The translations under genes and the position numbers were made by a program. Source: Bacteroidota bacterium (lineage in GTDB: Bacteria; Bacteroidota; Bacteroidia; NS11-12g; UBA955). Taken from it: a DNA stretch of 64,000 bases. The stretch covers positions 1 through 64,000 of the forward strand of contig JAIYAW010000008.1 of the NCBI GenBank assembly GCA_027488835.1, written 5' to 3'. The notes beneath the pieces were generated by a model. It was not told where the DNA came from. It made no database searches and saw nothing but the letters and a program-made list of their open reading frames with translations. Shown one piece after another: positions 1 through 64,000 of this stretch (positions are counted from its first letter, which is position 1; each line of letters begins with the position of its first letter).

Positions 1-62
1 ACGAAACGGTGATCCCCTTTATTTAAAGGGTTTGAAGGTGATTTGAGATTGACATCCTAGAT

Positions 63-94
63 CAAACAACAGGATTTTGATGTCCTGTTGTTTG
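63..94 (-). terminator. Hairpin downstream of tmRNA
   Basis: A perfect 12-bp inverted repeat (63-74 pairs with 83-94, 8-base loop) lies about 20 bases past the mature 3' end of the minus-strand tmRNA. The T-run after it is weak, so it may be a terminator or a 3' processing barrier. A smaller hairpin (15-20 with 25-30) lies further on. I see no gene in positions 1-113. Confidence 0.55.
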
Positions 95-113
95 CCTAGA
101 CTGTTGTCAAAAG

Positions 114-480
114 TGGAGTTGGGGGGAATTGAACCCCCGTCCGGAGATGCGAAAGCTGGCGCTTTCTACAGGTTTAGGGTGAGATTGTTTTCGGAAGTAG
201 GCCGGCTCTCCCCAAGCCAACGTAACCTCTTATTTGGCTAATAATGTTTCCTGCGCCAATGTTTCAGAAACATACCCGTGCGGGTCGATTACTTCTGTTG
301 ATTCTCGGCACGAGTATAGAGAATCGAAGTAAATGGCATTAACCTATCACTCGGATTAGGCAGCCATGGCAAAATTGTTTTCGCCTCTTAAATTTTTGAA
401 AATTGAGATTAAAGTGCCAAAATCCAAAGCACTACCTGCTTACACCGCATCCATTCATCCCGTCGATTCCGATCAACCCC
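114..480 (-). ncRNA. ssrA: Transfer-messenger RNA (tmRNA)
   Basis: This RNA rescues stalled ribosomes by acting as both tRNA and mRNA and adding a degradation tag. On the minus strand the 5' end at 480 reads GGGGTTGATCGGAATCGACG, the diagnostic tmRNA start. The 3' end carries a T-arm (stem GGGGG/CCCCC, loop TTCAATT) followed by CAACTCC and the discriminator A at 114. The 5' GGGGTTG pairs exactly with the 3' CAACTCC as the acceptor stem. CCA is not encoded after the discriminator (the genome reads CTT). The length, 367 nt, is normal. The tag frame at 356-385 reads GENNFAMAA then TAA. A minus-strand -7 box at 492-499 sits just upstream. Confidence 0.97.
356..385 (-). other. tmRNA proteolysis tag reading frame
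   Basis: Read on the minus strand, codons GGC GAA AAC AAT TTT GCC ATG GCT GCC TAA encode GENNFAMAA and a stop. The charging alanine is added ahead of this. The GENN start is usual for the phylum. The end, AMAA preceded by F, differs from the common YALAA ending. Confidence 0.93.
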
Positions 481-491
481 AATCGGTTCTA

Positions 492-499
492 CAAAGATA
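492..499 (-). promoter_or_regulatory. tmRNA promoter -7 box
   Basis: TATCTTTG on the minus strand is an exact match to the Bacteroidota -7 element TANNTTTG. It lies 11 bases before the mature tmRNA 5' end at 480. No TTG lies at the expected -33 spacing. Confidence 0.65.
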
Positions 500-525
500 T
501 AGAAAAAATTCTGCTGATTTTTTTC

Positions 526-533
526 TATATTTG
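526..533 (+). promoter_or_regulatory. -7 box for the T9SS surface protein gene
   Basis: TATATTTG on the plus strand matches TANNTTTG exactly. It is placed back-to-back with the tmRNA promoter (26 bases between boxes). Transcription should begin near 540, just before ATG codons at 550 and 562. This rules out the longer open frame that begins inside tmRNA. Confidence 0.6.
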
Positions 534-561
534 TGTGGTTAAATTAAGAATGAATTGTTCG

Positions 562-3500
562 ATGAAAAATAGATTTGTAATTTTGGTGCTCTTTTTTGCG
601 TCGATACAGTCTTTGTTTTCGCAAACAACTCATTACGCATCAACATTTTCTGGATTGACAAGTGCTATAAACGCTGCGACATCTGGTGATATTATTGAAA
701 TTCAAAATGATTTAACAACTACAACGCCCGCTACGGGATTTTCAGCGCTCGTTATTAGCAAAACACTTACCATCAATGGAAATAATTATACCATTACTGT
801 TCCAGTAACGGGTGTTTCAGATGGTGGTATCAATAATTCTGGTACTGGAGGAACATCAACTGCGTCAGCTTATCGCGTATTAAATACCACTGGAACTTCT
901 GTGACAATTACAATTAATGATTGGGTAATAAAAGGTGGAAATATTGGTGCTAATGGATCGGGTGGTTGTATTTTAAACAGCGCCGATAAATTGGTTTTGA
1001 ACAATGTTACTATATCTAACGGCAGAAGTTCATATTTATCGAGTGGCTCTATTGTTTTAGGTAATGGTGGTGGTGGAATGAGCAATACATCAACGGGAAG
1101 GGTTTACATGCAAAATTGCATGATTACCAGAAATTCTGCAGGTTATGGAGGTGGGTTTTTGAATGATGGGGGTAAGATTTTTCTTGAAAAGACTACTTTT
1201 ACCGAAAATAGATCTGAATTCAATGGCGGCGGTGGTGGCGGCTGCGAGACAAAAAATGGCGGTTTTTTATACTTCAATAATTGTACATTTTCAAATAATT
1301 ATAGTACCGAATATGGTGGAGCTATCAATAACTACAACTCAACTACATATGTTGCCAATAGTACCTTTACGGGAAATGTTGTTTATGGCTCAACTTCAAG
1401 AGGTGCTGCCATTTCAAATCGAAATGGAGAATATGTTTTAAATTGTATTTTCGCCTATAATTATTATCGATCAGGAGGAACAATTACAAATCCAAGTGCT
1501 TATGATTTAGATGATTTTGGACTAACTACTGGTACAAATGTAAATTGTTATAACTCTATTTATCATTCTGGTACAAATAAATTTAACACAACTACTTCTA
1601 CAGGGAATGTTCAATATACCGGCGCAATTGATGGTTCGGATAATTCAATATTTGCGGGTGGCATTTACACAAAAATTACTGATGGAACGGGGACAGAAAT
1701 TGGTAGTGCAAAAGTGTATCAGCCATTATTGGTTTCTAACGTTCAAGCGAAAACTGCAACATTAAAATTGGGAAGTTTTCCAAATAAAACCGCAAATAAA
1801 GGACTTGTAACAGGTTTTACTTTTGGGGGTGGTTCTCCATCTATGGGGTATAAAAACACAGGTGGAACTTGGGTGAATATATTGGGAACGGCAGCATCTA
1901 GTAATATTGTTACCTTAGATCAATTAGGAACAACAAGAAGCACAACTGCGCCCACACGAGGTTCTGTTGAAACTGAAATAGCTACTGTTTACATGTTGAA
2001 ATCAGTAATCGCTGCCAACGGTACTACTTTGGGTGCTTCGATTTATGGAGATGTTTATGCTTCAGGAACGAAAATCAATGTCACCGCAATTGCGAATACA
2101 GGATATGCGTTTAGTTCGTGGATAGATTATACTACTGGTTCAGTTGTTTCTACATCAAATCCTTATTCAATTACGTTAACTTCAAATTTAACAATTCAAC
2201 CAGTTTTTGTTACTTCAAGTACATATACAGTTACTTTTTCTGGAAATAACAATACCAGTGGTTCAGCACCGAATAATTTAAGCTTTACAACTGGAAATTC
2301 CGTGACTTTATCAGGCCAAGGTACGCTTTTGAGGGATGAATATTATTTTAGCGGTTGGAATACACAGCCAAGTGGTGGAGGTACAAATTATGCAGTTGGT
2401 GCAACTTATTCAACAACCGCAAATTTAACATTATACGCCAAATGGACTCCTTACGTTAAATACTATGTAAAATCAGGTTTCACTGCTGCATTAAATTCAA
2501 CGTCGAGTTGGTCTGGTTATCCTGATGGAACAGGAGGTAGTCCAGCAAATTTTAATAGCGATAAAATTTTTATTCTCGATAATTCTGCTAATTCAATTTC
2601 CTATTCAACAGGCGGTAACTGGACAATTGCTGGAGCATTGCAAATTCCAACGGGTAAAACATTATCTATAGACAACAATACTACATTGTCTATATCTGGT
2701 GATATATTTAATTCAGGTTCAATAAGTAGCGGTGGTTCTGGCTCAATATTGAAAATGGCTGGATCAGGTTCACAGTATTTAGCAGGTAACAATACGATTT
2801 CTAAATTGGTCATTGATAACAGCAAGGGTGTTAATATCGGAGGGGCAACAGATGTTACAAATTCCTTAACACTCACAAATGGAGTATTAGGTACATCCAA
2901 TGGTACTCTTACGCTAAAAAGTAATTCCTCCGGAACCGCTATCGTAAATCAAGTTACTGGGGGCAGTATTAGTGGTGTAGTTACAGTTGAAAGGTATATT
3001 CCCGCTCGCAGGGCTTTTCGTTTGTTAAGTTCGCCTGTAACAACTACAACAAGTATCAACGTAAATTGGCAAGAAGGTGGAAGTAATGCATCAGGCTTAG
3101 GTACGCACATAACAGGTTCGTCAACAGGATCAAATGGATTTGATCAATCTCAAACGGGAAATAATTCATTATTTACTCATAACAATGCCACTGGAACTTG
3201 GTCTTCTATAGGTAATACAAATTCCACTACATTAACATCTGGGAATCCTTATCGATTGATGGTTCGTGGTGATAGAACTGTTGATTTAAATACCAATACC
3301 CCAACGCCAAGGAATACCACATTACGGGCAACAGGTACATTATTTACAGGTTCGCTATCTGTTAGTGGGTTGAGTCAAACTGCCAATGGTTTTAGTTTTA
3401 TTGGTAATCCATATCAAGCGCCAGTAGATATGAATACGATTTTGACTGGGTCAACCAATTTGAATAAAAGTTATTATTACATTTGGGATCCAAAGGTTTC

Positions 3501-4410
3501 AACCCGCGGTGCCTATGTAACAGTTGATGTTGCGAATAATTCGAACAATGTTAGCGGATCCACAGCTGATAAATATTTACAACCTTGGCAAGCTTGTTTT
3601 GTAAAAACTGTAAGCAATGGATCATCTGCAATGTCTTTTACCGAGGCCTCAAAAGGTTCATCTCTTACAAATGTATTTAAACTTTTACCACCATTATCAA
3701 CCTGGAATATTCAACTTTATCAATCTGATTCTCTTAATGTTGATGCTATGCCGAATGATGGTTTTATAGTGCACTTCGATTCTAAATTCTCAAACACAAT
3801 TGATCAGTTAGACGCGCTTAAACCAGTCAATCAAGATGAAAATCTTGCTGTAAAGAATACAGATAAATTATTCAGTATAGAATCTAGGAACATACCTGAA
3901 TTTTTAGACACAATTCCGTTGTATTTCTATCAAATTCGCGACAAAAAATATGTTTTTAAATTTGATATTAGTGCAAATGTGGGTAGGAAAGCCTTTTTAA
4001 TTGATAAATATTTGAATTTAGAATATCCAATTGAAAATGTTGGAATTACTTCGTACTCTTTTGAAGTAGATTTACTAAATAATAGCTCAAAAGATCCAAA
4101 TAGATTTGTTATCGTATTTAAAGAAGAGGTTTTATCTATATCATCAAAATTGTCTAATTCAAAATATTTATCTATTACTCCCAACCCAGTCAAAAATAAT
4201 AGATTTAAAATTACCAATAATCGTGGTTTTGAATTGGGTAATGTTTTGGAAATTATTGATATGAATGGTAAAATAATTTATAAAAAGGTTATTTCTCTAA
4301 TTGGAAATGAAGTTATTGTAGATGTCCAAGACGTTTTATCGAGTGGTGTTTATTGTGTGAAATTTTATTCAGAAAATTCTGTTCAAACTAAAACATTAAT
4401 AATTGAATAA
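562..4410 (+). CDS. Large T9SS-secreted surface protein with beta-helix and InlB-type repeats
   Basis: A 1282-residue exported protein, probably displayed on the cell surface; substrate unknown. The order seen is: signal peptide (1 to about 21, ending LFSQ); a Gly/Asn/Thr-rich parallel beta-helix region with short repeated turns (about 60-330, polymorphic outer-membrane-protein style); a repeat like the InlB/Listeria-Bacteroides type (about 555-628, with an FSGWNTQ core and ending YAKWTP); a long Thr/Ser/Asn-rich segment; and a C-terminal T9SS sorting module over the last 80 residues, beginning SITPNPVKNN. The start is ATG at 562; ATG at 550 would add four residues. The frame stays open upstream to 403, but that would lie within tmRNA and ahead of the promoter. 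The adhesin role is an inference from architecture. Confidence 0.9.
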   Translation: MKNRFVILVLFFASIQSLFSQTTHYASTFSGLTSAINAATSGDIIEIQNDLTTTTPATGFSALVISKTLTINGNNYTITVPVTGVSDGGINNSGTGGTSTASAYRVLNTTGTSVTITINDWVIKGGNIGANGSGGCILNSADKLVLNNVTISNGRSSYLSSGSIVLGNGGGGMSNTSTGRVYMQNCMITRNSAGYGGGFLNDGGKIFLEKTTFTENRSEFNGGGGGGCETKNGGFLYFNNCTFSNNYSTEYGGAINNYNSTTYVANSTFTGNVVYGSTSRGAAISNRNGEYVLNCIFAYNYYRSGGTITNPSAYDLDDFGLTTGTNVNCYNSIYHSGTNKFNTTTSTGNVQYTGAIDGSDNSIFAGGIYTKITDGTGTEIGSAKVYQPLLVSNVQAKTATLKLGSFPNKTANKGLVTGFTFGGGSPSMGYKNTGGTWVNILGTAASSNIVTLDQLGTTRSTTAPTRGSVETEIATVYMLKSVIAANGTTLGASIYGDVYASGTKINVTAIANTGYAFSSWIDYTTGSVVSTSNPYSITLTSNLTIQPVFVTSSTYTVTFSGNNNTSGSAPNNLSFTTGNSVTLSGQGTLLRDEYYFSGWNTQPSGGGTNYAVGATYSTTANLTLYAKWTPYVKYYVKSGFTAALNSTSSWSGYPDGTGGSPANFNSDKIFILDNSANSISYSTGGNWTIAGALQIPTGKTLSIDNNTTLSISGDIFNSGSISSGGSGSILKMAGSGSQYLAGNNTISKLVIDNSKGVNIGGATDVTNSLTLTNGVLGTSNGTLTLKSNSSGTAIVNQVTGGSISGVVTVERYIPARRAFRLLSSPVTTTTSINVNWQEGGSNASGLGTHITGSSTGSNGFDQSQTGNNSLFTHNNATGTWSSIGNTNSTTLTSGNPYRLMVRGDRTVDLNTNTPTPRNTTLRATGTLFTGSLSVSGLSQTANGFSFIGNPYQAPVDMNTILTGSTNLNKSYYYIWDPKVSTRGAYVTVDVANNSNNVSGSTADKYLQPWQACFVKTVSNGSSAMSFTEASKGSSLTNVFKLLPPLSTWNIQLYQSDSLNVDAMPNDGFIVHFDSKFSNTIDQLDALKPVNQDENLAVKNTDKLFSIESRNIPEFLDTIPLYFYQIRDKKYVFKFDISANVGRKAFLIDKYLNLEYPIENVGITSYSFEVDLLNNSSKDPNRFVIVFKEEVLSISSKLSNSKYLSITPNPVKNNRFKITNNRGFELGNVLEIIDMNGKIIYKKVISLIGNEVIVDVQDVLSSGVYCVKFYSENSVQTKTLIIE

Positions 4411-4858
4411 CAATTTATTGTATTGTTTTTCTACTCTTATTTTAGAGAGATTTTCTTGGTTCAAACTGTTTAAGAATTCTTGTGTGTGCTTTTTGATTTT
4501 GTTTTATCAAAATGCTACAGCGCAATCCAAAATTGATTCGATAAGGGTACCACCAATTAAATTTCAATTGAATCTTATTTTTGGTGATTCTAACCAATAC
4601 AAATTCCAAATTCAAGATTTAACCAAAGATTCTATTGTTTCAAGCGATATAAGTTTGGTAAAATTATCAATGGACTCAGCGATTTTGGTTATTCAAAAGA
4701 GCATTGAAAATTTGAGACAAAATCGTAGTATCACAAACAACTATGTAGTTTTGTATATTTTAAATCTGAATTTCAAAATGGAAGAAATGCATTGTTTGAT
4801 TGAAAAATTATCTGAAATAGGTGTTAGGGTCAAAGTGGAATTTTCATTAAAAAAATAA
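4403..4858 (+). CDS. Small exported protein of unknown function
   Basis: Not recognised. The 151-residue frame begins with TTG at 4403 and overlaps the end of the T9SS surface protein gene by 8 bases, which suggests translational coupling. No ATG is available near the start; TTG at 4418 is an alternative. Residues about 15-41 form a hydrophobic signal-like stretch ending NATAQ. The rest is a soluble alpha/beta-looking domain with no obvious catalytic motif. The tight linkage suggests a role connected to the upstream surface protein, but this is only inferred. Confidence 0.6.
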   Translation: MNNNLLYCFSTLILERFSWFKLFKNSCVCFLILFYQNATAQSKIDSIRVPPIKFQLNLIFGDSNQYKFQIQDLTKDSIVSSDISLVKLSMDSAILVIQKSIENLRQNRSITNNYVVLYILNLNFKMEEMHCLIEKLSEIGVRVKVEFSLKK

Positions 4859-4881
4859 TTTGAAATTAAAATTTTTAATCA

Positions 4882-4889
4882 TATCTTTG
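4882..4889 (+). promoter_or_regulatory. -7 box for the PID-CTERM-like gene
   Basis: TATCTTTG, an exact TANNTTTG match, ends one base before ATG 4891. A transcript starting a few bases downstream could not carry that codon with any leader, so ATG 4903 is the better start. Confidence 0.6.
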
Positions 4890-4902
4890 TATGAAATTAG
4901 TT

Positions 4903-5091
4903 ATGTTAGTTAAAAAGTCACTCATTCTTGCAATTGTTTTGATATCATCAAAAATATTAATGGCGCAAGCTGGTTTTGATGATGATGTAGCTGATGTTGC
5001 TGTACCAGTTGACGGTGGAATATCTGTTATTCTTGGAGCTGCTATTTCTTATGGAGTTTTAAAGCTTCGCAAGAATAAAGACAATAATTAA
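4903..5091 (+). CDS. PID-CTERM-like small exported protein
   Basis: A 62-residue protein with an N-terminal signal (ending LMAQ), a short acidic linker, then PVDGG followed by a hydrophobic Gly/Ala helix with a Tyr-Gly pair and a basic end (LRKNK). This matches the small Bacteroidota proteins called PID-CTERM, whose motif is P-I-D-G-G followed by a membrane helix; here Ile is Val. The motif is thought to be a sorting or anchoring signal; its processing enzyme is not established to my knowledge. The gene has its own promoter and its stop overlaps the stop of the convergent yqgE by 4 bases. Confidence 0.75.
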   Translation: MLVKKSLILAIVLISSKILMAQAGFDDDVADVAVPVDGGISVILGAAISYGVLKLRKNKDNN

Positions 5092-5642
5092 TTTAGCTGT
5101 ACATCGTTTGGAGCTTGGGCTAACCAAGTGTACTCTCCACCCAAATCAGACAAACATTTTTTCCAAACGAACTGCGCATTCATCATCATGTAATTGCGTT
5201 TGAATTGTGAAACAATCCAAGTTTTCTCTTTAATCTCATTTTCCAATTGTTCGGGTCCCCAACCACAATAACCGGCAATTGCAAAGGCATTACTTTCGTT
5301 TAGTTCCCCTGTTTGATGCACAGCAATAATTTCATGCGCGTCGCCACCCCAATACATGCCATCGCCAATTGGTAAGGTGTTTTTGATATCGCCGCAGCTG
5401 TGCAAAAAATTCATTGTCTTTTTGGATTCCATGGGTCCCCCAAAATATAACTTTAAACTGATTTCACTTCCGTCTTCTTCGCTAGCTGCTTTCATGAGTA
5501 GGCCTGACGTATCATTGATTACAACGCCATAAGTTCCCTCATCATTATCGTCAATTATGAGTACCACATTCCGGAAAAAAGTTTCGTCAGTTATAAACGG
5601 TTCTGCAATTAAGAGGGTACCTGGTTCTAGGAATTTACGCAT
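5088..5642 (-). CDS. yqgE: YqgE/AlgH family protein
   Basis: A cytoplasmic protein of the DUF179 family, of uncertain biochemical role. The hallmark start (GTLLIAEP), the NVVLIIDDNDEGTYGVVIN segment and FGGPMESK are present. From ATG 5642 it is 184 residues, the normal family size. An ATG at 5672 would add ten residues, but a -7-like TACATATTG lies between the two codons, so the internal start is preferred. It is convergent with the PID-CTERM-like gene. Confidence 0.88.
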   Translation of the reverse strand: MRKFLEPGTLLIAEPFITDETFFRNVVLIIDDNDEGTYGVVINDTSGLLMKAASEEDGSEISLKLYFGGPMESKKTMNFLHSCGDIKNTLPIGDGMYWGGDAHEIIAVHQTGELNESNAFAIAGYCGWGPEQLENEIKEKTWIVSQFKRNYMMMNAQFVWKKCLSDLGGEYTWLAQAPNDVQLN

Positions 5643-5730
5643 ATCAACTGCAATATGTAAAAAATATGTCATACCTCAATAATTATCATAAAAAATAGTG
5701 TTCTTTGCGTCACATTAACACTTATTCTAA

Positions 5731-8562
5731 ATGAAATCTATTTCCCTTAAAAGTTTATTGTTCTTTGGCTTGGCTTCATTATCAAATGTATTGCTAAGTC
5801 AGGTGGTAACGGTTGATCCTGTATTTCCAAAAGAAACAGATACCATTACGGTGGTATTCGACGCCACTTTGGGCAACGGAGCCTTGAAGGGAGTAACACA
5901 AGTATATGCCCATGCCGGTGTAATTACCAATTTATCAACTTCAAGTGCCGATTGGAAGCATGTTGTAGGAACATGGGGAACGGCAGATACTAGGGTGAAA
6001 ATGATTTCAATGGGCAACGATAAGTGGAAACTTCGTTACCACATGAAGAACTTTTATGCCCAAGCAGGGGCTTTTGCCCCCAACGAAACCATTCAACAAT
6101 TGTCATTTGTTTTTAGAAACCAAGATGGAAGTATCGTTGGCCGCAGTGCCAACGGCGGTGATATTTTTTCACCTGTTTATTCTGCGGCATCCAGTTTGAT
6201 ATTGAAAATTACTTTGCCAGAGGCAAAAACAACCATTGGGAAATCTACCGATATATTAAATGTAAATGCCTACACCAGCAAAAGTGCCAACATCGAATTG
6301 TATTTCGATGGTAGTTTGTTGCGTTCAATAACATCAAAAGATAGTTTGCAAGCTTTGTTTACAAACTTTACTTTGGGTTCGCATAAAATTAAAATCATTG
6401 CCAATGTTGGGAGCGAAACTTCTTCCGACAGTATTGTGTATATAGTCAATCCAACTGTTACCTCTTTGGCAATTCCATCGGGGTTGGAACAGGGTATCAA
6501 TTACATCAACGATTCAACTGTTTATTTGGTGCTTTATGCCCCTTATAAAAACTATGTTTATGCCATTGGTGATTTTTCAAACTGGCAACCCGATACAAAG
6601 TATTTCATGAATTTTGATCCCTCAAAATCATTATGGTGGACGAGAGTTGAAGGACTTACTCCAAAGCAAGAAGTGGGTTATCAATATTTTATTGATGGAA
6701 AATTGCGCGTTGCCGATCCTTTCAGTCCGTTGATGTTGAGTGAATGGGATGATGCAGGAATTCCAGCTGCGAACTATCCAAACTTAAAACCTTATCCTAA
6801 GAACAAAACTTCTGGATGGGTAACTGTGATGCAACCTGGAGCACCAGGTTTTTCATGGAGCAAAATGAAATTCACCCGTCCCTCAAAAGATAAATTGGTG
6901 ATTTATGAATGCTTGATTCGAGATTTTACCAAGGCTCAAACATTTAAGTCGGTTCAAGATTCGCTACCATACCTGAAAAGATTGGGAATTACAGCGTTGC
7001 AATTGATGCCTGTTTTTGAATTTGAGGGAAATTTGAGCTGGGGGTATAATCCCGCTTCGCACATGGCCATCGATAAGTTTTACGGAACTCGTGACGCTTT
7101 GAAATCTTTGATAGATGCGGCACACCAGCAGGGAATTGCAATTATTTTAGACGTGGTATTCAACCATGCATTTGGTTCTGCATCTATTTGCCAAATGTAT
7201 TGGGATGATGTGAATTCTAGACCTGCTCAAAATGGTCCTTATGCAAATCCAATTCCAACCCATCCATTTAATGTGGGTAACGATTTAAACCACGAAAGCT
7301 CGGCAACAAAATATTACGTAAAACGCGTATTGAAGTATATATTGGAAGAGTTTCATGTGGATGGATTTCGATTTGATTTAAGCAAAGGATTTACCCAGAA
7401 AAATTCTGGAAGCGATGCAAATGTAATGGGGCAATACGATGCAAGTAGAATTGCAATATGGAAGGACTATAACAACACAGTAAAAAGTGTTGATCCAGAA
7501 GCATATACGATTCTAGAACACTTTGCCGATAATTCGGAAGAAAAAGAATTGGCTGCTAATGGCATGATGCTTTGGGGGAATGCAAATTACAACATGAACC
7601 AAGCCGCAGAAGGTGTGATCAACAACAGCGATTTTGGTTGGGGTATAGATTATACCAAAAGGGGTTTACTTGCCCCGAATTTGGTGTCGTATGCAGCTAG
7701 CCATGACGAAGAGAGAATGGCTTATTCTTGCATTAATTATGGAGCTGCAGTGTCTGGATATAGTGTCAGAACCAATCCGATTTTTTTGGACAGAATTGCA
7801 TTGTCGTATTCGTTTTTATGGCTGACTCCCGGTCCTAAAATGATTTGGCAGTTTGATGAGTTGGGATATGATTATTCGATAAACCATTGCGTGAATGGTA
7901 CGGTTAACAATTCTTGTAGGCTCGATCAAAAGCCTATTCGCTGGGATTATTGGACTTCAAACAACAACCGCAGAAGGTTGTATTTCAAAAATGCCATGAT
8001 GTTGCATTTGAAGAAAACGTATAACGATGTAAGTGCTCCTGTGAATTTTTCACTGAATGCGGTTGGTAAATTCAAGAGAATGCAAATTAATGGTGGAACT
8101 TTTACAACTTTGTTGTATGGAAGTTTCGATTTAACGTCCCAAGCCGTAACTCCTGCGTTTCCATTTACTGGAATGTGGTATGATTACATGAATGGCGATA
8201 GCATCAATGTAACGAATGTAAATATGGCGGTAAGTTTTAAACCAAGTGAGTTTAGGGTGTGGACAAGCAAGCGAATTGACAATCCGTTTTTAGTGGATAT
8301 GGCCAAAATGTCTGTTTCTGATGTGAAAATTGAGTCCGTAGAAGTGTATCCAAATCCAGCTGCGCAAACCTTGTATGTTGCCGTTCCAACATTGGGCGAA
8401 CGTAAATTTTGTATGTTCAATTTGTCGGGGCAGTTGGTTTTTGAAACATCGGTAATGGGTGAAAGTACAATTGACATATCAAACTTGAGCAACGGCATGT
8501 ATGTTTTCAAGATTTTTGGGGGACAGCAGGTTTCTTCGGGAAAAGTGGTGGTTCAAAAGTAA
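5731..8562 (+). CDS. Secreted GH13 alpha-amylase-family enzyme with T9SS tail
   Basis: Probably cleaves or rearranges alpha-glucans (starch or glycogen) outside the cell or on its surface. The 943-residue chain has a signal peptide (1-24), an N-terminal E-set/carbohydrate-binding-like domain (about 25-150), an Ig-like segment (about 155-240), a CBM48-like domain (about 245-335, with AIGDFSNWQP), a GH13 barrel (about 385-760) and a T9SS sorting module (last 80, starting EVYPNPA). GH13 regions seen: DVVFNH (474-479), GFRFDLS with nucleophile D549, LEHFAD with acid/base E596, and ASHDEERM with D659. Region IV reads SHDE instead of the common ENHD. Glucan specificity cannot be fixed from sequence. 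Confidence 0.93.
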   Translation: MKSISLKSLLFFGLASLSNVLLSQVVTVDPVFPKETDTITVVFDATLGNGALKGVTQVYAHAGVITNLSTSSADWKHVVGTWGTADTRVKMISMGNDKWKLRYHMKNFYAQAGAFAPNETIQQLSFVFRNQDGSIVGRSANGGDIFSPVYSAASSLILKITLPEAKTTIGKSTDILNVNAYTSKSANIELYFDGSLLRSITSKDSLQALFTNFTLGSHKIKIIANVGSETSSDSIVYIVNPTVTSLAIPSGLEQGINYINDSTVYLVLYAPYKNYVYAIGDFSNWQPDTKYFMNFDPSKSLWWTRVEGLTPKQEVGYQYFIDGKLRVADPFSPLMLSEWDDAGIPAANYPNLKPYPKNKTSGWVTVMQPGAPGFSWSKMKFTRPSKDKLVIYECLIRDFTKAQTFKSVQDSLPYLKRLGITALQLMPVFEFEGNLSWGYNPASHMAIDKFYGTRDALKSLIDAAHQQGIAIILDVVFNHAFGSASICQMYWDDVNSRPAQNGPYANPIPTHPFNVGNDLNHESSATKYYVKRVLKYILEEFHVDGFRFDLSKGFTQKNSGSDANVMGQYDASRIAIWKDYNNTVKSVDPEAYTILEHFADNSEEKELAANGMMLWGNANYNMNQAAEGVINNSDFGWGIDYTKRGLLAPNLVSYAASHDEERMAYSCINYGAAVSGYSVRTNPIFLDRIALSYSFLWLTPGPKMIWQFDELGYDYSINHCVNGTVNNSCRLDQKPIRWDYWTSNNNRRRLYFKNAMMLHLKKTYNDVSAPVNFSLNAVGKFKRMQINGGTFTTLLYGSFDLTSQAVTPAFPFTGMWYDYMNGDSINVTNVNMAVSFKPSEFRVWTSKRIDNPFLVDMAKMSVSDVKIESVEVYPNPAAQTLYVAVPTLGERKFCMFNLSGQLVFETSVMGESTIDISNLSNGMYVFKIFGGQQVSSGKVVVQK

Positions 8563-8594
8563 TTCTGCACTATTTTCATTAAACTTGCAGTCCC

Positions 8595-10001
8595 GTGCTG
8601 TTTAACTCTGTAGAATTTTGGTTTTTCTTACCCATTGTATGGTTGGTCTATTTTGTATGGCCATTAAAATCTAGGTGGGTATGGTTGCTTTTTGCGAGTT
8701 ATTATTTTTACAGCTTTTGGAAACTGGAATTTGCAGGCTTGATGCTATTTACCAGTTTTTTAGACTGGTTTGCTGCCAAACAAATTGATAAATCAGATAT
8801 AAAGTGGAAACGATTATCGTGGCTATGGATTGCCATTTTAAGCGATATCGGTATGCTGTTTCTATTCAAGTATTTCAACTTTGCATTGGGCGATTCAAAT
8901 TTGGCGAAATCGATGTATCAAAGTCAGTGGACTGCTTGGATTATTGAATTGGGAAAATATACCATACCAGCGGGGATATCATTCTATACCTTTCAAAGTA
9001 TCAGTTACGTAGTTGATGTATACCGCGGAGACGAAACTCCCGAAAAGAGTTTGCCTAAGTTTTTGCTGTATGTATCGTTTTTTCCGCAATTGGTAGCTGG
9101 TCCAATTGAGCGTTTTGGGAAATTACACAGCCAACTTTTTACAAATTATTCTCCAAAGTGGGAGGATGTTAGAAATGGGTTGCGGTTGTTGATTTTTGGG
9201 TTGTTTCTGAAAGTTGCCATAGCCGATAATTTGGCTGGGGTGGTAGATGAGTTTTACGCCAATCCCTCAAAATACAATTTACTTTCCACTTGGGTGTCTG
9301 CGTTTTTGTTTACTTTCCAAGTTTACTTAGATTTTTTTGGATATTCGTTGTTGGCTCAAGGAGCAGCTTTGTTGTTTGGCATCCATTTAATGGACAATTT
9401 TAACAAACCATTTTTAGCAAAGAGTATCCCTGAATTTTGGCATAGGTGGCATATTTCTTTGAGCACTTGGTTTAGGGATTATGTATTTATTCCTGTTGGA
9501 GGAAATAAACGTGGGCCTGTAGTTTTAGCATTTGCTGTGATGTTGGTGTTTTTTACCAGCGGATTGTGGCATGGAGCAAACATTACCATGATTTACTTTG
9601 GGCTGAGCCAAGGATTCTTATATTTGTTTGATCGATTTATCTTTAAAAACATTCAAATTCAATCTGTTGTTTGGGAAAGATTTAAACAGGTAAAAACAGG
9701 CTTGTTTTTCATGATAACCTTGGTGTTTTTCAGGTCTGGAACGATTGAACAAGCCAAATTGGTTTACAAGCAAATGTTGGGTTCAAATTTGGGTATTGAA
9801 AATATACAAGTTGGATTATTGATTTGGTTATTTTTGATTGTTGGGGTAGTTCTCGACAACAATATCATGAAAGAACGGGCCGATTCCTGGTTGGGGAAAC
9901 TACCCACTTATGTCCGTTGGAGTTTGTATATTTTCTTCATTGGTAGCATAGCCATGTTTGGTGGCGCTGTAAATCATCCTTTTGTCTATTTTCAATTTTA
10001 G
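8595..10001 (+). CDS. MBOAT family O-acyltransferase (AlgI-like)
   Basis: A 468-residue polytopic inner-membrane protein of the family that passes acyl groups across the membrane for O-acetylation of a polysaccharide or cell-wall component. The start is GTG at 8595, giving the characteristic MLFNSVEFWFFLP opening. Signature motifs are AGPIERF, HRWHISLSTWFRDYVFIP and the catalytic His in SGLWHGAN (H326). The following gene begins 3 bases later and encodes a plausible periplasmic SGNH-like partner, as in alginate, cellulose and DltB systems. The acceptor is unknown, and no polysaccharide synthase is nearby. Confidence 0.92.
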   Translation: MLFNSVEFWFFLPIVWLVYFVWPLKSRWVWLLFASYYFYSFWKLEFAGLMLFTSFLDWFAAKQIDKSDIKWKRLSWLWIAILSDIGMLFLFKYFNFALGDSNLAKSMYQSQWTAWIIELGKYTIPAGISFYTFQSISYVVDVYRGDETPEKSLPKFLLYVSFFPQLVAGPIERFGKLHSQLFTNYSPKWEDVRNGLRLLIFGLFLKVAIADNLAGVVDEFYANPSKYNLLSTWVSAFLFTFQVYLDFFGYSLLAQGAALLFGIHLMDNFNKPFLAKSIPEFWHRWHISLSTWFRDYVFIPVGGNKRGPVVLAFAVMLVFFTSGLWHGANITMIYFGLSQGFLYLFDRFIFKNIQIQSVVWERFKQVKTGLFFMITLVFFRSGTIEQAKLVYKQMLGSNLGIENIQVGLLIWLFLIVGVVLDNNIMKERADSWLGKLPTYVRWSLYIFFIGSIAMFGGAVNHPFVYFQF

Positions 10002-10004
10002 AAC

Positions 10005-11189
10005 ATGAAAACAATCATTAAAAATGTGGTGAGTCGGTTAATCCTTGTATTGGTTATTTTGATTGGTTTTAATGTGCTTTATAAAAAGGAATTTTATGAT
10101 GCCGATGTACAAAAATATTCAAGGGTAAAAAGCAGAATCGACAGTGCCTTTCAATACGGTGATATAGTGTATTTGGGGGAAAGTAGCAATACCAGTTACA
10201 ATCCTTGGACAGATACTTTAAAAGAGAGTATTTCAGACTTTTTGCAATTGTATCTGCCGGGTAAAAGGATTGAAGCAGTAACGCATGAAAGTTACCATCC
10301 CGGGTTGTTTAGGCAGATGTTGAATTTACATCCCAACAACAGGGGTCTTTTTGAGTTTATGGCCATGCATCAGGATCAAACCATTGTTTTGGGTGTAAAT
10401 ATTCGAACTTGTGGGCCCACTGCGGTGTTCAGTGGCAATGAAGCCAGCAATCAGCAGGAAGCTTTGTTCTACAGCAAACGTCCCTCATTATTAACAAGGT
10501 TATTTATGAGTTTGAAGTATTACGACCATAGAGATGCTTTGGAAATGGAACGATTGAAGTTTCAGTGGTGGCGGTCGGTTGATATTTCTGGCAAAGGAAT
10601 GGATACTTTCCGCATTTCAAACAAGTATAAAACGGCAAAAAGGTGGATTGACGATTTGGCGTCGGATCAACGACCAGAATTGCCGGTTCAAGTAAAAAAT
10701 ATGGCCGATGCTTATGTAAAAGAATTTGCATTTTTACTAGACGACAACAACGTGAGGGTTCAAGATTTGAAAGAAATTGTGGAGATATGTAATAAATTAA
10801 GTGTGAATTTGATTTTCCATATTTTGCCTCCCAATATTCACCATACTGAGGGATTATTTGGAAATCAATTAAAACAATATTTGGATTATAATTATTGGTT
10901 TTTGAAAAAACGATTTGCGAATTGGGGAGTAACGGTGGTTGATAACTACAATTTACCTGAAGCCAATGAAAAAGTTTCTCGTTTTACCGATCAGTGGTAC
11001 CCAACGGAGCATTACGATGCTGCAGTAAGAAAGGCAATTGCAAAGTCATTGGTTCCTGTTATTGTGGAAGAAAAAAGCCAATTAAAGGATATTTTCCCTA
11101 AAAGGAACAACGAGCCCAACTTTAGCATCAAAATGCCCTATTCAGACAGTTTGATAGGTGTATGGAGACGATTGAAAAGGTTAAATTGA
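10005..11189 (+). CDS. SGNH-hydrolase-like partner of the MBOAT protein
   Basis: A 394-residue protein with one N-terminal membrane anchor (about 8-26), the rest presumably periplasmic. A GES motif (G58-E59-S60) follows a beta strand (DIVYL), as in SGNH blocks, and D329 and H336 in TDQWYPTEHYDA fit the late Asp-His pair. With the MBOAT gene 3 bases upstream, it probably takes the acyl group and transfers it to an extracytoplasmic acceptor. Its end overlaps the end of the convergent kinase gene by 9 bases. Fold and residue roles are inferred. Confidence 0.75.
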   Translation: MKTIIKNVVSRLILVLVILIGFNVLYKKEFYDADVQKYSRVKSRIDSAFQYGDIVYLGESSNTSYNPWTDTLKESISDFLQLYLPGKRIEAVTHESYHPGLFRQMLNLHPNNRGLFEFMAMHQDQTIVLGVNIRTCGPTAVFSGNEASNQQEALFYSKRPSLLTRLFMSLKYYDHRDALEMERLKFQWWRSVDISGKGMDTFRISNKYKTAKRWIDDLASDQRPELPVQVKNMADAYVKEFAFLLDDNNVRVQDLKEIVEICNKLSVNLIFHILPPNIHHTEGLFGNQLKQYLDYNYWFLKKRFANWGVTVVDNYNLPEANEKVSRFTDQWYPTEHYDAAVRKAIAKSLVPVIVEEKSQLKDIFPKRNNEPNFSIKMPYSDSLIGVWRRLKRLN

Positions 11190-14100
11190 TTTATTCAAAG
11201 GCCACGAAATTTTAACTATAGTGCCGTTGTCCTTTTCTGATTGAATTTCAAATTCGCCTGAAATAATATCCAACATTTTATATACCAAGGTATATCCAAT
11301 GCCATAACTCTGATATTCAATTGAATTCCGGTTAGATACAATCAATGTTCTGTTCCTGATTTTATCCAAAGTTTCATGATCCATTCCTTTTCCATTGTCT
11401 TGAATAATAATGCTTTCAGAATCATCATCGAGTATATAATTGATTACAATTTGGCCATTTTGAGTAAATCTATTTGCATTGCTTAAAATATTGGTAAGTA
11501 TAATATTTATAGCATCTCTATTGATTTTAATATTTGTATCCGCAAGGATATTATTTTGAAACTGATTGTTATTAATTATTAATCCAATTTCTAAAAACCC
11601 TTTAAGGTCTTCAATCAATTTGTACAGATTTACATCAGAAATCCCTTCTGAAATAGGACTGCTAGTATTGATATAGTTTAAAATATTTGAACACAATACT
11701 TCCAATCGCTTGGTGGAGTTGATAATTTGATTAAATTGTACCAATACATCGTTTTTTTGTATGTTTTCATGGTTTCCATGAATCATATCTCCAATGATAT
11801 TGATGTATTTTATGGGAGCAAAAATATCGTGGTTGATAATGCTAATAAAAGTAGTATTTTCATTATTTAAGTTAGTTAATTGATTGATTTTATTCATTAA
11901 CTGCAGGTTAATTTCTTGAATTTCCTGTGTTTTTTCTTGAATGATTTTTTCAAGATTTTTGTTTTTGTTTTTTATTCTAAAAGTTCTGAATCTAGATACC
12001 AAATTGGAAAGTACAAGAAGAATAAAAATACTCAGAATAATATAATTGGCTTTTAAATACCAAGGATATTCTTTTTCAATGACTAATCTTTTAAAAATGT
12101 GTTTTTCTCCATTTGACAGAATGGTGTATATTTCCAATGACTTGGAACCATTAAATTGAACAGGTAACTTAAAATTATGAATTTCTGAATAATTAATATG
12201 TTTTGTGGAATCATTAAAGTTAATGTATAAGTTTAGGTTTCTGCGGTTATACCAATGTACAACACTAAAATCAAAAGTTAATTCTTCAACGTTACTGGTT
12301 AGATTTATTTGGTTTCTGTTTATTTTAATTTCCTTGTTTAAATAGGTAATTTTGTCAATTTGCAATCGAAACTTTCTTGAGTTTTCAGGAATTGAATTTG
12401 GTTTGAAATATACAATTCCTTTTAGGGAAGGAAATGAAATCATGGTATCGCCGTAGGTAAGAAAACTTGGCGATGCGCCTCCGTTAAATTCATCTGTTAA
12501 TAAACCGTCATCGGTATCAAAATATTCAGGTTCTGGAAGAAATTTTTTGTATTTAATAGCATTTTTAAAACTATAGGCTGAAAAGCGCAACATTCCTTTA
12601 TTCGTTGCCATCCAAATACACCCTTTTTTATCCGTGTAAAATCCATGCGAATATTTAATTGCACCAATTTCATCAGAAGGTAAAATTGTGTATTTAAATG
12701 AAATGGAGTCAATTTTTATCACACCCAATCCGTAAATTGTTAAATAATATTCATTATTGTATTTCTGAATATTTCTAAGCGGTACTGATTTATCAATTTT
12801 ATGAATTATTTTATTTTTGATTGGGTTATAAATGGTTAATCCAGCTGTGCTGCCAATCCAAAAATTGCCATTCACTATCTTGACAGTGTTTATGTTTAAA
12901 TACCCTAAATCACCTTCATATATTTTTGATGTTTTATTATTTTCAGGATTAAATTCTGAAATAAATGTATTCCCAATAATATAAATTTTATGTTTGTAAA
13001 TTAAAAAATTGGCGTAAGAATTAGTTGTTGTTTTTAACAGTATTTGGCTCTTATGTGTTTTGAGATTATAAGTAAATATCTTTTCAGGGGAAGATGTAAT
13101 AATAGTTGAGGGTTTCGTAAAAATATAATTGTTATTTATCCATTGGTTTTTAAATAATTCGGATTGTTTATGATTGTCCGAAATTGATCCTCCGTTAGTG
13201 AGAATATCGCCATTTAAATCTGGAATCTGTATATAATAATTGCTCTTGTGTATTTTGTTCAAATTGAATTTCGTAGAAAATTTTGATTTGGATAATATGA
13301 GTAGGCCGTCAGATTCAGACCCTAGAAAAAGTTTATCTAATTCTGGCACATAGAGTCCATTTTGAAAACTTAATTCTACAGGCAATTCTTCGGTAATGAG
13401 TTTCCAATTGTAGATGTTTTCATATTTATTATACAACAAGATCCAGGCATTTTTATGGCTCACTAAAATAGGAGTTTCATTGGGATGATTGATTAATTTA
13501 TAACTTCTTATGTTAAAGCCCGATTTTGGGAATGATAAAATTTTAGCCTTATTTTTACTCAACATTGTTTTTACACTGCCATCTTTTAAATGCGCAAAAA
13601 TATTTTTATCAACGATTATATATTCTAATAATTTATGGTTTTCTATAGAATCGATTTTTTTGTACTTTAAATCTGATGAATTTAATTCATATACAATGGA
13701 ATAGCTAGATTCATTAGTTTGAGTAAAATAAACGGTGCTTTTGTTAATTGGAATAACCTTGGTTGTGAAAAAAAAGGTTTTGAATGTACTTAGTTTTACA
13801 ATTTTTTTAAAATCTTTCAAAGGCAATTGTAAAAATTTGTAATTCCAAGTAAAATCTCTTTGAGATGAGTCTTTAATATAAAATGAGAATTTCTCTTTAT
13901 TTATTTCATACACATTTCCATCGGCAAATAAGATGAGTTTTTTATTTTCAGTAGTTTTGAAAAAACTTACACAGCGACTATTGTTTGGAGATTTTAATTT
14001 TTTAATCTCTATCCCGTTAAAATTAAAAATACCAGTGGGTGTGGCAATCCATAATATTTTATCGTCATCAAAAAATAAATGAGTTACAATGTTTTGATCA

Positions 14101-14222
14101 AATTTACTGTTGAATTTATTGATGGTTTTTTGAAAATAGTCGTCGTTTTTTTGACCAATAAGATTATTTATCAGCAATAAGCTGAAGATAGATAAAATAA
14201 ATGTTAACTTTTTAAATTTCAA
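11181..14222 (-). CDS. Propeller-type sensor histidine kinase
   Basis: A 1013-residue sensor with a signal peptide (1-23), a large extracytoplasmic region of beta-propeller repeats (about 30-610), a Y_Y_Y-like beta domain (about 625-725), one membrane helix (about 732-755), a coiled coil (about 758-795), a dimerisation helix with the H-box NHDIFAPIKYI (His near 798), and an ATPase domain with N-box NILSNANRF, G1 DNGKGM and G2 YGIGYTLVYKM. It resembles hybrid two-component systems but has no receiver of its own. The start is TTG at 14222, overlapping the stop of the upstream response regulator gene by 3 bases, so the two are coupled. The ligand is unknown. Confidence 0.88.
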   Translation of the reverse strand: MKFKKLTFILSIFSLLLINNLIGQKNDDYFQKTINKFNSKFDQNIVTHLFFDDDKILWIATPTGIFNFNGIEIKKLKSPNNSRCVSFFKTTENKKLILFADGNVYEINKEKFSFYIKDSSQRDFTWNYKFLQLPLKDFKKIVKLSTFKTFFFTTKVIPINKSTVYFTQTNESSYSIVYELNSSDLKYKKIDSIENHKLLEYIIVDKNIFAHLKDGSVKTMLSKNKAKILSFPKSGFNIRSYKLINHPNETPILVSHKNAWILLYNKYENIYNWKLITEELPVELSFQNGLYVPELDKLFLGSESDGLLILSKSKFSTKFNLNKIHKSNYYIQIPDLNGDILTNGGSISDNHKQSELFKNQWINNNYIFTKPSTIITSSPEKIFTYNLKTHKSQILLKTTTNSYANFLIYKHKIYIIGNTFISEFNPENNKTSKIYEGDLGYLNINTVKIVNGNFWIGSTAGLTIYNPIKNKIIHKIDKSVPLRNIQKYNNEYYLTIYGLGVIKIDSISFKYTILPSDEIGAIKYSHGFYTDKKGCIWMATNKGMLRFSAYSFKNAIKYKKFLPEPEYFDTDDGLLTDEFNGGASPSFLTYGDTMISFPSLKGIVYFKPNSIPENSRKFRLQIDKITYLNKEIKINRNQINLTSNVEELTFDFSVVHWYNRRNLNLYINFNDSTKHINYSEIHNFKLPVQFNGSKSLEIYTILSNGEKHIFKRLVIEKEYPWYLKANYIILSIFILLVLSNLVSRFRTFRIKNKNKNLEKIIQEKTQEIQEINLQLMNKINQLTNLNNENTTFISIINHDIFAPIKYINIIGDMIHGNHENIQKNDVLVQFNQIINSTKRLEVLCSNILNYINTSSPISEGISDVNLYKLIEDLKGFLEIGLIINNNQFQNNILADTNIKINRDAINIILTNILSNANRFTQNGQIVINYILDDDSESIIIQDNGKGMDHETLDKIRNRTLIVSNRNSIEYQSYGIGYTLVYKMLDIISGEFEIQSEKDNGTIVKISWPLNKSI

Positions 14223-14809
14223 TTGTATAGTTGTATCAATTCTACAATGTTTGATACTTGTAGCTTTTCAAAAATACGATTTTTCACTGTTGATATGGTA
14301 TTGCTTTTAACTAAAAGTTCTTTTGCAATGTTTTGTGTGTTTTTTCCTTCTAATATTAATTTGAGTACTTCTTGTTCTCTTTTGCTTAACCGGCTTTTTT
14401 TTGTTTTGCTTTCAACCAATGTCTTTTCATTTGATTGAATAAATTGTTCAAGCTTGTTTGTGATTTCAGATTCAGCTAGTTTTTTTTCGCAAAATGAAAT
14501 AGCTGCATGCTTTTTTAATATGTGATCAAACATGATTTTAGGGTGCATCGTGAAAATCATGATTTTCAATTCAGGGAATTCTAAAATTATTTCGTCTAAG
14601 ATATTTAAGCTCGACCCTTCTGGAAAACTCACATCCAATATCAAATGTGTAGGTTTGTTTTCTCTGATTTGTAATACAAGAGTATTTAAATTTAAACATT
14701 CGAATACATTATGTACTTTTAATTTATAAGAAAGAATCATTTTAATGCCACTTAATATGATACTGTGGTCATCGGCAATCAGAATTCTTGTTTTTGAGGT
14801 ATTTGGCAT
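14219..14809 (-). CDS. LuxR-type response regulator
   Basis: A 196-residue DNA-binding regulator. The receiver domain (about 7-125) has the acidic pair DDH (13-15), the phospho-acceptor D59 in LILDVSF, a Thr in IFTMHP and a Lys in CEKK. A GerE/LuxR helix-turn-helix follows (about 138-196, SKREQEVLKLILEGKNTQNI). It precedes and overlaps the sensor kinase gene, so the two form a two-component pair. An exact -7 box lies 7 bases upstream. Target genes are unknown. Confidence 0.93.
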   Translation of the reverse strand: MPNTSKTRILIADDHSIILSGIKMILSYKLKVHNVFECLNLNTLVLQIRENKPTHLILDVSFPEGSSLNILDEIILEFPELKIMIFTMHPKIMFDHILKKHAAISFCEKKLAESEITNKLEQFIQSNEKTLVESKTKKSRLSKREQEVLKLILEGKNTQNIAKELLVKSNTISTVKNRIFEKLQVSNIVELIQLYN

Positions 14810-14816
14810 TGAACTT

Positions 14817-14824
14817 CAAAGTTA
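14817..14824 (-). promoter_or_regulatory. -7 box of the regulator-kinase operon
   Basis: TAACTTTG on the minus strand, an exact TANNTTTG match, lies 7 bases before the response regulator ATG at 14809. Confidence 0.6.
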
Positions 14825-14846
14825 TTTTTAAAACCATTCAAATAAC

Positions 14847-14862
14847 GTAGATAAATATCTAC
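14847..14862. repeat. Short inverted repeat between receptor and regulator genes
   Basis: GTAGATA and TATCTAC flank a 2-base centre, about 23 bases upstream of the regulator's -7 box. The placement fits an operator for autoregulation or a weak terminator for the receptor gene. The sequence alone does not decide which. Confidence 0.35.
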
Positions 14863-14920
14863 AATTGAGGAAGTGTTAATTTGTGAAAGAAGTTTTACAC
14901 GTGAAAAACAATTGAAGAAA

Positions 14921-17413
14921 CTAGAAGGTATAACCTACCGAAAAGTTGAAATTTCTGCTGGCTGAAGGGAATAAGTAAACTTCTTGAATTACATTTCTAT
15001 TGCCATTCATATATCCCCAGGTATATCCATTGTTCGCATAGTATTTATTGAACAAATTATTTATTTGAAGTTTAATATTTATTGAACTTTTACGAGATAT
15101 AGCGTGGTTGTAATTAATCATTAATTCAGAGAAGTTGTAATCGTTGAGTTTTCTAGTTTCATCACCAGTATTATCTAAATATTGTTTTCCAATAAATTTA
15201 GTAACCAAACGGAAGCTTAAATTACTTTTTGTGGTACTTACTCTTTTATGGTCTGAATAAACTGTATTCCAAAAATATACAGTATAGTTAAAACCTAATG
15301 AACTCACATAGTTTGGAGAATAAGAGATTGGTGCATTGCGGAAGTTTGAATCTACTTTTTCGTATGTGGCATAGTCTAACCAACTTGCAGGTGCATTTTC
15401 AATAATATTTTTACTCAAAGCAATATTTCCTATGAGTCTGAGTTCATGGCTAAACTTACCGAAGTATTTTTTTATATGGTCAAAGATCAAAGCGCTTCCC
15501 TCTATTTCTATTCCCGTTCTATAACTTTTCGGCACATTCACCCTCAACGCAGATCCAACATCGTTTAAATCTCCGGATAAAACGAGTTGGTTTCTGTAGT
15601 CCATGTAATACCCATTTAAGTTCATTGTGAATATTGAACTATATTTTTGTTCGCTATCATTCGTATAGTTATAATTTCTCTTAAATAGAATGGCAAATTG
15701 ATACCCCAATTCATAGTCTATGAGTTGTTCAGGTTTGGGAGTTTTTATTACGTTGTTGTCTGTGAAATCTGTTCTTGCAGGTTCTTTATATCCCATTCCA
15801 ATACTTCCGTCCAATGTTCCTTGTAATAAGAAATTTTCTGAAAATTGTATGGTTGGATTTTTGAAATTGAAACCACCTTTGGGATTAAAAAATGTAAAAT
15901 TGGAATTGAAGTTAATGGGTTGTAAGGCGTTTTCTGTTCCATTGCCATTATATAAGACTTTTCTCCCTTGCAAATCCAAATAGTAATTGAACATACTTGA
16001 AGAAGCATGATTGTATTTTAAAAATACGCTGATGTCTGTTTTGTAAGACGTATTTTGATAGTATTTGTTTGGTAGATTTTGTTTGATATATAAGGGAGTA
16101 GCAGAATAAACCGTATCTACAATACCATAATGTTGTCCAATATATTTGTTTGCGGCAACTCCGGCAGTAAAAAATGATTTTTCTGTTTCAAATGAATAAT
16201 TTATGTTAACTCCAATTAAGTCATTGTTTAACCATCTTTGTCTTGTTAAATTGCTATTGGACATAGATATTGTTAACGTGTCGGGGATGGTAATGTTTGG
16301 TAAACCATAATTAGAAAGTTTGTCATTATATCTATATTCTGCGTAATATCCCTCGCCATGTGTGTAGTATAAAGTGGAGTTGAAATTAGATTTATTATTG
16401 AGTTTTTTATTCAGATAAAGATGAACATGGTTTTGCTGGTAATTGTCGGTTTGGTTGGAATATTGATAATAGTTAAACTTATCTGGATTGCTGTTAAATA
16501 AGTTTAAGCTATCAGCCGAATTTTGATAGGTAAATCCAATTCCTGCATTTCGAATATAATGATCCCATAGAGCAGTGCTATCGGAAGTTGTGTTTTTGCG
16601 GTTTGGGTTTCCTAAGTTATATTTTTCAATGGGAATACCGTACCATGCTTGATATGTTTTTTGTGTCCCTCCAAAAGCCAAAAGTTTCACAGAAAAAGTG
16701 GGTGTATAGTAACTTGCTGAAGTCAAATATCCCAGTAAATCAGAACTTGCTCGGTCAATAAATCCATCAGATTGTATATACGAAACTCGGCTATTGAATT
16801 TTAGTTGTTTTTTGTTCTTTAATTGAATACTATTTCCAATTTGTGCGGTGAATTTGAGAGAATTAAAGCTTCCATAACTCAAATTGACTTTTGATTCTGT
16901 ACTTTCATCCGTTTGTACATGCAAACTTGCACCAAAAGCACCTGCACCTGATAAACTTGTGCCAATTCCTCTTTGAAGGGTTATAGAACTTGCTGAACTT
17001 ACCAAATCGGGCATGTTTACCCAGAAAGTGCCCTGACTTTCGGCGTCGTTAATGGGTACCCCGTTCACTGTAACATTGGTTCTTGTTGCGTCGCTACCTC
17101 TCACCCTAATTCCTGTATATCCAATCCCATTTCCTGCGTCTGATGTTGTAATAACATTGGGCAATTGCTGTAATAAAATAGGGATATCTCTGCCCGTATT
17201 ACCCGAAGATAATTCTCTTTTCCCAATAATCGTGTTGTTGGTGCTGTTTTGTTTGATTTGGTTGGTTTTGATAAGAACCTCTTCTATTGATTGGAAGTTT
17301 TCAGACTTACTGGTGTCAATATTATTCTTGACTTTTGATGCATCTTTTTGTGCAAATCCAGATTGTGCAGTTGCAAGAATTGCGAAAAATAAAAGGAGAT
17401 TTTTGTTTGGCAT
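14921..17413 (-). CDS. TonB-dependent outer membrane receptor, probable thiamine transporter
   Basis: An 830-residue outer-membrane receptor. It has a signal peptide (to about residue 22), a plug domain (about 60-165, with IRVRGSDATRTNVTVNGVP and RGIGTSLSGAGAFG) and a 22-strand-type barrel ending NFSVGYTF with the expected terminal Phe. No carboxypeptidase-like N-terminal domain is present. The 5' leader carries a TPP riboswitch, so expression should fall when thiamine is plentiful. This fits the riboswitch-controlled receptors earlier proposed as thiamine transporters in Bacteroidetes. No thiamine biosynthesis gene is present in the window. Transport of thiamine or a precursor is inferred from regulation. 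Confidence 0.9.
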   Translation of the reverse strand: MPNKNLLLFFAILATAQSGFAQKDASKVKNNIDTSKSENFQSIEEVLIKTNQIKQNSTNNTIIGKRELSSGNTGRDIPILLQQLPNVITTSDAGNGIGYTGIRVRGSDATRTNVTVNGVPINDAESQGTFWVNMPDLVSSASSITLQRGIGTSLSGAGAFGASLHVQTDESTESKVNLSYGSFNSLKFTAQIGNSIQLKNKKQLKFNSRVSYIQSDGFIDRASSDLLGYLTSASYYTPTFSVKLLAFGGTQKTYQAWYGIPIEKYNLGNPNRKNTTSDSTALWDHYIRNAGIGFTYQNSADSLNLFNSNPDKFNYYQYSNQTDNYQQNHVHLYLNKKLNNKSNFNSTLYYTHGEGYYAEYRYNDKLSNYGLPNITIPDTLTISMSNSNLTRQRWLNNDLIGVNINYSFETEKSFFTAGVAANKYIGQHYGIVDTVYSATPLYIKQNLPNKYYQNTSYKTDISVFLKYNHASSSMFNYYLDLQGRKVLYNGNGTENALQPINFNSNFTFFNPKGGFNFKNPTIQFSENFLLQGTLDGSIGMGYKEPARTDFTDNNVIKTPKPEQLIDYELGYQFAILFKRNYNYTNDSEQKYSSIFTMNLNGYYMDYRNQLVLSGDLNDVGSALRVNVPKSYRTGIEIEGSALIFDHIKKYFGKFSHELRLIGNIALSKNIIENAPASWLDYATYEKVDSNFRNAPISYSPNYVSSLGFNYTVYFWNTVYSDHKRVSTTKSNLSFRLVTKFIGKQYLDNTGDETRKLNDYNFSELMINYNHAISRKSSINIKLQINNLFNKYYANNGYTWGYMNGNRNVIQEVYLFPSASRNFNFSVGYTF

Positions 17414-17464
17414 ATTGTTTCGGCTGTTTTGTTTTCATCCGAGACACATCAAGTAATACTTGAT

Positions 17465-17535
17465 CATTTCCCTTCGCAGGCATTATCCTGAGCAGGTTAG
17501 CGGGTATAATCTCAGCACTCTATAGAGGCACCCCG
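17465..17535 (-). promoter_or_regulatory. TPP riboswitch (THI element)
   Basis: On the minus strand the segment has the conserved THI parts in order: CGGGGTGC, a short variable stem, GCTGAGATTATACCC, ACCTGCTCAGGATAATGCC, then GCGAAGGGAA. These are the thiamine-pyrimidine and diphosphate-binding cores. It lies about 50 bases before the receptor start codon. An inverted repeat (ATCAAG, TATT-type spacer, CTTGAT) directly after it could serve in expression switching. Confidence 0.96.
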
Positions 17536-17544
17536 AATGAAATA

Positions 17545-17552
17545 CAAATTTA
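17545..17552 (-). promoter_or_regulatory. Promoter of the TPP riboswitch leader
   Basis: TAAATTTG on the minus strand, with TTG at 17575-17577 and 22 bases between: a full Bacteroidota promoter. It ends 9 bases before the riboswitch 5' end. It lies inside the extended frame of the divergent peptidase, which argues against a peptidase start at 17537. Confidence 0.7.
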
Positions 17553-17635
17553 ATGGAATAATATTTACCTTATGCAATTTATTTTTTAAATCGACTTTTA
17601 TGTGGTTGCTTTGTGTTATAATGATATTTGCATCA

Positions 17636-19939
17636 ATGAAAATCAATAAACCTTCCTTTTTTAATATTCGATTATTTGTCATTTTGTTTTTTATAATGGT
17701 GTTTCACCACAGCCTTTATGCGCAGAATCCAATCTTCGCCAAAGCGAAAATGATTCAAAACCATAGCTATTCTAACTATCAAATAGTTCGTCCTTATAAA
17801 CTTGATTTGGAATTAGATATCGATATGCAAGATGAATGCATCCACGGTATTGCCATTTACCATTTGAAATGGAATAGGGAAATGAAGAAAGTGGATTTGT
17901 CAAAAAGTAACATCAAAATATCTAAAGGTAAATTAGGTGTTTTTTCTGGTATGGTTAATCAATCAAACGACAAGATTATTCTCGATACCAAGGGTCTCAT
18001 TATCGAATCTGTATTTGGAATGAAAGGGGTATTATATTGGAAATATGGAGATTCTACAGAAATTTTTGGTAAGGCATTGGATATTAATTCGAGCGAACAT
18101 GATACCATCATTCAAGTTCATTACAGAACTTGGAATAAAATGGAAATCAGCCGTAATCCTAATTTTATTTCGGCAATTCAATGGTTAAAACCTTCCCAAA
18201 CCCACGATAAAAAACAGCCTTTCATGTTCAGTCAATCTCAGGCTATCTTGGCTAGAACTTGGTTGCCTTGTATGGATGTTCCTGCAGTAAAGTTTACTTA
18301 CAATGCAATAGTAAATTATCCCTCAGAATTAAATGTGGTAATGAGTGCCCAAAAATTTGAGGATATTCCGTCATTCTTAAAAATTTACCCGAACAAAAAC
18401 GGTGAATTTCGTTACTTTATAAAACGTAAACTCTCTAATAATTTTCCCGATAGCATCCATCGGAATAATCCTCCTAATCCCAATAACCCCAATCCGTCTA
18501 ACCTGTCTAACCTGTCTAATCAGTCTAATCTAACAAAGAGGATTTACTTCCACCAAAGCCTTCCCATTACATCCTACCTCATGGCTATTGCAGTTGGAGA
18601 TTTTCAATCGAAAAAGTTGGGCGAAAATTGTTTAGTCTATGCCGAACCTGGATTACTTGAAAAAGCAGCCTACGAATTTGCAGATTTGCCTAAAATGATA
18701 GACAGCGCCTCGGCACTTTATGGAAAATATGCATGGAAAGAATACAATGTACTTGTGCTTCCTCCAAGTTTTCCTTTTGGAGGGATGGAGAATCCCGTGG
18801 TAACTTTTGCAACCCCAACAATCATAACAGGGGATCGCAGTTTGGTTAGTCTTTTGGCACATGAACTTGCACACAGTTGGAGTGGAAATTTGGTAACCAA
18901 CGAAACATGGAATGACTTTTGGCTGAATGAGGGATTCACAGTATACTTTGAAAGCCGGATCATGGAGAAAATCTACGGAAAAGATTACGCAGATATGTTG
19001 GCAGTTTTAGGACTTGGTGAATTGAAAAAAACCATGGCCGATTTAATGCAAACAGCTCCCGCCGATACAAGATTGAAACTGAACTTAAACAGCAGAAACC
19101 CCGATGACGGATTAACCGACATTGCTTATGAAAAGGGTAGGTTCTTTTTGCTATGGTGCGAAAAGCAATTTGGAAGAAAGCAGTGGGATATATTTTTAAA
19201 CCAATATTTCAAGAAACATGCGTTTTCAACTTCAAATACAGAAATTTTTGTAAAAGAGTTGAATCAGTTTTGTGTTGAGAATCAGAAAAATTCGAAACTG
19301 AACTTAGTTGATTTTTCGTTGAATGTAAAACAATGGGTTTATGGAATAGGATTTCCTAAAATGCAATTTGCCAATAGTGATGGTGGTGGAGCTAGTGCGT
19401 CTTCTGATAAGTCTTTGATGCCTATAATGAAAAGCAATTACCTAGATCAAGCTCAAAAAGTCGCTAATTTGGTAAATGGTATCAATCAAAATCATCGGGA
19501 TTGCATTGGTTCTCCGGATTTGGTAAATCTTGATGCCAAAGATTGGACAACGCATCATTTTTTGCATTTTCTACGAAATTTAGATTCGTTGAGTTTTGCA
19601 AATATGCAATTTTTAGATGGCAAATTTGGATTCTCGAAAACCGAAAACAGTGAAATTGCTTTTGATTGGTTTCAGCTTTGTATCAAATCTCGTTATTCTG
19701 TTGCCTATCCTGATTTGTCAAACTTTTTGAAAAAAGTAGGCCGCCGCAAGTTTGTTTTGCCATTGTACGAATCACTATTATTAAGTTGTCGTGTGAATGT
19801 TGTAAATAAGGATGATTTAAGTTCAAATCCAGAATGGAAATTGGCATTTTACACCTACGAAATTGCACGTGGTGGATATCATAGTGTGACTCAAAATTCC
19901 ATAGACGCATTATTTCAATTTGATTCTTGGACCAAATAA
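17636..19939 (+). CDS. M1 family metallopeptidase
   Basis: A zinc aminopeptidase-like protein of 767 residues, exported by the signal at about 1-27. An N-terminal beta-saddle domain precedes the catalytic domain with GGMENP and HELAHSWSGN; H409, E410, H413 and E432 (in NEGFTVYFE) are the zinc site and general base. The start is ATG 17636; the frame is open from 17537, but that region holds the divergent riboswitch promoter. Residues about 280-300 are a low-complexity Pro/Asn/Ser/Leu insert encoded by short repeats. A -7-like GATATTTG lies at 17623-17630. It probably degrades peptides in the periplasm or at the surface. Confidence 0.9.
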   Translation: MKINKPSFFNIRLFVILFFIMVFHHSLYAQNPIFAKAKMIQNHSYSNYQIVRPYKLDLELDIDMQDECIHGIAIYHLKWNREMKKVDLSKSNIKISKGKLGVFSGMVNQSNDKIILDTKGLIIESVFGMKGVLYWKYGDSTEIFGKALDINSSEHDTIIQVHYRTWNKMEISRNPNFISAIQWLKPSQTHDKKQPFMFSQSQAILARTWLPCMDVPAVKFTYNAIVNYPSELNVVMSAQKFEDIPSFLKIYPNKNGEFRYFIKRKLSNNFPDSIHRNNPPNPNNPNPSNLSNLSNQSNLTKRIYFHQSLPITSYLMAIAVGDFQSKKLGENCLVYAEPGLLEKAAYEFADLPKMIDSASALYGKYAWKEYNVLVLPPSFPFGGMENPVVTFATPTIITGDRSLVSLLAHELAHSWSGNLVTNETWNDFWLNEGFTVYFESRIMEKIYGKDYADMLAVLGLGELKKTMADLMQTAPADTRLKLNLNSRNPDDGLTDIAYEKGRFFLLWCEKQFGRKQWDIFLNQYFKKHAFSTSNTEIFVKELNQFCVENQKNSKLNLVDFSLNVKQWVYGIGFPKMQFANSDGGGASASSDKSLMPIMKSNYLDQAQKVANLVNGINQNHRDCIGSPDLVNLDAKDWTTHHFLHFLRNLDSLSFANMQFLDGKFGFSKTENSEIAFDWFQLCIKSRYSVAYPDLSNFLKKVGRRKFVLPLYESLLLSCRVNVVNKDDLSSNPEWKLAFYTYEIARGGYHSVTQNSIDALFQFDSWTK
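18472..18532 (+). repeat. Low-complexity tandem repeat within the M1 peptidase
   Basis: Degenerate copies of a 9-base unit (TCTAACCTG and variants such as TCTAATCAG) follow a run of CCTAATCCC/CAATAACCCC. They encode alternating Pro-Asn and Ser-Asn-Leu residues without breaking the frame. The unit could slip and change the length of a surface loop. Confidence 0.7.
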
Positions 19940-19948
19940 TTTTACAGC

Positions 19949-20863
19949 GTGGATTTCCCCCTGAATGCACTGATTGAAAATCGAGAAATTGCCTTGAGCA
20001 ATGCTATTCTTGAACCTTTAATATTTTCTGATTTAGGCAATAACTCCATTTTTATCCAGCGCGATGATTTAATTCATCCTATAGTTTCTGGAAATAAATG
20101 GCGCAAATTAGAAGGTTGGATAAGACATGCCAAAGAAAACAACATTCATACTTTGGTTACTTTTGGTGGTGCTTACAGCAATCATCTAGTTGCAACTGCA
20201 GCTGCTGGTAATTTTTTGGGATTTAAAACCGTTGGCATTTTGCGTGCTGATGAAGAAATAGACAATCATTATTTACAGATTGCAAAATCGTGTGGAATGC
20301 AAATCCGCGGTGTATCACGTGAGCTATACCGTGAAAAAACCGCATTAATGAGTGAATATAGCCAAATGGAAGGCTGTATGGTTATTCCAGAGGGTGGTCA
20401 AGGTGACTTGGCTTTAGAGGGCTTTGAATCCTTGGTTTTGACATGGAAAGATAAAGTTGATGTTGTTTATCATGCTTCTGCAACTGCTACAACCGCTGTT
20501 GGATTGGCAAAGGCTATTAAAAAATTAAATCTAGCTATTCAAATTAAAGCCGTATTGGTTTTGAAAAATTTAAATGCTCAAATTGAATACGCTGAGCAAC
20601 ATGGGGTATACGATATCATTGATTTTATTCCAGATTTTCATTTTGGGGGATATGCAAAGTCTACGCCTGAATTAATTGAATTTCAAAAAGATTTCACAAT
20701 ACAAACCAATATAATGATTGATCCTGTGTATACAGCAAAAGCACTTTTTGCTTTAAAAAATGATAGTGAAAATGGTGTTTTTTTGTCCAATCAAAAGATT
20801 GCATTTTTACATACCGGCGGTATGTTGGGCGGCATGTCTGAAAAGTTTAAGAACGTCCTTTAA
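19949..20863 (+). CDS. PLP-dependent ACC deaminase/D-cysteine desulfhydrase family protein
   Basis: A 304-residue fold-type II PLP enzyme. The Schiff-base lysine is K50 in SGNKWRKLE. FGGAYSNHLVATAAAG forms the substrate/phosphate-binding segment and HTGGMLGG is the C-terminal glycine motif. Family members open 1-aminocyclopropane-1-carboxylate or degrade D-cysteine; sequence alone does not choose. The start is GTG at 19949, 9 bases after the peptidase stop, so the two genes are probably co-transcribed. Its last 4 bases overlap the convergent DUF1573 gene. Confidence 0.88.
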   Translation: MDFPLNALIENREIALSNAILEPLIFSDLGNNSIFIQRDDLIHPIVSGNKWRKLEGWIRHAKENNIHTLVTFGGAYSNHLVATAAAGNFLGFKTVGILRADEEIDNHYLQIAKSCGMQIRGVSRELYREKTALMSEYSQMEGCMVIPEGGQGDLALEGFESLVLTWKDKVDVVYHASATATTAVGLAKAIKKLNLAIQIKAVLVLKNLNAQIEYAEQHGVYDIIDFIPDFHFGGYAKSTPELIEFQKDFTIQTNIMIDPVYTAKALFALKNDSENGVFLSNQKIAFLHTGGMLGGMSEKFKNVL

Positions 20864-21303
20864 TGTTGGTTCATCATGGGATCTACATTTCCTGTTAGAA
20901 TCAAATGGAAATTTTTGCCATTTGACAAACCAACATCTAAATGTTTCTTAAACATACCAAAGGTATTGCTCGTTTTGTATGAAGCGGTAATCCAAGCTGT
21001 ATCGCTTACTTTAATCGGGTATTTGGTATAGTCTGAAGCAGTGCAACTGCATCCGGCCTCTACTTTTGTAATGGTAACGGGTTCTTTGGTTTTATTAATG
21101 AAATAGAACTTAGTAACTGCAGGTGGACCGCTTGGGACATCTTTGAAATCATGAAGGTGCTCATTCCATAGAATGGTATCAATTTGAACGACCATTGGTT
21201 TGGGTTCAATATTAACAGTAATGGCTGTTTTTTTTGTTCCGCAAGCTATGAACATTAAAATTGCAAAAATACTTGATGTTAAAATATTATTTTTATTGAT
21301 CAT
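20860..21303 (-). CDS. DUF1573 lipoprotein (copy 4)
   Basis: A 147-residue predicted lipoprotein (lipobox MFIAC, Cys21) with one Ig/MSP-like DUF1573 domain. It carries the typical FKFxN-type strand (KFYFINKTKEPVTITKVEAGCSCTAS) and a Cys-x-Cys motif. The domain is widespread in Bacteroidota and its biochemical role is not established. It is the last gene of the SIMPL-DUF1573-DUF1573 operon, 3 bases after its neighbour. Confidence 0.85.
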   Translation of the reverse strand: MINKNNILTSSIFAILMFIACGTKKTAITVNIEPKPMVVQIDTILWNEHLHDFKDVPSGPPAVTKFYFINKTKEPVTITKVEAGCSCTASDYTKYPIKVSDTAWITASYKTSNTFGMFKKHLDVGLSNGKNFHLILTGNVDPMMNQH

Positions 21304-21306
21304 AAC

Positions 21307-21774
21307 TTAATTATTCGTAATTCGAATTTGTTTCTTTTGGTATAAAATTGGCTTTTGTCCCGCGCGTATGATATTTTTCACTTTTGTAATGTTTCCCTCA
21401 ATATTCAATTCAAAGCTGGTATCGTCGTAATCAACGATGTTCCTCTTGAAATAGGGTCCAGGGGGAGTGTGTTCCGACATAAAGAATAGGGTGATAGAGT
21501 CAGTTGAATTTGGCGCTATTCCTTTTGAGGGAAATTCATATTGTGTACATTGGCAATCTGGAGCAATTTGTGCAATAAAGACAGTATCCGGTGAAGTATT
21601 TTGGATATAGAATACTGCTTCAATAATATCGCCAAGATTGCAATCTTGTTTGATTTTGTTATTGCCAATTATTTTGAGGGCACCTCTATTTTCGTTGTGT
21701 ATTTCACCTATCAATTGAGCCTTAAGCCCAATTGATGCCATGCATAATCCGATTAACAAAAACAGGGTTTTCAT
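21307..21774 (-). CDS. DUF1573-related exported protein (copy 3)
   Basis: A 155-residue protein with a signal peptide (ending GLKAQ) and a divergent DUF1573-like domain. It keeps the CQC motif in APDCQCTQYEFP and the PNSTDSITLFF strand. The C-terminus carries an extra basic strand (ILYQKKQIRI). It lies 3 bases after the SIMPL gene and 3 bases before copy 4. Function unknown. Confidence 0.8.
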   Translation of the reverse strand: MKTLFLLIGLCMASIGLKAQLIGEIHNENRGALKIIGNNKIKQDCNLGDIIEAVFYIQNTSPDTVFIAQIAPDCQCTQYEFPSKGIAPNSTDSITLFFMSEHTPPGPYFKRNIVDYDDTSFELNIEGNITKVKNIIRAGQKPILYQKKQIRITNN

Positions 21775-21777
21775 ATT

Positions 21778-22530
21778 TTATTTTATTGCAAATTCTAGTT
21801 TCACAGTGATAGACGCTTTTTTGTTACGATCCGAAGTATTGTATACTCCGCCCCATGAAAATTCTTCACTAGAAGTTTTACCTGTAATTTGAAAAACTCC
21901 CATTGTTGCATTTTTTAGTGAACCCAAGGTAGAGTTTCCTTTTTCTGCAATGTTTTTGGCTCTCACAGTTGCATTTTCAGTAGCATTTGAAATTAACGAT
22001 ATTTTCAAATCTTCGAGTTTGGTATAATAATAATTTGGGTGGTTGGAACTGATATTGATTCCTTGCTCCAGTAATTCCGTAATTTCACGGGCAGTTTTTT
22101 CAATGATATCAAGCGATTTTGATTCAATATCGAAGTTTTGGGTAAGTTTATATCCGTCGAAGGTAGAAACTTCAGAATATCCTTCGTTTCCATTGTATTT
22201 GCGTTCCGTCTTTGTTTGTTCCTCAACATTAATTGCACTAAATACAATTTCTGATTCTTTGATTCCTTTTTGAATTAGGTAATTTTTGATAGTTACTTGA
22301 TCTTTTCTCAATGCATCAAACGCTTCTTTTCTGCTCATCGATAAGCTGCTGAAGCTTGCATTCCAAATAACAAGATCAGAAGTAAATTCTTTTTCAGCCA
22401 AACCCGTGGTTGATATGGTTTCAGCAGAAACAAATTTGTATTTATAGGCGTTGCCCAAAACTAATGATGCCAAAACAATTGCCAAGGCAATTAGGGATGT
22501 AGCATATACTGATAATTTTTTTTCTTCCAT
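21778..22530 (-). CDS. SIMPL domain (DUF541) protein
   Basis: A 250-residue protein with an N-terminal membrane segment (about 8-28) and a SIMPL domain facing the periplasm: the ISTTGLAEKEFTSD strand, SRKEAFDALRKDQ helix, GYKLTQNFDIES core and terminal ASITVKLEFAI. Known members include periplasmic proteins linked to oxidative or envelope stress; the mechanism is unclear. It starts the second half of the DUF1573 cluster. A promoter-like TATATTCG (22549-22556) sits directly after the upstream terminator. Confidence 0.87.
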   Translation of the reverse strand: MEEKKLSVYATSLIALAIVLASLVLGNAYKYKFVSAETISTTGLAEKEFTSDLVIWNASFSSLSMSRKEAFDALRKDQVTIKNYLIQKGIKESEIVFSAINVEEQTKTERKYNGNEGYSEVSTFDGYKLTQNFDIESKSLDIIEKTAREITELLEQGINISSNHPNYYYTKLEDLKISLISNATENATVRAKNIAEKGNSTLGSLKNATMGVFQITGKTSSEEFSWGGVYNTSDRNKKASITVKLEFAIK

Positions 22531-22548
22531 GTGATTGTATACTTTATT

Positions 22549-22556
22549 CGAATATA
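22549..22556 (-). promoter_or_regulatory. Variant -7 box for the SIMPL operon
   Basis: TATATTCG on the minus strand, one base from TANNTTTG, lies 19 bases before the SIMPL start. The same octamer precedes rpsT (61121-61128) and the DUF4468-like gene (55639-55646). Confidence 0.45.
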
Positions 22557-22558
22557 AA

Positions 22559-22584
22559 AAAAGGGCCGATAAATCGACCCTTTT
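22559..22584 (-). terminator. Terminator of the first DUF1573 operon
   Basis: A stem of 12 positions with one mismatch (22559-22570 with 22573-22584) is followed on the minus strand by a run of seven T. It separates DUF1573 copies 1-2 from the SIMPL operon. Confidence 0.85.
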
Positions 22585-22598
22585 ATAAAAATTATTTT

Positions 22599-23051
22599 TT
22601 ATTTATTGATAATAATTGGTGATAATGGTTTTTCAGGTTCTTTAACCACATTACCTGAAATTGTTAATGTAACATCGCCGCCATTTCCTTTTACAAAAAT
22701 GTTTTTATTGAATGTTCCCGGGCGTCCATTAGAATTGTATTCTGCCGTAACCACAGCTGACTGGCCTGGTGCAATTGCTTCACGTGGCCATTTAGGAGTG
22801 GTGCAACCACAACTTGCCGTAACATTGCTTAAAACCAAAGGATCAGTTCCTGTATTTGTAAATTTAAAGTCGTAAGTTGCAATCAGGCCTTCGATAACTG
22901 TTCCAAAACTATGTGAAGTAGTTTCGAATTTTATTGCCGCATTGCTTTTTTCTTCAGCTGGTGTTGGTGTTGAACCAATAGCTGGATTGGTTTGTGCCCA
23001 TGTTATGTTAAATAACACTGCCGCTGCAAAAACAAATACTAACTTTTTCAT
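22599..23051 (-). CDS. DUF1573 exported protein (copy 2)
   Basis: A 150-residue protein with a signal peptide (ending ITWAQ), a short Pro/Thr/Ala linker and a canonical DUF1573 domain: SHSFGTVIEG, YDFKFTNTG, SCGCTTPKWP, GRPGTFNKNIFV and LTISGNV. The Cys-Gly-Cys pair is intact. It follows copy 1 by 4 bases and is followed by a terminator. Role unknown; secreted or periplasmic. Confidence 0.9.
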   Translation of the reverse strand: MKKLVFVFAAAVLFNITWAQTNPAIGSTPTPAEEKSNAAIKFETTSHSFGTVIEGLIATYDFKFTNTGTDPLVLSNVTASCGCTTPKWPREAIAPGQSAVVTAEYNSNGRPGTFNKNIFVKGNGGDVTLTISGNVVKEPEKPLSPIIINK

Positions 23052-23055
23052 CCAA

Positions 23056-23478
23056 TTATTTTTTAATTTCGTCGGCAGGAGCAGGAGCAGCTTCAGTTAC
23101 AACGGTTCCGCTAATTATCAAATCAGTGGTACTTCCATTGTCAAACGTAACTTTTACAGATTTGCTAAAGTAACCTGCACGTCCATCTGTTCCATAGCTA
23201 GCTTTAACTTCACCTGATTCGCCCGGCATAACTGGTGTTTTGGTCCAAGTAGGAGTAGTGCAACCGCAAGAAGGGTGTGCATCTGTAATTACCAAAGGAG
23301 CAGTTGTGTTGTTTTTGAATTTGAAAGTGACTTCCGCTGGAGGACCCATTTTGATCGTTCCAAAATCGTGTGATTTTGCACTCCAATTAATTGGATCTTC
23401 AGTTTTAACATCTTTTTGAGCGTAAGTAGTAGTAACAAAGGCTAATGATAAAGCCAAAAGGGTTAACATCTTTTTCAT
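23056..23478 (-). CDS. DUF1573 exported protein (copy 1)
   Basis: A 140-residue protein with a signal peptide (ending TTYAQ) and a DUF1573 domain very similar to copy 2: SHDFGTIKMG, FKFKNNT, SCGCTTPTWT, GRAGYFSKSVKV and LIISGTV. The pair is probably a recent tandem duplication. It is the first gene of the operon, in a 119-base gap after infB; a T-rich near-match to the -7 box (TTTTATTTTTTTGG) lies there. Confidence 0.9.
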   Translation of the reverse strand: MKKMLTLLALSLAFVTTTYAQKDVKTEDPINWSAKSHDFGTIKMGPPAEVTFKFKNNTTAPLVITDAHPSCGCTTPTWTKTPVMPGESGEVKASYGTDGRAGYFSKSVKVTFDNGSTTDLIISGTVVTEAAPAPADEIKK

Positions 23479-23597
23479 ATCTCTAATTTTTATTTTATTT
23501 CAGGTTTGGTTATTCAACTTCTGTGCCAAAAAAATAAAACTATATTGAATTTTCAAGAGAATATCGTTATAATTCTATTTTTGAGGGACAAAGGTTA

Positions 23598-26468
23598 TTA
23601 TAATTTACGTTTTACTTCTTCTTGTTTATAAACTTCTAAATAATCACCAACTTCAATGTCGTTGAATCTTTCAATTTGCAATCCGCACTCAAATCCTTTA
23701 AGTACTTCTCTTACATCATCTTTGAAACGTTTCAATGACGATAGTTCACCATCGTGCATAACTACACCATCTCTGATAACACGAAGCTTGCTTTTACGTT
23801 CAATTTTTCCATCGGTAACATAAGCTCCAGCAATGGTACCCACTTTTGAAATTTTGAATACATCACGTACTTCAACTGTACCAATGATTTTCTCAATAAC
23901 CTCTGGACTCAACATACCTTCCATTGCAGATTTGATTTCTTCAATAGCTTGGTAAATGATTGAGTATGTTCGAATATCGATTTCTTCGTTTTCAGCAATT
24001 TGACGGGCCTTTGCAGAAGGTCTAACTTGGAATCCTACAATGATAGCATCAGATGCAGAAGCCAACAATACGTCACTTTCTGTAATTTGACCCACACCAC
24101 TGTGGATTACGTTAATGGCAATTTCTTCAGTACTCAACTTCATCAATGAATCAGTAAGTGCTTCAACAGAACCATCCACATCACCTTTAACAATAAGCTT
24201 CAGCTCTTTGAAGTTTCCAACGGCCAAACGACGTCCAATTTCATCAAGTGTAATATGACGTTTGGTACGCATCCCTTGCTCACGAACCAATTGTTGGCGT
24301 TTGTTAGCCAACGATTTTGCATCGCTTTCCTCAGCAAATACAGTCCAAGTATCACCCGCTGTTGGAGGTTCCGAGAATCCTAACAATTTAACCGGTGTTG
24401 ATGGAGGTGCATTGTCGATTTTTATTCCACGTTCGTTGAATAAAGCTCTTACTTTAGCATAATGTGGACCAGCTACAACGTGATCTCCCACGCGAAGTGT
24501 ACCAGTTTGTACCAACATGCTACAAACAATACCCCTACCTTTTTCTTGGGTTGCTTCAACAACTGTTCCTTTTGCTCGGCGTTTAGGATTGGCAGTCAAT
24601 TCCATTAACTCAGCTTCTAAAAGTACTTTTTCAAGAAGTTTGTCAACGTTTAAGCCTTTTTTAGCTGAAATTTCTTGGGCTTGGAATTTACCACCCCAAT
24701 CTTCAACCAATATATTCATTTGCGCTAATTGCTCACGGATACGTTCAGGATTAGCTCCATCTTTATCCATTTTATTGAATGCAAAAACCATTGGAACACC
24801 AGCAGCTTGAGCATGCGCAATTGCTTCTCTAGTTTGTGGCATCACACTATCGTCAGCGGCAATTACAATAATTGCCATGTCGGTAACTTTGGCACCCCTT
24901 GCACGCATTGCTGTAAACGCTTCGTGACCTGGAGTATCTAAGAATGTAATTTTTCTTCCATCTTGTAAAGTTACTTCATAAGCACCAATATGCTGGGTAA
25001 TTCCTCCCGCTTCACCGGCAATTACGTTTTCTTTACGTATATAATCTAACAAAGAAGTTTTACCGTGATCTACGTGACCCATTACTGTAACAATAGGAGC
25101 GCGTGGGCAAATGTCTTCTGGGTTTTCTTTTTCGTCGTCAACTGCTTCTATTTGAGTTTCAGCATCAACAAATTCAATTTCGAAATTAAAGTCATTCGCA
25201 ACCAATTGGATAGTTTCAGCATCTAAACGTTGGTTAATAGAAACCATTAAACCAAGAGAAAAACATTTTGAAATAACCTGTGTAACAGGTACATTCATCA
25301 TAGAGGCAAGTTCATTGGCAGCCAAGAATTCAGTAACTCTAAGGGTTTTGCTATCCTCAATTTTTCTTATTCTTTCTTTTTCTTGTTCTCCTCTACGACG
25401 GTCTTTGTCGTTGGCTTTCTTTTTGAATTTATCACCGCGGCTTTTTCCAGCATTCCCCATTTTACCCATAGTGTTTTTCACATTGCTTTTAACAGCTGAT
25501 TGAGAAACTTCTGTTTTTACTGGAGGTTTTGCTTTTTGGAAAGCAGGTTTAAATTTGTCGTCGGTTTTTATTGTATCCTGAACCGCAACTTTAACTGTGC
25601 CTGGTGTGTCCTTGCGTTTGCGTTTTTTGCGTTCTTCTTTGACATCTTTTTTGGCATCATTAGCCAAACTAGAAACACCTTGTTTAGGTATTTGTAATTG
25701 AATTGTACCGAGAACTCTTGGCCCTGAAAGTGTTTCTCTGCGGGTTACAATTTTCTCAATTTCAATTTCTTCTGTTACTTTGGTTGTTGATTCTACCTTA
25801 GGTTTTTCATCAACTTTCTTTTCATCAACAAAATTTTCTTTAACAGGTTCAACTTTTTCTATTGATTCAACTTTTGCAACAGGTTCAACTTTTTCCTCTT
25901 TTTTAATAGGAGGGGGAGTTTCTTGTTGTTTCGGTTTCTGATTTTCCTGCTGTTTCGGTTTTTGATCGTTATGTTTAGGCTTTTTAGGTTTTTCGTGAAG
26001 TTCGATTTTTCCTAAAATTTTCAAACCACCCAATTGTTCCTCTTTTTTATTCGAAGAATCAGTTGGCGTTTCTTCTGTAATTGCTACAGTTTTTTCTTGA
26101 GTAACTTCTTCAACCTTCGGAAGTTCCACTTTTACTGGTTCTTCTGGTTGAGGAATCACTGGTTCAGCTTTAATAACCGGTGGATTAACAGGTGTAACAA
26201 CTGCTGGCGTTTCATCAACGGCAACTTTCTCTGTTGTAGGTGTTGTGGTCGTAATTTTTACAACCTTCTGATTTTTAAGTTTGTTGGCTTCATCTTTTGC
26301 AGCTTTATCAGCTGAAAATTCTTGAAGACAAGATTGATACATGTCCTCGTTGATTTTTGTAGTAGGACGTGCTTCAACATCGAACCCCTTTTGTTTGAGG
26401 AACTCTGCCAATGCAGTGAAACTTCTATTTAATTCGCCGGCAACTTTTGCTAAACGGTATTCCGCCAT
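23598..26468 (-). CDS. infB: Translation initiation factor IF-2
   Basis: A 956-residue GTPase that places initiator tRNA on the 30S subunit. It has an IF2-N domain (about 1-50), a long Lys/Pro/Glu/Val-rich low-complexity linker (about 60-370), a second IF2-N-like segment, and the G domain from about 460 with [17 protein letters not shown] and NKMDKDG; domains II, III and the tRNA-binding domain follow. The linker makes it larger than compact bacterial forms, as is common in the phylum. It is downstream of rimP and nusA but has its own complete promoter at 26478-26509. Confidence 0.97.
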
Positions 26469-26477
26469 ATTTTAATT

Positions 26478-26509
26478 CAAATTTACTTTTAATATGTTGT
26501 AAATCCCAA
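26478..26509 (-). promoter_or_regulatory. infB promoter
   Basis: On the minus strand TTG (26509-26507), 21 bases, then TAAATTTG (26485-26478), a full TTG/TANNTTTG promoter. The -7 box ends 9 bases before the infB ATG at 26468. The TTG is within the segment complementary to the loop of the hairpin just upstream. Confidence 0.7.
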
Positions 26510-26530
26510 GTTTGTTTTGCTGTTTTAATT

Positions 26531-26578
26531 TAATGCAAGTTAGAAATAGACTTGGGAAGCATTTTCTAACTTGCATTA
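26531..26578 (-). other. 16-bp hairpin in the nusA-infB gap
   Basis: Positions 26531-26546 and 26563-26578 form a perfect 16-bp inverted repeat with a 16-base loop, starting 8 bases after the nusA stop codon. No T-run follows, so it is not a standard intrinsic terminator. On the minus-strand RNA the loop contains UCCCAAGU, complementary over 8 bases to ACUUGGGA at 26511-26504, so an H-type pseudoknot is possible. Confidence 0.75.
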
Positions 26579-26585
26579 TTTGATT

Positions 26586-27842
26586 TTAATCTTCAAATTC
26601 TTGACGAAGAATATTTTGCACAGCAACAATAGTTTCTTCTTCTAATTCAGTTCTCTTCAATAAATCTTCAACTGAACTATTGATTACATCTTTTGCAGAG
26701 TCTAAACCAATGCGTTTGAATTCTTCAATAATCCAAGTATCAATTTCATCTAAGAATTCATCTAAATCAACATCATCTTCACTGGTAACCACATTGTTTA
26801 CTCTGTAAACTTCAATTTGATAACCGGTTAATTTGCTTGCCAATTTGATATTATGACCGCCTCTACCAATTGCCAATGAAACTTGGTCGCTTTCTAAGAA
26901 AACGTTCGCTGTTTCACCATTAATATCCATTCTGCTAATATTTGCAGGCTGTAAAGAGCGTTGAATGTACAATGCATTATTGGTTGTAAAGTTAATTACG
27001 TCAATGTTTTCGTTGCGTAATTCACGAACTATACCATGAATACGAGCACCTTTAACACCCACACAAGCTCCAACAGGATCAATACGATCGTCGTAGCTTT
27101 CTACGGCAACTTTTGCTCTCTCTCCTGGTTCGCGAACAACGTTTTTAATGGTAATTAAACCATCTAAAATTTCAGGAACTTCCAATTCAAACAATCTTTC
27201 TAAGAACTCAGGTGAAGTTCTAGATAAGATAATTTTTGGAGTACCTTTATCCATGTCAACTTCATGAATTACGGCGCGAATGGTATCGCCTTTTTTGTAA
27301 ATGTCACGAGGGATCATCTGTTCTTTCGGTAAAGAAAGTTCATTTCCTTCATCATCTAAAATCATGATTTCACGTTTCCATACATTATAAACCTCACCGG
27401 TAATAATTTCACCTCGTTTATCTTTGTATTTTTTGAAAAGTTCGTCTTTTTCTAGTTCAATAATTCTGCTCATCAGAGCTTGACGTGCATTTAAAACGCT
27501 TCTTCTTCCGAAATCATCTAAGAATACTTGTTGAATACAATCTTCACCCACTGCATAGTCAGGCTCTAATTTTTGTGCTTCACTTACAGCAATGTGTAGG
27601 CTTTCGTCTTCAACTTCTCCTTGTTCAACGATCAAACGCAAATGATACATCTCAATATCACCTGTTTCGGTGTTAATGATAATGTCAAAGTTGGCATCTT
27701 GACCATATTTCTTTTTTAAGATATTTCTAAAAACATCTTCCAAAACACGCATCATTGTTGCGCGGTCAATGTTTTTGAACTCTTTAAATTCGGAGAAACT
27801 CTCCACCAGGTTAATACCGAGATCCTTGGCTTTAGTTTTCAT
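26586..27842 (-). CDS. nusA: Transcription termination/antitermination factor NusA
   Basis: A 418-residue RNA polymerase-binding factor. It has an N-terminal domain (1 to about 125), an S1 domain (about 140-205, GEIITGEVYNVWKREIMIL), and paired KH domains (about 215-350, DPVGACVGVKGARI and LAIGRGGHNIKLASKLTG). An acidic C-terminal tail of about 60 residues is present, without the long AR repeats of E. coli. It starts 1 base after rimP stops, so the two are coupled. Confidence 0.97.
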   Translation of the reverse strand: MKTKAKDLGINLVESFSEFKEFKNIDRATMMRVLEDVFRNILKKKYGQDANFDIIINTETGDIEMYHLRLIVEQGEVEDESLHIAVSEAQKLEPDYAVGEDCIQQVFLDDFGRRSVLNARQALMSRIIELEKDELFKKYKDKRGEIITGEVYNVWKREIMILDDEGNELSLPKEQMIPRDIYKKGDTIRAVIHEVDMDKGTPKIILSRTSPEFLERLFELEVPEILDGLITIKNVVREPGERAKVAVESYDDRIDPVGACVGVKGARIHGIVRELRNENIDVINFTTNNALYIQRSLQPANISRMDINGETANVFLESDQVSLAIGRGGHNIKLASKLTGYQIEVYRVNNVVTSEDDVDLDEFLDEIDTWIIEEFKRIGLDSAKDVINSSVEDLLKRTELEEETIVAVQNILRQEFED

Positions 27843-27843
27843 G

Positions 27844-28308
27844 TTATTTAAAACTTATTATAATTGTTGCTTGTTTAATTTGACTGTAAGGAATATTTGT
27901 TTCTTCAAATGAAACTTTTTTCCCTTTTCCTTTTATTTCCTTTTGAAAGAAAAAAACTGAATCTTCAATTTTTTCTAACTTTCCTATTAATGTTTCGTCG
28001 TTTGTTAAAACAAGATCGAATTTTCGACCAATATGTTTTGAAAATTGACGAATGTCTGTTAGAGGGTTATCTGCTCCAGGCGATGAGATCTCAAATGTAA
28101 ATGGTGTATCACCAAAATCATCCTCGTCAATAAGTGTAGAGACTTGCTTTGTGAAATCGGCTAAAGCTTTCATTGATAGCGCTTCTTCGCTATCAACATA
28201 AAAACTAAATAATCCATCTTCACTAACAGTTTGCTGCACAACAAATAACCCAAAAGGAGTTGCTTCAGCATCAACTATTAATCTCAATTTTTCACCTATT
28301 TTTTTCAT
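27844..28308 (-). CDS. rimP: Ribosome maturation factor RimP
   Basis: A 154-residue factor for 30S subunit assembly. The N-terminal alpha/beta domain and FEISSPGADNPLTDIRQF match the family (SSPGxDRPL motif), followed by a small SH3-like C-terminal domain. The start is ATG 28308. The frame is open to 28377, but that extension would translate the terminator hairpin of the preceding gene (28315-28347). It is the first gene of rimP-nusA-infB. Confidence 0.93.
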   Translation of the reverse strand: MKKIGEKLRLIVDAEATPFGLFVVQQTVSEDGLFSFYVDSEEALSMKALADFTKQVSTLIDEDDFGDTPFTFEISSPGADNPLTDIRQFSKHIGRKFDLVLTNDETLIGKLEKIEDSVFFFQKEIKGKGKKVSFEETNIPYSQIKQATIIISFK

Positions 28309-28314
28309 ATTCAA

Positions 28315-28347
28315 TAAAAAAGGGGACGGCTTGTGGCTTGTCCCCTT
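28315..28347 (-). terminator. Terminator of the peptidyl-prolyl isomerase operon
   Basis: An 8-bp GC-rich stem (28320-28327 with 28340-28347, AAGGGGAC/GTCCCCTT) is followed on the minus strand by a T-run. It is 45 bases after the isomerase stop and just ahead of rimP. Confidence 0.85.
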
Positions 28348-28392
28348 CCATTTAATTTCATTCGGAAAGTTCTGCAAATATACAGCGAAATT

Positions 28393-29301
28393 CTATTTTT
28401 TCCTAATAGAATTATTTTTCATTGGAATTACCTTGGTTGAAATAATACGTATATCGCTTTCAGGTCTGTCGTTTTTATCTGTTTGTGTAAATTGAATTTT
28501 ATCAATGATATGATAGCCCGAAACTACCTTTCCAAAAACTGTGTAATTCTTATCCAAGAAAGGAGTACCTCCCCAACTTCCGTATATATTTCTTACGTTT
28601 TCTGGCATTGTTTTGTAAGAAGCCTCAACCTGTTCTTTTACCAAAGGTTTGATTTCTTTCATTACCTGATCAACTGCCAATTGATTTCCCATTTCCATAG
28701 CTGTAGCAAAGCGCATTTTGTATTCAGTATTTTCTGGCTTTGACATAAATTCTTTTATGGCATTTTGTGAAATCATTTCTTTGAATTTTTCGCTAGAAAC
28801 AGGCGTTCCGGTTACAATATAAAATTGACTACCTGAGCTACTTTTGGTTGGATTGCGGTCGTCGCTTTCTCTCGCAGCAGCCAATGCACCTTTGAAATGA
28901 TAAAGGGTGTCATTGAATTCAGCTGGTATGGTTACTTTTGGTCCACCATCGCCAAGTTGTTGTCCCGGTTTTGCGTTTTTAGAGTTAGGGTCTCCGCCTT
29001 GAATCATGAATTGTTTGATTACTCGGTGAAACAATATTCCGTTGTAATATCCCTCAGAAGCCAATTTGTAAAAGTTATCGCTGTGTTTTGGTGTAGCAGG
29101 ATTTAATCCCAATGTAATTACACCATAATTGGTGGTGAATTCAACAGCATTCCAGTTTGTAGGAAGTGTTGTGTCGGGAACTGTCATTGGAATTGCCTCT
29201 TTTGCCAATTCTAATTTCATTTTTTCAACTTCGTCTAGTTTGGCAGTTTTTTGTTGACAGGCAAACAAGAAAATAGCAGGTATAAAGTATTTAATTTTCA
29301 T
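28393..29301 (-). CDS. Cyclophilin-type peptidyl-prolyl isomerase lipoprotein
   Basis: A 302-residue envelope foldase with a lipobox (FLFAC, Cys15). The cyclophilin core (about 50-280) has FHRVIKQFMIQGGDP, GALAAARE and GSQFYIVTG. An insert of about 70 residues (EKFKEMISQNAIKEF onward) is typical of the Bacteroidota form. The start is ATG 29301, which gives a proper lipoprotein signal; an upstream start at 29370 would not. It overlaps the end of the preceding gene by 11 bases. Confidence 0.92.
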   Translation of the reverse strand: MKIKYFIPAIFLFACQQKTAKLDEVEKMKLELAKEAIPMTVPDTTLPTNWNAVEFTTNYGVITLGLNPATPKHSDNFYKLASEGYYNGILFHRVIKQFMIQGGDPNSKNAKPGQQLGDGGPKVTIPAEFNDTLYHFKGALAAARESDDRNPTKSSSGSQFYIVTGTPVSSEKFKEMISQNAIKEFMSKPENTEYKMRFATAMEMGNQLAVDQVMKEIKPLVKEQVEASYKTMPENVRNIYGSWGGTPFLDKNYTVFGKVVSGYHIIDKIQFTQTDKNDRPESDIRIISTKVIPMKNNSIRKK

Positions 29302-29665
29302 TGAAATTGATAATTTCTTCTTGTTCAAAATATTCGATAATGTGCTGACGTAACAAATTTTCTTGCTCAAACAAAGTCAAATTAGGAATAGGCAATGCGT
29401 TTTCATATACTGGAAACCCATCTTGGTTAATTCCAACTTGTGTGTAGTATCCAGAATAACTTAAAACCCTGCAATTCGCGATGTGCATAAGCAATGTTTT
29501 TTCCTCTTTGGAGAATTTAGTTTCAGGCAATTGGCCCAATTCCCTGACTCCAATGATGAAAAGGATGGCATTTAAGTCTGGTTTTCGTTCGAATCTAGAT
29601 TCAAAAAAATCCATAACTTTTTTCCACTTGATTTTTATTTCTGCGTGTAGATTTTCTTGTATCAT
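29291..29665 (-). CDS. Conserved hypothetical protein
   Basis: Not recognised. 124 residues, cytoplasmic, mostly helical, acidic at the C-terminus (EYFEQEEIINFNEN). It has no signal, metal motif or known catalytic residues. It overlaps the isomerase gene by 11 bases, so the two are probably co-transcribed and coupled. A near-match -7 box (GACCTTTG, 29670-29677) sits 4 bases before the ATG. Confidence 0.75.
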   Translation of the reverse strand: MIQENLHAEIKIKWKKVMDFFESRFERKPDLNAILFIIGVRELGQLPETKFSKEEKTLLMHIANCRVLSYSGYYTQVGINQDGFPVYENALPIPNLTLFEQENLLRQHIIEYFEQEEIINFNEN

Positions 29666-29754
29666 GAATTACAAAGGTCGTATTTTTTTGGTACATTTTA
29701 TTCTGTTTATGCAGGTAATAATTAACTTTGACCCAATCATAAATTATTTGTAAA

Positions 29755-30558
29755 GTGTTTACTGAATCAGAATCAAATTTTAAAAACCTAGATGAGTTAA
29801 GTACCTCAGGATTAATGGAGGGAATTAACACAGAAGACAAATCTGTAGCTCTTGCTGTTGAAAGCGCAATTCCAAGTATTGTAAAACTGGTAGATGCGCT
29901 TTACGTTAAAATGTTAAATGGGGGAAGACTGTTTTACTTGGGTGCAGGTACCAGTGGCCGTTTAGGCGTTGTTGATGCTTCCGAATGTCCTCCAACCTTT
30001 GGCGTGCCTTTTGATAAGGTAATTGGCATTATGGCTGGTGGCGATGGCGCTATTCGCAAAGCTGTTGAGTTTGCTGAAGACGATACCACACAAGGAATCA
30101 AAGATTTAATGTCCTTCAATATCAATCAAAATGATTTTGTGGTTGGAATTGCAGCATCAGGCCGAACTCCATATGTGTTGAGCGCTCTTGAATCTTGTAA
30201 TAAAATGGGAATCGCAACAGGCGGAATTGCATGCAATTCAAATACTTTATTGAAGGACATTGCTAAGTTTCCAATTGAAGTTGTTACTGGACCAGAATTT
30301 GTAACCGGAAGTACCCGAATGAAAGCTGGCACCGCTACCAAAATGGTTTTAAATATGATTACAACTTCGGTAATGATTAAATTGGGACATGTGAAAGGGA
30401 ACAAAATGGTTGACATGCAATTGACAAATGACAAACTCATTGACAGAGGCACCAAAATGGTGATGGAAGAAACCGGTTTAGATTACAACACTGCAAACGC
30501 GGTATTGCTAACAGAAGGTAGCGTAAGAAAGGCTGTTGAGAAAATTCTTAATTGGTAA
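29755..30558 (+). CDS. murQ: N-acetylmuramic acid 6-phosphate etherase
   Basis: Cleaves the lactyl ether of MurNAc-6-phosphate to give GlcNAc-6-phosphate and D-lactate in cell-wall recycling. SIS-fold signatures: LGAGTSGRLGVVDASECPPTF, GIAASGRTPYVLSALE and GSTRMKAGTATKMVLN. 267 residues, slightly shorter than the E. coli enzyme (about 298) at both ends but with an intact core. The start is GTG at 29755; no suitable ATG precedes the core. Confidence 0.95.
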   Translation: MFTESESNFKNLDELSTSGLMEGINTEDKSVALAVESAIPSIVKLVDALYVKMLNGGRLFYLGAGTSGRLGVVDASECPPTFGVPFDKVIGIMAGGDGAIRKAVEFAEDDTTQGIKDLMSFNINQNDFVVGIAASGRTPYVLSALESCNKMGIATGGIACNSNTLLKDIAKFPIEVVTGPEFVTGSTRMKAGTATKMVLNMITTSVMIKLGHVKGNKMVDMQLTNDKLIDRGTKMVMEETGLDYNTANAVLLTEGSVRKAVEKILNW

Positions 30559-30559
30559 T

Positions 30560-31015
30560 TTAGGATAAAACTTCCCAAGTTTTATCTCCCATCAACCTCA
30601 CTGTATGTAAAAATTCCTTGAATGGCATTTTATTTCCCCATTCATAAGGTGCAACCATACTCAGTTGTTGAGAGTCATCTTCTCTGGAATACAAATGGTA
30701 AACTCCATTTACTACGGGTTCAAAATTTATATCTGCCTTATAAATGGCGTGAGAAACTTCAAGTCTATGTTCGATTTCTCTCGCCTGTTTCATCAATAGT
30801 TCCGCCTGTTTTTTAAGCATTTGAATTTGCTTTTCGGCTTGATGCTGCATGCTTTCATGTGCAGTTGCTTTCATCAAACGCTTATCAAGTGGTTCTATTT
30901 TTGGTGAGCTAACTGAAAGCGCATACGGTGCACTACTTAACTCTCCTTGATAGATGGCGTCTTTTAAGAATTTTGGTCTATTATCTGGAACAATATGATT
31001 GGTTTCGTTTTCCAA
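30560..31015 (-). CDS. DUF2452 family protein
   Basis: A 151-residue cytoplasmic protein. The VPDNRPKFL opening, a long coiled-coil-forming helix (about 55-100, with QAELLMKQAREIEHRLEVS) and the APYEWGNKMPFKEFL end match Bacteroidota DUF2452 proteins. Function unknown. The start is TTG at 31015; the frame is open to 31138 but that part overlaps the end of asd. It follows asd by 32 bases and is convergent with murQ (1-base gap). Confidence 0.82.
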   Translation of the reverse strand: MENETNHIVPDNRPKFLKDAIYQGELSSAPYALSVSSPKIEPLDKRLMKATAHESMQHQAEKQIQMLKKQAELLMKQAREIEHRLEVSHAIYKADINFEPVVNGVYHLYSREDDSQQLSMVAPYEWGNKMPFKEFLHTVRLMGDKTWEVLS

Positions 31016-31047
31016 GGTATCTAATAAACAAACAAGTTGCGAAATAG

Positions 31048-32040
31048 TTATTTCACAAATTCTTTTTTTATCAAATATTCTGCAATTTGAACCGCATTTG
31101 TTGCCGCACCTTTTCGTAGATTGTCTGATACCACCCACATATTCAATGTGTTATCGCAAGAATTGTCTATTCTTAATCTTCCTACAAAAACTTCGTCTTT
31201 ATCATGTGCTGTTAAAGGCATTGGATATAACAGTTTCGAAGGATCATCCTGTAAGATAATTCCCTCCGAATGAGATAGAATGTTTCTGATTTCTGCTAAA
31301 TCAATAGGCAATTCAAACGTAGCATTGATGCTTTCAGAATGTCCACCCATTGTTGGAACTCTTACAGTTGTGGCTGTGATTTTCAGGTCTGGAAGGTTCA
31401 TGATTTTTTTGGTTTCAAGCATCATTTTTTGTTCTTCCTTGGTGTATCCATCTTCAAGAAAAACATCAATATGTGGCAAAACATTCATGTCAATTTGATA
31501 AGGATAAACCGCATCTACTGAATTTCCAGCTCTTTCGTCCATCATTTGTTTTACCGCTTTTTGGCCAGTACCTGTTACACTTTGGTAAGTACTCACCACA
31601 ACCCGCTTTAATTGGTATTTAAGATGTAAGGGTTTCAATGCAACCACCATTTGAATGGTGGAGCAATTGGGATTTGCAATAATATAATCTGTTTGAGAAA
31701 TTGCATCGGCATTTACCTCAGGTACGATAAGAGGGATATTTTTCTGCATTCTCCAAGCACTAGAGTTGTCAATAACAAATGTTTTGTTGGCAGCAAATTT
31801 TGGAGCCCATTCTAAAGATGTAGAACCTCCGGCACTAAAAATTGCGATTGCCGGCTTTGCGTCAATTGCATCTTGCATTGATTGTATCTTGTAAGATTTT
31901 CCTTTATATATAATTTCTTTCCCAATGCTTTTTTCGGAAGCAACTGGAATAAGTTCAGTGATAGGAAAATTTCTTTCAGCCAAAACCTGCAACATTTTTG
32001 ACCCAACGAGGCCGGTTGCGCCAACTACCGCAACTTTCAT
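31048..32040 (-). CDS. asd: Aspartate-semialdehyde dehydrogenase
   Basis: Reduces aspartyl phosphate to aspartate semialdehyde, the branch point to lysine/diaminopimelate, threonine and methionine. 330 residues; NADP-binding GATGLVG at 7-13, catalytic C126 in NPNCST, and a substrate-binding His in GGHSES. The start codon overlaps the stop of the upstream lipoprotein gene (TAATG), so the two are coupled. Confidence 0.96.
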   Translation of the reverse strand: MKVAVVGATGLVGSKMLQVLAERNFPITELIPVASEKSIGKEIIYKGKSYKIQSMQDAIDAKPAIAIFSAGGSTSLEWAPKFAANKTFVIDNSSAWRMQKNIPLIVPEVNADAISQTDYIIANPNCSTIQMVVALKPLHLKYQLKRVVVSTYQSVTGTGQKAVKQMMDERAGNSVDAVYPYQIDMNVLPHIDVFLEDGYTKEEQKMMLETKKIMNLPDLKITATTVRVPTMGGHSESINATFELPIDLAEIRNILSHSEGIILQDDPSKLLYPMPLTAHDKDEVFVGRLRIDNSCDNTLNMWVVSDNLRKGAATNAVQIAEYLIKKEFVK

Positions 32041-32279
32041 TAATTTGCGGGTGGAGTGATGGCAGTACCCGGTTTTGAAACCTCTGCTTTTTCTGGTTTC
32101 ATGCTAACACTATCTTTTTTTGTGGTATCGGACATTAAGCTCTCAAAATCATCTTCTTGTGTGTTTTTGTCGATGCTGTCTTGAGAGGTTTTTTCTTGTT
32201 CGGTGTAAGCCGATTCATTTCCGCCACATGCAGTTAATGCAAATAGTGCGATTGTCGATAAAAATAGAATTTTTTTCAT
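32040..32279 (-). CDS. Small lipoprotein, unknown function
   Basis: 79 residues with a lipobox (LTAC, Cys18) and then a hydrophilic Ser/Lys/Glu/Asp/Thr-rich tail that looks disordered. It ends in the start codon of asd. Not assigned to a family. It lies 4 bases after the TrpF-like gene. Confidence 0.75.
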   Translation of the reverse strand: MKKILFLSTIALFALTACGGNESAYTEQEKTSQDSIDKNTQEDDFESLMSDTTKKDSVSMKPEKAEVSKPGTAITPPAN

Positions 32280-32283
32280 TATA

Positions 32284-32805
32284 TTATAATATTTCTAAGG
32301 TTTCAAAAAATTGGTTAAATAATTCGTAATCTTTCTTACCCAGTTCTTGTTCGACTGAACAATGCAAACTAATTGCTGCTGGTTCATTTTCAATAACCCA
32401 ATTGGCGCTTTCTTCGTTAGGTTCGTTGATATGGGTAATGTGATTGGTTGCATCTTGGTGAAATGAGCTATGTGACCACATATTTTCAGGGGCTGAAATA
32501 TTTCTGATAATCCAATCTAACTCAGGGTCGCTAAAAATTTCTTTTAAAGTTTGGTGCGCATTTTCATTGCATTCAATTCCATTAATTGGCAGCACATCAA
32601 ACCAGCTTTTTATTTTTAGGGGATTTGGTTCGCCGTAAATTTCTAAAATCAATTTAGGGCCAGAACACCAGCCAATAATTTGTTGTATCTTTTCTGGGGT
32701 AATGGCATATGATCCATCAATGGCAAAGCCTATCCAATCGGCCATAACTGCCGATGCATAACGGGCATCACCCAAATCTTGAATATGATTGAATTTTATT
32801 TTCAT
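32284..32805 (-). CDS. Short TrpF-like (beta/alpha) barrel protein
   Basis: 173 residues. The N-terminus (NHIQDLGDARYASAVMADWIGFAID) resembles the opening of phosphoribosylanthranilate isomerase, but the KICG start motif is absent and the chain lacks about 35 residues of the usual barrel length. The rest shows beta-alpha alternation (PKLILEIYGE, GIECNE, WVIENEPAAISLHC). No other Trp gene is near. Possibly a divergent TrpF homologue with another role; catalysis is doubtful. Confidence 0.6.
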   Translation of the reverse strand: MKIKFNHIQDLGDARYASAVMADWIGFAIDGSYAITPEKIQQIIGWCSGPKLILEIYGEPNPLKIKSWFDVLPINGIECNENAHQTLKEIFSDPELDWIIRNISAPENMWSHSSFHQDATNHITHINEPNEESANWVIENEPAAISLHCSVEQELGKKDYELFNQFFETLEIL

Positions 32806-32810
32806 GACAT

Positions 32811-32836
32811 AAAAAAGGCTGCCAGAGGCAGCCTTT
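32811..32836 (-). terminator. Terminator after pdhC
   Basis: A 10-bp perfect stem (32814-32823 with 32827-32836, AAAGGCTGCC/GGCAGCCTTT), 3-base loop and a T-run on the minus strand, 5 bases past the E2 stop. Confidence 0.9.
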
Positions 32837-32840
32837 CAAA

Positions 32841-34064
32841 TTATACGAGTAATTTAACTGGCTCCTCTAGATATTCTCTCACCGTTTTTAAGAAATCGGC
32901 ACCCATGGTACCGTCTACTACTCTATGGTCACAACTTAATGTAACCTTCATGGTTTTGACAATTTTAATTTCTCCATTTACAACGCCAACGCCTTCTTTT
33001 ACAGTTCCAACTGCCAAAATACAGGCATCAGGTGGGTTAATAATTGCGGTAAATTCATCAATTCCAAACATGCCTAAATTGCTTATGGTAAATGTATTGC
33101 CAGCCCAATCTTGCGGTTGTAATTTCTTTTCTTTTGCTTTTTTGCCGTAAGTTTTGATTTCAGAACTAATTTGATTTAATCCTTTTTGATCTGCAAAACA
33201 AACAACTGGCACCAACAATCCATCTTCAACAGCCATTGCCACACCAATATGAATGTGGTTGTTATATCTGATTTTTGTTCCTAACCAACTCGAGTTAATA
33301 TTCGGATGTTTTCTCAGTGCTACGGCGCAGGCTTTCACAACCAAATCATTCATTGAAATTTTCACTTCACTCACTTGGTTCATTTGTTCTCTTGCTGCTA
33401 CTGCCTTATCCATGTTGATTTCTACAGTTAAGTAAAAATGTGGTGCAGTAAATTTACTTTCGCTTAAACGTGCTGCAATGGTTTTTCTCATTTGCGACAC
33501 ATTTACTTCTGTGAAACTTTCTTGGCCTATCGGTGCAGCGCTCACTTTTGTAGTTGCAACGGAAGCAGATGAAGCGTTTTCAAGGTCTTTTTTCACAATT
33601 CTGCCATTTTCGCCAGAACCAACTACATTAGATAGATTAATGCCTTTATCTTCCGCAATTTTCTTTGCCAAAGGACTCGCTTTAAGTCTTTCATCATTTG
33701 CTGCACTTACAGAAACTGGCGCAGCTGCTGAGACATTGTTTACTGCAGAAGCAGGGGTGGCATCAGGAGTTGAAGTTGCAGCAGGAGTGGATGTTTTGTT
33801 TGCTAACAATGCCTGAAAATCTTCTCCAGGAGCACCTACAACAGCAATTGCACCGTCAACAGGAACAGCATTGCCCTGTTCAATAATCAAATGAAGTACA
33901 GTACCCTTTGCATATACTTCCATATCCATTGTTGCCTTGTCGGTTTCTACTTCCGCAAGAATATCACCACTTTTTACAGTATCACCCACTTTTACATTCC
34001 AACGCACAATGACACCTTCGGTCATAGTATCGCTCATTTTGGGTAGTGTAATTATTTCAGCCAT
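32841..34064 (-). CDS. pdhC: Dihydrolipoamide acetyltransferase, E2 of pyruvate dehydrogenase
   Basis: Core E2 subunit that transfers acetyl from lipoate to CoA. 407 residues: one lipoyl domain (1-78, lipoylated K43 in ETDKATMD), an Ala/Thr/Pro-rich linker, an E3-binding domain (about 130-170, ASPLAKKIAEDKGI), and the catalytic domain (about 185-407) with H380 in SCDHRVVDG. The start at ATG 34064 gives the standard MAEIITLPKMSDTMTEG; the frame is open to 34184, but that overlaps thyA. E1 and E3 genes are not in the window. Confidence 0.94.
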   Translation of the reverse strand: MAEIITLPKMSDTMTEGVIVRWNVKVGDTVKSGDILAEVETDKATMDMEVYAKGTVLHLIIEQGNAVPVDGAIAVVGAPGEDFQALLANKTSTPAATSTPDATPASAVNNVSAAAPVSVSAANDERLKASPLAKKIAEDKGINLSNVVGSGENGRIVKKDLENASSASVATTKVSAAPIGQESFTEVNVSQMRKTIAARLSESKFTAPHFYLTVEINMDKAVAAREQMNQVSEVKISMNDLVVKACAVALRKHPNINSSWLGTKIRYNNHIHIGVAMAVEDGLLVPVVCFADQKGLNQISSEIKTYGKKAKEKKLQPQDWAGNTFTISNLGMFGIDEFTAIINPPDACILAVGTVKEGVGVVNGEIKIVKTMKVTLSCDHRVVDGTMGADFLKTVREYLEEPVKLLV

Positions 34065-34086
34065 TTTATAATCGTTAAACGAACCA

Positions 34087-34094
34087 CAAAAATA
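34087..34094 (-). promoter_or_regulatory. -7 box for pdhC
   Basis: TATTTTTG on the minus strand, an exact match, 22 bases before the start at 34064. It is back-to-back with the thyA box. Confidence 0.6.
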
Positions 34095-34118
34095 ATACTT
34101 TTTTTGGGGACATTTGTT

Positions 34119-34126
34119 TAATTTTG
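34119..34126 (+). promoter_or_regulatory. -7 box for thyA
   Basis: TAATTTTG, an exact TANNTTTG match, 22 bases before the thyA ATG at 34149. Confidence 0.6.
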
Positions 34127-34148
34127 TAACAGAATTTTTGCCAAACCA

Positions 34149-34949
34149 ATGGAAACAAATCAATATGAGAATTTTTTGCGCCACGTTTTGGCAAATGGGA
34201 CCAGAAAAACCGACAGAACTGGAACAGGAACAATTAGTGTTTTTGGTGGGCAGTTAAGGTTTAATTTGGCCAAAGGATTTCCATTAATTACTACAAAAAA
34301 GGTACACTTAAAAAGCATTATATATGAATTGCTTTGGTTTTTAAAGGGCGAAACCAATACTGCTTATTTAAAGGAACATGGTGTGAGTATATGGGACGAA
34401 TGGGCCAGTGAAAGTGGCGAATTGGGTCCTGTTTACGGTAAGCAATGGAGATCTTGGGAATCCAAAGATGGTAAAATTATTGATCAAATTTCTGAGGCAA
34501 TTCAGTTAATTAAAAATACTCCTGATAGCCGAAGAATTATTGTTAATGCATGGAATGTTGGCGAATTAGATCAAATGGCGTTATTGCCTTGTCATACAAT
34601 GTTCCAATTTTATGTAGCCGATGGTAAATTAAGTTGTCAATTGTATCAACGAAGTGCCGATCTGTTTTTGGGAGTTCCATTTAATATTGCGAGCTATGCA
34701 CTTTTAACCATGATGGTGGCTCAAGTATGTAATTTAGGATTAGGTGATTTTGTCCATACTTTTGGCGATGCACATATTTATACCAACCACTTAGAGCAAG
34801 TGAATTTGCAACTTTCAAGAGAAGCAAAAGCATATCCTAAAATGATACTTAACACAGATATCAAAGACATTTTCAATTTTGATTTCGGTGATTTTACTAT
34901 TGAGGGATACGAACCGTGGCCTTCAATTAAGGCACCTGTTGCCATATAA
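34149..34949 (+). CDS. thyA: Thymidylate synthase
   Basis: Methylates dUMP to dTMP using methylenetetrahydrofolate. 266 residues, essentially E. coli length. Folate/dUMP-binding RKTDRTGTG, catalytic C148 in [32 protein letters not shown] and the terminal APVAI are all present. It diverges from pdhC. Confidence 0.98.
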
Positions 34950-34983
34950 TTTGCGATTTCTGCAATTTATTTACCTTTAAAAA

Positions 34984-35026
34984 TATCTTTGTTTGGATTA
35001 ATCCCATCTGAATTGAACTAATTTTG
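34984..35026 (+). promoter_or_regulatory. Two candidate -7 boxes for the TonB receptor gene
   Basis: TATCTTTG at 34984-34991 and TAATTTTG at 35019-35026 are both exact TANNTTTG matches. The second ends 5 bases before ATG 35032, so a transcript from it would be nearly leaderless. The first leaves a normal leader. Confidence 0.55.
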
Positions 35027-35031
35027 TTTAG

Positions 35032-37416
35032 ATGATGAAGTTAGTTTTACGCAAAGCAGTATTAATAATTGTCTTGTTACAATTTTATTCAGTGGGCAAA
35101 GCCCAACAATTGGTTAGTATTTCTGGGTATATTACAGAAAAGTCCACTGGAGAAATGTTGGGTGGCGTTGCCATTGCCCTATATCCCTCGAGATACAGTA
35201 CAAGTACAAATTCTTACGGATTTTATTCAATTTCTGTTCGTAAAAATACACCACAGAAAATTTATTTTAGATTTCCAGGTTTTCAACTTGACAGTTTTAT
35301 TTGGTCTGCGAAATCAGATACTTCGTTTTCTATCGGAATGATTTTGATGCCTCAAGGTGATGATTTTGAAAAATTCAAAGAGGTTGAAATTGTAACTAAA
35401 AAATCTACCATTGCAGATAAGGTAGAAATGAGCAAAATTGACATTCCTATCAACCAAATAAAAGAAATTCCTGCCTTGTTGGGAGAAAAGGATGTGATGA
35501 AAGTGATTCAATTACTTCCTGGTGTTCAAAAAGGAGGCGAAGGACAAAGTGGTATTTATGTTCGTGGTGGTGGCCCAGATCAAAACTTAATTATTCTTGA
35601 TGAAGCAATTGTTTATAATGCAAGTCATTTGTTTGGATTCTTTTCTGTTTTTAATGGTGATGCACTTCGTTCAGTAGAACTTACCAAAGGTGGCTTTCCT
35701 GCAAGATATGGAGGTCGATTATCGAGTGTTATTGATCTAAACATGAAAGAGGGAAATAATCAAAAATTTAGCGGAGAATTAGGTGTAGGGATATTAAGTT
35801 CTCGATTTACATTTGAAGGGCCTATAAAAAAAGGTAAAAGTTCATTTATGGTATCTGGAAGAAGGACCTATCTAGATGTTTTGGCCCAACCGTTAATTAT
35901 GGCTGCGAGCGATGGAAATAATGCAGGTTATTATTTTTATGATATGAATGCAAAATTTAACTATATCATTTCCGACAAAGATAAATTATTTATAAGTGCT
36001 TATTTTGGGCGTGATAAATTCTATGCATCTGGCAATATAGAAGCAAGTAAAAATGAATTTAGTTTTGGATGGGGGAATAGAACAATGACAGGCAGATGGA
36101 ATCATCAATTTACGCCTAGGTTATTTTCGAATTTGTCATTGATTTATAGTCATTACGATTTAAGTATTGGCGCCACTGATATATCCCTGAAAGAAAAATT
36201 TGAGTTAAGATACACAAGCACTATCGATGATTACGGAATAAAGTATGATTTCGACTGGCGCCCTATTCCTAATCATTTGGTTCGCTTTGGTTTGTCATCA
36301 ATAAATCACAACTTTAGCCCTAGCGCAATGGTTTTCAAAGTGGGAACGAGAGATCTATTTAATAAATCTGTTGAAATTATCCGAACACTTGAAAGTGGTA
36401 TTTACGTTGAGGATCAAATTAAAGTTGACCAACTTAAAATTATGCCTAGTTTGAGGATTAGTCATTATTTGGTTGGCAATAAGATGATATTAAATCCGGA
36501 ACCGCGTTTATCAGTTTCTTATAATATATCCAGAGATAAAGCTATAAAACTCGCATATTCAGTGATGAATCAGTATATGCATTTGTTGAGTAGTTCTGGA
36601 ATTAGCTTGCCAACAGATTTGTGGGTGCCAGCAACTGAAAATTTAAAGCCAATGAAGAGTGAGCAACTGGCATTGGGTTTTGCAAAGGATTTTAAGGGCG
36701 GAATAAGTTTAAATATTGAGGGGTATTTTAAAACAATGCAAAATGTTCTCCAATACAAGAATGGAAGTTCCTCATTTTTGTCAGACAATTTGGATCCTTC
36801 TGCAACTGCAGATTCACGAAGTTGGGAGCAATTGGTAACATCTGGTAAGGGAACAAGCTACGGAACCGAATTGTTTTTACAAAAACAAATGGGGCAGTTT
36901 AGTGGTTGGGTAGGATATACGTTAAGTTGGACAACCTTGCAATTTGATGATTTAAATGGAGGAAAACCATTTTATGCTAAATACGACCGTCGTCATGATA
37001 TTTCATTGGTCGGTATATATAAAATAGATAAGAGAATTACAATTTCTGCCACTTGGGTTTATGGTACGGGCAACGCAATTTCCATTCCTCAGGGAACAAT
37101 GGTTGCAAATTCGCATCAAATGTCAAACTATCCCACAATTTGGAATCCTACCTTTAATTCTTCCAATTCCCAAATTGATTTTGGAGCGAGGAATAGTTTT
37201 AGAATGGAAGCTTATCATCGATTAGATATTGGTGTTAGATATAGTACACCAATGAAAAGGGGGACAAGAACTTGGGAATTTAGTTTGTACAACGCATACA
37301 ATAGAGCCAATCCATATTTCTATTATGGTGCCAATGTTGATGGAATTAATTTATTGAGTAAAATAACCTTATTTCCTGTAATACCATCTGTGAGTTGGTC
37401 GTATAAATTTAAGTAA
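35032..37416 (+). CDS. TonB-dependent receptor with carboxypeptidase-like N-domain
   Basis: A 794-residue outer-membrane transporter. It has a signal peptide (to about 24, GKAQQ), a CarboxypepD_reg-like domain (about 27-110, ISGYITEKSTGEMLGGVAIAL), a plug (about 140-250, IQLLPGVQKGGEGQSGIYVRG) and a barrel ending VSWSYKFK. The next gene, 21 bases on, encodes a DUF4249 lipoprotein, a frequent partner of this receptor subgroup. The substrate is unknown; no SusD is present. ATG 35035 is an equally good start. Confidence 0.93.
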   Translation: MMKLVLRKAVLIIVLLQFYSVGKAQQLVSISGYITEKSTGEMLGGVAIALYPSRYSTSTNSYGFYSISVRKNTPQKIYFRFPGFQLDSFIWSAKSDTSFSIGMILMPQGDDFEKFKEVEIVTKKSTIADKVEMSKIDIPINQIKEIPALLGEKDVMKVIQLLPGVQKGGEGQSGIYVRGGGPDQNLIILDEAIVYNASHLFGFFSVFNGDALRSVELTKGGFPARYGGRLSSVIDLNMKEGNNQKFSGELGVGILSSRFTFEGPIKKGKSSFMVSGRRTYLDVLAQPLIMAASDGNNAGYYFYDMNAKFNYIISDKDKLFISAYFGRDKFYASGNIEASKNEFSFGWGNRTMTGRWNHQFTPRLFSNLSLIYSHYDLSIGATDISLKEKFELRYTSTIDDYGIKYDFDWRPIPNHLVRFGLSSINHNFSPSAMVFKVGTRDLFNKSVEIIRTLESGIYVEDQIKVDQLKIMPSLRISHYLVGNKMILNPEPRLSVSYNISRDKAIKLAYSVMNQYMHLLSSSGISLPTDLWVPATENLKPMKSEQLALGFAKDFKGGISLNIEGYFKTMQNVLQYKNGSSSFLSDNLDPSATADSRSWEQLVTSGKGTSYGTELFLQKQMGQFSGWVGYTLSWTTLQFDDLNGGKPFYAKYDRRHDISLVGIYKIDKRITISATWVYGTGNAISIPQGTMVANSHQMSNYPTIWNPTFNSSNSQIDFGARNSFRMEAYHRLDIGVRYSTPMKRGTRTWEFSLYNAYNRANPYFYYGANVDGINLLSKITLFPVIPSVSWSYKFK

Positions 37417-37437
37417 ATTAAAACTAAAAAGAATTTT

Positions 37438-38337
37438 ATGAAAAACAAAATTTACATTATCGGAATGCTGTCATTATTTTTATTGATGATTTCATCTTGC
37501 GAGAGAACGGCATTGGTTGAGCCGCCGGCTTTTGTTAAAAAACCTGTAATTGTGTGCTTGATTTCTCCGAAGAGTGAGTACATTTATGCGCAGTTGAGTT
37601 ATACAAAACCTTATTGGGGTGCTTCTGCAAATGTTCCGGATGAATACATACAGGATGCAAGCGTTGAATTAGTTGATTTAACCGTCCCTAATTCGGTTAA
37701 GTTATCACTTTTTTCAAGCAAAGGTGTTTACCGTGCGGATACAACGAGTTTTCACATTGCTTCACTACATAACTATAAAATAATTGTTACTTTGCCGAAT
37801 GGGAAAGTGTATTATGCTACCTCTCAAGTACCTCCCAAACCAGATTTGTCTAAATTGAAAATGACATTTCATGAATTTGGTACATCAACCGATATTAGTG
37901 TTGGTCCTGGAGGTGGAGTATATTCTGAAACACCATTGTTGCAGAATTTCCAATACACTGGTGATTTAAATACTAACTTTTTTGCATCTATGCAAGTTGT
38001 TGATTCTATTGAAAATAAGTTTCAAAAAGCAGCAGAAGTTGTATTTTTACAAGATGTAAATAGAAGTATTATTCAAGGAAGCAATTCAGGAGTTATCAAT
38101 ATTTTCAGTAAGCAAAACGTATATTTTGAAGACGCACCGTTGAAATTAATATCTGTTCAGGGTTCATTTTATACGATGGATAAAGCGTATGCAGAATTTT
38201 ATAAAACCCAAGAATTTTATGGTTCTGATCCGAGTCCATTTTCCGAGCCACTTATTTTATCTAGCAACTTTTCAGATGGAGCAATAGGTGTTTTTGGTTC
38301 CTATGATTTTGAAAATGGGCTTATTTATCATCGTTAA
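37438..38337 (+). CDS. DUF4249 lipoprotein
   Basis: A 299-residue lipoprotein (lipobox ISSC, Cys21) with the DUF4249 pattern: KPVIVCLISP near the start, SVELVDLTVPNSVKL, and an Ig-like VTLPNGKVYYATSQVPPKP. It probably sits on the outer membrane and works with the TonB receptor upstream as a surface-binding partner. The ligand is unknown. Confidence 0.87.
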   Translation: MKNKIYIIGMLSLFLLMISSCERTALVEPPAFVKKPVIVCLISPKSEYIYAQLSYTKPYWGASANVPDEYIQDASVELVDLTVPNSVKLSLFSSKGVYRADTTSFHIASLHNYKIIVTLPNGKVYYATSQVPPKPDLSKLKMTFHEFGTSTDISVGPGGGVYSETPLLQNFQYTGDLNTNFFASMQVVDSIENKFQKAAEVVFLQDVNRSIIQGSNSGVINIFSKQNVYFEDAPLKLISVQGSFYTMDKAYAEFYKTQEFYGSDPSPFSEPLILSSNFSDGAIGVFGSYDFENGLIYHR

Positions 38338-38378
38338 GATTGTTAAATCTTAGCGGTTATAATGCTACACAAAGCAAA

Positions 38379-39479
38379 TTACATCAAGCGTTGATAAGCC
38401 CTCCACCATCGGTCGGGCATATCACCATTGCATACCATTTCATAATCGCGATAAGAGCAGCCAATAAAAAAGGTTTTACCTTCATAAGGATGTGGAATTT
38501 CCATCCACCATCTGTTGCTTTTTCTGCTTTTATAAAAGGTTATTTCATGTCCTGTTGATTCTAATTTATTTCTGTAAATAATAAAGTCAGGATGGTTTAT
38601 CTCAGGGTGGTCATAATACCTAGTGATATAGCCATCAATGAAATACCAAGCCATTTGTGCAAGAAGTTGATGTGATGCAGGGTCTAATTGAATTTCATCT
38701 AAACCATAAAAGAACGCAGAACTTAATTTATTTGAAACGCCGGCGTAACGGGCAATTCTTGCCGCTTCCTCAGCGTACAAGCCATTTGGCGATTTTTCAC
38801 TAGTGCCAGGGGCGTCTGAAATGCGCAAAGAATTCATATCGAACATCATCAAATGAGAACTCCTTAAAATAGGTTCTGTTTCTTCAATATGCGTTCTAAC
38901 TTCCCCCAAACGGTGATTTTCGAAATACATCTTTTCTAACAGGCTCGATGTATTTTCAGTTATGTTATATCCCTGTGTCCCCACAAAATCTATATTGAAT
39001 AAATTCGAAGGTTTATCAATTAAAATTTGACGCAACGGGGTTCCTTCTTCGAAATCAATGGATGGCGCAATATTAACAATTTCGATGGGTTCGCTATGTT
39101 GTCTGTAGGCCTTGTAGTGTGCAAATGTGAGATTTTTATTGCCACCAATTACGAGTACTATAATATTTAAATTCATGAGCTCACCCATGGCTTCGCTCAA
39201 TGCAAATTGACGCTGTGTTTCATCTTTGGTTTCGACCAAATTGCCTAAATCGGCAATTTCTAAATTTCCAAACCTCCATGTTAATTGATAAAAGTACTTT
39301 CTAAATAAATCTGAAGATTCACCCAAGCCAATAATTGCAATTTGTGTTTTCTTGAGTTTGGGAAAAGCGGTTGAATTAAGTTTAATTTTCCCTCCAATAA
39401 ATTGGTTTTTCCCTTTCATGGGGGCCCATAAATTTTCAGGAATTGGGGTAAAAAATGCGTCGATCATTTGAATATGCAA
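38379..39479 (-). CDS. Arginase/formimidoylglutamase-fold protein with degenerate metal site
   Basis: 366 residues, arginase-superfamily fold. The motif positions are recognisable but altered: GGxHS is GGNKN (112-116), DAHxD is APSID (138-142), and SxDxD becomes FDMNS (D214, then N216), so at most two of the six manganese ligands remain. The C-terminus has a Trp-rich extension (RWWMEIPHPYEGKTF, PDRWWRAYQRLM). Related Bacteroidota proteins are often labelled formimidoylglutamase, but hydrolysis looks unlikely here. ATG 39467 is an alternative start. A GAATTTG box lies near. Confidence 0.8.
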   Translation of the reverse strand: MHIQMIDAFFTPIPENLWAPMKGKNQFIGGKIKLNSTAFPKLKKTQIAIIGLGESSDLFRKYFYQLTWRFGNLEIADLGNLVETKDETQRQFALSEAMGELMNLNIIVLVIGGNKNLTFAHYKAYRQHSEPIEIVNIAPSIDFEEGTPLRQILIDKPSNLFNIDFVGTQGYNITENTSSLLEKMYFENHRLGEVRTHIEETEPILRSSHLMMFDMNSLRISDAPGTSEKSPNGLYAEEAARIARYAGVSNKLSSAFFYGLDEIQLDPASHQLLAQMAWYFIDGYITRYYDHPEINHPDFIIYRNKLESTGHEITFYKSRKSNRWWMEIPHPYEGKTFFIGCSYRDYEMVCNGDMPDRWWRAYQRLM

Positions 39480-39547
39480 ATTCGCTTAGAAAAATCATTT
39501 TATTAAAACCTTTAATGCACATGTCTTTTTTATTGGAAAAATCGGCG

Positions 39548-39555
39548 TAATTTTG
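39548..39555 (+). promoter_or_regulatory. -7 box for the PaaE-like reductase gene
   Basis: TAATTTTG, an exact match, 8 bases before ATG 39564. Confidence 0.6.
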
Positions 39556-39563
39556 CATTAATA

Positions 39564-40640
39564 ATGAGTGAAGGTTTTTTTCCATTGGTTGTAAAAAAAG
39601 CAGTTAAAGAAACTGCCGATGCAACAACTTTTTATTTTGAAGTTCCAGAATCTTTGAAATCAACATTTGCCTATAAAGCTGGCCAATATCTAACTTTTGA
39701 TGCCGAAATAAATGGCGAAAAAGTGAGAAGATCCTATTCTCTTTGCACATTTTCTGAGGTAGATGCCGATCCTGCAGTTACAGTAAAAATGGTTGAAAAG
39801 GGAAAAATGAGTACTTATTTGAACACTCAAATTAAAGAAGGAGATACACTTCAAGTGATGCCTCCTATGGGTAAGTTCATTGTAGATATTGATCCCTCAA
39901 AAGCAAAAAATTATGTATTGTTCGGCGGTGGCAGCGGAATTACCCCGTTAATGGGAATTGCAAAAGAGGTACTTCACAAGGAAACCAATAGCAATGTTAC
40001 CCTTGTTTATGCCAATAGAAACCCAGATTCTGTTATTTTCAAGCAGGTATTGGCCGATATGGAGAAGACGTTTGGATCTAGGTTCAAAGTAATTCATAAC
40101 TACGACCAAGCTCCATTCACATGGTTCGGATTAAAAGGTATGTTAACCACCGATAAAATTGCAAATATTGTAAAGCAAAAAATTGGAGGTTCTTACGATC
40201 AATATTTCTATTATACATGTGGACCTGGTCCTATGATGGAAGTTGTAAAAACTGGGTTGACGCAAATTGGTGTTTCCAATGAACAAATTCAAATTGAATA
40301 TTTTTCTGCACCAGTTACTTCAACACCCCAAGTTGAGGAATCAGCTCCAGATGCTGCATTTAGCGGAACCGCAAATATCACAATGAAAGTATATGGTAAA
40401 ACCCATACCATTACATGTGATTCAAATACAACCGTTTTGAATGCGGCTATGAAACAAGGTATTGATCCTCCATATAGTTGTACTGTGGGTGTTTGTACCA
40501 CTTGCCGTGCGAAAGTGTCTAAAGGAAGTTTGCACATGCTAGAAAGAGAAGGTTTGAGCGATAAAGAGATTGAACAGGGATATGTGCTAACCTGTCAATC
40601 AGTGCCGAGAAGCAACGAAATTGAATTGAGTTTTGAATAG
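39564..40640 (+). CDS. PaaE-like FAD/2Fe-2S reductase
   Basis: Electron-transfer flavoprotein of 358 residues built like the reductase of phenylacetyl-CoA oxygenase. An FAD-binding beta-barrel (RRSYSLC near 54) is followed by an NAD(P) domain (GGGSGITPLMGI, YYTCGPGPMMEVV) and a C-terminal plant-type ferredoxin domain with C306, C311, C314 and C344 as cluster ligands. No paaABCD genes are adjacent, so its oxygenase partner is unknown; it could serve another oxygenase or desaturase. Confidence 0.9.
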   Translation: MSEGFFPLVVKKAVKETADATTFYFEVPESLKSTFAYKAGQYLTFDAEINGEKVRRSYSLCTFSEVDADPAVTVKMVEKGKMSTYLNTQIKEGDTLQVMPPMGKFIVDIDPSKAKNYVLFGGGSGITPLMGIAKEVLHKETNSNVTLVYANRNPDSVIFKQVLADMEKTFGSRFKVIHNYDQAPFTWFGLKGMLTTDKIANIVKQKIGGSYDQYFYYTCGPGPMMEVVKTGLTQIGVSNEQIQIEYFSAPVTSTPQVEESAPDAAFSGTANITMKVYGKTHTITCDSNTTVLNAAMKQGIDPPYSCTVGVCTTCRAKVSKGSLHMLEREGLSDKEIEQGYVLTCQSVPRSNEIELSFE

Positions 40641-40653
40641 GATATAAATTTAA

Positions 40654-40695
40654 GATAACAAAAAAGCCTTCTTAAACGAAGGCTTTTTTGTTATC
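40654..40695. terminator. Bidirectional terminator between convergent genes
   Basis: An 18-bp perfect stem (GATAACAAAAAAGCCTTC with its complement) and a 6-base loop, with A and T runs serving both strands. It serves the reductase gene and the convergent rluD, whose stop codon (40691-40693) lies within the stem. Confidence 0.93.
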
Positions 40696-41749
40696 TGTCT
40701 ATGGTCAATTCACCTAGATTGGCTTTGACATAATTTCGAAGTTTTTCGAGAATACCTGCGAAATCAGGAGGTAATTCACTATCGAAAAACACATATTCTT
40801 TTGTAGTTGGATGAATGAAACCCAATTCTTTTGCATGAAGCGCTTGTCTAGGCATCATTGTAAAACAGTTTTGAATAAACGATTTGAATTTAGCCAATGA
40901 TGTACCTTTACGTATTTCATTTCCTCCATACATTTCGTCAGAAAATAAAGGGTGTCCAATTGCCGTAAAATGTGCACGAATTTGATGGGTTCTGCCCGTT
41001 TCTAAAGTACATTCAACCAATGTGAGGAAATAGAATTTTTCAATGATTCTATAATGTGTAATTGCTTCTTTTCCCATTTCAGGATCGGTATAATGCTTAG
41101 ATTTTCTTCTGTCGGCAGGGTCGCGAGCCAAATATCCTCTAATAGTACCTGATTCTTCGGCGGGTTCGCCCCATACCAAAGCCCAATATTTTCTATCGAT
41201 ACTGTGATCAAAGAACTGCTTACCTAAAAAGCTAAGCGCAAATTCATTTTTGCCAATAACCAACAAACCAGATGTGTCCTTATCTATTCTATGAACCAAT
41301 CCTGGTCTGTGGTTTTCATTTTGCTGTGGTAAATTTCCAAAATGATAAACCAATGCATTTACCAATGTTCCAGAATAATTGTTGCAACCCGGATGAACAA
41401 CCATTCCCGCTTTTTTGTTGATGATTAATATGTCGGTATCTTCATATTTTACTTCTAGGGGAATATTTTCAGGATATACTTCAGTATCACGAGGAGGTTC
41501 AGAAAGTACTACACGCACATCGTCTAGGCCCCTTACTTTGTAATTACTCTTTATGGGCTTATTGTTAACCAATACACAGCCAGCTTCAATACCCGCTTGT
41601 ATTTTAGATCGTGTTGCATTTGCTATGCGAACTTGTAACCACTTATCAATGCGCAATGGCTCTTGTCCTTTGTCTACAATAAATGCATGATGTTCAAACA
41701 ACGATTCTTCGTTAGGTAACTCTTCTTCGTCTATTGCTGAATTATTCAA
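40691..41749 (-). CDS. rluD: RluD-type 23S rRNA pseudouridine synthase
   Basis: Isomerises uridines in 23S rRNA. 352 residues: S4 RNA-binding domain (about 32-90, RIDKWLQVRIANATRSKIQ), then the catalytic domain with D156 in HRIDKDTSGLLVIG, a GRTHQIRAH motif and HALHAKELGF-type end. RluD versus a close RluA relative is chosen on the S4 domain. The frame's first possible start is TTG at 41749, only 4 bases after a -7 box; TTG at codon 17 is another candidate and no early ATG exists. Confidence 0.9.
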   Translation of the reverse strand: MNNSAIDEEELPNEESLFEHHAFIVDKGQEPLRIDKWLQVRIANATRSKIQAGIEAGCVLVNNKPIKSNYKVRGLDDVRVVLSEPPRDTEVYPENIPLEVKYEDTDILIINKKAGMVVHPGCNNYSGTLVNALVYHFGNLPQQNENHRPGLVHRIDKDTSGLLVIGKNEFALSFLGKQFFDHSIDRKYWALVWGEPAEESGTIRGYLARDPADRRKSKHYTDPEMGKEAITHYRIIEKFYFLTLVECTLETGRTHQIRAHFTAIGHPLFSDEMYGGNEIRKGTSLAKFKSFIQNCFTMMPRQALHAKELGFIHPTTKEYVFFDSELPPDFAGILEKLRNYVKANLGELTIDR

Positions 41750-41753
41750 GTTA

Positions 41754-41761
41754 CAAAATTA
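41754..41761 (-). promoter_or_regulatory. -7 box for rluD
   Basis: TAATTTTG on the minus strand, an exact match, 4 bases before TTG 41749. It suggests either a leaderless mRNA or a start further inside. Confidence 0.55.
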
Positions 41762-41885
41762 CGCCCGATTTTATGAAATATATCATTTTAGCATATAACT
41801 TTTCCTGAAATAAAAATTGCAATATGATTTGCGAATTCCGCGGAATTTGAAATTATTTTATTTTTTTTCGGGGGACATTTGAAAT

Positions 41886-42878
41886 ATGATGCAGTGGAGA
41901 TTTGTTGCGGTTATGGTGGGTTTTTTATTGAATATATCAAACCTAATGGGTCAGAACATCCCAAAATGTTCAGAAATATTCTTTTCAGAGTACGTGGAAG
42001 GTTCAAGAAATAACAAAGCGCTTGAAATTTATAATCCAACAAATAAAACGGTAAATCTCGGACAATACAGAGTTGTGCGGTGGCCAAATGGCTCTTCCCA
42101 ATTTTCATTCGCTTTAAGCCATAAATTAAGTGGTTTTCTTCCATCAAGAAAAACAATAGTTCTGGTTATTGATAAACAAGATATAACTAAAGTTGGACTA
42201 GATACGCCGGTTGTGAGTATTTTAAAACAGAAGGCAACATTGTTTCTAGGAAATACAGATAGCTTGAATTTTTCAATGAGTTTCAATGGCAATGACGCTT
42301 TGTCTCTCGAAAAATATAATGCCCAATTAGGGAAATATGTAGCGGTTGATATTTTTGGAAAAATTGGAGCTAAACCAAATCCGTGTTGGACCGACAAATA
42401 CCCATATTTGGGACAAGGAAATTGGTATTCGATGGATAGAACTTTGATTCGGAAATCATGGATTACACATGGACTCGATTCAGTTGGAAATGGTATTCTA
42501 ATGGCAATAAATCCAACTTCAAATTTTAATCCAACATCGGAATGGGTTTCTTACCCAAAGGATATGTTTGATTCATTGGGTTCTCACAATTGTAACTGTG
42601 AAAATATGGGTTTGTTTGACATCAAGAATCTTGAATTACAATTTTATCCAAACCCAACAGTTGCTAAAGTAGTTTTCAATATAGAGGCTTCAATGGTTAA
42701 AAATATTTGTTTGGTTTCACTTATGGGGGAAGTTATTCCGTTGGAATTATTGTCTTCGTCTGAAGAACAGTTTGGTAAATTGGAATTAAATTTAGAAAAT
42801 ATGAAACCCGGAATGTATGCTTGTTGGATTACATTGTTGAGTGGTACAACTTTTGTAGGTAAAATTATGAAGGATTAA
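41886..42878 (+). CDS. Lamin-tail-domain protein with T9SS sorting module
   Basis: A 330-residue exported protein with a signal peptide (ending NLMGQ) and a lamin-tail-like beta-sandwich (about 25-190, IFFSEYVEGSRNNKALEIYN). A short C-rich link (NCNCENMG) leads to a T9SS module over the last 80 residues (LQFYPNPT to the end). Such domains often occur on secreted nucleases, but no catalytic domain is present. It is probably a surface protein. A GACATTTG box lies just upstream. Confidence 0.87.
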   Translation: MMQWRFVAVMVGFLLNISNLMGQNIPKCSEIFFSEYVEGSRNNKALEIYNPTNKTVNLGQYRVVRWPNGSSQFSFALSHKLSGFLPSRKTIVLVIDKQDITKVGLDTPVVSILKQKATLFLGNTDSLNFSMSFNGNDALSLEKYNAQLGKYVAVDIFGKIGAKPNPCWTDKYPYLGQGNWYSMDRTLIRKSWITHGLDSVGNGILMAINPTSNFNPTSEWVSYPKDMFDSLGSHNCNCENMGLFDIKNLELQFYPNPTVAKVVFNIEASMVKNICLVSLMGEVIPLELLSSSEEQFGKLELNLENMKPGMYACWITLLSGTTFVGKIMKD

Positions 42879-42953
42879 CATTTTGATTTGAGTAAAATAT
42901 AATTTGAGAATTCATTTTTTCTTATAAATCGTGCTCTTATCAAGTTTACACTT

Positions 42954-42961
42954 TATTTTTG
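42954..42961 (+). promoter_or_regulatory. -7 box for nadC
   Basis: TATTTTTG, an exact match, overlaps a TTG codon at 42959 that could extend the nadC frame. The start must therefore be ATG 42977. Confidence 0.6.
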
Positions 42962-42976
42962 AGCCTACATTTACAC

Positions 42977-43834
42977 ATGACAGATTTCCAATCTAATTCC
43001 TTAAAGAATCAAATTAACACATGGTTGTTAGAAGATGTTGGTGAAGGTGATTTTTCATCTTTGGCTTCAATAGACTCAAACGCCGTTGCAAATTCGGTTT
43101 TGATTTTGAAAGAGGATGGTGTGGTTGCGGGATTACAATTGGCTGCATTGGTGTTTTCCGAAATAGATGCTTTAATTGATTTTGAAATTTTGGCAGAAGA
43201 TGGTTGTTTTTATTCGAAAGGTACCATTTTGGCAAAGGCATCAGGAAATGCACAATCGTTATTGAAAGGTGAACGATTGATGTTGAATTTATTGCAGCGT
43301 TTATCTGGTATTGCTACTCAAACCAGGGTGGTTGTTGATTTAGTGAAGGATACTTCTGTGAAATTGCTAGATACAAGAAAAACGACCCCGGGATTAAGAA
43401 TTCTTGAAAAATGGGCAGTTACTATGGGTGGTGGTTTTAACCATAGAATTGGATTGTATGATATGATTATGTTGAAAGACAACCATATTGATTCATCTGG
43501 TGGTATTACAATTGCCGTAAATAAAACAAAAAAATATTTAATTGAAAATAACTTAAATCTAAAGATAGAAGTTGAAACCCGAAATTTGGATGAAGTGAGA
43601 GAAGCGTTGGCTGTCGGTGTTGATCGAATTATGCTTGATAATTTTAATCCTTCATTGTGTGTTGAAGCAGTTAAAATTATAGATGGTCAATGTGAAACGG
43701 AAGCTTCTGGTGGAATTACTTTAAGTAACATAAAAGAATACGCTGAATCTGGCGTTACTTATATTAGTTTGGGGTATTTAACACACAGTGTTAAGGCCCT
43801 TGATGTTAGTTTTAAAACAAAATTGAAAAATTAA
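42977..43834 (+). CDS. nadC: Nicotinate-nucleotide pyrophosphorylase (carboxylating)
   Basis: Makes nicotinate mononucleotide from quinolinate and PRPP in de novo NAD synthesis. 285 residues. Family motifs: ERLMLNLLQRLSGIAT, DTRKTTPGLRILEKWA, GGGFNHRIGLYDMIMLKDNH and EASGGI. nadA and nadB are not nearby. It heads a tight run with the thioredoxin-like gene (1-base gap) and rlmD. Confidence 0.96.
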   Translation: MTDFQSNSLKNQINTWLLEDVGEGDFSSLASIDSNAVANSVLILKEDGVVAGLQLAALVFSEIDALIDFEILAEDGCFYSKGTILAKASGNAQSLLKGERLMLNLLQRLSGIATQTRVVVDLVKDTSVKLLDTRKTTPGLRILEKWAVTMGGGFNHRIGLYDMIMLKDNHIDSSGGITIAVNKTKKYLIENNLNLKIEVETRNLDEVREALAVGVDRIMLDNFNPSLCVEAVKIIDGQCETEASGGITLSNIKEYAESGVTYISLGYLTHSVKALDVSFKTKLKN

Positions 43835-43835
43835 A

Positions 43836-44396
43836 ATGTTAAAAATTAGAAATATAACTTTCATTGCGGCACTTGTGCTTCTTTGCAATGCTCTAACTGC
43901 TCAAAAGGCAAAAAGAAAAACTGTCCCTCAAAAGAAAAAAGCTGAGGTTACGGCAATCACCTCATTGGATAAAGTTCCAGTGCCTAAAGAAGAACCAAAT
44001 AATGAATTAAAGTGGTATGGTTTTGAAGAGGGATATAAAAAAGCGGTCAAAGAAAAGAAAATCATACTGGTTGATGCATATACTGAGTGGTGTGGATGGT
44101 GCAAAGTAATGGATCGCGAAACATATACCAATGTGGATGTGATTTCAGCATTAAACAGTAATTTTATTTGTGTGAAGTTCAATCCTGAAGTTGAAAAAAC
44201 TTATCAATTTGGAGACAGAAAAATGGATGGAAGAACTTTGTTGCTTTGGTTAGGATATGGTGAATCAGGTGGTTTTCCTACCACTTACTTTTGGTTCAAC
44301 CCTGACAAAGACGATAAGCGCGATAATCAAGCTGGTTATTTGCCTCCTGCAGACTTTTTGAAGTTATTATCGTCTGTAGTTAAAATGAAAAATTAA
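43836..44396 (+). CDS. Thioredoxin-like exported protein
   Basis: A 186-residue protein with a signal peptide (ending LTAQ), a Lys-rich linker and a thioredoxin-fold domain (about 62-186). The redox motif W-C86-G-W-C89 is in YTEWCGWCK, and the cis-Pro is in GGFPTTYF. It resembles periplasmic Thioredoxin_7/DUF255-type reductases. It starts 1 base after nadC, and its stop overlaps the rlmD start (TAATG). Confidence 0.88.
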   Translation: MLKIRNITFIAALVLLCNALTAQKAKRKTVPQKKKAEVTAITSLDKVPVPKEEPNNELKWYGFEEGYKKAVKEKKIILVDAYTEWCGWCKVMDRETYTNVDVISALNSNFICVKFNPEVEKTYQFGDRKMDGRTLLLWLGYGESGGFPTTYFWFNPDKDDKRDNQAGYLPPADFLKLLSSVVKMKN

Positions 44397-45805
44397 TGGG
44401 CAGAAGAAATGCAAAATTCAAGCTGATAGATCAACTTGAAATTACGGCAGCAGGGGCGGAGGGGCATTGTATCGGCAGAACTGAGAATCAGGTAGTTTTT
44501 GTAAAATTTGCGGCACCTGGCGATGTGGTTGATGTTCAGGTTGTTGTAAAAAAGAAGAGTTTTCAAGAAGGCAAAATTCTGAAATTCCACAAAAAATCAG
44601 AGAAAAGAATTGAGCCTTTTTGTTCGCATTTTACCGTTTGCGGTGGATGTAAATGGCAGCATTTAAGTTATTCCGACCAACTTGCTTTCAAACAACAACA
44701 AGTGATTGATAATTTGGAGCGCATTGGTGGGATATCTGGGTTTGATGTTATGCCCATTGTGGGAAGTGTTAAAACCACAGCGTATAGGAACAAACTTGAT
44801 TTGACATTTAGTGATAAGGCTTGGGTTACTACATTCAATAAATTGGAGCAATCTGAAAGCGATAAACCCAAAGCATTGGGATTTCATATTCCCGGCAGAT
44901 TCGATAAGGTTTTAGATATTGATTACTGTCATTTGATGCCTGAATTTGTTAATGAAATTCAACGTGGTATTCATGCTTTTTGTCTTGAGAATCAAATTTC
45001 TTTCTTTGATTTGATTACCCAAGAAGGATTAATGCGTAACCTATTGGTGCGTTGCAATAGAAAAGGGGAGTGGATGATTGTATTGTCATTCCACCAAAAC
45101 GATGAAGATGCCATTGACAAATTAATGAATTACGTTAAAAATTCATTTGATAACGTGGTTTCGTTGATGTACGTGATCAATGAGAAACGAAATGATACTT
45201 TACAAGGCTTAGAAGTTCAATTGTTTGATGGCGTTCCTTACTTGACTGAAACCTTAGGAAATAAAACTTATAAAATTCAAGCGCAGAGCTTTTTTCAAAC
45301 GAACAGTGAACAAGCGGAAGTGTTGTATGACATTACCAAAGATTTTGCTGGGTTAACGGGTTCTGAATTGGTTTACGACTTATACACAGGTACTGGTAGT
45401 ATTGCAATTTATGTTGCCGATAAGGCTTTGAAAGTCGTGGGTATTGAATATGTAGAAGAAGCAATAATTGATGCAAAAGAAAATGCCAATATGAATGGCG
45501 TTGAAAATTGTATCTTCTTTGCAGGAGATATGAAGGACATTTTAACCGAGGAATTTATTACAGAACACGGTAAACCGGATGTTGTAATTACTGATCCCCC
45601 GCGCGATGGAATGCACCCAAGTGTTGTTGCCAGATTGCTTGAAGCTGAACCTAAGAAAATTGTTTATGTCAGTTGTAATCCTGCTACGCAAGCCCGCGAT
45701 TCTAAATTGCTCAGCGAAAAATACGATTTGGTAAAAATTCAACCGGTAGATATGTTTCCTCATACCCACCACGTTGAAAATGTGGCGTTGTATCTGTTGA
45801 GATAA
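44396..45805 (+). CDS. rlmD: 23S rRNA (uracil-1939 C5)-methyltransferase
   Basis: SAM-dependent RNA m5U methyltransferase, 469 residues. An N-terminal TRAM domain (about 8-65) and a 4Fe-4S cysteine cluster (CSHFTVCGGCKWQ plus Cys in DYCHLMP) are followed by the Rossmann domain with VYDLYTGTGSIAIY, TDPPRDGMHP and the nucleophile Cys in YVSCNPATQARD. Target assignment rests on family resemblance; RumA-type relatives methylate other positions. It is coupled to the gene before it. Confidence 0.92.
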   Translation: MGRRNAKFKLIDQLEITAAGAEGHCIGRTENQVVFVKFAAPGDVVDVQVVVKKKSFQEGKILKFHKKSEKRIEPFCSHFTVCGGCKWQHLSYSDQLAFKQQQVIDNLERIGGISGFDVMPIVGSVKTTAYRNKLDLTFSDKAWVTTFNKLEQSESDKPKALGFHIPGRFDKVLDIDYCHLMPEFVNEIQRGIHAFCLENQISFFDLITQEGLMRNLLVRCNRKGEWMIVLSFHQNDEDAIDKLMNYVKNSFDNVVSLMYVINEKRNDTLQGLEVQLFDGVPYLTETLGNKTYKIQAQSFFQTNSEQAEVLYDITKDFAGLTGSELVYDLYTGTGSIAIYVADKALKVVGIEYVEEAIIDAKENANMNGVENCIFFAGDMKDILTEEFITEHGKPDVVITDPPRDGMHPSVVARLLEAEPKKIVYVSCNPATQARDSKLLSEKYDLVKIQPVDMFPHTHHVENVALYLLR

Positions 45806-45850
45806 TTTGTAACGGTAACTAAATCGGATTAAATTCGTTTAATTAAAACA

Positions 45851-46615
45851 ATGAAAAACAATTTATTGAATTTTTTTTTAGGTGTATTCCTAATAGGAAC
45901 CTTGGGTTCTTGCGGTGACGATACCAAAAAACCAGTTGAGCAAAAGCCTCTTCCAACTGTAACTTGTTATAATGTAAAAGAATCTAAAACACTTATGTTC
46001 GACAATGGTGTTTTGACAGATTCAGCGTTGTTTAAATTTACATTCGATGCACAGAATAGAATTCTAAGTCAATGGTGTATCAAAGACGATTTGGTGATGG
46101 ATTTTGATTACAGTGATACGAAGAAAATTATAATGAATCAACGTGCAAAATCAACGGGTAGATTGGTTTATTATACGCATTATATATTAAATCAAAAGGG
46201 GTATGCAAGTTGGAAAAATATGTATGCAAGTGATAGTGCTTTTTTGAATTCTATTTCTTTTGTATACAATAATGAGGGTTATCGTACCCAGGAATATTAC
46301 CATGTTGGGAAAGATTCTTCGATAAGGTATTATGGGGTATGGCAAAATGAATGCATTACAGAATGCGCTATTCCACAATATGAATCTCAAATAGTAGCTA
46401 CTTATACAAATTATCCAGACAATAGAAATATGGGATATTGGCCGTTCTTGAGAGATAAATCCTATTATTTGGTTGATACAGAAAAATACAGCACGCGAGG
46501 ATCTTCAACTACTTATAGATATACCTATCAATTCGATTCATTGAATAGACCAATTATTGTTACCATGTTACAAGGATCTGTTAAACTTCAAGAGAAATAT
46601 TACACCTATTTTTAA
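45851..46615 (+). CDS. Lipoprotein of unknown function
   Basis: A 254-residue lipoprotein (lipobox LGSC, Cys21). The mature part has beta-rich repeats resembling YD/RHS-like hairpins (FDAQNRILSQWCI, YTYQFDSLNRPIIV) of the kind seen in DUF4595-like surface lipoproteins. I cannot assign it further. It ends before a clear terminator. Confidence 0.78.
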   Translation: MKNNLLNFFLGVFLIGTLGSCGDDTKKPVEQKPLPTVTCYNVKESKTLMFDNGVLTDSALFKFTFDAQNRILSQWCIKDDLVMDFDYSDTKKIIMNQRAKSTGRLVYYTHYILNQKGYASWKNMYASDSAFLNSISFVYNNEGYRTQEYYHVGKDSSIRYYGVWQNECITECAIPQYESQIVATYTNYPDNRNMGYWPFLRDKSYYLVDTEKYSTRGSSTTYRYTYQFDSLNRPIIVTMLQGSVKLQEKYYTYF

Positions 46616-46634
46616 AGAAAGCTCCCTATATAAA

Positions 46635-46669
46635 TAAAAAGGTGCTATAAATTTATCGCACCTTTTTTA
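46635..46669. terminator. Terminator between convergent genes
   Basis: The stem ATAAAAAGGTGC / GCACCTTTTTTAT has an AT-rich loop that itself pairs (ATAAA/TTTAT). Runs of A and T on both sides make it usable for the lipoprotein gene and for convergent sucA. Confidence 0.88.
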
Positions 46670-46700
46670 TGTTTTTATTTTTACGATTTCTGCAAAAATA

Positions 46701-49415
46701 TTATGCAAAAGATTTTGCAATAATTTCGGCTTGTTCGGCGTCGTGAACTTTTTTGAAACCAGTTGCCGGACTTGCGCTGCTTCTACGTCCAATGTAAGTT
46801 AATTTCGCAGGGAAGTCGTAACGGTGTAAGTGTAACCAAGTACCTTGGTTTTTAGACTCTTCTTGTACCCAACAGAATTCTGCACCTTCGTATTTTGCAA
46901 ATATTTCTGATAATTTCCACTCAGGTAAAGGATATAACTGTTCAATACGAACTATTGCAATATCTGTTGCATTTTTGGCTTCTTTTTCTGCCAATAACTC
47001 GTAGTATATTTTTCCGGTACAGAACAATACTTTTCTTACCTTTTTTGCTACGTTGATATCGTCGATTAACTCTTGGAAATTTCCAGTTGCCAATTCATCT
47101 AAATTACTAATGCATTTAGGGTGACGTAAAAGACTCTTTGGTGTCATCACAATTAAGGGCATTGTGAAATCACGCTTTAATTGACGGCGCAATGCATGGA
47201 AATAGTTTGCAGGAGTTGAGCAATTCACCACTTGCATGTTTGTACCTGCGCACAACTGCAAGTAACGCTCAGGACGCGCAGAACTATGTTCTGGACCTTG
47301 TCCTTCGTTGCCATGTGGCAACAGCATGGTTATTCCACTAAACTTGTTCCACTTGGCTTCAGCTGATGCAATAAATTGGTCAATGATAATTTGAGCACCA
47401 TTTGAGAAATCACCAAATTGTGCTTCCCATAATGTTAATCCATTTGGAGTGGTTGTGCTATAACCGTATTCAAATCCCAATGCAGCGTACTCACTTAATA
47501 AAGAGTTGTATACACTGAATTTAGCTTGTTTGTCTGAAATATTATTTAGAGGTGTGTATTCATCTTCTCCAATTTCTTGTTTGATTACTGCATGGCGGTG
47601 ACTAAATGTTCCACGCTCTACATCTTGCCCGACAAGACGCACAGGATGTCCCTCATTTAGCAAAGTAGCATAAGCCAACAATTCTCCCATTGCCCAATCG
47701 ATAGTGCCATTATCAATCATCTTCTTACGATCTGCAAAAAGATTTTGAACTTTTTTAATTGGCTGATTGGTTTCAGGGAGGGTAGAAATTTTGGTTCCAA
47801 CTTCTTTCAAAGTTTTCATATCAACCTTTGTATTGGCAACCAATTGAATGTCTTTTTTATCGGAGTGTTTGAATCCTTCCCAGGTATTTTTGACTGGGAT
47901 AGGAGTTGGTTTGAAGTCACCTTTTGCTTCTTCAAATTTCTCTTGAAGGAGTTCTTGGAATTTCTTTTCCATTTCAACCGCCAAAGCGGCATCAATTTCA
48001 CCGCGCTCAAGAAGTTGTTGTTTGTATATTTCTCTTGGATTTGGGTGTTTGTCAATTAACTTATACATTTCAGGCTGAGTGAAACGAGGTTCATCGCCTT
48101 CATTGTGTCCATATTTTCTGTAACCCAAAAGGTCTATGAAAATATCTGATTTGAATTCTAAACGGTAAGCCATTGCGAGTTTCACAGCATGAACCACAGC
48201 TTCTAAATCGTCGGCGTTAACATGTAAAACTGGAGAAAGGGTAATTTTGGCAACATCGGTGCAATAGGTTGAAGTTCTTGCATCGAGGTAATTGGTAGTA
48301 AAGCCAATTTGGTTGTTGGTTGCTATGTGAATGGTTCCACCTACATAGTAGGCATCTAAGCCACTCATTTGAACTATTTCTAATCCAATGCCTTGGCCTG
48401 CAAGAGCTGCATCACCATGAATTAAAATTGGACAAATTTTTTCAACGTCGCCATTGTATTTATGGTCAAGTTTTGCTTTTACCAATCCTTTCACCACGGG
48501 GTTAACAGCTTCAAGGTGACTTGGGTTATCGGCCAAACGCAAATGCACTTTTTTGCCAGCGGCAGTATCCACGTCAACACTATAACCTAAATGGTATTTT
48601 ACGTCTCCTTCAAAATCATCAAAATCTCCACCTTGGAAAACTTTGCCTTCAAACTCAGAGAATATTTGGCTATATGTTTTATTAAAAATATTAGCAAGTA
48701 CATTCAATCGACCACGGTGAGCCATTCCAAGCACAAATTCTTCTAAACCAAGACCTGCACCATATTGAATTACCGCATCTAAAGCAGGAATTAACGCTTC
48801 AAGTCCCTCAAGAGAGAAGCGCTTTTGTCCAATAAATTTCTTATGAAGGAAATTTTCAAATACTGTAGCTTGATTTACTTTATCTAGGAAATGACGTTTT
48901 TCGTCAATGGTTAAATCAGGTATGTTTTGTGTTCCTTCGAATCGATCTTGCAACCATTTACGGCGTTTGGTATCTCTGATATATGCAAATTCACAACCAA
49001 TGCTGTGACAATAGGTTTTATCAAGTTTTGCAACAATATCTTTCAATTTGGCTGCACCCAATCCTACTTCTGCACCTGCATTGAAAGTTTTTTCAAGATC
49101 TGCTTTTTCTAAGCCATAATTTTCAATATCCAAATTAGGAGAATATTGGCGGCGTTGACGAAGAGGGTTTGTTTTGCTAAACAAGTGTCCCATACTTCTG
49201 TAACCATGAATAAGATTCAAAACGTGAATCTCCTTCATAGCATCGTCGCTAATGGCTCCGCCGGTAGGTTGTTTTTGAGCTCCTAAATCAAATCCTTCAA
49301 AAAATTTTCTCCAACCAAAATCAACGCTTTCTTTGTCGTTTTGATATTGGCTATACAAATTGTCGATAGCCGTAGGATCGGCGTTCATAAGGTAAGATGT
49401 ATCAGGTGCGCTCAT
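46701..49415 (-). CDS. sucA: 2-oxoglutarate dehydrogenase E1 component
   Basis: Thiamine-diphosphate decarboxylase of the TCA cycle complex. 904 residues: an E2-binding N-terminus (SYLMNADPTAIDNLYSQYQ), the E1 core with GMAHRGRLNVLANI, GDAALAGQGI and NQIGFTTN, and a transketolase-like domain (LPHGNEGQGPEHSSARPERY). The start is ATG 49415; TTG 49433 would lie inside the promoter box. sucB is not adjacent. Confidence 0.97.
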   Translation of the reverse strand: MSAPDTSYLMNADPTAIDNLYSQYQNDKESVDFGWRKFFEGFDLGAQKQPTGGAISDDAMKEIHVLNLIHGYRSMGHLFSKTNPLRQRRQYSPNLDIENYGLEKADLEKTFNAGAEVGLGAAKLKDIVAKLDKTYCHSIGCEFAYIRDTKRRKWLQDRFEGTQNIPDLTIDEKRHFLDKVNQATVFENFLHKKFIGQKRFSLEGLEALIPALDAVIQYGAGLGLEEFVLGMAHRGRLNVLANIFNKTYSQIFSEFEGKVFQGGDFDDFEGDVKYHLGYSVDVDTAAGKKVHLRLADNPSHLEAVNPVVKGLVKAKLDHKYNGDVEKICPILIHGDAALAGQGIGLEIVQMSGLDAYYVGGTIHIATNNQIGFTTNYLDARTSTYCTDVAKITLSPVLHVNADDLEAVVHAVKLAMAYRLEFKSDIFIDLLGYRKYGHNEGDEPRFTQPEMYKLIDKHPNPREIYKQQLLERGEIDAALAVEMEKKFQELLQEKFEEAKGDFKPTPIPVKNTWEGFKHSDKKDIQLVANTKVDMKTLKEVGTKISTLPETNQPIKKVQNLFADRKKMIDNGTIDWAMGELLAYATLLNEGHPVRLVGQDVERGTFSHRHAVIKQEIGEDEYTPLNNISDKQAKFSVYNSLLSEYAALGFEYGYSTTTPNGLTLWEAQFGDFSNGAQIIIDQFIASAEAKWNKFSGITMLLPHGNEGQGPEHSSARPERYLQLCAGTNMQVVNCSTPANYFHALRRQLKRDFTMPLIVMTPKSLLRHPKCISNLDELATGNFQELIDDINVAKKVRKVLFCTGKIYYELLAEKEAKNATDIAIVRIEQLYPLPEWKLSEIFAKYEGAEFCWVQEESKNQGTWLHLHRYDFPAKLTYIGRRSSASPATGFKKVHDAEQAEIIAKSFA

Positions 49416-49430
49416 AATGTAATATGAACG

Positions 49431-49462
49431 CAAATTTACCTAAAAAAAAGTGTTTGGCACAA
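49431..49462 (-). promoter_or_regulatory. sucA promoter
   Basis: TTG (49462-49460), 21 bases, TAAATTTG (49438-49431) on the minus strand. The -7 box ends 15 bases before ATG 49415. Confidence 0.72.
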
Positions 49463-49468
49463 TGAATT

Positions 49469-50308
49469 TTAAGGAATTCGCGAAACGATGGTAAACACCA
49501 CCGCAGCGAATAAAAAAGCATCGAATCGGTCTAACATTCCACCATGTCCTGGAAGTACATTTCCACTGTCTTTTACCCCTGCTTTTCTTTTGAGGGAACT
49601 TTCAAAAAGATCACCCATAGTTCCAAAAACAGAGATGGCAGTCCCTAAAATCAGACCTTTTGCTAAAGTTAAATTATGTGCGCCGTCTGTTCCAATAAAA
49701 CCACCATTTGGTTCCAGAAGATATTTTACAAAAAAGTAACCTGTTATACCCGTTAAAATGGTTCCACCGATGAGCCCTTCCCAAGTTTTTCCGGGAGAAA
49801 TACTAGGAGCAAGTTTGTGTTTTCCAAATAGTTTACCTGAAACATAAGCCCAAGAATCAGAAGACCAAACCAAAACCATGAGCATGATAGGCAACATGGC
49901 ATTATAATGATTGTAAATATTTTTGGTATATGGAGTTAATGTAAATAATAACAAGGGAATGGAAATATAAATGTGATTGATAATTAAATCAAAATTGAAA
50001 ATTTTATTTTCTCTTTTGGTATAATTCGCACCCAATACTACAGGTATTAAAATGGCAATGCTTCTCCACAAATTTTGAAAATCTGAATCATTGATTTGTT
50101 TAAAAAAAAGAAAAATTAAAAAATAGAAAATACTAATTGCTAAATTCAACTTTGATAGTTTACCCTTTAATTTTAACCACTCATAGTGGCAACCTATACC
50201 AATAATCAATGCCAAAGCAATAATGCCAATTTGTCCTTGATTGATGAGTAAAACTACTGCGGCAATCAAGAAAATTCCACTAATTACCCTTGTCCAAAAG
50301 TTATTCAT
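49469..50308 (-). CDS. cdsA: Phosphatidate cytidylyltransferase
   Basis: Makes CDP-diacylglycerol for phospholipid synthesis. A 279-residue polytopic inner-membrane protein. The signature SSLKRKAGVKDSGNVLPGHG followed by GMLDRFDA is intact, with SPGKTWEG in the loop before it. Its ATG overlaps the stop of the upstream CPBP gene (ATGA). Confidence 0.96.
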   Translation of the reverse strand: MNNFWTRVISGIFLIAAVVLLINQGQIGIIALALIIGIGCHYEWLKLKGKLSKLNLAISIFYFLIFLFFKQINDSDFQNLWRSIAILIPVVLGANYTKRENKIFNFDLIINHIYISIPLLLFTLTPYTKNIYNHYNAMLPIMLMVLVWSSDSWAYVSGKLFGKHKLAPSISPGKTWEGLIGGTILTGITGYFFVKYLLEPNGGFIGTDGAHNLTLAKGLILGTAISVFGTMGDLFESSLKRKAGVKDSGNVLPGHGGMLDRFDAFLFAAVVFTIVSRIP

Positions 50309-51222
50309 TGTTTTTTTGTTAAATTATAGAAAGTAAATCCAAATATAAGTGAAGCAGGAATGGCAACAAAGAAATTGTTTAAATACGATTCTGGATTTAC
50401 CATAATACCTGTTTTTTCAAAATTGGTCAAGAGTGCAAAATGTGAAATTACTGTAACTGCATTAAAAGTAAAGTGTGTAATGCCATTGTACCACAAACTA
50501 TTGTTGCGGTATGCAATGATTCCCAAGACACTTCCCATCATAAAAATGCCTAAAAATTCGTAAAGTGATAAATGTAAAATTGTGAAAATGAATGCTTGGA
50601 AAAATAATGCTCTCTTGGCTTTTGAAAATTGAGTCAATCCAATTTTTAAAATGAGTCCTCTAAATACATATTCTTCCAGTAAGGCAGGCAAAAATGCGAG
50701 TATAAAAATACAGATTAACAATTCACTCAATGTATGCATGTCTAGCATATTCTCAAAAATGCTGCTTCTTGTAAATTCAAGTTTTTGGGCAAAATAATGA
50801 AAGCTAGTTGGCCATGGAAACTGTTGGCTGAGTGTTGTAATAACATTTACAACGGGCACAGCCGTTATTCCCGTAATTATTGCCAATGATATTTTTTTGA
50901 AGTTGGGTTTGTTTTTGAACTGGGTGAAATCGCCAATCTTAGAACCATTAATAAATGTAAAAATCAGCGCCGGAATACCCATATAAAAGGCAAATTGGAT
51001 AAAATTAGACCATCTGCCAATGTTTACACTTAGCGCTGAGCCATCGGGATGATTCATGAGTGATTTTACATCATTCACTGAAATATGGTAAAAAATTTTC
51101 AAGAAATAAATTGAAATAAAGTATCCAACAAGCTGAAAAATAAGAATAAGGATGAGCAATAATGCCAATCCCCAAAGGTTTAGAAAAATGTTTTTAGAGA
51201 ATAAATCAGTTCTGCTTGTCAT
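50305..51222 (-). CDS. CPBP family intramembrane metalloprotease
   Basis: A 305-residue membrane protein with several helices. It has the Abi/CAAX-protease motifs: EEYVFRG, His in ILHLSLYEF and THFTFNAV. Family members are intramembrane glutamic/metallo proteases, some linked to prenyl-protein processing or bacteriocin immunity. The substrate here is unknown. It is coupled to cdsA by a 4-base overlap. Confidence 0.9.
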   Translation of the reverse strand: MTSRTDLFSKNIFLNLWGLALLLILILIFQLVGYFISIYFLKIFYHISVNDVKSLMNHPDGSALSVNIGRWSNFIQFAFYMGIPALIFTFINGSKIGDFTQFKNKPNFKKISLAIITGITAVPVVNVITTLSQQFPWPTSFHYFAQKLEFTRSSIFENMLDMHTLSELLICIFILAFLPALLEEYVFRGLILKIGLTQFSKAKRALFFQAFIFTILHLSLYEFLGIFMMGSVLGIIAYRNNSLWYNGITHFTFNAVTVISHFALLTNFEKTGIMVNPESYLNNFFVAIPASLIFGFTFYNLTKKQ

Positions 51223-51229
51223 AAGATAT

Positions 51230-51237
51230 TAAATTTG
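51230..51237 (+). promoter_or_regulatory. -7 box for dusB
   Basis: TAAATTTG, an exact match, 7 bases before TTG 51245. On the minus strand a CAAATTTG near-match (51239-51246) may drive the divergent CPBP gene. Confidence 0.55.
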
Positions 51238-51244
51238 CACAAAT

Positions 51245-52243
51245 TTGGTAAAAATTGGTGACATAGCGCTAGGAGATTTTCCATTATTGTTGGCACCCAT
51301 GGAAGACGTGAGTGATCCTCCGTTTCGTTTTGTATGCAAAGAAAACGGCGCAGACCTTATGTACACTGAATTTATTAGCAGTGAAGGACTCATAAGAGAT
51401 GCTGCAAAAAGTGTCCAAAAATTGGATATTTTTGAATATGAACGTCCAATTGGGATCCAAATTTTTGGATCAGAAATCGATTCAATGGTTGAAGCTGCAA
51501 AAATTGCAACGAAGGCCCATCCCGATTTAATCGACATCAATTATGGATGTCCGGTGAAAAAAGTAGCCTGCAAAGGAGCCGGTGCTGGAATTTTAACCAA
51601 TCCTCCCAAAATGATGGCAATGACAAAAGCTATCGTTGAATGCACACATTTGCCTGTAACAGTAAAAACACGACTGGGTTGGGATGATAGTACTAAAAAT
51701 ATCGTAGATGTTGCCGAAAGATTGCAAGATGTTGGTATCAAAGCCCTAACCATTCATGGAAGAACTCGAGTACAATTGTACAAAGGTGAAGCAGATTGGA
51801 CTTTAATAGGAGAAGTAAAAAATAACCCAAGAATGCATATTCCAATTTTTGGCAATGGCGATATTGATTCCCCCGAAAAAGCCCTTGAATACAAAAATAG
51901 GTATGGTGTGGATGGAATTATGATTGGAAGGGCAAGTATTGGCCACCCTTGGATTTTTAGGGAAATCAAACATTACCTGAATACGGGTGAACTTTTGGAA
52001 GGACCAACCATGCAAGAAAGAGTAAACGCTTGTGCAACGCACTTTGAAAAATCGATCCAATGGAAAGGGGAACGCGTTGGAATTGTTGAGATGAGGAGGC
52101 ATTATGCCAATTATTTTAGGGGGTTGTCGCACTTTAAAGAATTTCGTATGAGATTGGTTCAAAGCGAAGATGTATCGGAAATCCAATCTATATTAAATAA
52201 AATAGTAGACGAATACGCCGATAATGATTTAATTACATTGTAA
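51245..52243 (+). CDS. dusB: tRNA-dihydrouridine synthase
   Basis: FMN enzyme that reduces uridines in the tRNA D-loop. 332 residues. Signatures: LLLAPMEDVSDPPFR, INYGCPVKKVACKGAGAG with catalytic C109, TVKTRLGWD, TIHGRTR and GNGDI. The start is TTG at 51245, giving the MVKIGDI opening normal for the family in this phylum; the mRNA would have almost no leader. Confidence 0.94.
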   Translation: MVKIGDIALGDFPLLLAPMEDVSDPPFRFVCKENGADLMYTEFISSEGLIRDAAKSVQKLDIFEYERPIGIQIFGSEIDSMVEAAKIATKAHPDLIDINYGCPVKKVACKGAGAGILTNPPKMMAMTKAIVECTHLPVTVKTRLGWDDSTKNIVDVAERLQDVGIKALTIHGRTRVQLYKGEADWTLIGEVKNNPRMHIPIFGNGDIDSPEKALEYKNRYGVDGIMIGRASIGHPWIFREIKHYLNTGELLEGPTMQERVNACATHFEKSIQWKGERVGIVEMRRHYANYFRGLSHFKEFRMRLVQSEDVSEIQSILNKIVDEYADNDLITL

Positions 52244-52275
52244 TAAGTTTTTTTTAACCAAATGTAAAATTTTCT

Positions 52276-52283
52276 TACATTTG
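52276..52283 (+). promoter_or_regulatory. -7 box for the Omp28-like gene
   Basis: TACATTTG, an exact match, 20 bases before ATG 52304. Confidence 0.6.
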
Positions 52284-52303
52284 TGTTTTAAGAAACGAAA
52301 ATT

Positions 52304-54394
52304 ATGAGAAAATTATTACTATTGTTGGGATTGTTTTGTGCAGGTCAAGTTGCTAATGCTCAATACTACAATATCCCCTTTCTGAATGCTAAACAGAATC
52401 CAGGTGGTGTAAACAAAGATGGAGAAAATCCTTATCCTTCAACGGCTAACACAGGCTGGACAAATATCTGGAATGGTGATGCTACCGCAACGCCAGAATA
52501 TCTTACAGAAAAAAGCATACCATTTGCATTTAAATTTAACGGTGCTACTGTAACAAAATATACACCAAGTAACTTTGGAACAATTTCTTTCGATGCAGGA
52601 ACTCCAACTGTAATTCCTACAGCATTTTCTAATTTAACATTGCCTTCTGCGGAAATTCCTGATAATTCAGTTTGTGTATTGGGTATTAAACCTCAAAGCG
52701 TTTTAAGTGGAACTACTACCTACCAAAGTGCCGTAATGTCCAAAACATACGGTTCAGCAGGCAAACGCCAACATTGGATTTGGTTTAACTTCTTTAGCGA
52801 AGCAAATATCAATTCAGGTTGGACTTATTGGGCAATCGTCTTGGAAGAAACAACCAATAATATTTATATTGTTGACATGAAAACTTTGTGTGTGAACGCA
52901 GGTAATCTTTGTACGAACAATGTAAAAATGTCGTTGGGTATTCAGGTGAATAGCACTACTGCATACAATGTAGTTGGTTCTCCAAATGTAGGTGCACAAC
53001 AAATCACTGCGAATGATTTTACCGCAAATGATAATAGTTACTACCAATTTAATGTTGGAAATCAACCTGCGAAAGATTTGTCTGGTTTAAAAGTAACATT
53101 GAGTCCATATTTGGTTCTAAATCAAGCTCCATATGTTTGTAAAGCAACCTTCTTTAACAATGGTACTGATAAAATTTCCTCTGCTGACTTGAATTACTCT
53201 ATAGATGGAGGTGCTATTGAAACAGGTGCCGCTTCAAGTGTTGATATTTCTACTTTTGGTACGCAAGAATTAAGTTCTCCAATTAAATGGACTCCAACTG
53301 CAGTTGGTACCTACACTTTGAAAATTTGGGCTTCAAATTTGAACGGTGAAGTAGACGAAAATGAAAAAAATGATACTGCTACTTTAACAGTGAACGTAGT
53401 TGATAAAATTGCACCACGCAAAATGTTGAATGAAATATTCACTTCTTCTACTTGTGCTCCTTGCGTTCCGGGTAACACTAATTATTTAAATGTAACGAAT
53501 GGTCAAACTCAACACTCTACAATTAAGTATCAAGTTTACTTCCCTGGTACTGGAGATCCATATTGCACACAAGAGGTGAGAGATAGGGTAGGTTATTACA
53601 TGCCTAGTCCTTCTGTTCCTAGAATGGAAGTTGATGGTGGATGGGATGGCAATGCATCTTCATTCACAAGTGCTTTATATGAGCAGTTTTCTGCAAAACC
53701 TGCTTTCTTAGAAATTACCGGTTCTGTAAATTTGACATGGAAAAATAAAATTACTGCAGATATCAACTTAAATCCTTTGGTAAACTTTACTTCAAACGAT
53801 TTGAAATTGTTTGCTGTTATTGTTGAGGGAACAACCTTCGCAAACAAGAAAAGCAATGGAGAAAAAAAGTTCGAAAATGTTATGAAGAAAATGATGCCTT
53901 CTAGTTCTGGTATGGCATTGTCTCCAATGACAAGGAATACTCCTGTTTCTAAATCATTGAGCAATACATTTAATGGTAATTACAGATTATCTTTAGATGG
54001 TTCCGCTGGTCAACACATCAATCACGCTACTGAAAACAGTATTGAAACTTGGGATGATTTGGCTGTAGTTGTTTTCGTTCAAGATGCTGTTACAAAAGAG
54101 GTATTGCAATCTGAAACTTTCCCAATTGCGTTAACCAGTGTTGAAGCAATTGAGCAAGGTATTAACTTGTATCCCAACCCTGCTAACGACATGTTCAATA
54201 TTAATGTTGGTACTTTGGCATCTGAAGATGCAAATGTAATTGTAACAAATGCACAAGGTCAAATTGTATTCAATGGTTCTTTGGTTAATGGAAAAGCACA
54301 AATTAGCGTTGCTAACCTTAGCGAAGGAATGTACATGGTATCAGTTCAATCTGGTTCTAAAAACTTGAACACCAAAATGGTTGTTCGTCACTAA
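52304..54394 (+). CDS. Omp28-like T9SS-secreted protein
   Basis: A 696-residue exported protein. It has a signal peptide (ending ANAQ), a beta-sandwich N-domain (about 20-255), a CARDB/Ig-like domain (about 260-365), an Omp28-type thioredoxin-fold domain (about 370-600) with a C-A-P-C pair in TSSTCAPCVPGN, and a T9SS sorting module (last 75, INLYPNPAND). It probably sits on the surface. Thiol chemistry is possible given the CxxC, but a role is not shown. Confidence 0.88.
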   Translation: MRKLLLLLGLFCAGQVANAQYYNIPFLNAKQNPGGVNKDGENPYPSTANTGWTNIWNGDATATPEYLTEKSIPFAFKFNGATVTKYTPSNFGTISFDAGTPTVIPTAFSNLTLPSAEIPDNSVCVLGIKPQSVLSGTTTYQSAVMSKTYGSAGKRQHWIWFNFFSEANINSGWTYWAIVLEETTNNIYIVDMKTLCVNAGNLCTNNVKMSLGIQVNSTTAYNVVGSPNVGAQQITANDFTANDNSYYQFNVGNQPAKDLSGLKVTLSPYLVLNQAPYVCKATFFNNGTDKISSADLNYSIDGGAIETGAASSVDISTFGTQELSSPIKWTPTAVGTYTLKIWASNLNGEVDENEKNDTATLTVNVVDKIAPRKMLNEIFTSSTCAPCVPGNTNYLNVTNGQTQHSTIKYQVYFPGTGDPYCTQEVRDRVGYYMPSPSVPRMEVDGGWDGNASSFTSALYEQFSAKPAFLEITGSVNLTWKNKITADINLNPLVNFTSNDLKLFAVIVEGTTFANKKSNGEKKFENVMKKMMPSSSGMALSPMTRNTPVSKSLSNTFNGNYRLSLDGSAGQHINHATENSIETWDDLAVVVFVQDAVTKEVLQSETFPIALTSVEAIEQGINLYPNPANDMFNINVGTLASEDANVIVTNAQGQIVFNGSLVNGKAQISVANLSEGMYMVSVQSGSKNLNTKMVVRH

Positions 54395-54425
54395 GTTTAA
54401 ACAACTAAACTAAATTATATATCAG

Positions 54426-54455
54426 AAAAGGAGTCCTATTTAGGGCTCCTTTTTT
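54426..54455 (+). terminator. Terminator after the Omp28-like gene
   Basis: The stem AAAAGGAG-CC / GG-CTCCTTTT (one mismatch, 6-base loop) is followed by a T-run, 31 bases past the stop. Confidence 0.9.
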
Positions 54456-54456
54456 G

Positions 54457-54488
54457 TTGAATTGTTTTTGCGTTTTTTCTTATCTTTG
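54457..54488 (+). promoter_or_regulatory. trhO promoter
   Basis: TTG (54457-54459), 21 bases, TATCTTTG (54481-54488): a complete promoter 32 bases before ATG 54521. Its -33 region overlaps the end of the preceding terminator. Confidence 0.7.
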
Positions 54489-54520
54489 TGTAGTTAAATC
54501 TATACTCAAACATCCCCACC

Positions 54521-55540
54521 ATGTTATTGCGAAACATCGTTAGTAGGGAGGAGTTAAAACGTAAAATGGATGCCGACGAGCGTTCATATACCACCGTCTC
54601 CTTCTATTGTTATTATCCAATTGAAAATCCCACAGATTTCAGAAATCAACTCTTTTTAAATTTACAGCCTTTTGAAGTGGTTGGAAGGATATATGTTGCC
54701 AATGAAGGAATCAATGCGCAAGTTGCGCTTCCCTCTGTGCATTTTGAGGGATTTAAACAAAACCTATATACGATAGATTTTTTAAATAATATCCGATTGA
54801 ATGTTGCCATAGAAGAACGTCAAAAGTCCTTCATTAAATTGGATATCAAAGTAAGGACTAAAATAGTTGCAGATGGAATTGATGACCCCACCTTTAATCC
54901 GGGTAATACAGGTAGATATTTAGAGGCAAATGGTTGGAATGATAAGCTAAATGACCCCAATGCAGTAGTGATTGATATGCGCAATCATTATGAAAGCGAA
55001 GTGGGTAGGTTTGACGGTGCAAAGTGTCCCGATGCCGATACCTTTAGAGAGGAATTGAAATTAGTCATTGATGAATATAATAACAATAAAGATAAAACAA
55101 TATTGATGTATTGTACTGGCGGCATTCGTTGTGAAAAGGCAAGTGCTTGGATGAAGCATAATGGATTCAACGAAGTGTACCATTTGAAAGGTGGTATCAT
55201 TAATTATGTAAATCAAGTCCGTTCAGAGGAATTAGAAAATAAATTCAAAGGTGTAAATTTTGTGTTTGATCAACGATTGCATGAACGTGTGAGCAATGAT
55301 GTGATTTCATCTTGCCATCAGTGTGGAGAGCCCGCAGATGTTCATATTAACTGTGCGAATGTAGGTTGTCATTTGCTATTTATTCAATGTGAGGCATGTG
55401 GCTTTAAATATGAGTTTTGTTGTAGTGAAAAATGTAAAGAAACAATTCACCTTCCTGAAGAGGTTCAAAAGGAAATGAGAAAGGGAAAACCGGCAGGCAG
55501 AATATTTAGTAAGGGAAGATTTAAAGCTCCATTACAATAA
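54521..55540 (+). CDS. trhO: tRNA uridine(34) hydroxylase, rhodanese family
   Basis: Makes ho5U34 in tRNA with oxygen. 339 residues: an N-terminal acylphosphatase-like domain, a central rhodanese domain with C198 in YCTGGIRCEKAS, and a Cys-rich C-terminal domain (CHQCG, NCANVGCH, CEACG, CCSEKC) that probably binds zinc. The layout matches YceA/TrhO. Confidence 0.94.
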   Translation: MLLRNIVSREELKRKMDADERSYTTVSFYCYYPIENPTDFRNQLFLNLQPFEVVGRIYVANEGINAQVALPSVHFEGFKQNLYTIDFLNNIRLNVAIEERQKSFIKLDIKVRTKIVADGIDDPTFNPGNTGRYLEANGWNDKLNDPNAVVIDMRNHYESEVGRFDGAKCPDADTFREELKLVIDEYNNNKDKTILMYCTGGIRCEKASAWMKHNGFNEVYHLKGGIINYVNQVRSEELENKFKGVNFVFDQRLHERVSNDVISSCHQCGEPADVHINCANVGCHLLFIQCEACGFKYEFCCSEKCKETIHLPEEVQKEMRKGKPAGRIFSKGRFKAPLQ

Positions 55541-55676
55541 AACGGTTTTTTTTACGTTTTACTATGTCAAACGCAGTATATTTAGGACACTGAGCAAGCA
55601 ATTTGCAAAACATTTATGCAAATAATGTTTGTGGTAATTATATTCGCACTTTTTAAAATTAAAAATAAGGATAAAA

Positions 55677-56357
55677 TTGAATAATTTAACAGATAAAGCG
55701 AAGAAAGGCTTGAGTCAATATTTCAAGGTTTTTGTAATAGGATTATTAATGGTAATTGGAGGAGATCTGGATGCGCAGTGGGATATGGGTGGTTCTGTAG
55801 ATACTGCTAAGATAGACAGTTCTGCACTTAAAAAAATTCCTTACGTACGTTTTGTGCCTCCATATGATACCATGCGTGAAATCATTTTTTATGAAGGTAT
55901 CGTTGAGAATGAAGATTGTTCATTGTGTACGGCTGATTCGTTGTATTGGAGAGCCAAAAAATATTTATCAAAAAAGTACGGCAAGTCTGTTTTGAAAAAA
56001 ATGATATTGGATGAAAAGATTGGGCACCATATAACGGTAAAAGTAACTTTGCCAATGGTTGTAATTAATGGTAGGTACAACAAAGCGGCAAAGGGAATGA
56101 TGGAATACAAATTATGTTTAAGATTTCAAGATTCTCGTTTCAAATATCAATTTGGAAACTTTTTACATTTACAAACTGGAGAAGGCTTAGTCGGGAACCC
56201 AACAAAAACCTATCACGAGTATTACATGCGTGTAAAACGTGGTTATGAGGCAACAGATAAGTTCCTTTTGGCATCGGATAGAGAGGTTAAAGATATGGTT
56301 ACAGCAATTACTTACGCTTTACGCGAACCATACCGCCCTGAAGAAGATGAATGGTAG
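55677..56357 (+). CDS. DUF4468-like exported protein
   Basis: 226 residues with a hydrophobic signal (about 17-35, ending LDAQ), then a domain with a helix (ADSLYWRAKKYLSKKYGK) followed by strands and MEYKLCLRFQDSRFKYQFGNF. This resembles the TBP-like DUF4468 pattern; the match is by eye and moderate. The start is TTG at 55677; no ATG is suitably placed. A 136-base gap before it holds TATATTCG at 55639-55646, a possible -7 box. Function unknown. Confidence 0.62.
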   Translation: MNNLTDKAKKGLSQYFKVFVIGLLMVIGGDLDAQWDMGGSVDTAKIDSSALKKIPYVRFVPPYDTMREIIFYEGIVENEDCSLCTADSLYWRAKKYLSKKYGKSVLKKMILDEKIGHHITVKVTLPMVVINGRYNKAAKGMMEYKLCLRFQDSRFKYQFGNFLHLQTGEGLVGNPTKTYHEYYMRVKRGYEATDKFLLASDREVKDMVTAITYALREPYRPEEDEW

Positions 56358-56443
56358 TCAATTTGTTGCGCTTTAATAATCGACTACAAAAGTCATTTTT
56401 TAGTGTCTAATTTAATATCTCATAAAAAAAGTTTGTGGATATC

Positions 56444-56474
56444 TTGTTATCCAAGAAAATAATTACTATTTTTG
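56444..56474 (+). promoter_or_regulatory. Promoter of the rplM-rpsI-rpsB-tsf operon
   Basis: TTG (56444-56446), 20 bases, TATTTTTG (56467-56474), 32 bases before the rplM GTG. The leader of about 25 bases is short for r-protein feedback control. Confidence 0.75.
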
Positions 56475-56506
56475 CAACCCCAAATAAGAATTAAGCGTTA
56501 CGTAAA

Positions 56507-56950
56507 GTGAACCCACTGAGTACATATAAAACAATTTCAGCAAACAAAGCAACAGCCACTAAGTGCTGGTATGTTGTAGATGCTGACGGTCAAACTTTGG
56601 GACGTATGTCGTCTCAGATTGCAATGATCATTCGTGGCAAGAACAAGCCAAGTTTTACCCCTCACGTAGATTGTGGTGACAATGTTATTGTTATCAATGC
56701 GGAGAAGGTAGTATTAACCGGACAAAAAATGGAGAACAAGGAATACTTGCGCCATACTGGATATCCAGGAGGACAACGTAGCACTCTTGCGAAAAACGTT
56801 AGACCGGAAAAATTAGTCGAAATGGCGATTAAAGGCATGTTGCCGAAAAATCGTTTAGGAAGAAAGTTGTTTCATAACTTATTTGTTTATGAAGGAACTA
56901 CGCATCCACATGAAGCACAACAACCAAAAGAATTAAAATTCGATAACTGA
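56507..56950 (+). CDS. rplM: 50S ribosomal protein L13
   Basis: 147 residues, normal size. [35 protein letters not shown] and [11 protein letters not shown] are family landmarks. The start is GTG at 56507. It is first in the operon, 5 bases before rpsI. Confidence 0.97.
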
Positions 56951-56955
56951 GAATT

Positions 56956-57336
56956 ATGATAAACAACTCAGGCAGAAGAAAAGCCGCAGTGGCGAGAGTC
57001 TACCTCAAGGAGGGAAGCGGGCAAATTACTGTTAATAATAAAGCTTTGGATATTTATTTTCCATTGGCATGGCATCAAACATCTGTACAAGCGCCATTTA
57101 CACTTACCTCAAATGACAACAAATATGATGTTATGGTAAATGTACGTGGAGGAGGTATCAGCGGACAAGCGGAAGCGATTCGTTTAGGTATTTCAAAGGC
57201 TTTGGTAGATATTGATGCTGAATTTAAACCTGTATTGCGACATGCGGGCTTCATGACACGTGACTCTCGTGTTGTAGAACGTAAGAAAAGCGGTCAGAAG
57301 AAAGCGCGTAAGCGTTTCCAATTCTCTAAACGTTAA
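56956..57336 (+). CDS. rpsI: 30S ribosomal protein S9
   Basis: 126 residues. [33 protein letters not shown] and the basic tail ending RKRFQFSKR, which reaches the P site, are intact. It lies between rplM and rpsB (8-base gap). Confidence 0.98.
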
Positions 57337-57344
57337 TTATCAAA

Positions 57345-58091
57345 ATGGCTTATACTCAACAAGATTTGCTCGATGCTGGTGTACATTTCGGTCACCTTAC
57401 CCGCAAATGGAATCCTAGAATGGCTCCGTATATTTTTATGGAACAGAATGGTATTCACATCATCGATCTTAAAAAAACAGAGGCAAGATTAGAAGAATCT
57501 AAAGCAGCGATTAAAAATATTGCTAAGTCTGGTCGTCGCATTTTATTTGTGGCAACTAAGAAACAAGCAAAAGAAATCGTGATGCAAGAGGCTCAACGTG
57601 CTGGAATGCCTTACGTTACTGAACGTTGGTTAGGTGGTATGCTTACCAACTTCCAAACGGTTCGTAAAAGCATTAAAAGAATGCAAATAATCGACAGAAT
57701 GGCGAACGATGGTACTTTCGAACGTATCAACAAAAAAGAGCGCTTGATGCTTGATCGTGAAAAAATTAAATTGGCTAGAATGCTTGGTGGTATTGAAGAT
57801 ATGACCAAACTACCTGGTGCTATTTTCTTGGTGGACGTGAAAAGAGAACACCTTGCAGTTTCTGAAGCGGTTCGCTTAAATATTCCTACTTTCGGGTTGG
57901 TTGATACAAATTCTGATCCTACTAAAGTAGATTACGCAATTCCAGGTAATGATGATGCTTCTAAAAGTATTCAATTGATTGCTTCTGAATTGGCAAATGC
58001 TATCTTAGAAGGAACTGCTGAACGCAAACGCGAGAAATCTGAAGAAGAAAACAAAGTAGAAGCTCCTAAAGAGGTTGTTGCTGAAGCATAA
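57345..58091 (+). CDS. rpsB: 30S ribosomal protein S2
   Basis: 248 residues. The opening [43 protein letters not shown] and GLVDTNSDP identify it. An acidic/basic C-terminal tail ([18 protein letters not shown]) is present. tsf follows after 25 bases. Confidence 0.98.
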
Positions 58092-58116
58092 TTTAATCAA
58101 ATATTTATAAAAAGAT

Positions 58117-58950
58117 ATGACAACTATTACCGCTTCAGACGTTAACAAATTGCGCCAAGTAACTGGTGCAGGTCTGATGGATTGTAAAGCCGCTTTGACT
58201 GAAACAGGTGGTGATTTTGAAGGTGCAATTGACTTCTTACGTAAAAAAGGCGCCAAAATTGCAGCAAAACGTGCTGATAGAGATGCAACAGAAGGTGCAG
58301 TAATTGCATTAACTTCTGGTGACTCATCTACTGGTGTTATTATTGTATTGAGTTGCGAAACTGATTTCGTTGGAAAAAACGAAAACTTCGTAGCCTTTGC
58401 AAAAGAAGTTGCTGAGATTGCCTTGAACAACAAACCTGCTACATTAGAAGCTTTAAAGGCCCTTCCAATGGGTAATGCAACTATTGAAGCGCGTTTGCTT
58501 GATGAAGTTGCTAAAATCGGTGAAAAAATCGACGTAGTTAAATATGAAATCATTGAAGGTTCTAACGTTGTAGCATACATTCACGGTGCAAATCGCATGG
58601 GTGTTTTGGTAGAAATGAACAACGCTCCTTCAGATTCAAATGTGGTTGCTGGTAAAGATGCTGCAATGCAAATTGCTGCGATGAATCCAGTTGCTGTTGA
58701 TCGTGACGGAGTAGATTCTTCTACAATTGAACGTGAACTAGAAGTTGGTAAAGAGCAAGCCCGTCAAGAAGGTAAGCCTGAAGCAATGATTGAAAAAATT
58801 GCAATGGGTAAACTTGAAAAATTCTATAAGGATTCAACTTTATTGAATCAAGAATTTGTTAAAGACGGTAGCAAAACTGTTGCTAAAATGTTGCAAGACA
58901 CCGAAGCTGGTTTAACTATCAAACAATTTAGAAGAGTTCAACTCGGATAA
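58117..58950 (+). CDS. tsf: Elongation factor Ts
   Basis: Exchanges GDP on EF-Tu. 277 residues: the N-terminal UBA-like segment ([19 protein letters not shown]), the [10 protein letters not shown] core contact motif, and two core subdomains. It is the last gene before a strong terminator. Confidence 0.98.
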
Positions 58951-58964
58951 TAATTTTAAAATAT

Positions 58965-58998
58965 TCAAAAAATCCTCCGAATTTCGGGGGATTTTTTT
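58965..58998 (+). terminator. Terminator after tsf
   Basis: A GC-rich stem AATCCTCCG / CGGGGGATT (one G-T pair), 5-base loop and eight T, 20 bases past the tsf stop and 18 before pyrH. Confidence 0.9.
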
Positions 58999-59015
58999 TG
59001 GCAAATACTGAAAAT

Positions 59016-59723
59016 ATGAAATATAAAAGAATCCTACTCAAATTAAGCGGTGAAGCCCTTTTGGGAAGCCAACAATACGGTATTGATCCTTCCGTTTTGG
59101 AACAATACGCAAAAGAAGTTAAATCAATTGTAGACGCTGGTGTAGAGGTTGCCATTGTTATTGGTGGAGGAAATATATTTAGAGGTGTGCAAGGTGCTCA
59201 AGGCGGTGTTGTTGATAGGGCAACCGGCGACTATATGGGTATGTTGGCCACAATGATGAATGCCATGGCTATTCAAGGTTCATTCGAGAAGTTTGGTATG
59301 ACAACCCGTTTGTTGTCGGCAATTAAAATGGAACAGATTGGAGAACCATTTATTCGCCGAAGGGCAATGAGACATTTGGAAAAAGGTAGGGTAGTTATTT
59401 TTGGAGCAGGAACCGGCAATCCATATTTTACAACCGATACAGCTGCATCTTTGCGTGCTGTTGAAATTGAAGCTGATTTGGTTATTAAAGGTACTCGCGT
59501 AGATGGTATTTATGATTCTGATCCTGAAAAGAATCCAAATGCGGTTAAATACAATGAAATTACATTTAAACAAGTATATGATTTGGGATTACAAGTCATG
59601 GACTTGACGGCTATAACACTGTGTCAAGAAAATAATAAACCTATCGTAGTTTTTGATATAAACACACCAGGTAACTTGCTGAAATTAATGAATGGTGAGT
59701 CTGTTGGTACACTAGTGAAATAA
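59016..59723 (+). CDS. pyrH: UMP kinase
   Basis: Phosphorylates UMP to UDP. 235 residues of the amino-acid-kinase fold: [35 protein letters not shown] and DGIYDSDP. The start is ATG 59016. TTG 58998 is at the end of the terminator T-run and is not credible. It follows tsf, but a terminator lies between, so a separate promoter or read-through is needed. Confidence 0.96.
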
Positions 59724-59833
59724 TTTTTTTTTGAAATAATATTCTAAAGGCCATTGATATAATCGATGGCTTTTTGCTTTAACTGAGTTTAATTAGATGG
59801 TTTGAGAATATTTTAGCACTTTTGTATTTGATT

Positions 59834-60091
59834 ATGGAACATTGTGGTTTAAAATATAATATTGAAACAAAATCCTTTTTTGAAGTTGAAATTTTGAAGA
59901 TAGATGGTGAAATATTAAAACTTAATTTATCAAAGCCTGCATTTAGAGCCATGATACGGCTAAAGGTATATACTTTGTTGGATTTAAGTAAGATCTCCCA
60001 GGAATCATTGAAGAATGCCCATGGATTAGGACCTGCAACATTAAATATATTAAATAGCTATCTAAAAGAGTCAATGCCGAATAGTCATTAA
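59834..60091 (+). CDS. Small HhH protein resembling the RNA polymerase alpha C-terminal domain
   Basis: 85 residues. The C-terminal half (about 35-80: SKPAFRAMIRLKVYTLLDLS, then LKNAHGLGPATLNILNSYL) follows the alpha-CTD helix-hairpin-helix pattern (RAxNxLxxxxIxTxxDL ... GLGxxxLxEI). The N-terminal 30 residues form a short domain with no known match. The start is ATG 59834; a CACTTTTG -7-like box lies at 59817-59824. It may bind DNA or protein. The link to RNA polymerase is only by resemblance. Confidence 0.65.
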   Translation: MEHCGLKYNIETKSFFEVEILKIDGEILKLNLSKPAFRAMIRLKVYTLLDLSKISQESLKNAHGLGPATLNILNSYLKESMPNSH

Positions 60092-60101
60092 ACTGTTTCA
60101 T

Positions 60102-60752
60102 ATGAAAAAATTTCTATTTATTTTAATACTTGGTTTTTCCAATTATGGTTATAGTCAAAGTGGAATAAGTTTACAATTGGGAGGATTGGTGAATTTCCTT
60201 TCAGGTACTGAAACAATAGGTTACAAACCAGGGGCTTGTGCGTCGTTTACCTATCAGGCAACCTTGAAAAATAAAATTCAGATGGTTCTGGGATTAACTT
60301 ATTTGCAAAAAGGGTATTTGCAAATTTCGCCAATTACAATTGATCCTTTTTCATCTTATGTGGGAAGTCATGAAAATTCAATTGACATTCAATACCTAAG
60401 GTTACCCTTAACAGTGAAGTTTCAAGTTGGTAGCTTTCGAAATAGTTATTATTCATTTCAAATAGGAGCTTATGGTTCGTATCGAATGAACGCAACACAA
60501 CGATTATTGAGTGATATAAATTCAACAAGAGATTTTACGCTGAATGTAAATGAAGTGGATTGGGGAACCAATGGTTCTTTTAATGTTGAATTCCGTTTGA
60601 AAAATAATCTTACTTGCATGGGCTCGTTCGTGTTTGATGCAGGATTAGTGGATGTAATTAAGTATATGCCCGGTTCTAGAAATTATGGTTGTGGTTTGAT
60701 GTTTGGATTACAATACCACTTGTATCGCGTAAAATTACCTATATCAAATTAG
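60102..60752 (+). CDS. Outer membrane beta-barrel protein
   Basis: 216 residues with a signal peptide (ending YGYSQ) and alternating amphipathic strands of the porin/PorT-like small-barrel type (GISLQLGGLVNFL, IQMVLGLTYLQKGYLQI, YSFQIGAYGSYRM, YGCGLMFGLQYHLYRV). It is 10 bases after the HhH gene. Function unknown; the fold assignment is by pattern. Confidence 0.75.
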   Translation: MKKFLFILILGFSNYGYSQSGISLQLGGLVNFLSGTETIGYKPGACASFTYQATLKNKIQMVLGLTYLQKGYLQISPITIDPFSSYVGSHENSIDIQYLRLPLTVKFQVGSFRNSYYSFQIGAYGSYRMNATQRLLSDINSTRDFTLNVNEVDWGTNGSFNVEFRLKNNLTCMGSFVFDAGLVDVIKYMPGSRNYGCGLMFGLQYHLYRVKLPISN

Positions 60753-60795
60753 AAGCCTTTGTTAATTGCCCAATTTGCAATTAATTGAAACAAAA

Positions 60796-60817
60796 AAAGA
60801 CGGTTTAACCGTCTTTA
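60796..60817. terminator. Terminator between the barrel gene and rpsT
   Basis: The stem AAAGACGG/CCGTCTTT has a small AT loop, a T-run on the plus strand and an A-run that serves the convergent rpsT. Confidence 0.88.
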
Positions 60818-60845
60818 TTTTGTATGAAAAAAAATAACTTTAAGT

Positions 60846-61100
60846 TTATACTAATGCATTCACATGCTTTTGCAAACTTGACTTCAAGTTGCTTGCTTTG
60901 TTTTTGTGAATTACGTTTTTCTTTGCTAGTTTATCTAAAGCGCTAATAGCGTTAATCAACAATGAAGAAGCTTCTGCTTTATCTGTTGATTTACGGATAG
61001 TTTTGATTATGTTACGCGCGGTTTTGTGCTGATATTTATTGAGCTCACGCTTAGCCTCATTGGCTCTGATTCTTTTAATTGCGGATTTATGATTTGCCAT
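60846..61100 (-). CDS. rpsT: 30S ribosomal protein S20
   Basis: 84 residues, basic and helical. The opening MANHKSAIKRIRANEAKR and KNVIHKNKASNLKSSL are typical. It is a single gene with its own promoter and terminator. Confidence 0.97.
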   Translation of the reverse strand: MANHKSAIKRIRANEAKRELNKYQHKTARNIIKTIRKSTDKAEASSLLINAISALDKLAKKNVIHKNKASNLKSSLQKHVNALV

Positions 61101-61120
61101 TGCTTTGCTAAAAAGGAGTG

Positions 61121-61151
61121 CGAATATACGATGAATCTTTTATTTAGTCAA
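61121..61151 (-). promoter_or_regulatory. rpsT promoter
   Basis: TTG (61151-61149), 20 bases, TATATTCG (61128-61121) on the minus strand; the -7 box has one change from TANNTTTG. It lies 20 bases before the ATG. Confidence 0.6.
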
Positions 61152-61168
61152 GAATATTTGAAAAAAAA

Positions 61169-61498
61169 TTAATCAATTTCAGGAGCCAACCGAACAATAA
61201 GTCCTTCTAAACTTGGGTTAAGGTGAATTTGACATCCCAAACGTGAATTATCCTTTACAAAAAATGCCTGATCTAACATATCCAATTCGGAATCTGAACG
61301 TTCAGGAAGGTGGGTGTCACTTTCTACATAAACCTGACAAGTGGCGCACATTGCCATGCCGCCGCATTCGCCTTTAATTGGAAGTTCCAACGCTTTGCAA
61401 AATTCCATTAAATTCATATTCATGTCAGTGGGAGCTTCAAAGTTTTGAGCCACCCCATTTCTGTCTATAATTGTGATATTTATATTGGTATTCTCCAT
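61169..61498 (-). CDS. 2Fe-2S ferredoxin, adrenodoxin type
   Basis: 109 residues with C45, C51, C54 and C89 (CGGMAMCATC and LGCQ), the Cys spacing of vertebrate/ISC-type ferredoxins. An electron carrier for iron-sulfur or other redox enzymes. It starts 3 bases after the phosphatase gene. Confidence 0.92.
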   Translation of the reverse strand: MENTNINITIIDRNGVAQNFEAPTDMNMNLMEFCKALELPIKGECGGMAMCATCQVYVESDTHLPERSDSELDMLDQAFFVKDNSRLGCQIHLNPSLEGLIVRLAPEID

Positions 61499-61501
61499 TG
61501 A

Positions 61502-62119
61502 TCAACTTAAATGTTCGAGATAATTGTTTAGTTTAATTTCAAAAGTATTGTCCTGTCTTTGTTCCAACTTATAAAGGCAAACATTGGCATGATCAAAATT
61601 GTCCATATTTTGAAGAGTAGTTCCCGTAAGCAAACATAAGAAACTTCTCATGGCGCGTCCATGCATACAAATAAGTATTGTATCTTCTGCTTCATTTTTA
61701 AGGATGCGGTTAAGTCCATTAGATTGACGTTCAAACATGGCTAAAGGAGTTTCGCCATTCTCTATGCAATGATCTAGATCCCCGTTGCGCCAACGTTTCA
61801 ATATTTCCAAAAAGGTTTTCGTATTTTCTGCTGTTGGCAATTTCCCTTCAAAAATCCCCCAATTTATTTCATTGAACTCAGGGACAATTTCTACAGGTAT
61901 ATTTTTTTGCCCAAAAGGAGCCACTGTTTGGTGGGTTCTTTGTAGTTCGGTTACATATATTTTGTCGAAATTAATGTGGTGATAAGCTTTGAAAAATTTC
62001 CTTGCTTGAGCATGTCCCTCATCATTTAAAGTAGAATCAACACCAGAACCTTGAACAATTCCTTGTTTATTGAAATCTGTTTGACCATGACGAATTAAAT
62101 AAATTGTTTTTTTGCTCAT
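61502..62119 (-). CDS. Histidine phosphatase family protein
   Basis: 205 residues of the phosphoglycerate-mutase-like fold. RHGQTDFN (catalytic His11), an ELQRTHQT segment, E in NWGIFEGK and HGRAMR are present. It could be a PhoE/CobC-like phosphatase; the substrate is unknown. The start is ATG 62119; extending upstream would overlap the divergent thioesterase gene. Confidence 0.92.
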   Translation of the reverse strand: MSKKTIYLIRHGQTDFNKQGIVQGSGVDSTLNDEGHAQARKFFKAYHHINFDKIYVTELQRTHQTVAPFGQKNIPVEIVPEFNEINWGIFEGKLPTAENTKTFLEILKRWRNGDLDHCIENGETPLAMFERQSNGLNRILKNEAEDTILICMHGRAMRSFLCLLTGTTLQNMDNFDHANVCLYKLEQRQDNTFEIKLNNYLEHLS

Positions 62120-62139
62120 TGTGAGTGAATTTTGCGTGA

Positions 62140-62577
62140 ATGATGGCCAATATTTTTGATACTGCAAATATAAGCATAGATGCATTAAACAAGCGCTGTG
62201 AAAACACCATGTCAACTGCAATGGGATTGGTATTTACAGAAATTACCACAGATGCATTAAAAGCAAAAATGATGGTTAATGCCTCTAATTGTCAACCATT
62301 GCGCATGTTAAACGGCGGTGCTTCAATGGCAGTTGTAGAAATTCTAGGAAGTATGGCGGCTAATTTGATTTTAGACAGAGATAAAGAAGTTGCCTTGGGG
62401 CAGTCAATTACAGGGAATCATTTTCGTCCGGTTAAGGAAGGAGAATGGATTGAAGCGGTTGCATATGCTATTCATATTGGAAGAAAAAGTCAAGTTTGGG
62501 AGGTTTCAATCTATCAATCTGAGGGTAAATTGGTGTGTAAAGGAACGATGAATATGGCTGTGGTCGCGATAAATTGA
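62140..62577 (+). CDS. Hotdog-fold thioesterase, probable DHNA-CoA hydrolase
   Basis: A 145-residue PaaI/MenI-like enzyme expected to hydrolyse an aromatic acyl-CoA. The family segment normally reading LHGGAS is LNGGAS here, and the acidic residue in MAVVEILGS, the likely catalytic Glu, is kept. It lies 1 base before a menF-like gene, so 1,4-dihydroxy-2-naphthoyl-CoA is the likely substrate (menaquinone). Starts at 62140 or the next ATG, 62143. Confidence 0.82.
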   Translation: MMANIFDTANISIDALNKRCENTMSTAMGLVFTEITTDALKAKMMVNASNCQPLRMLNGGASMAVVEILGSMAANLILDRDKEVALGQSITGNHFRPVKEGEWIEAVAYAIHIGRKSQVWEVSIYQSEGKLVCKGTMNMAVVAIN

Positions 62578-62578
62578 A

Positions 62579-63592
62579 ATGGGGATTTCATTTGCAATAT
62601 ATAGAGAAGCCAATGACAATCAAATTTATCTTTGCAAAGGTAATTGTCAAAAATTAACGGCGAATTTAGCATTTCGTAATTTTCCGCATGGATTTATACT
62701 CTCTCCTTGGGCTAAATCAAATGAACTTTGGTGTATTTTGGGTGATAAAGAAAATATTTCTAAAATAAAGGTTCTTGATTTTTTGAGGGACTTCGATTTT
62801 CAAATTAATGAGACTCAAACTTCATCAACAAACTACATTGAATTTGAAAATGAGGTTATAGCAATTCAAAAGGAAATTGAAACTGGAAATATAGAAAAGG
62901 CAGTAGCCAGCAGGATTGTGGCTGAAGGTGAAGCTTTCAACATTGAAAAAATTGCTGCTTGGTTTCAATTGCTTCTAAAAAATCATCAAAATTCATTTGT
63001 TTCTTTGGTTTACACTAATGAGTTTGGTTTGTGGATCGGGGCTACTCCAGAAACATTAATATCATACGAAAATGAATATGTTCAAACCATGAGTTTGGCA
63101 GGAACTTTGGTTAACGAGAACGATCAATGGTCGGCAAAGGAGGCATTGGAGCAAAGTGTGACAAGTAAATTTATCCAAGAAACTTTGCAGCAATTTGCAA
63201 TAAAACCAATTGAACCTACATCAATTGATGAATCTTCAAGTGGCAGTTTGAGGCATTTAAAAAGTGGATTTAAAACGCAAATAAATGCATCCGATTTATT
63301 TGATTTAATTGAATCACTATCTCCAACACCAGCGGTTGGTGGATATCCCCAAAAAACTGCGGTAAAATGGCTGATGGAAAATGAAACTTTCAACCGTGAA
63401 TTATTTACAGGATTTATGGGTCCTATAGTCAATCATAAACTTTTACTTTTGGTAAATTTACGTTGTGCAAAAATTACACAAAATCAACATATCTATTTTG
63501 CGGGTTGTGGCGTAAATAGCGGTAGTGAAGTAAAAAAAGAATGGTTAGAAACGGAAGCTAAAATGAATGTAATTCGAAGTTTTTGGAATTAA
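62579..63592 (+). CDS. menF: Isochorismate synthase (chorismate-binding enzyme)
   Basis: Converts chorismate to isochorismate, the first step toward menaquinone. 337 residues, the short form seen in the phylum. WIGATPETLI, MSLAGTL, SSSGSLRHLKSGFK, SPTPAVGGYPQ and RELFTGFMGP followed by CAKI are the chorismate-binding signatures. It shares its unit with the thioesterase just upstream. Its stop overlaps the end of the convergent partial gene by 4 bases. A salicylate or siderophore role is less likely but not excluded. Confidence 0.9.
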   Translation: MGISFAIYREANDNQIYLCKGNCQKLTANLAFRNFPHGFILSPWAKSNELWCILGDKENISKIKVLDFLRDFDFQINETQTSSTNYIEFENEVIAIQKEIETGNIEKAVASRIVAEGEAFNIEKIAAWFQLLLKNHQNSFVSLVYTNEFGLWIGATPETLISYENEYVQTMSLAGTLVNENDQWSAKEALEQSVTSKFIQETLQQFAIKPIEPTSIDESSSGSLRHLKSGFKTQINASDLFDLIESLSPTPAVGGYPQKTAVKWLMENETFNRELFTGFMGPIVNHKLLLLVNLRCAKITQNQHIYFAGCGVNSGSEVKKEWLETEAKMNVIRSFWN

Positions 63593-64000
63593 TCCTCGTC
63601 GTCATTTTCATCCTCATCTTCTTCGTCATCATCTGATTTTTTCTTTTTTTCTTTTTTCTTAGAATCAGATTTAGGCTCAGGCTTTTTTTCTGCTGGTTTA
63701 GTGGTTTTAGACTCCGATTTTTTTGGCTCTTTTGTTGTTTTTTCGTCTTCAGATTTGTCTGACGGTTCATCAGGTGGAGGAGTTAAATCTTCTGGTAGAG
63801 AAAGTGTTTTTGGGTCTAAAGGCTTTGGATCTTGTCCAAAATTCATAGATGTCATTGTCTTTTTTACCAAGGTTTTTCCATTCAATGGATATCCATCATA
63901 ATCGCCGGTTGGTATATAGTAAGCTTTGTTACCTCTCACTTTTTCATAAGCTGGACCGAGATGGTCCATGACAATCACTTTGTCTTCAGGTTGATAACGT
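63589..64000 (-). CDS. Partial protein with charged low-complexity tail
   Basis: The C-terminal 136 residues of a gene whose 5' end lies beyond the window; the frame is open through 64000. The folded part ends about NKAYYIPTGDYDGYPLNG. The last 70 residues are Lys/Pro/Ser/Glu-rich and end in a Lys block followed by an all-acidic tail (DDDEEDEDENDDED). Not recognised. Such tails are usually disordered. Confidence 0.7.
   Translation of the reverse strand, partial: RYQPEDKVIVMDHLGPAYEKVRGNKAYYIPTGDYDGYPLNGKTLVKKTMTSMNFGQDPKPLDPKTLSLPEDLTPPPDEPSDKSEDEKTTKEPKKSESKTTKPAEKKPEPKSDSKKKEKKKKSDDDEEDEDENDDED

Follow-up and report, generated by a model that had tools for sequence, protein, structure and literature searches.

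A candidate mRNA pseudoknot, kept in shape while its letters change, between nusA and infB in Bacteroidota

Pseudoknots located before rpsO and rpmI control translation, acting at initiation, and bS1 is able to bind pseudoknots (PMC10931766). The bL20 operator of the E. coli infC-rpmI-rplT mRNA (PMC10931766) is, like the nusA-infB element considered here, a long-range pseudoknot in a polycistronic translation-factor mRNA, placed upstream of the downstream gene's start and near an internal promoter; however, other genes are involved, and in contrast to the bL20 site, which mimics 23S rRNA, the nusA-infB element has letters that turn over freely. The pseudoknots known for rpsO (uS15) in E. coli and in mycobacteria (PMC10931766) are likewise of the H type and lie at or upstream of the translation start (in mycobacteria, upstream of the initiation site), but they carry a conserved U-G/C-G motif and sit in the 5'UTR of the very gene that they regulate, whereas the nusA-infB element is intergenic. 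Compared with operators of the bL20/uS15 type, no letters are conserved across genera. The E. coli read-through hairpins of aceEF and pflBA, together with RNase III processing in metY-nusA-infB (PMC5371410), offer another likeness, namely a structure that is formed only by upstream transcripts and overlaps a downstream promoter, but those hairpins are long duplexes cut by RNase III, while the present element is a pseudoknot whose stem, in some species, is down to 4-6 bp. The E. coli nusA-infB gap also provides infB with its own promoter, P4, besides read-through (PMC6511841), but a pseudoknot is not described there. Rfam 15 returned no family at or above the gathering threshold, and a known Rfam RNA was rejected because only weak matches (eukaryotic microRNA models and the like) were found. 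No nusA-infB pseudoknot is described in the literature searched. The element is thus apparently an undescribed RNA element, which by analogy may act like known translational pseudoknots while being set in no known operator family.

The element was followed up from a 64,000-nt stretch of the genome of a lake-dwelling member of the Bacteroidota (hereafter the window), in which the nusA-infB gap reads on the minus strand as follows.

26586-27842, minus strand: nusA, the upstream gene, 418 aa, with stop codon TAA at 26588-26586
26563-26578, minus strand: 5' arm of the 16-bp stem S1, TAATGCAAGTTAGAAA, with letters replaced yet paired in relatives
26547-26562, minus strand: hairpin loop of S1, 16 bases, ATGCTTCCCAAGTCTA, from the sequence
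26550-26557, minus strand: 5' strand of helix S2, the loop segment UCCCAAGU (= TCCCAAGT)
26531-26546, minus strand: 3' arm of S1, TTTCTAACTTGCATTA, from the sequence
26512-26530, minus strand: linker L3, 19 nt, A-rich
26504-26511, minus strand: 3' strand of S2, ACUUGGGA (= ACTTGGGA), including the TTG of the infB -33 element
26478-26509, minus strand: putative infB promoter, TTG-N21-TAAATTTG (motif and -7 position from PMC6847099, PMC9723704)
23598-26468, minus strand: infB, the downstream gene (IF-2, 956 aa), with ATG at 26468

The 16-bp hairpin and its loop complement to 26511-26504, on which the earlier note was built, are correct in sequence and coordinates: seven bases separate the nusA stop from the 5' arm of S1, all 16 of its pairs are Watson-Crick, and TCCCAAGT (26557-26550) and ACTTGGGA (26511-26504) are exact reverse complements. 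The 151-nt fold around the hairpin has z = -3.7, and the 19-nt L3 would be long enough to bridge S1. The segment with the hairpin is present as a single copy in the genome, which rules out a repeat element or MITE. Elsewhere in the window, a tmRNA gene and a TPP riboswitch were noted at 111-480 and 17452-17545 (minus strand), and downstream of infB (20860-23478, minus strand) lies a series of small secreted proteins in which a CGCTTP / CSCT-type motif is repeated and which by their look we take to resemble DUF1573 proteins.

Taken singly, the window observation is not significant, because about one hairpin with a stem of 10 or more and a 7-nt complement to its loop no further than 140 nt is expected per dinucleotide-shuffled 64-kb window. 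Across a sample of stretches totalling 1.84 Mb with the window included (~74% of the genome), one of 481 promoter-like sites, that of infB, has a comparable hairpin at a stem of at least 9; the other ~480 sites scanned have none, and looser hairpin settings give counts at chance level. A general promoter-coupled mechanism in this genome was rejected on these counts.

Besides this uniqueness among the promoter-like sites, the evidence that carries the case is comparative. We collected nusA-infB gaps from genomes of the same genus and of the same family, plus named contigs, mostly freshwater Bacteroidota metagenome assemblies (gaps are designated L, genera g and families f), with g1, g5, g7, g8, g10 and g12 as the core genera. 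Of 40 distinct core gaps, 36 have the hairpin and loop pairing despite changed letters, and across these genera the stem, the loop and the 3' partner are all altered while pairing is retained. In the window's genus the stem is wholly replaced (TAATGCAAGTTAGAAA in L003 vs AATGATGCTTACAAACTG in L006), and loop CCCAAG and downstream CTTGGG are unchanged. The S2 strands elsewhere are as follows.

L037: CCAAAG/CTTTGG
L018: TATCGTGA/TTGCGATA
L022: CAAATCCC/GGGATTTG
L044: TGAATCCC/GGGATTTA
L020: GGCAATGC/GCATTGCC
L021: GCAATACA/TGTATTGC
L024: GCAATGCC/GGCATTGC
L046: GGCAGTGTC/GGCATTGCC

Loop pairing is weak and not clear in g1 gaps L010 and L011, and g4 gaps L016 and L017 have a different arrangement without clear loop pairing. 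In these two g4 gaps, a complement to the infB -33 region was seen directly 3' of the stem, not in the loop; L016 has TTGGGAT twice, once within the loop and once at the promoter, which permits alternative pairings.

In a swap control, the pairing of loops with their own targets was better than with the targets of lineages that have a different S2 core. An automated search of all hairpin loops against shuffled targets gave a Fisher p = 1.6e-12 for 20 representatives, a combined value that overstates independence because ancestry is shared, and the same search gave p = 0.99 for 12 outgroup gaps. Within genus g5, both partners have changed in 7 of 12 S1 pairs, which 0 of 500 shuffles reproduced. 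Allowing G.U lengthens S2 internally in seven loci (L012, L018, L019, L043, L044, L046 and L048), for example from 4 to 7 bp or from 4 to 12 bp, whereas allowing A.C adds bases at helix ends only and internal A.C mismatches are absent. Internal G.U without internal A.C points to the sense RNA, which reads through from nusA to infB, as the molecule that folds. Both helices covary, S1 in g5 and S2 via several unrelated cores, and the comparison has the loop pairing a downstream strand with permissive loop lengths. The H-type pseudoknot that the earlier note had proposed for read-through RNA is therefore supported by pairing kept across relatives, and the comparison it had suggested as a check yielded both conservation and covariation, not their absence. 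Altogether, these sequence comparisons strongly support a real nusA-infB pseudoknot, with selected pairing in sense RNA and letters free to change.

An unrestricted search recovered smaller versions in additional genera and likewise in two more families of the class, some of them promoterless. In g9, L032 has ATTTCCTT/AAGGAGAT and L065 has TCCTCTT/AAGAGGG; in g3, one gap (L105, identical with L309) combines a 15-bp stem with CTTTCCCC/GGGGAGAG. These g9 and g3 versions lie 17-18 nt upstream of the ATG without a TAnnTTTG promoter. Family f40 provides textbook compact forms, 14-15 nt upstream of the ATG and likewise without a TAnnTTTG promoter.

f40 form 1: GGUG-ACCCAUC-CACC...AUGGG
f40 form 2: GGGG-CUCCAUC-CCCC...GAUGGA
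f40 form 3: GGCG-AUCCCGA-CGCC...CGGGA

Some f12 loci carry UUCAUG-UUGAAUAUC-CAUGAA...GAUAUUC, with stem variants AACAUG/CAUGUU (L111, L244) and ATTGG/CCAAT (L095); here the 3' strand is nearly invariant, support comes mainly from stem replacement and G.U changes, and several loci are singly no better than shuffles. The nusA tree had at first suggested that the element arose once, in the core genera, an idea that was dropped with the discovery of the g9, g3, f40 and f12 versions. In the class-wide sample, most other families have short gaps without the element. Isolated long loop-downstream complementarities before infB were also seen in other families (L143, L122, L284 and L287; for example TATTTGCGC/GCGCAAATA in L143), for which repeats or chance are possible.

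The geometry is regular and sterically possible, with S1 of 4-18 bp, L1 of 0-5, S2 of 6-9 bp, L2 of 0-3 and L3 of 19-81 nt across relatives; in many of them a longer L3, containing a second hairpin, replaces the 19-nt linker. S1 is just 4-6 bp in L010, L012, L014, L018 and f40. Five gaps (L020, L021, L024, L046 and L050) have an extra hairpin immediately 3' of the nusA stop, and the same five have a small putative ORF (ATGAAAAA..., 24-30 codons) that overlaps the element. With the promoter present, the end of S2 lies 28-36 nt from the AUG (a gap of 27-36 nt); in promoterless versions the distance is 13-18 nt. Its placement thus follows the infB start, and the sharing of bases with the -33 box looks secondary.

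The infB promoter claimed earlier finds support as a sequence motif: the TTG (26509-26507) and TAAATTTG (26485-26478) are 21 nt apart and match the Bacteroidota -33/-7 pattern well, and the sigma-A arrangement (-33 TTG, -7 TAnnTTTG, 19-21 nt spacing) recurs as a putative promoter in the window and its relatives. The -7 box of the window lies 9 nt upstream of the infB ATG (26468), with transcription predicted to start at ~26473 and leave a 5-nt leader. In core genera the -7 G lies 8-12 nt upstream of the ATG; with this G placed at -5 (PMC6847099, PMC9723704), the infB leader would be just 4-8 nt. Such short leaders are rare in Bacteroidota, and leaderless mRNAs make up 5.5% in Flavobacterium psychrophilum. 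The earlier note probably put the weight in the wrong place by stressing complementarity to the promoter, since loops pair downstream in g9, g3 and f40 without such a promoter, and for the same reason the overlap of S2 with the promoter looks incidental. The claim that the hairpin is not an ordinary terminator holds, as a T-run is absent 3' of it (AATTAAAA, 2 T in the 8 nt after S1); most core species have 0-4 T in these 8 nt, and L043/L045 have 6, within TTGTTTTA. An intrinsic terminator was rejected, with no U-run directly after S1. Ordinary U-run terminators stand before infB in near relatives g2 (L026, L027, L051) and g14 (L028), and a U-run terminator follows nusA in g13 (L031, L052-L059).

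The function that we favour, and hold to be evenly balanced between right and wrong, is that an H-type pseudoknot in the dicistronic nusA-infB mRNA controls infB translation. S1 would be the hairpin after the nusA stop and S2 its loop paired with the segment ahead of infB, so that the pseudoknot would act as a folded cis element adjoining the 30S landing zone of infB, possibly as a docking site for the ribosome or bS1, or as an operator. The separate predicted promoter would yield a nearly leaderless infB mRNA without the pseudoknot. We infer translational control because the element adjoins the landing zone, because shape and not letters is conserved, and because the rpsO and rpmI pseudoknots act on initiation and bS1 binds pseudoknots. 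Across species, no consistent sequestering or freeing of the initiation region by the pseudoknot is seen, and no simple on/off switch is visible. A two-state switch hiding the infB start was rejected, the alternative -33/-7 hairpin being found in g1 and g5 and absent elsewhere.

The main rival, which we consider rather unlikely, is a barrier or processing element that would stop 3'-5' exonucleases, Rho, or ribosomes that slide on after termination, or would mark read-through RNA for cleavage, leaving the nusA and infB mRNAs separated or insulated. A mechanical barrier would predict the conservation of structure alone that is observed, the element takes the place of the U-run terminator of g2 and g14, and in E. 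coli, read-through hairpins with a downstream promoter inside them are cleaved by RNase III, so that the cut RNA mimics mRNA made from the promoter (PMC5371410). Yet a plain stable hairpin would do for most of these roles, while here a 6-9 bp loop-downstream helix is kept at a narrow distance from the AUG, and S1 helices of 4-6 bp lack the length that RNase III or a strong barrier would require. An operator sensing a ligand or protein (e.g. NusA, IF-2 or a ribosomal protein), with feedback like that of the L20 or S15 operators, would suit the location within the nusA-infB operon, the nusA autoregulation known in E. coli (PMC6511841) and the frequency of pseudoknots among r-protein operators (PMC10931766); it is improbable, as stem and loop, in contrast to most ligand or r-protein sites, keep no letters in common from genus to genus, and an Rfam match is lacking. 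Quite improbable is a transcriptional role, in which the loop of nascent nusA RNA would pair the non-template strand at infB -33 or the inverted sequence would serve as a DNA operator. The 3' strand in core genera does always overlap the promoter TTG while the hairpin distance varies from 19 to 81 nt, and the G.U polarity is also compatible with RNA pairing to the same-sense DNA strand, but the -33 DNA is double-stranded, a DNA operator fits poorly with changes to G.U but not A.C and with total sequence turnover, and either role is unlikely because the pairing is kept in the promoterless g9, g3 and f40 versions. That hairpin and complementarity both arose by chance, as the one such structure expected in each shuffled window would allow, is very improbable indeed, since several lineages retain the pairing through compensating changes and the comparison contradicts chance.

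Translation in Bacteroidota is initiated without Shine-Dalgarno pairing, and to our knowledge the control of core translation factors in this phylum is poorly known. Extending the translational reading, we tentatively suggest, as possible though somewhat unlikely, that a topology-only mRNA pseudoknot, recurrent before infB in several Bacteroidota lineages, tunes how much IF-2 is made from the nusA-infB mRNA, in bacteria whose leaders lack Shine-Dalgarno sequences, beside a near-leaderless infB transcript whose translation IF-2 may stimulate. IF-2 can stimulate the translation of leaderless mRNAs in vitro, with exceptions (PMC9031893); that IF-2 feeds back in this way by means of the near-leaderless infB mRNA is speculation. 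If true, a shape-only pseudoknot held at a set position ahead of infB would offer a control element for IF-2 that can be tested directly, and its natural variants, with their many sequences, make compensatory-mutation tests simple to design.
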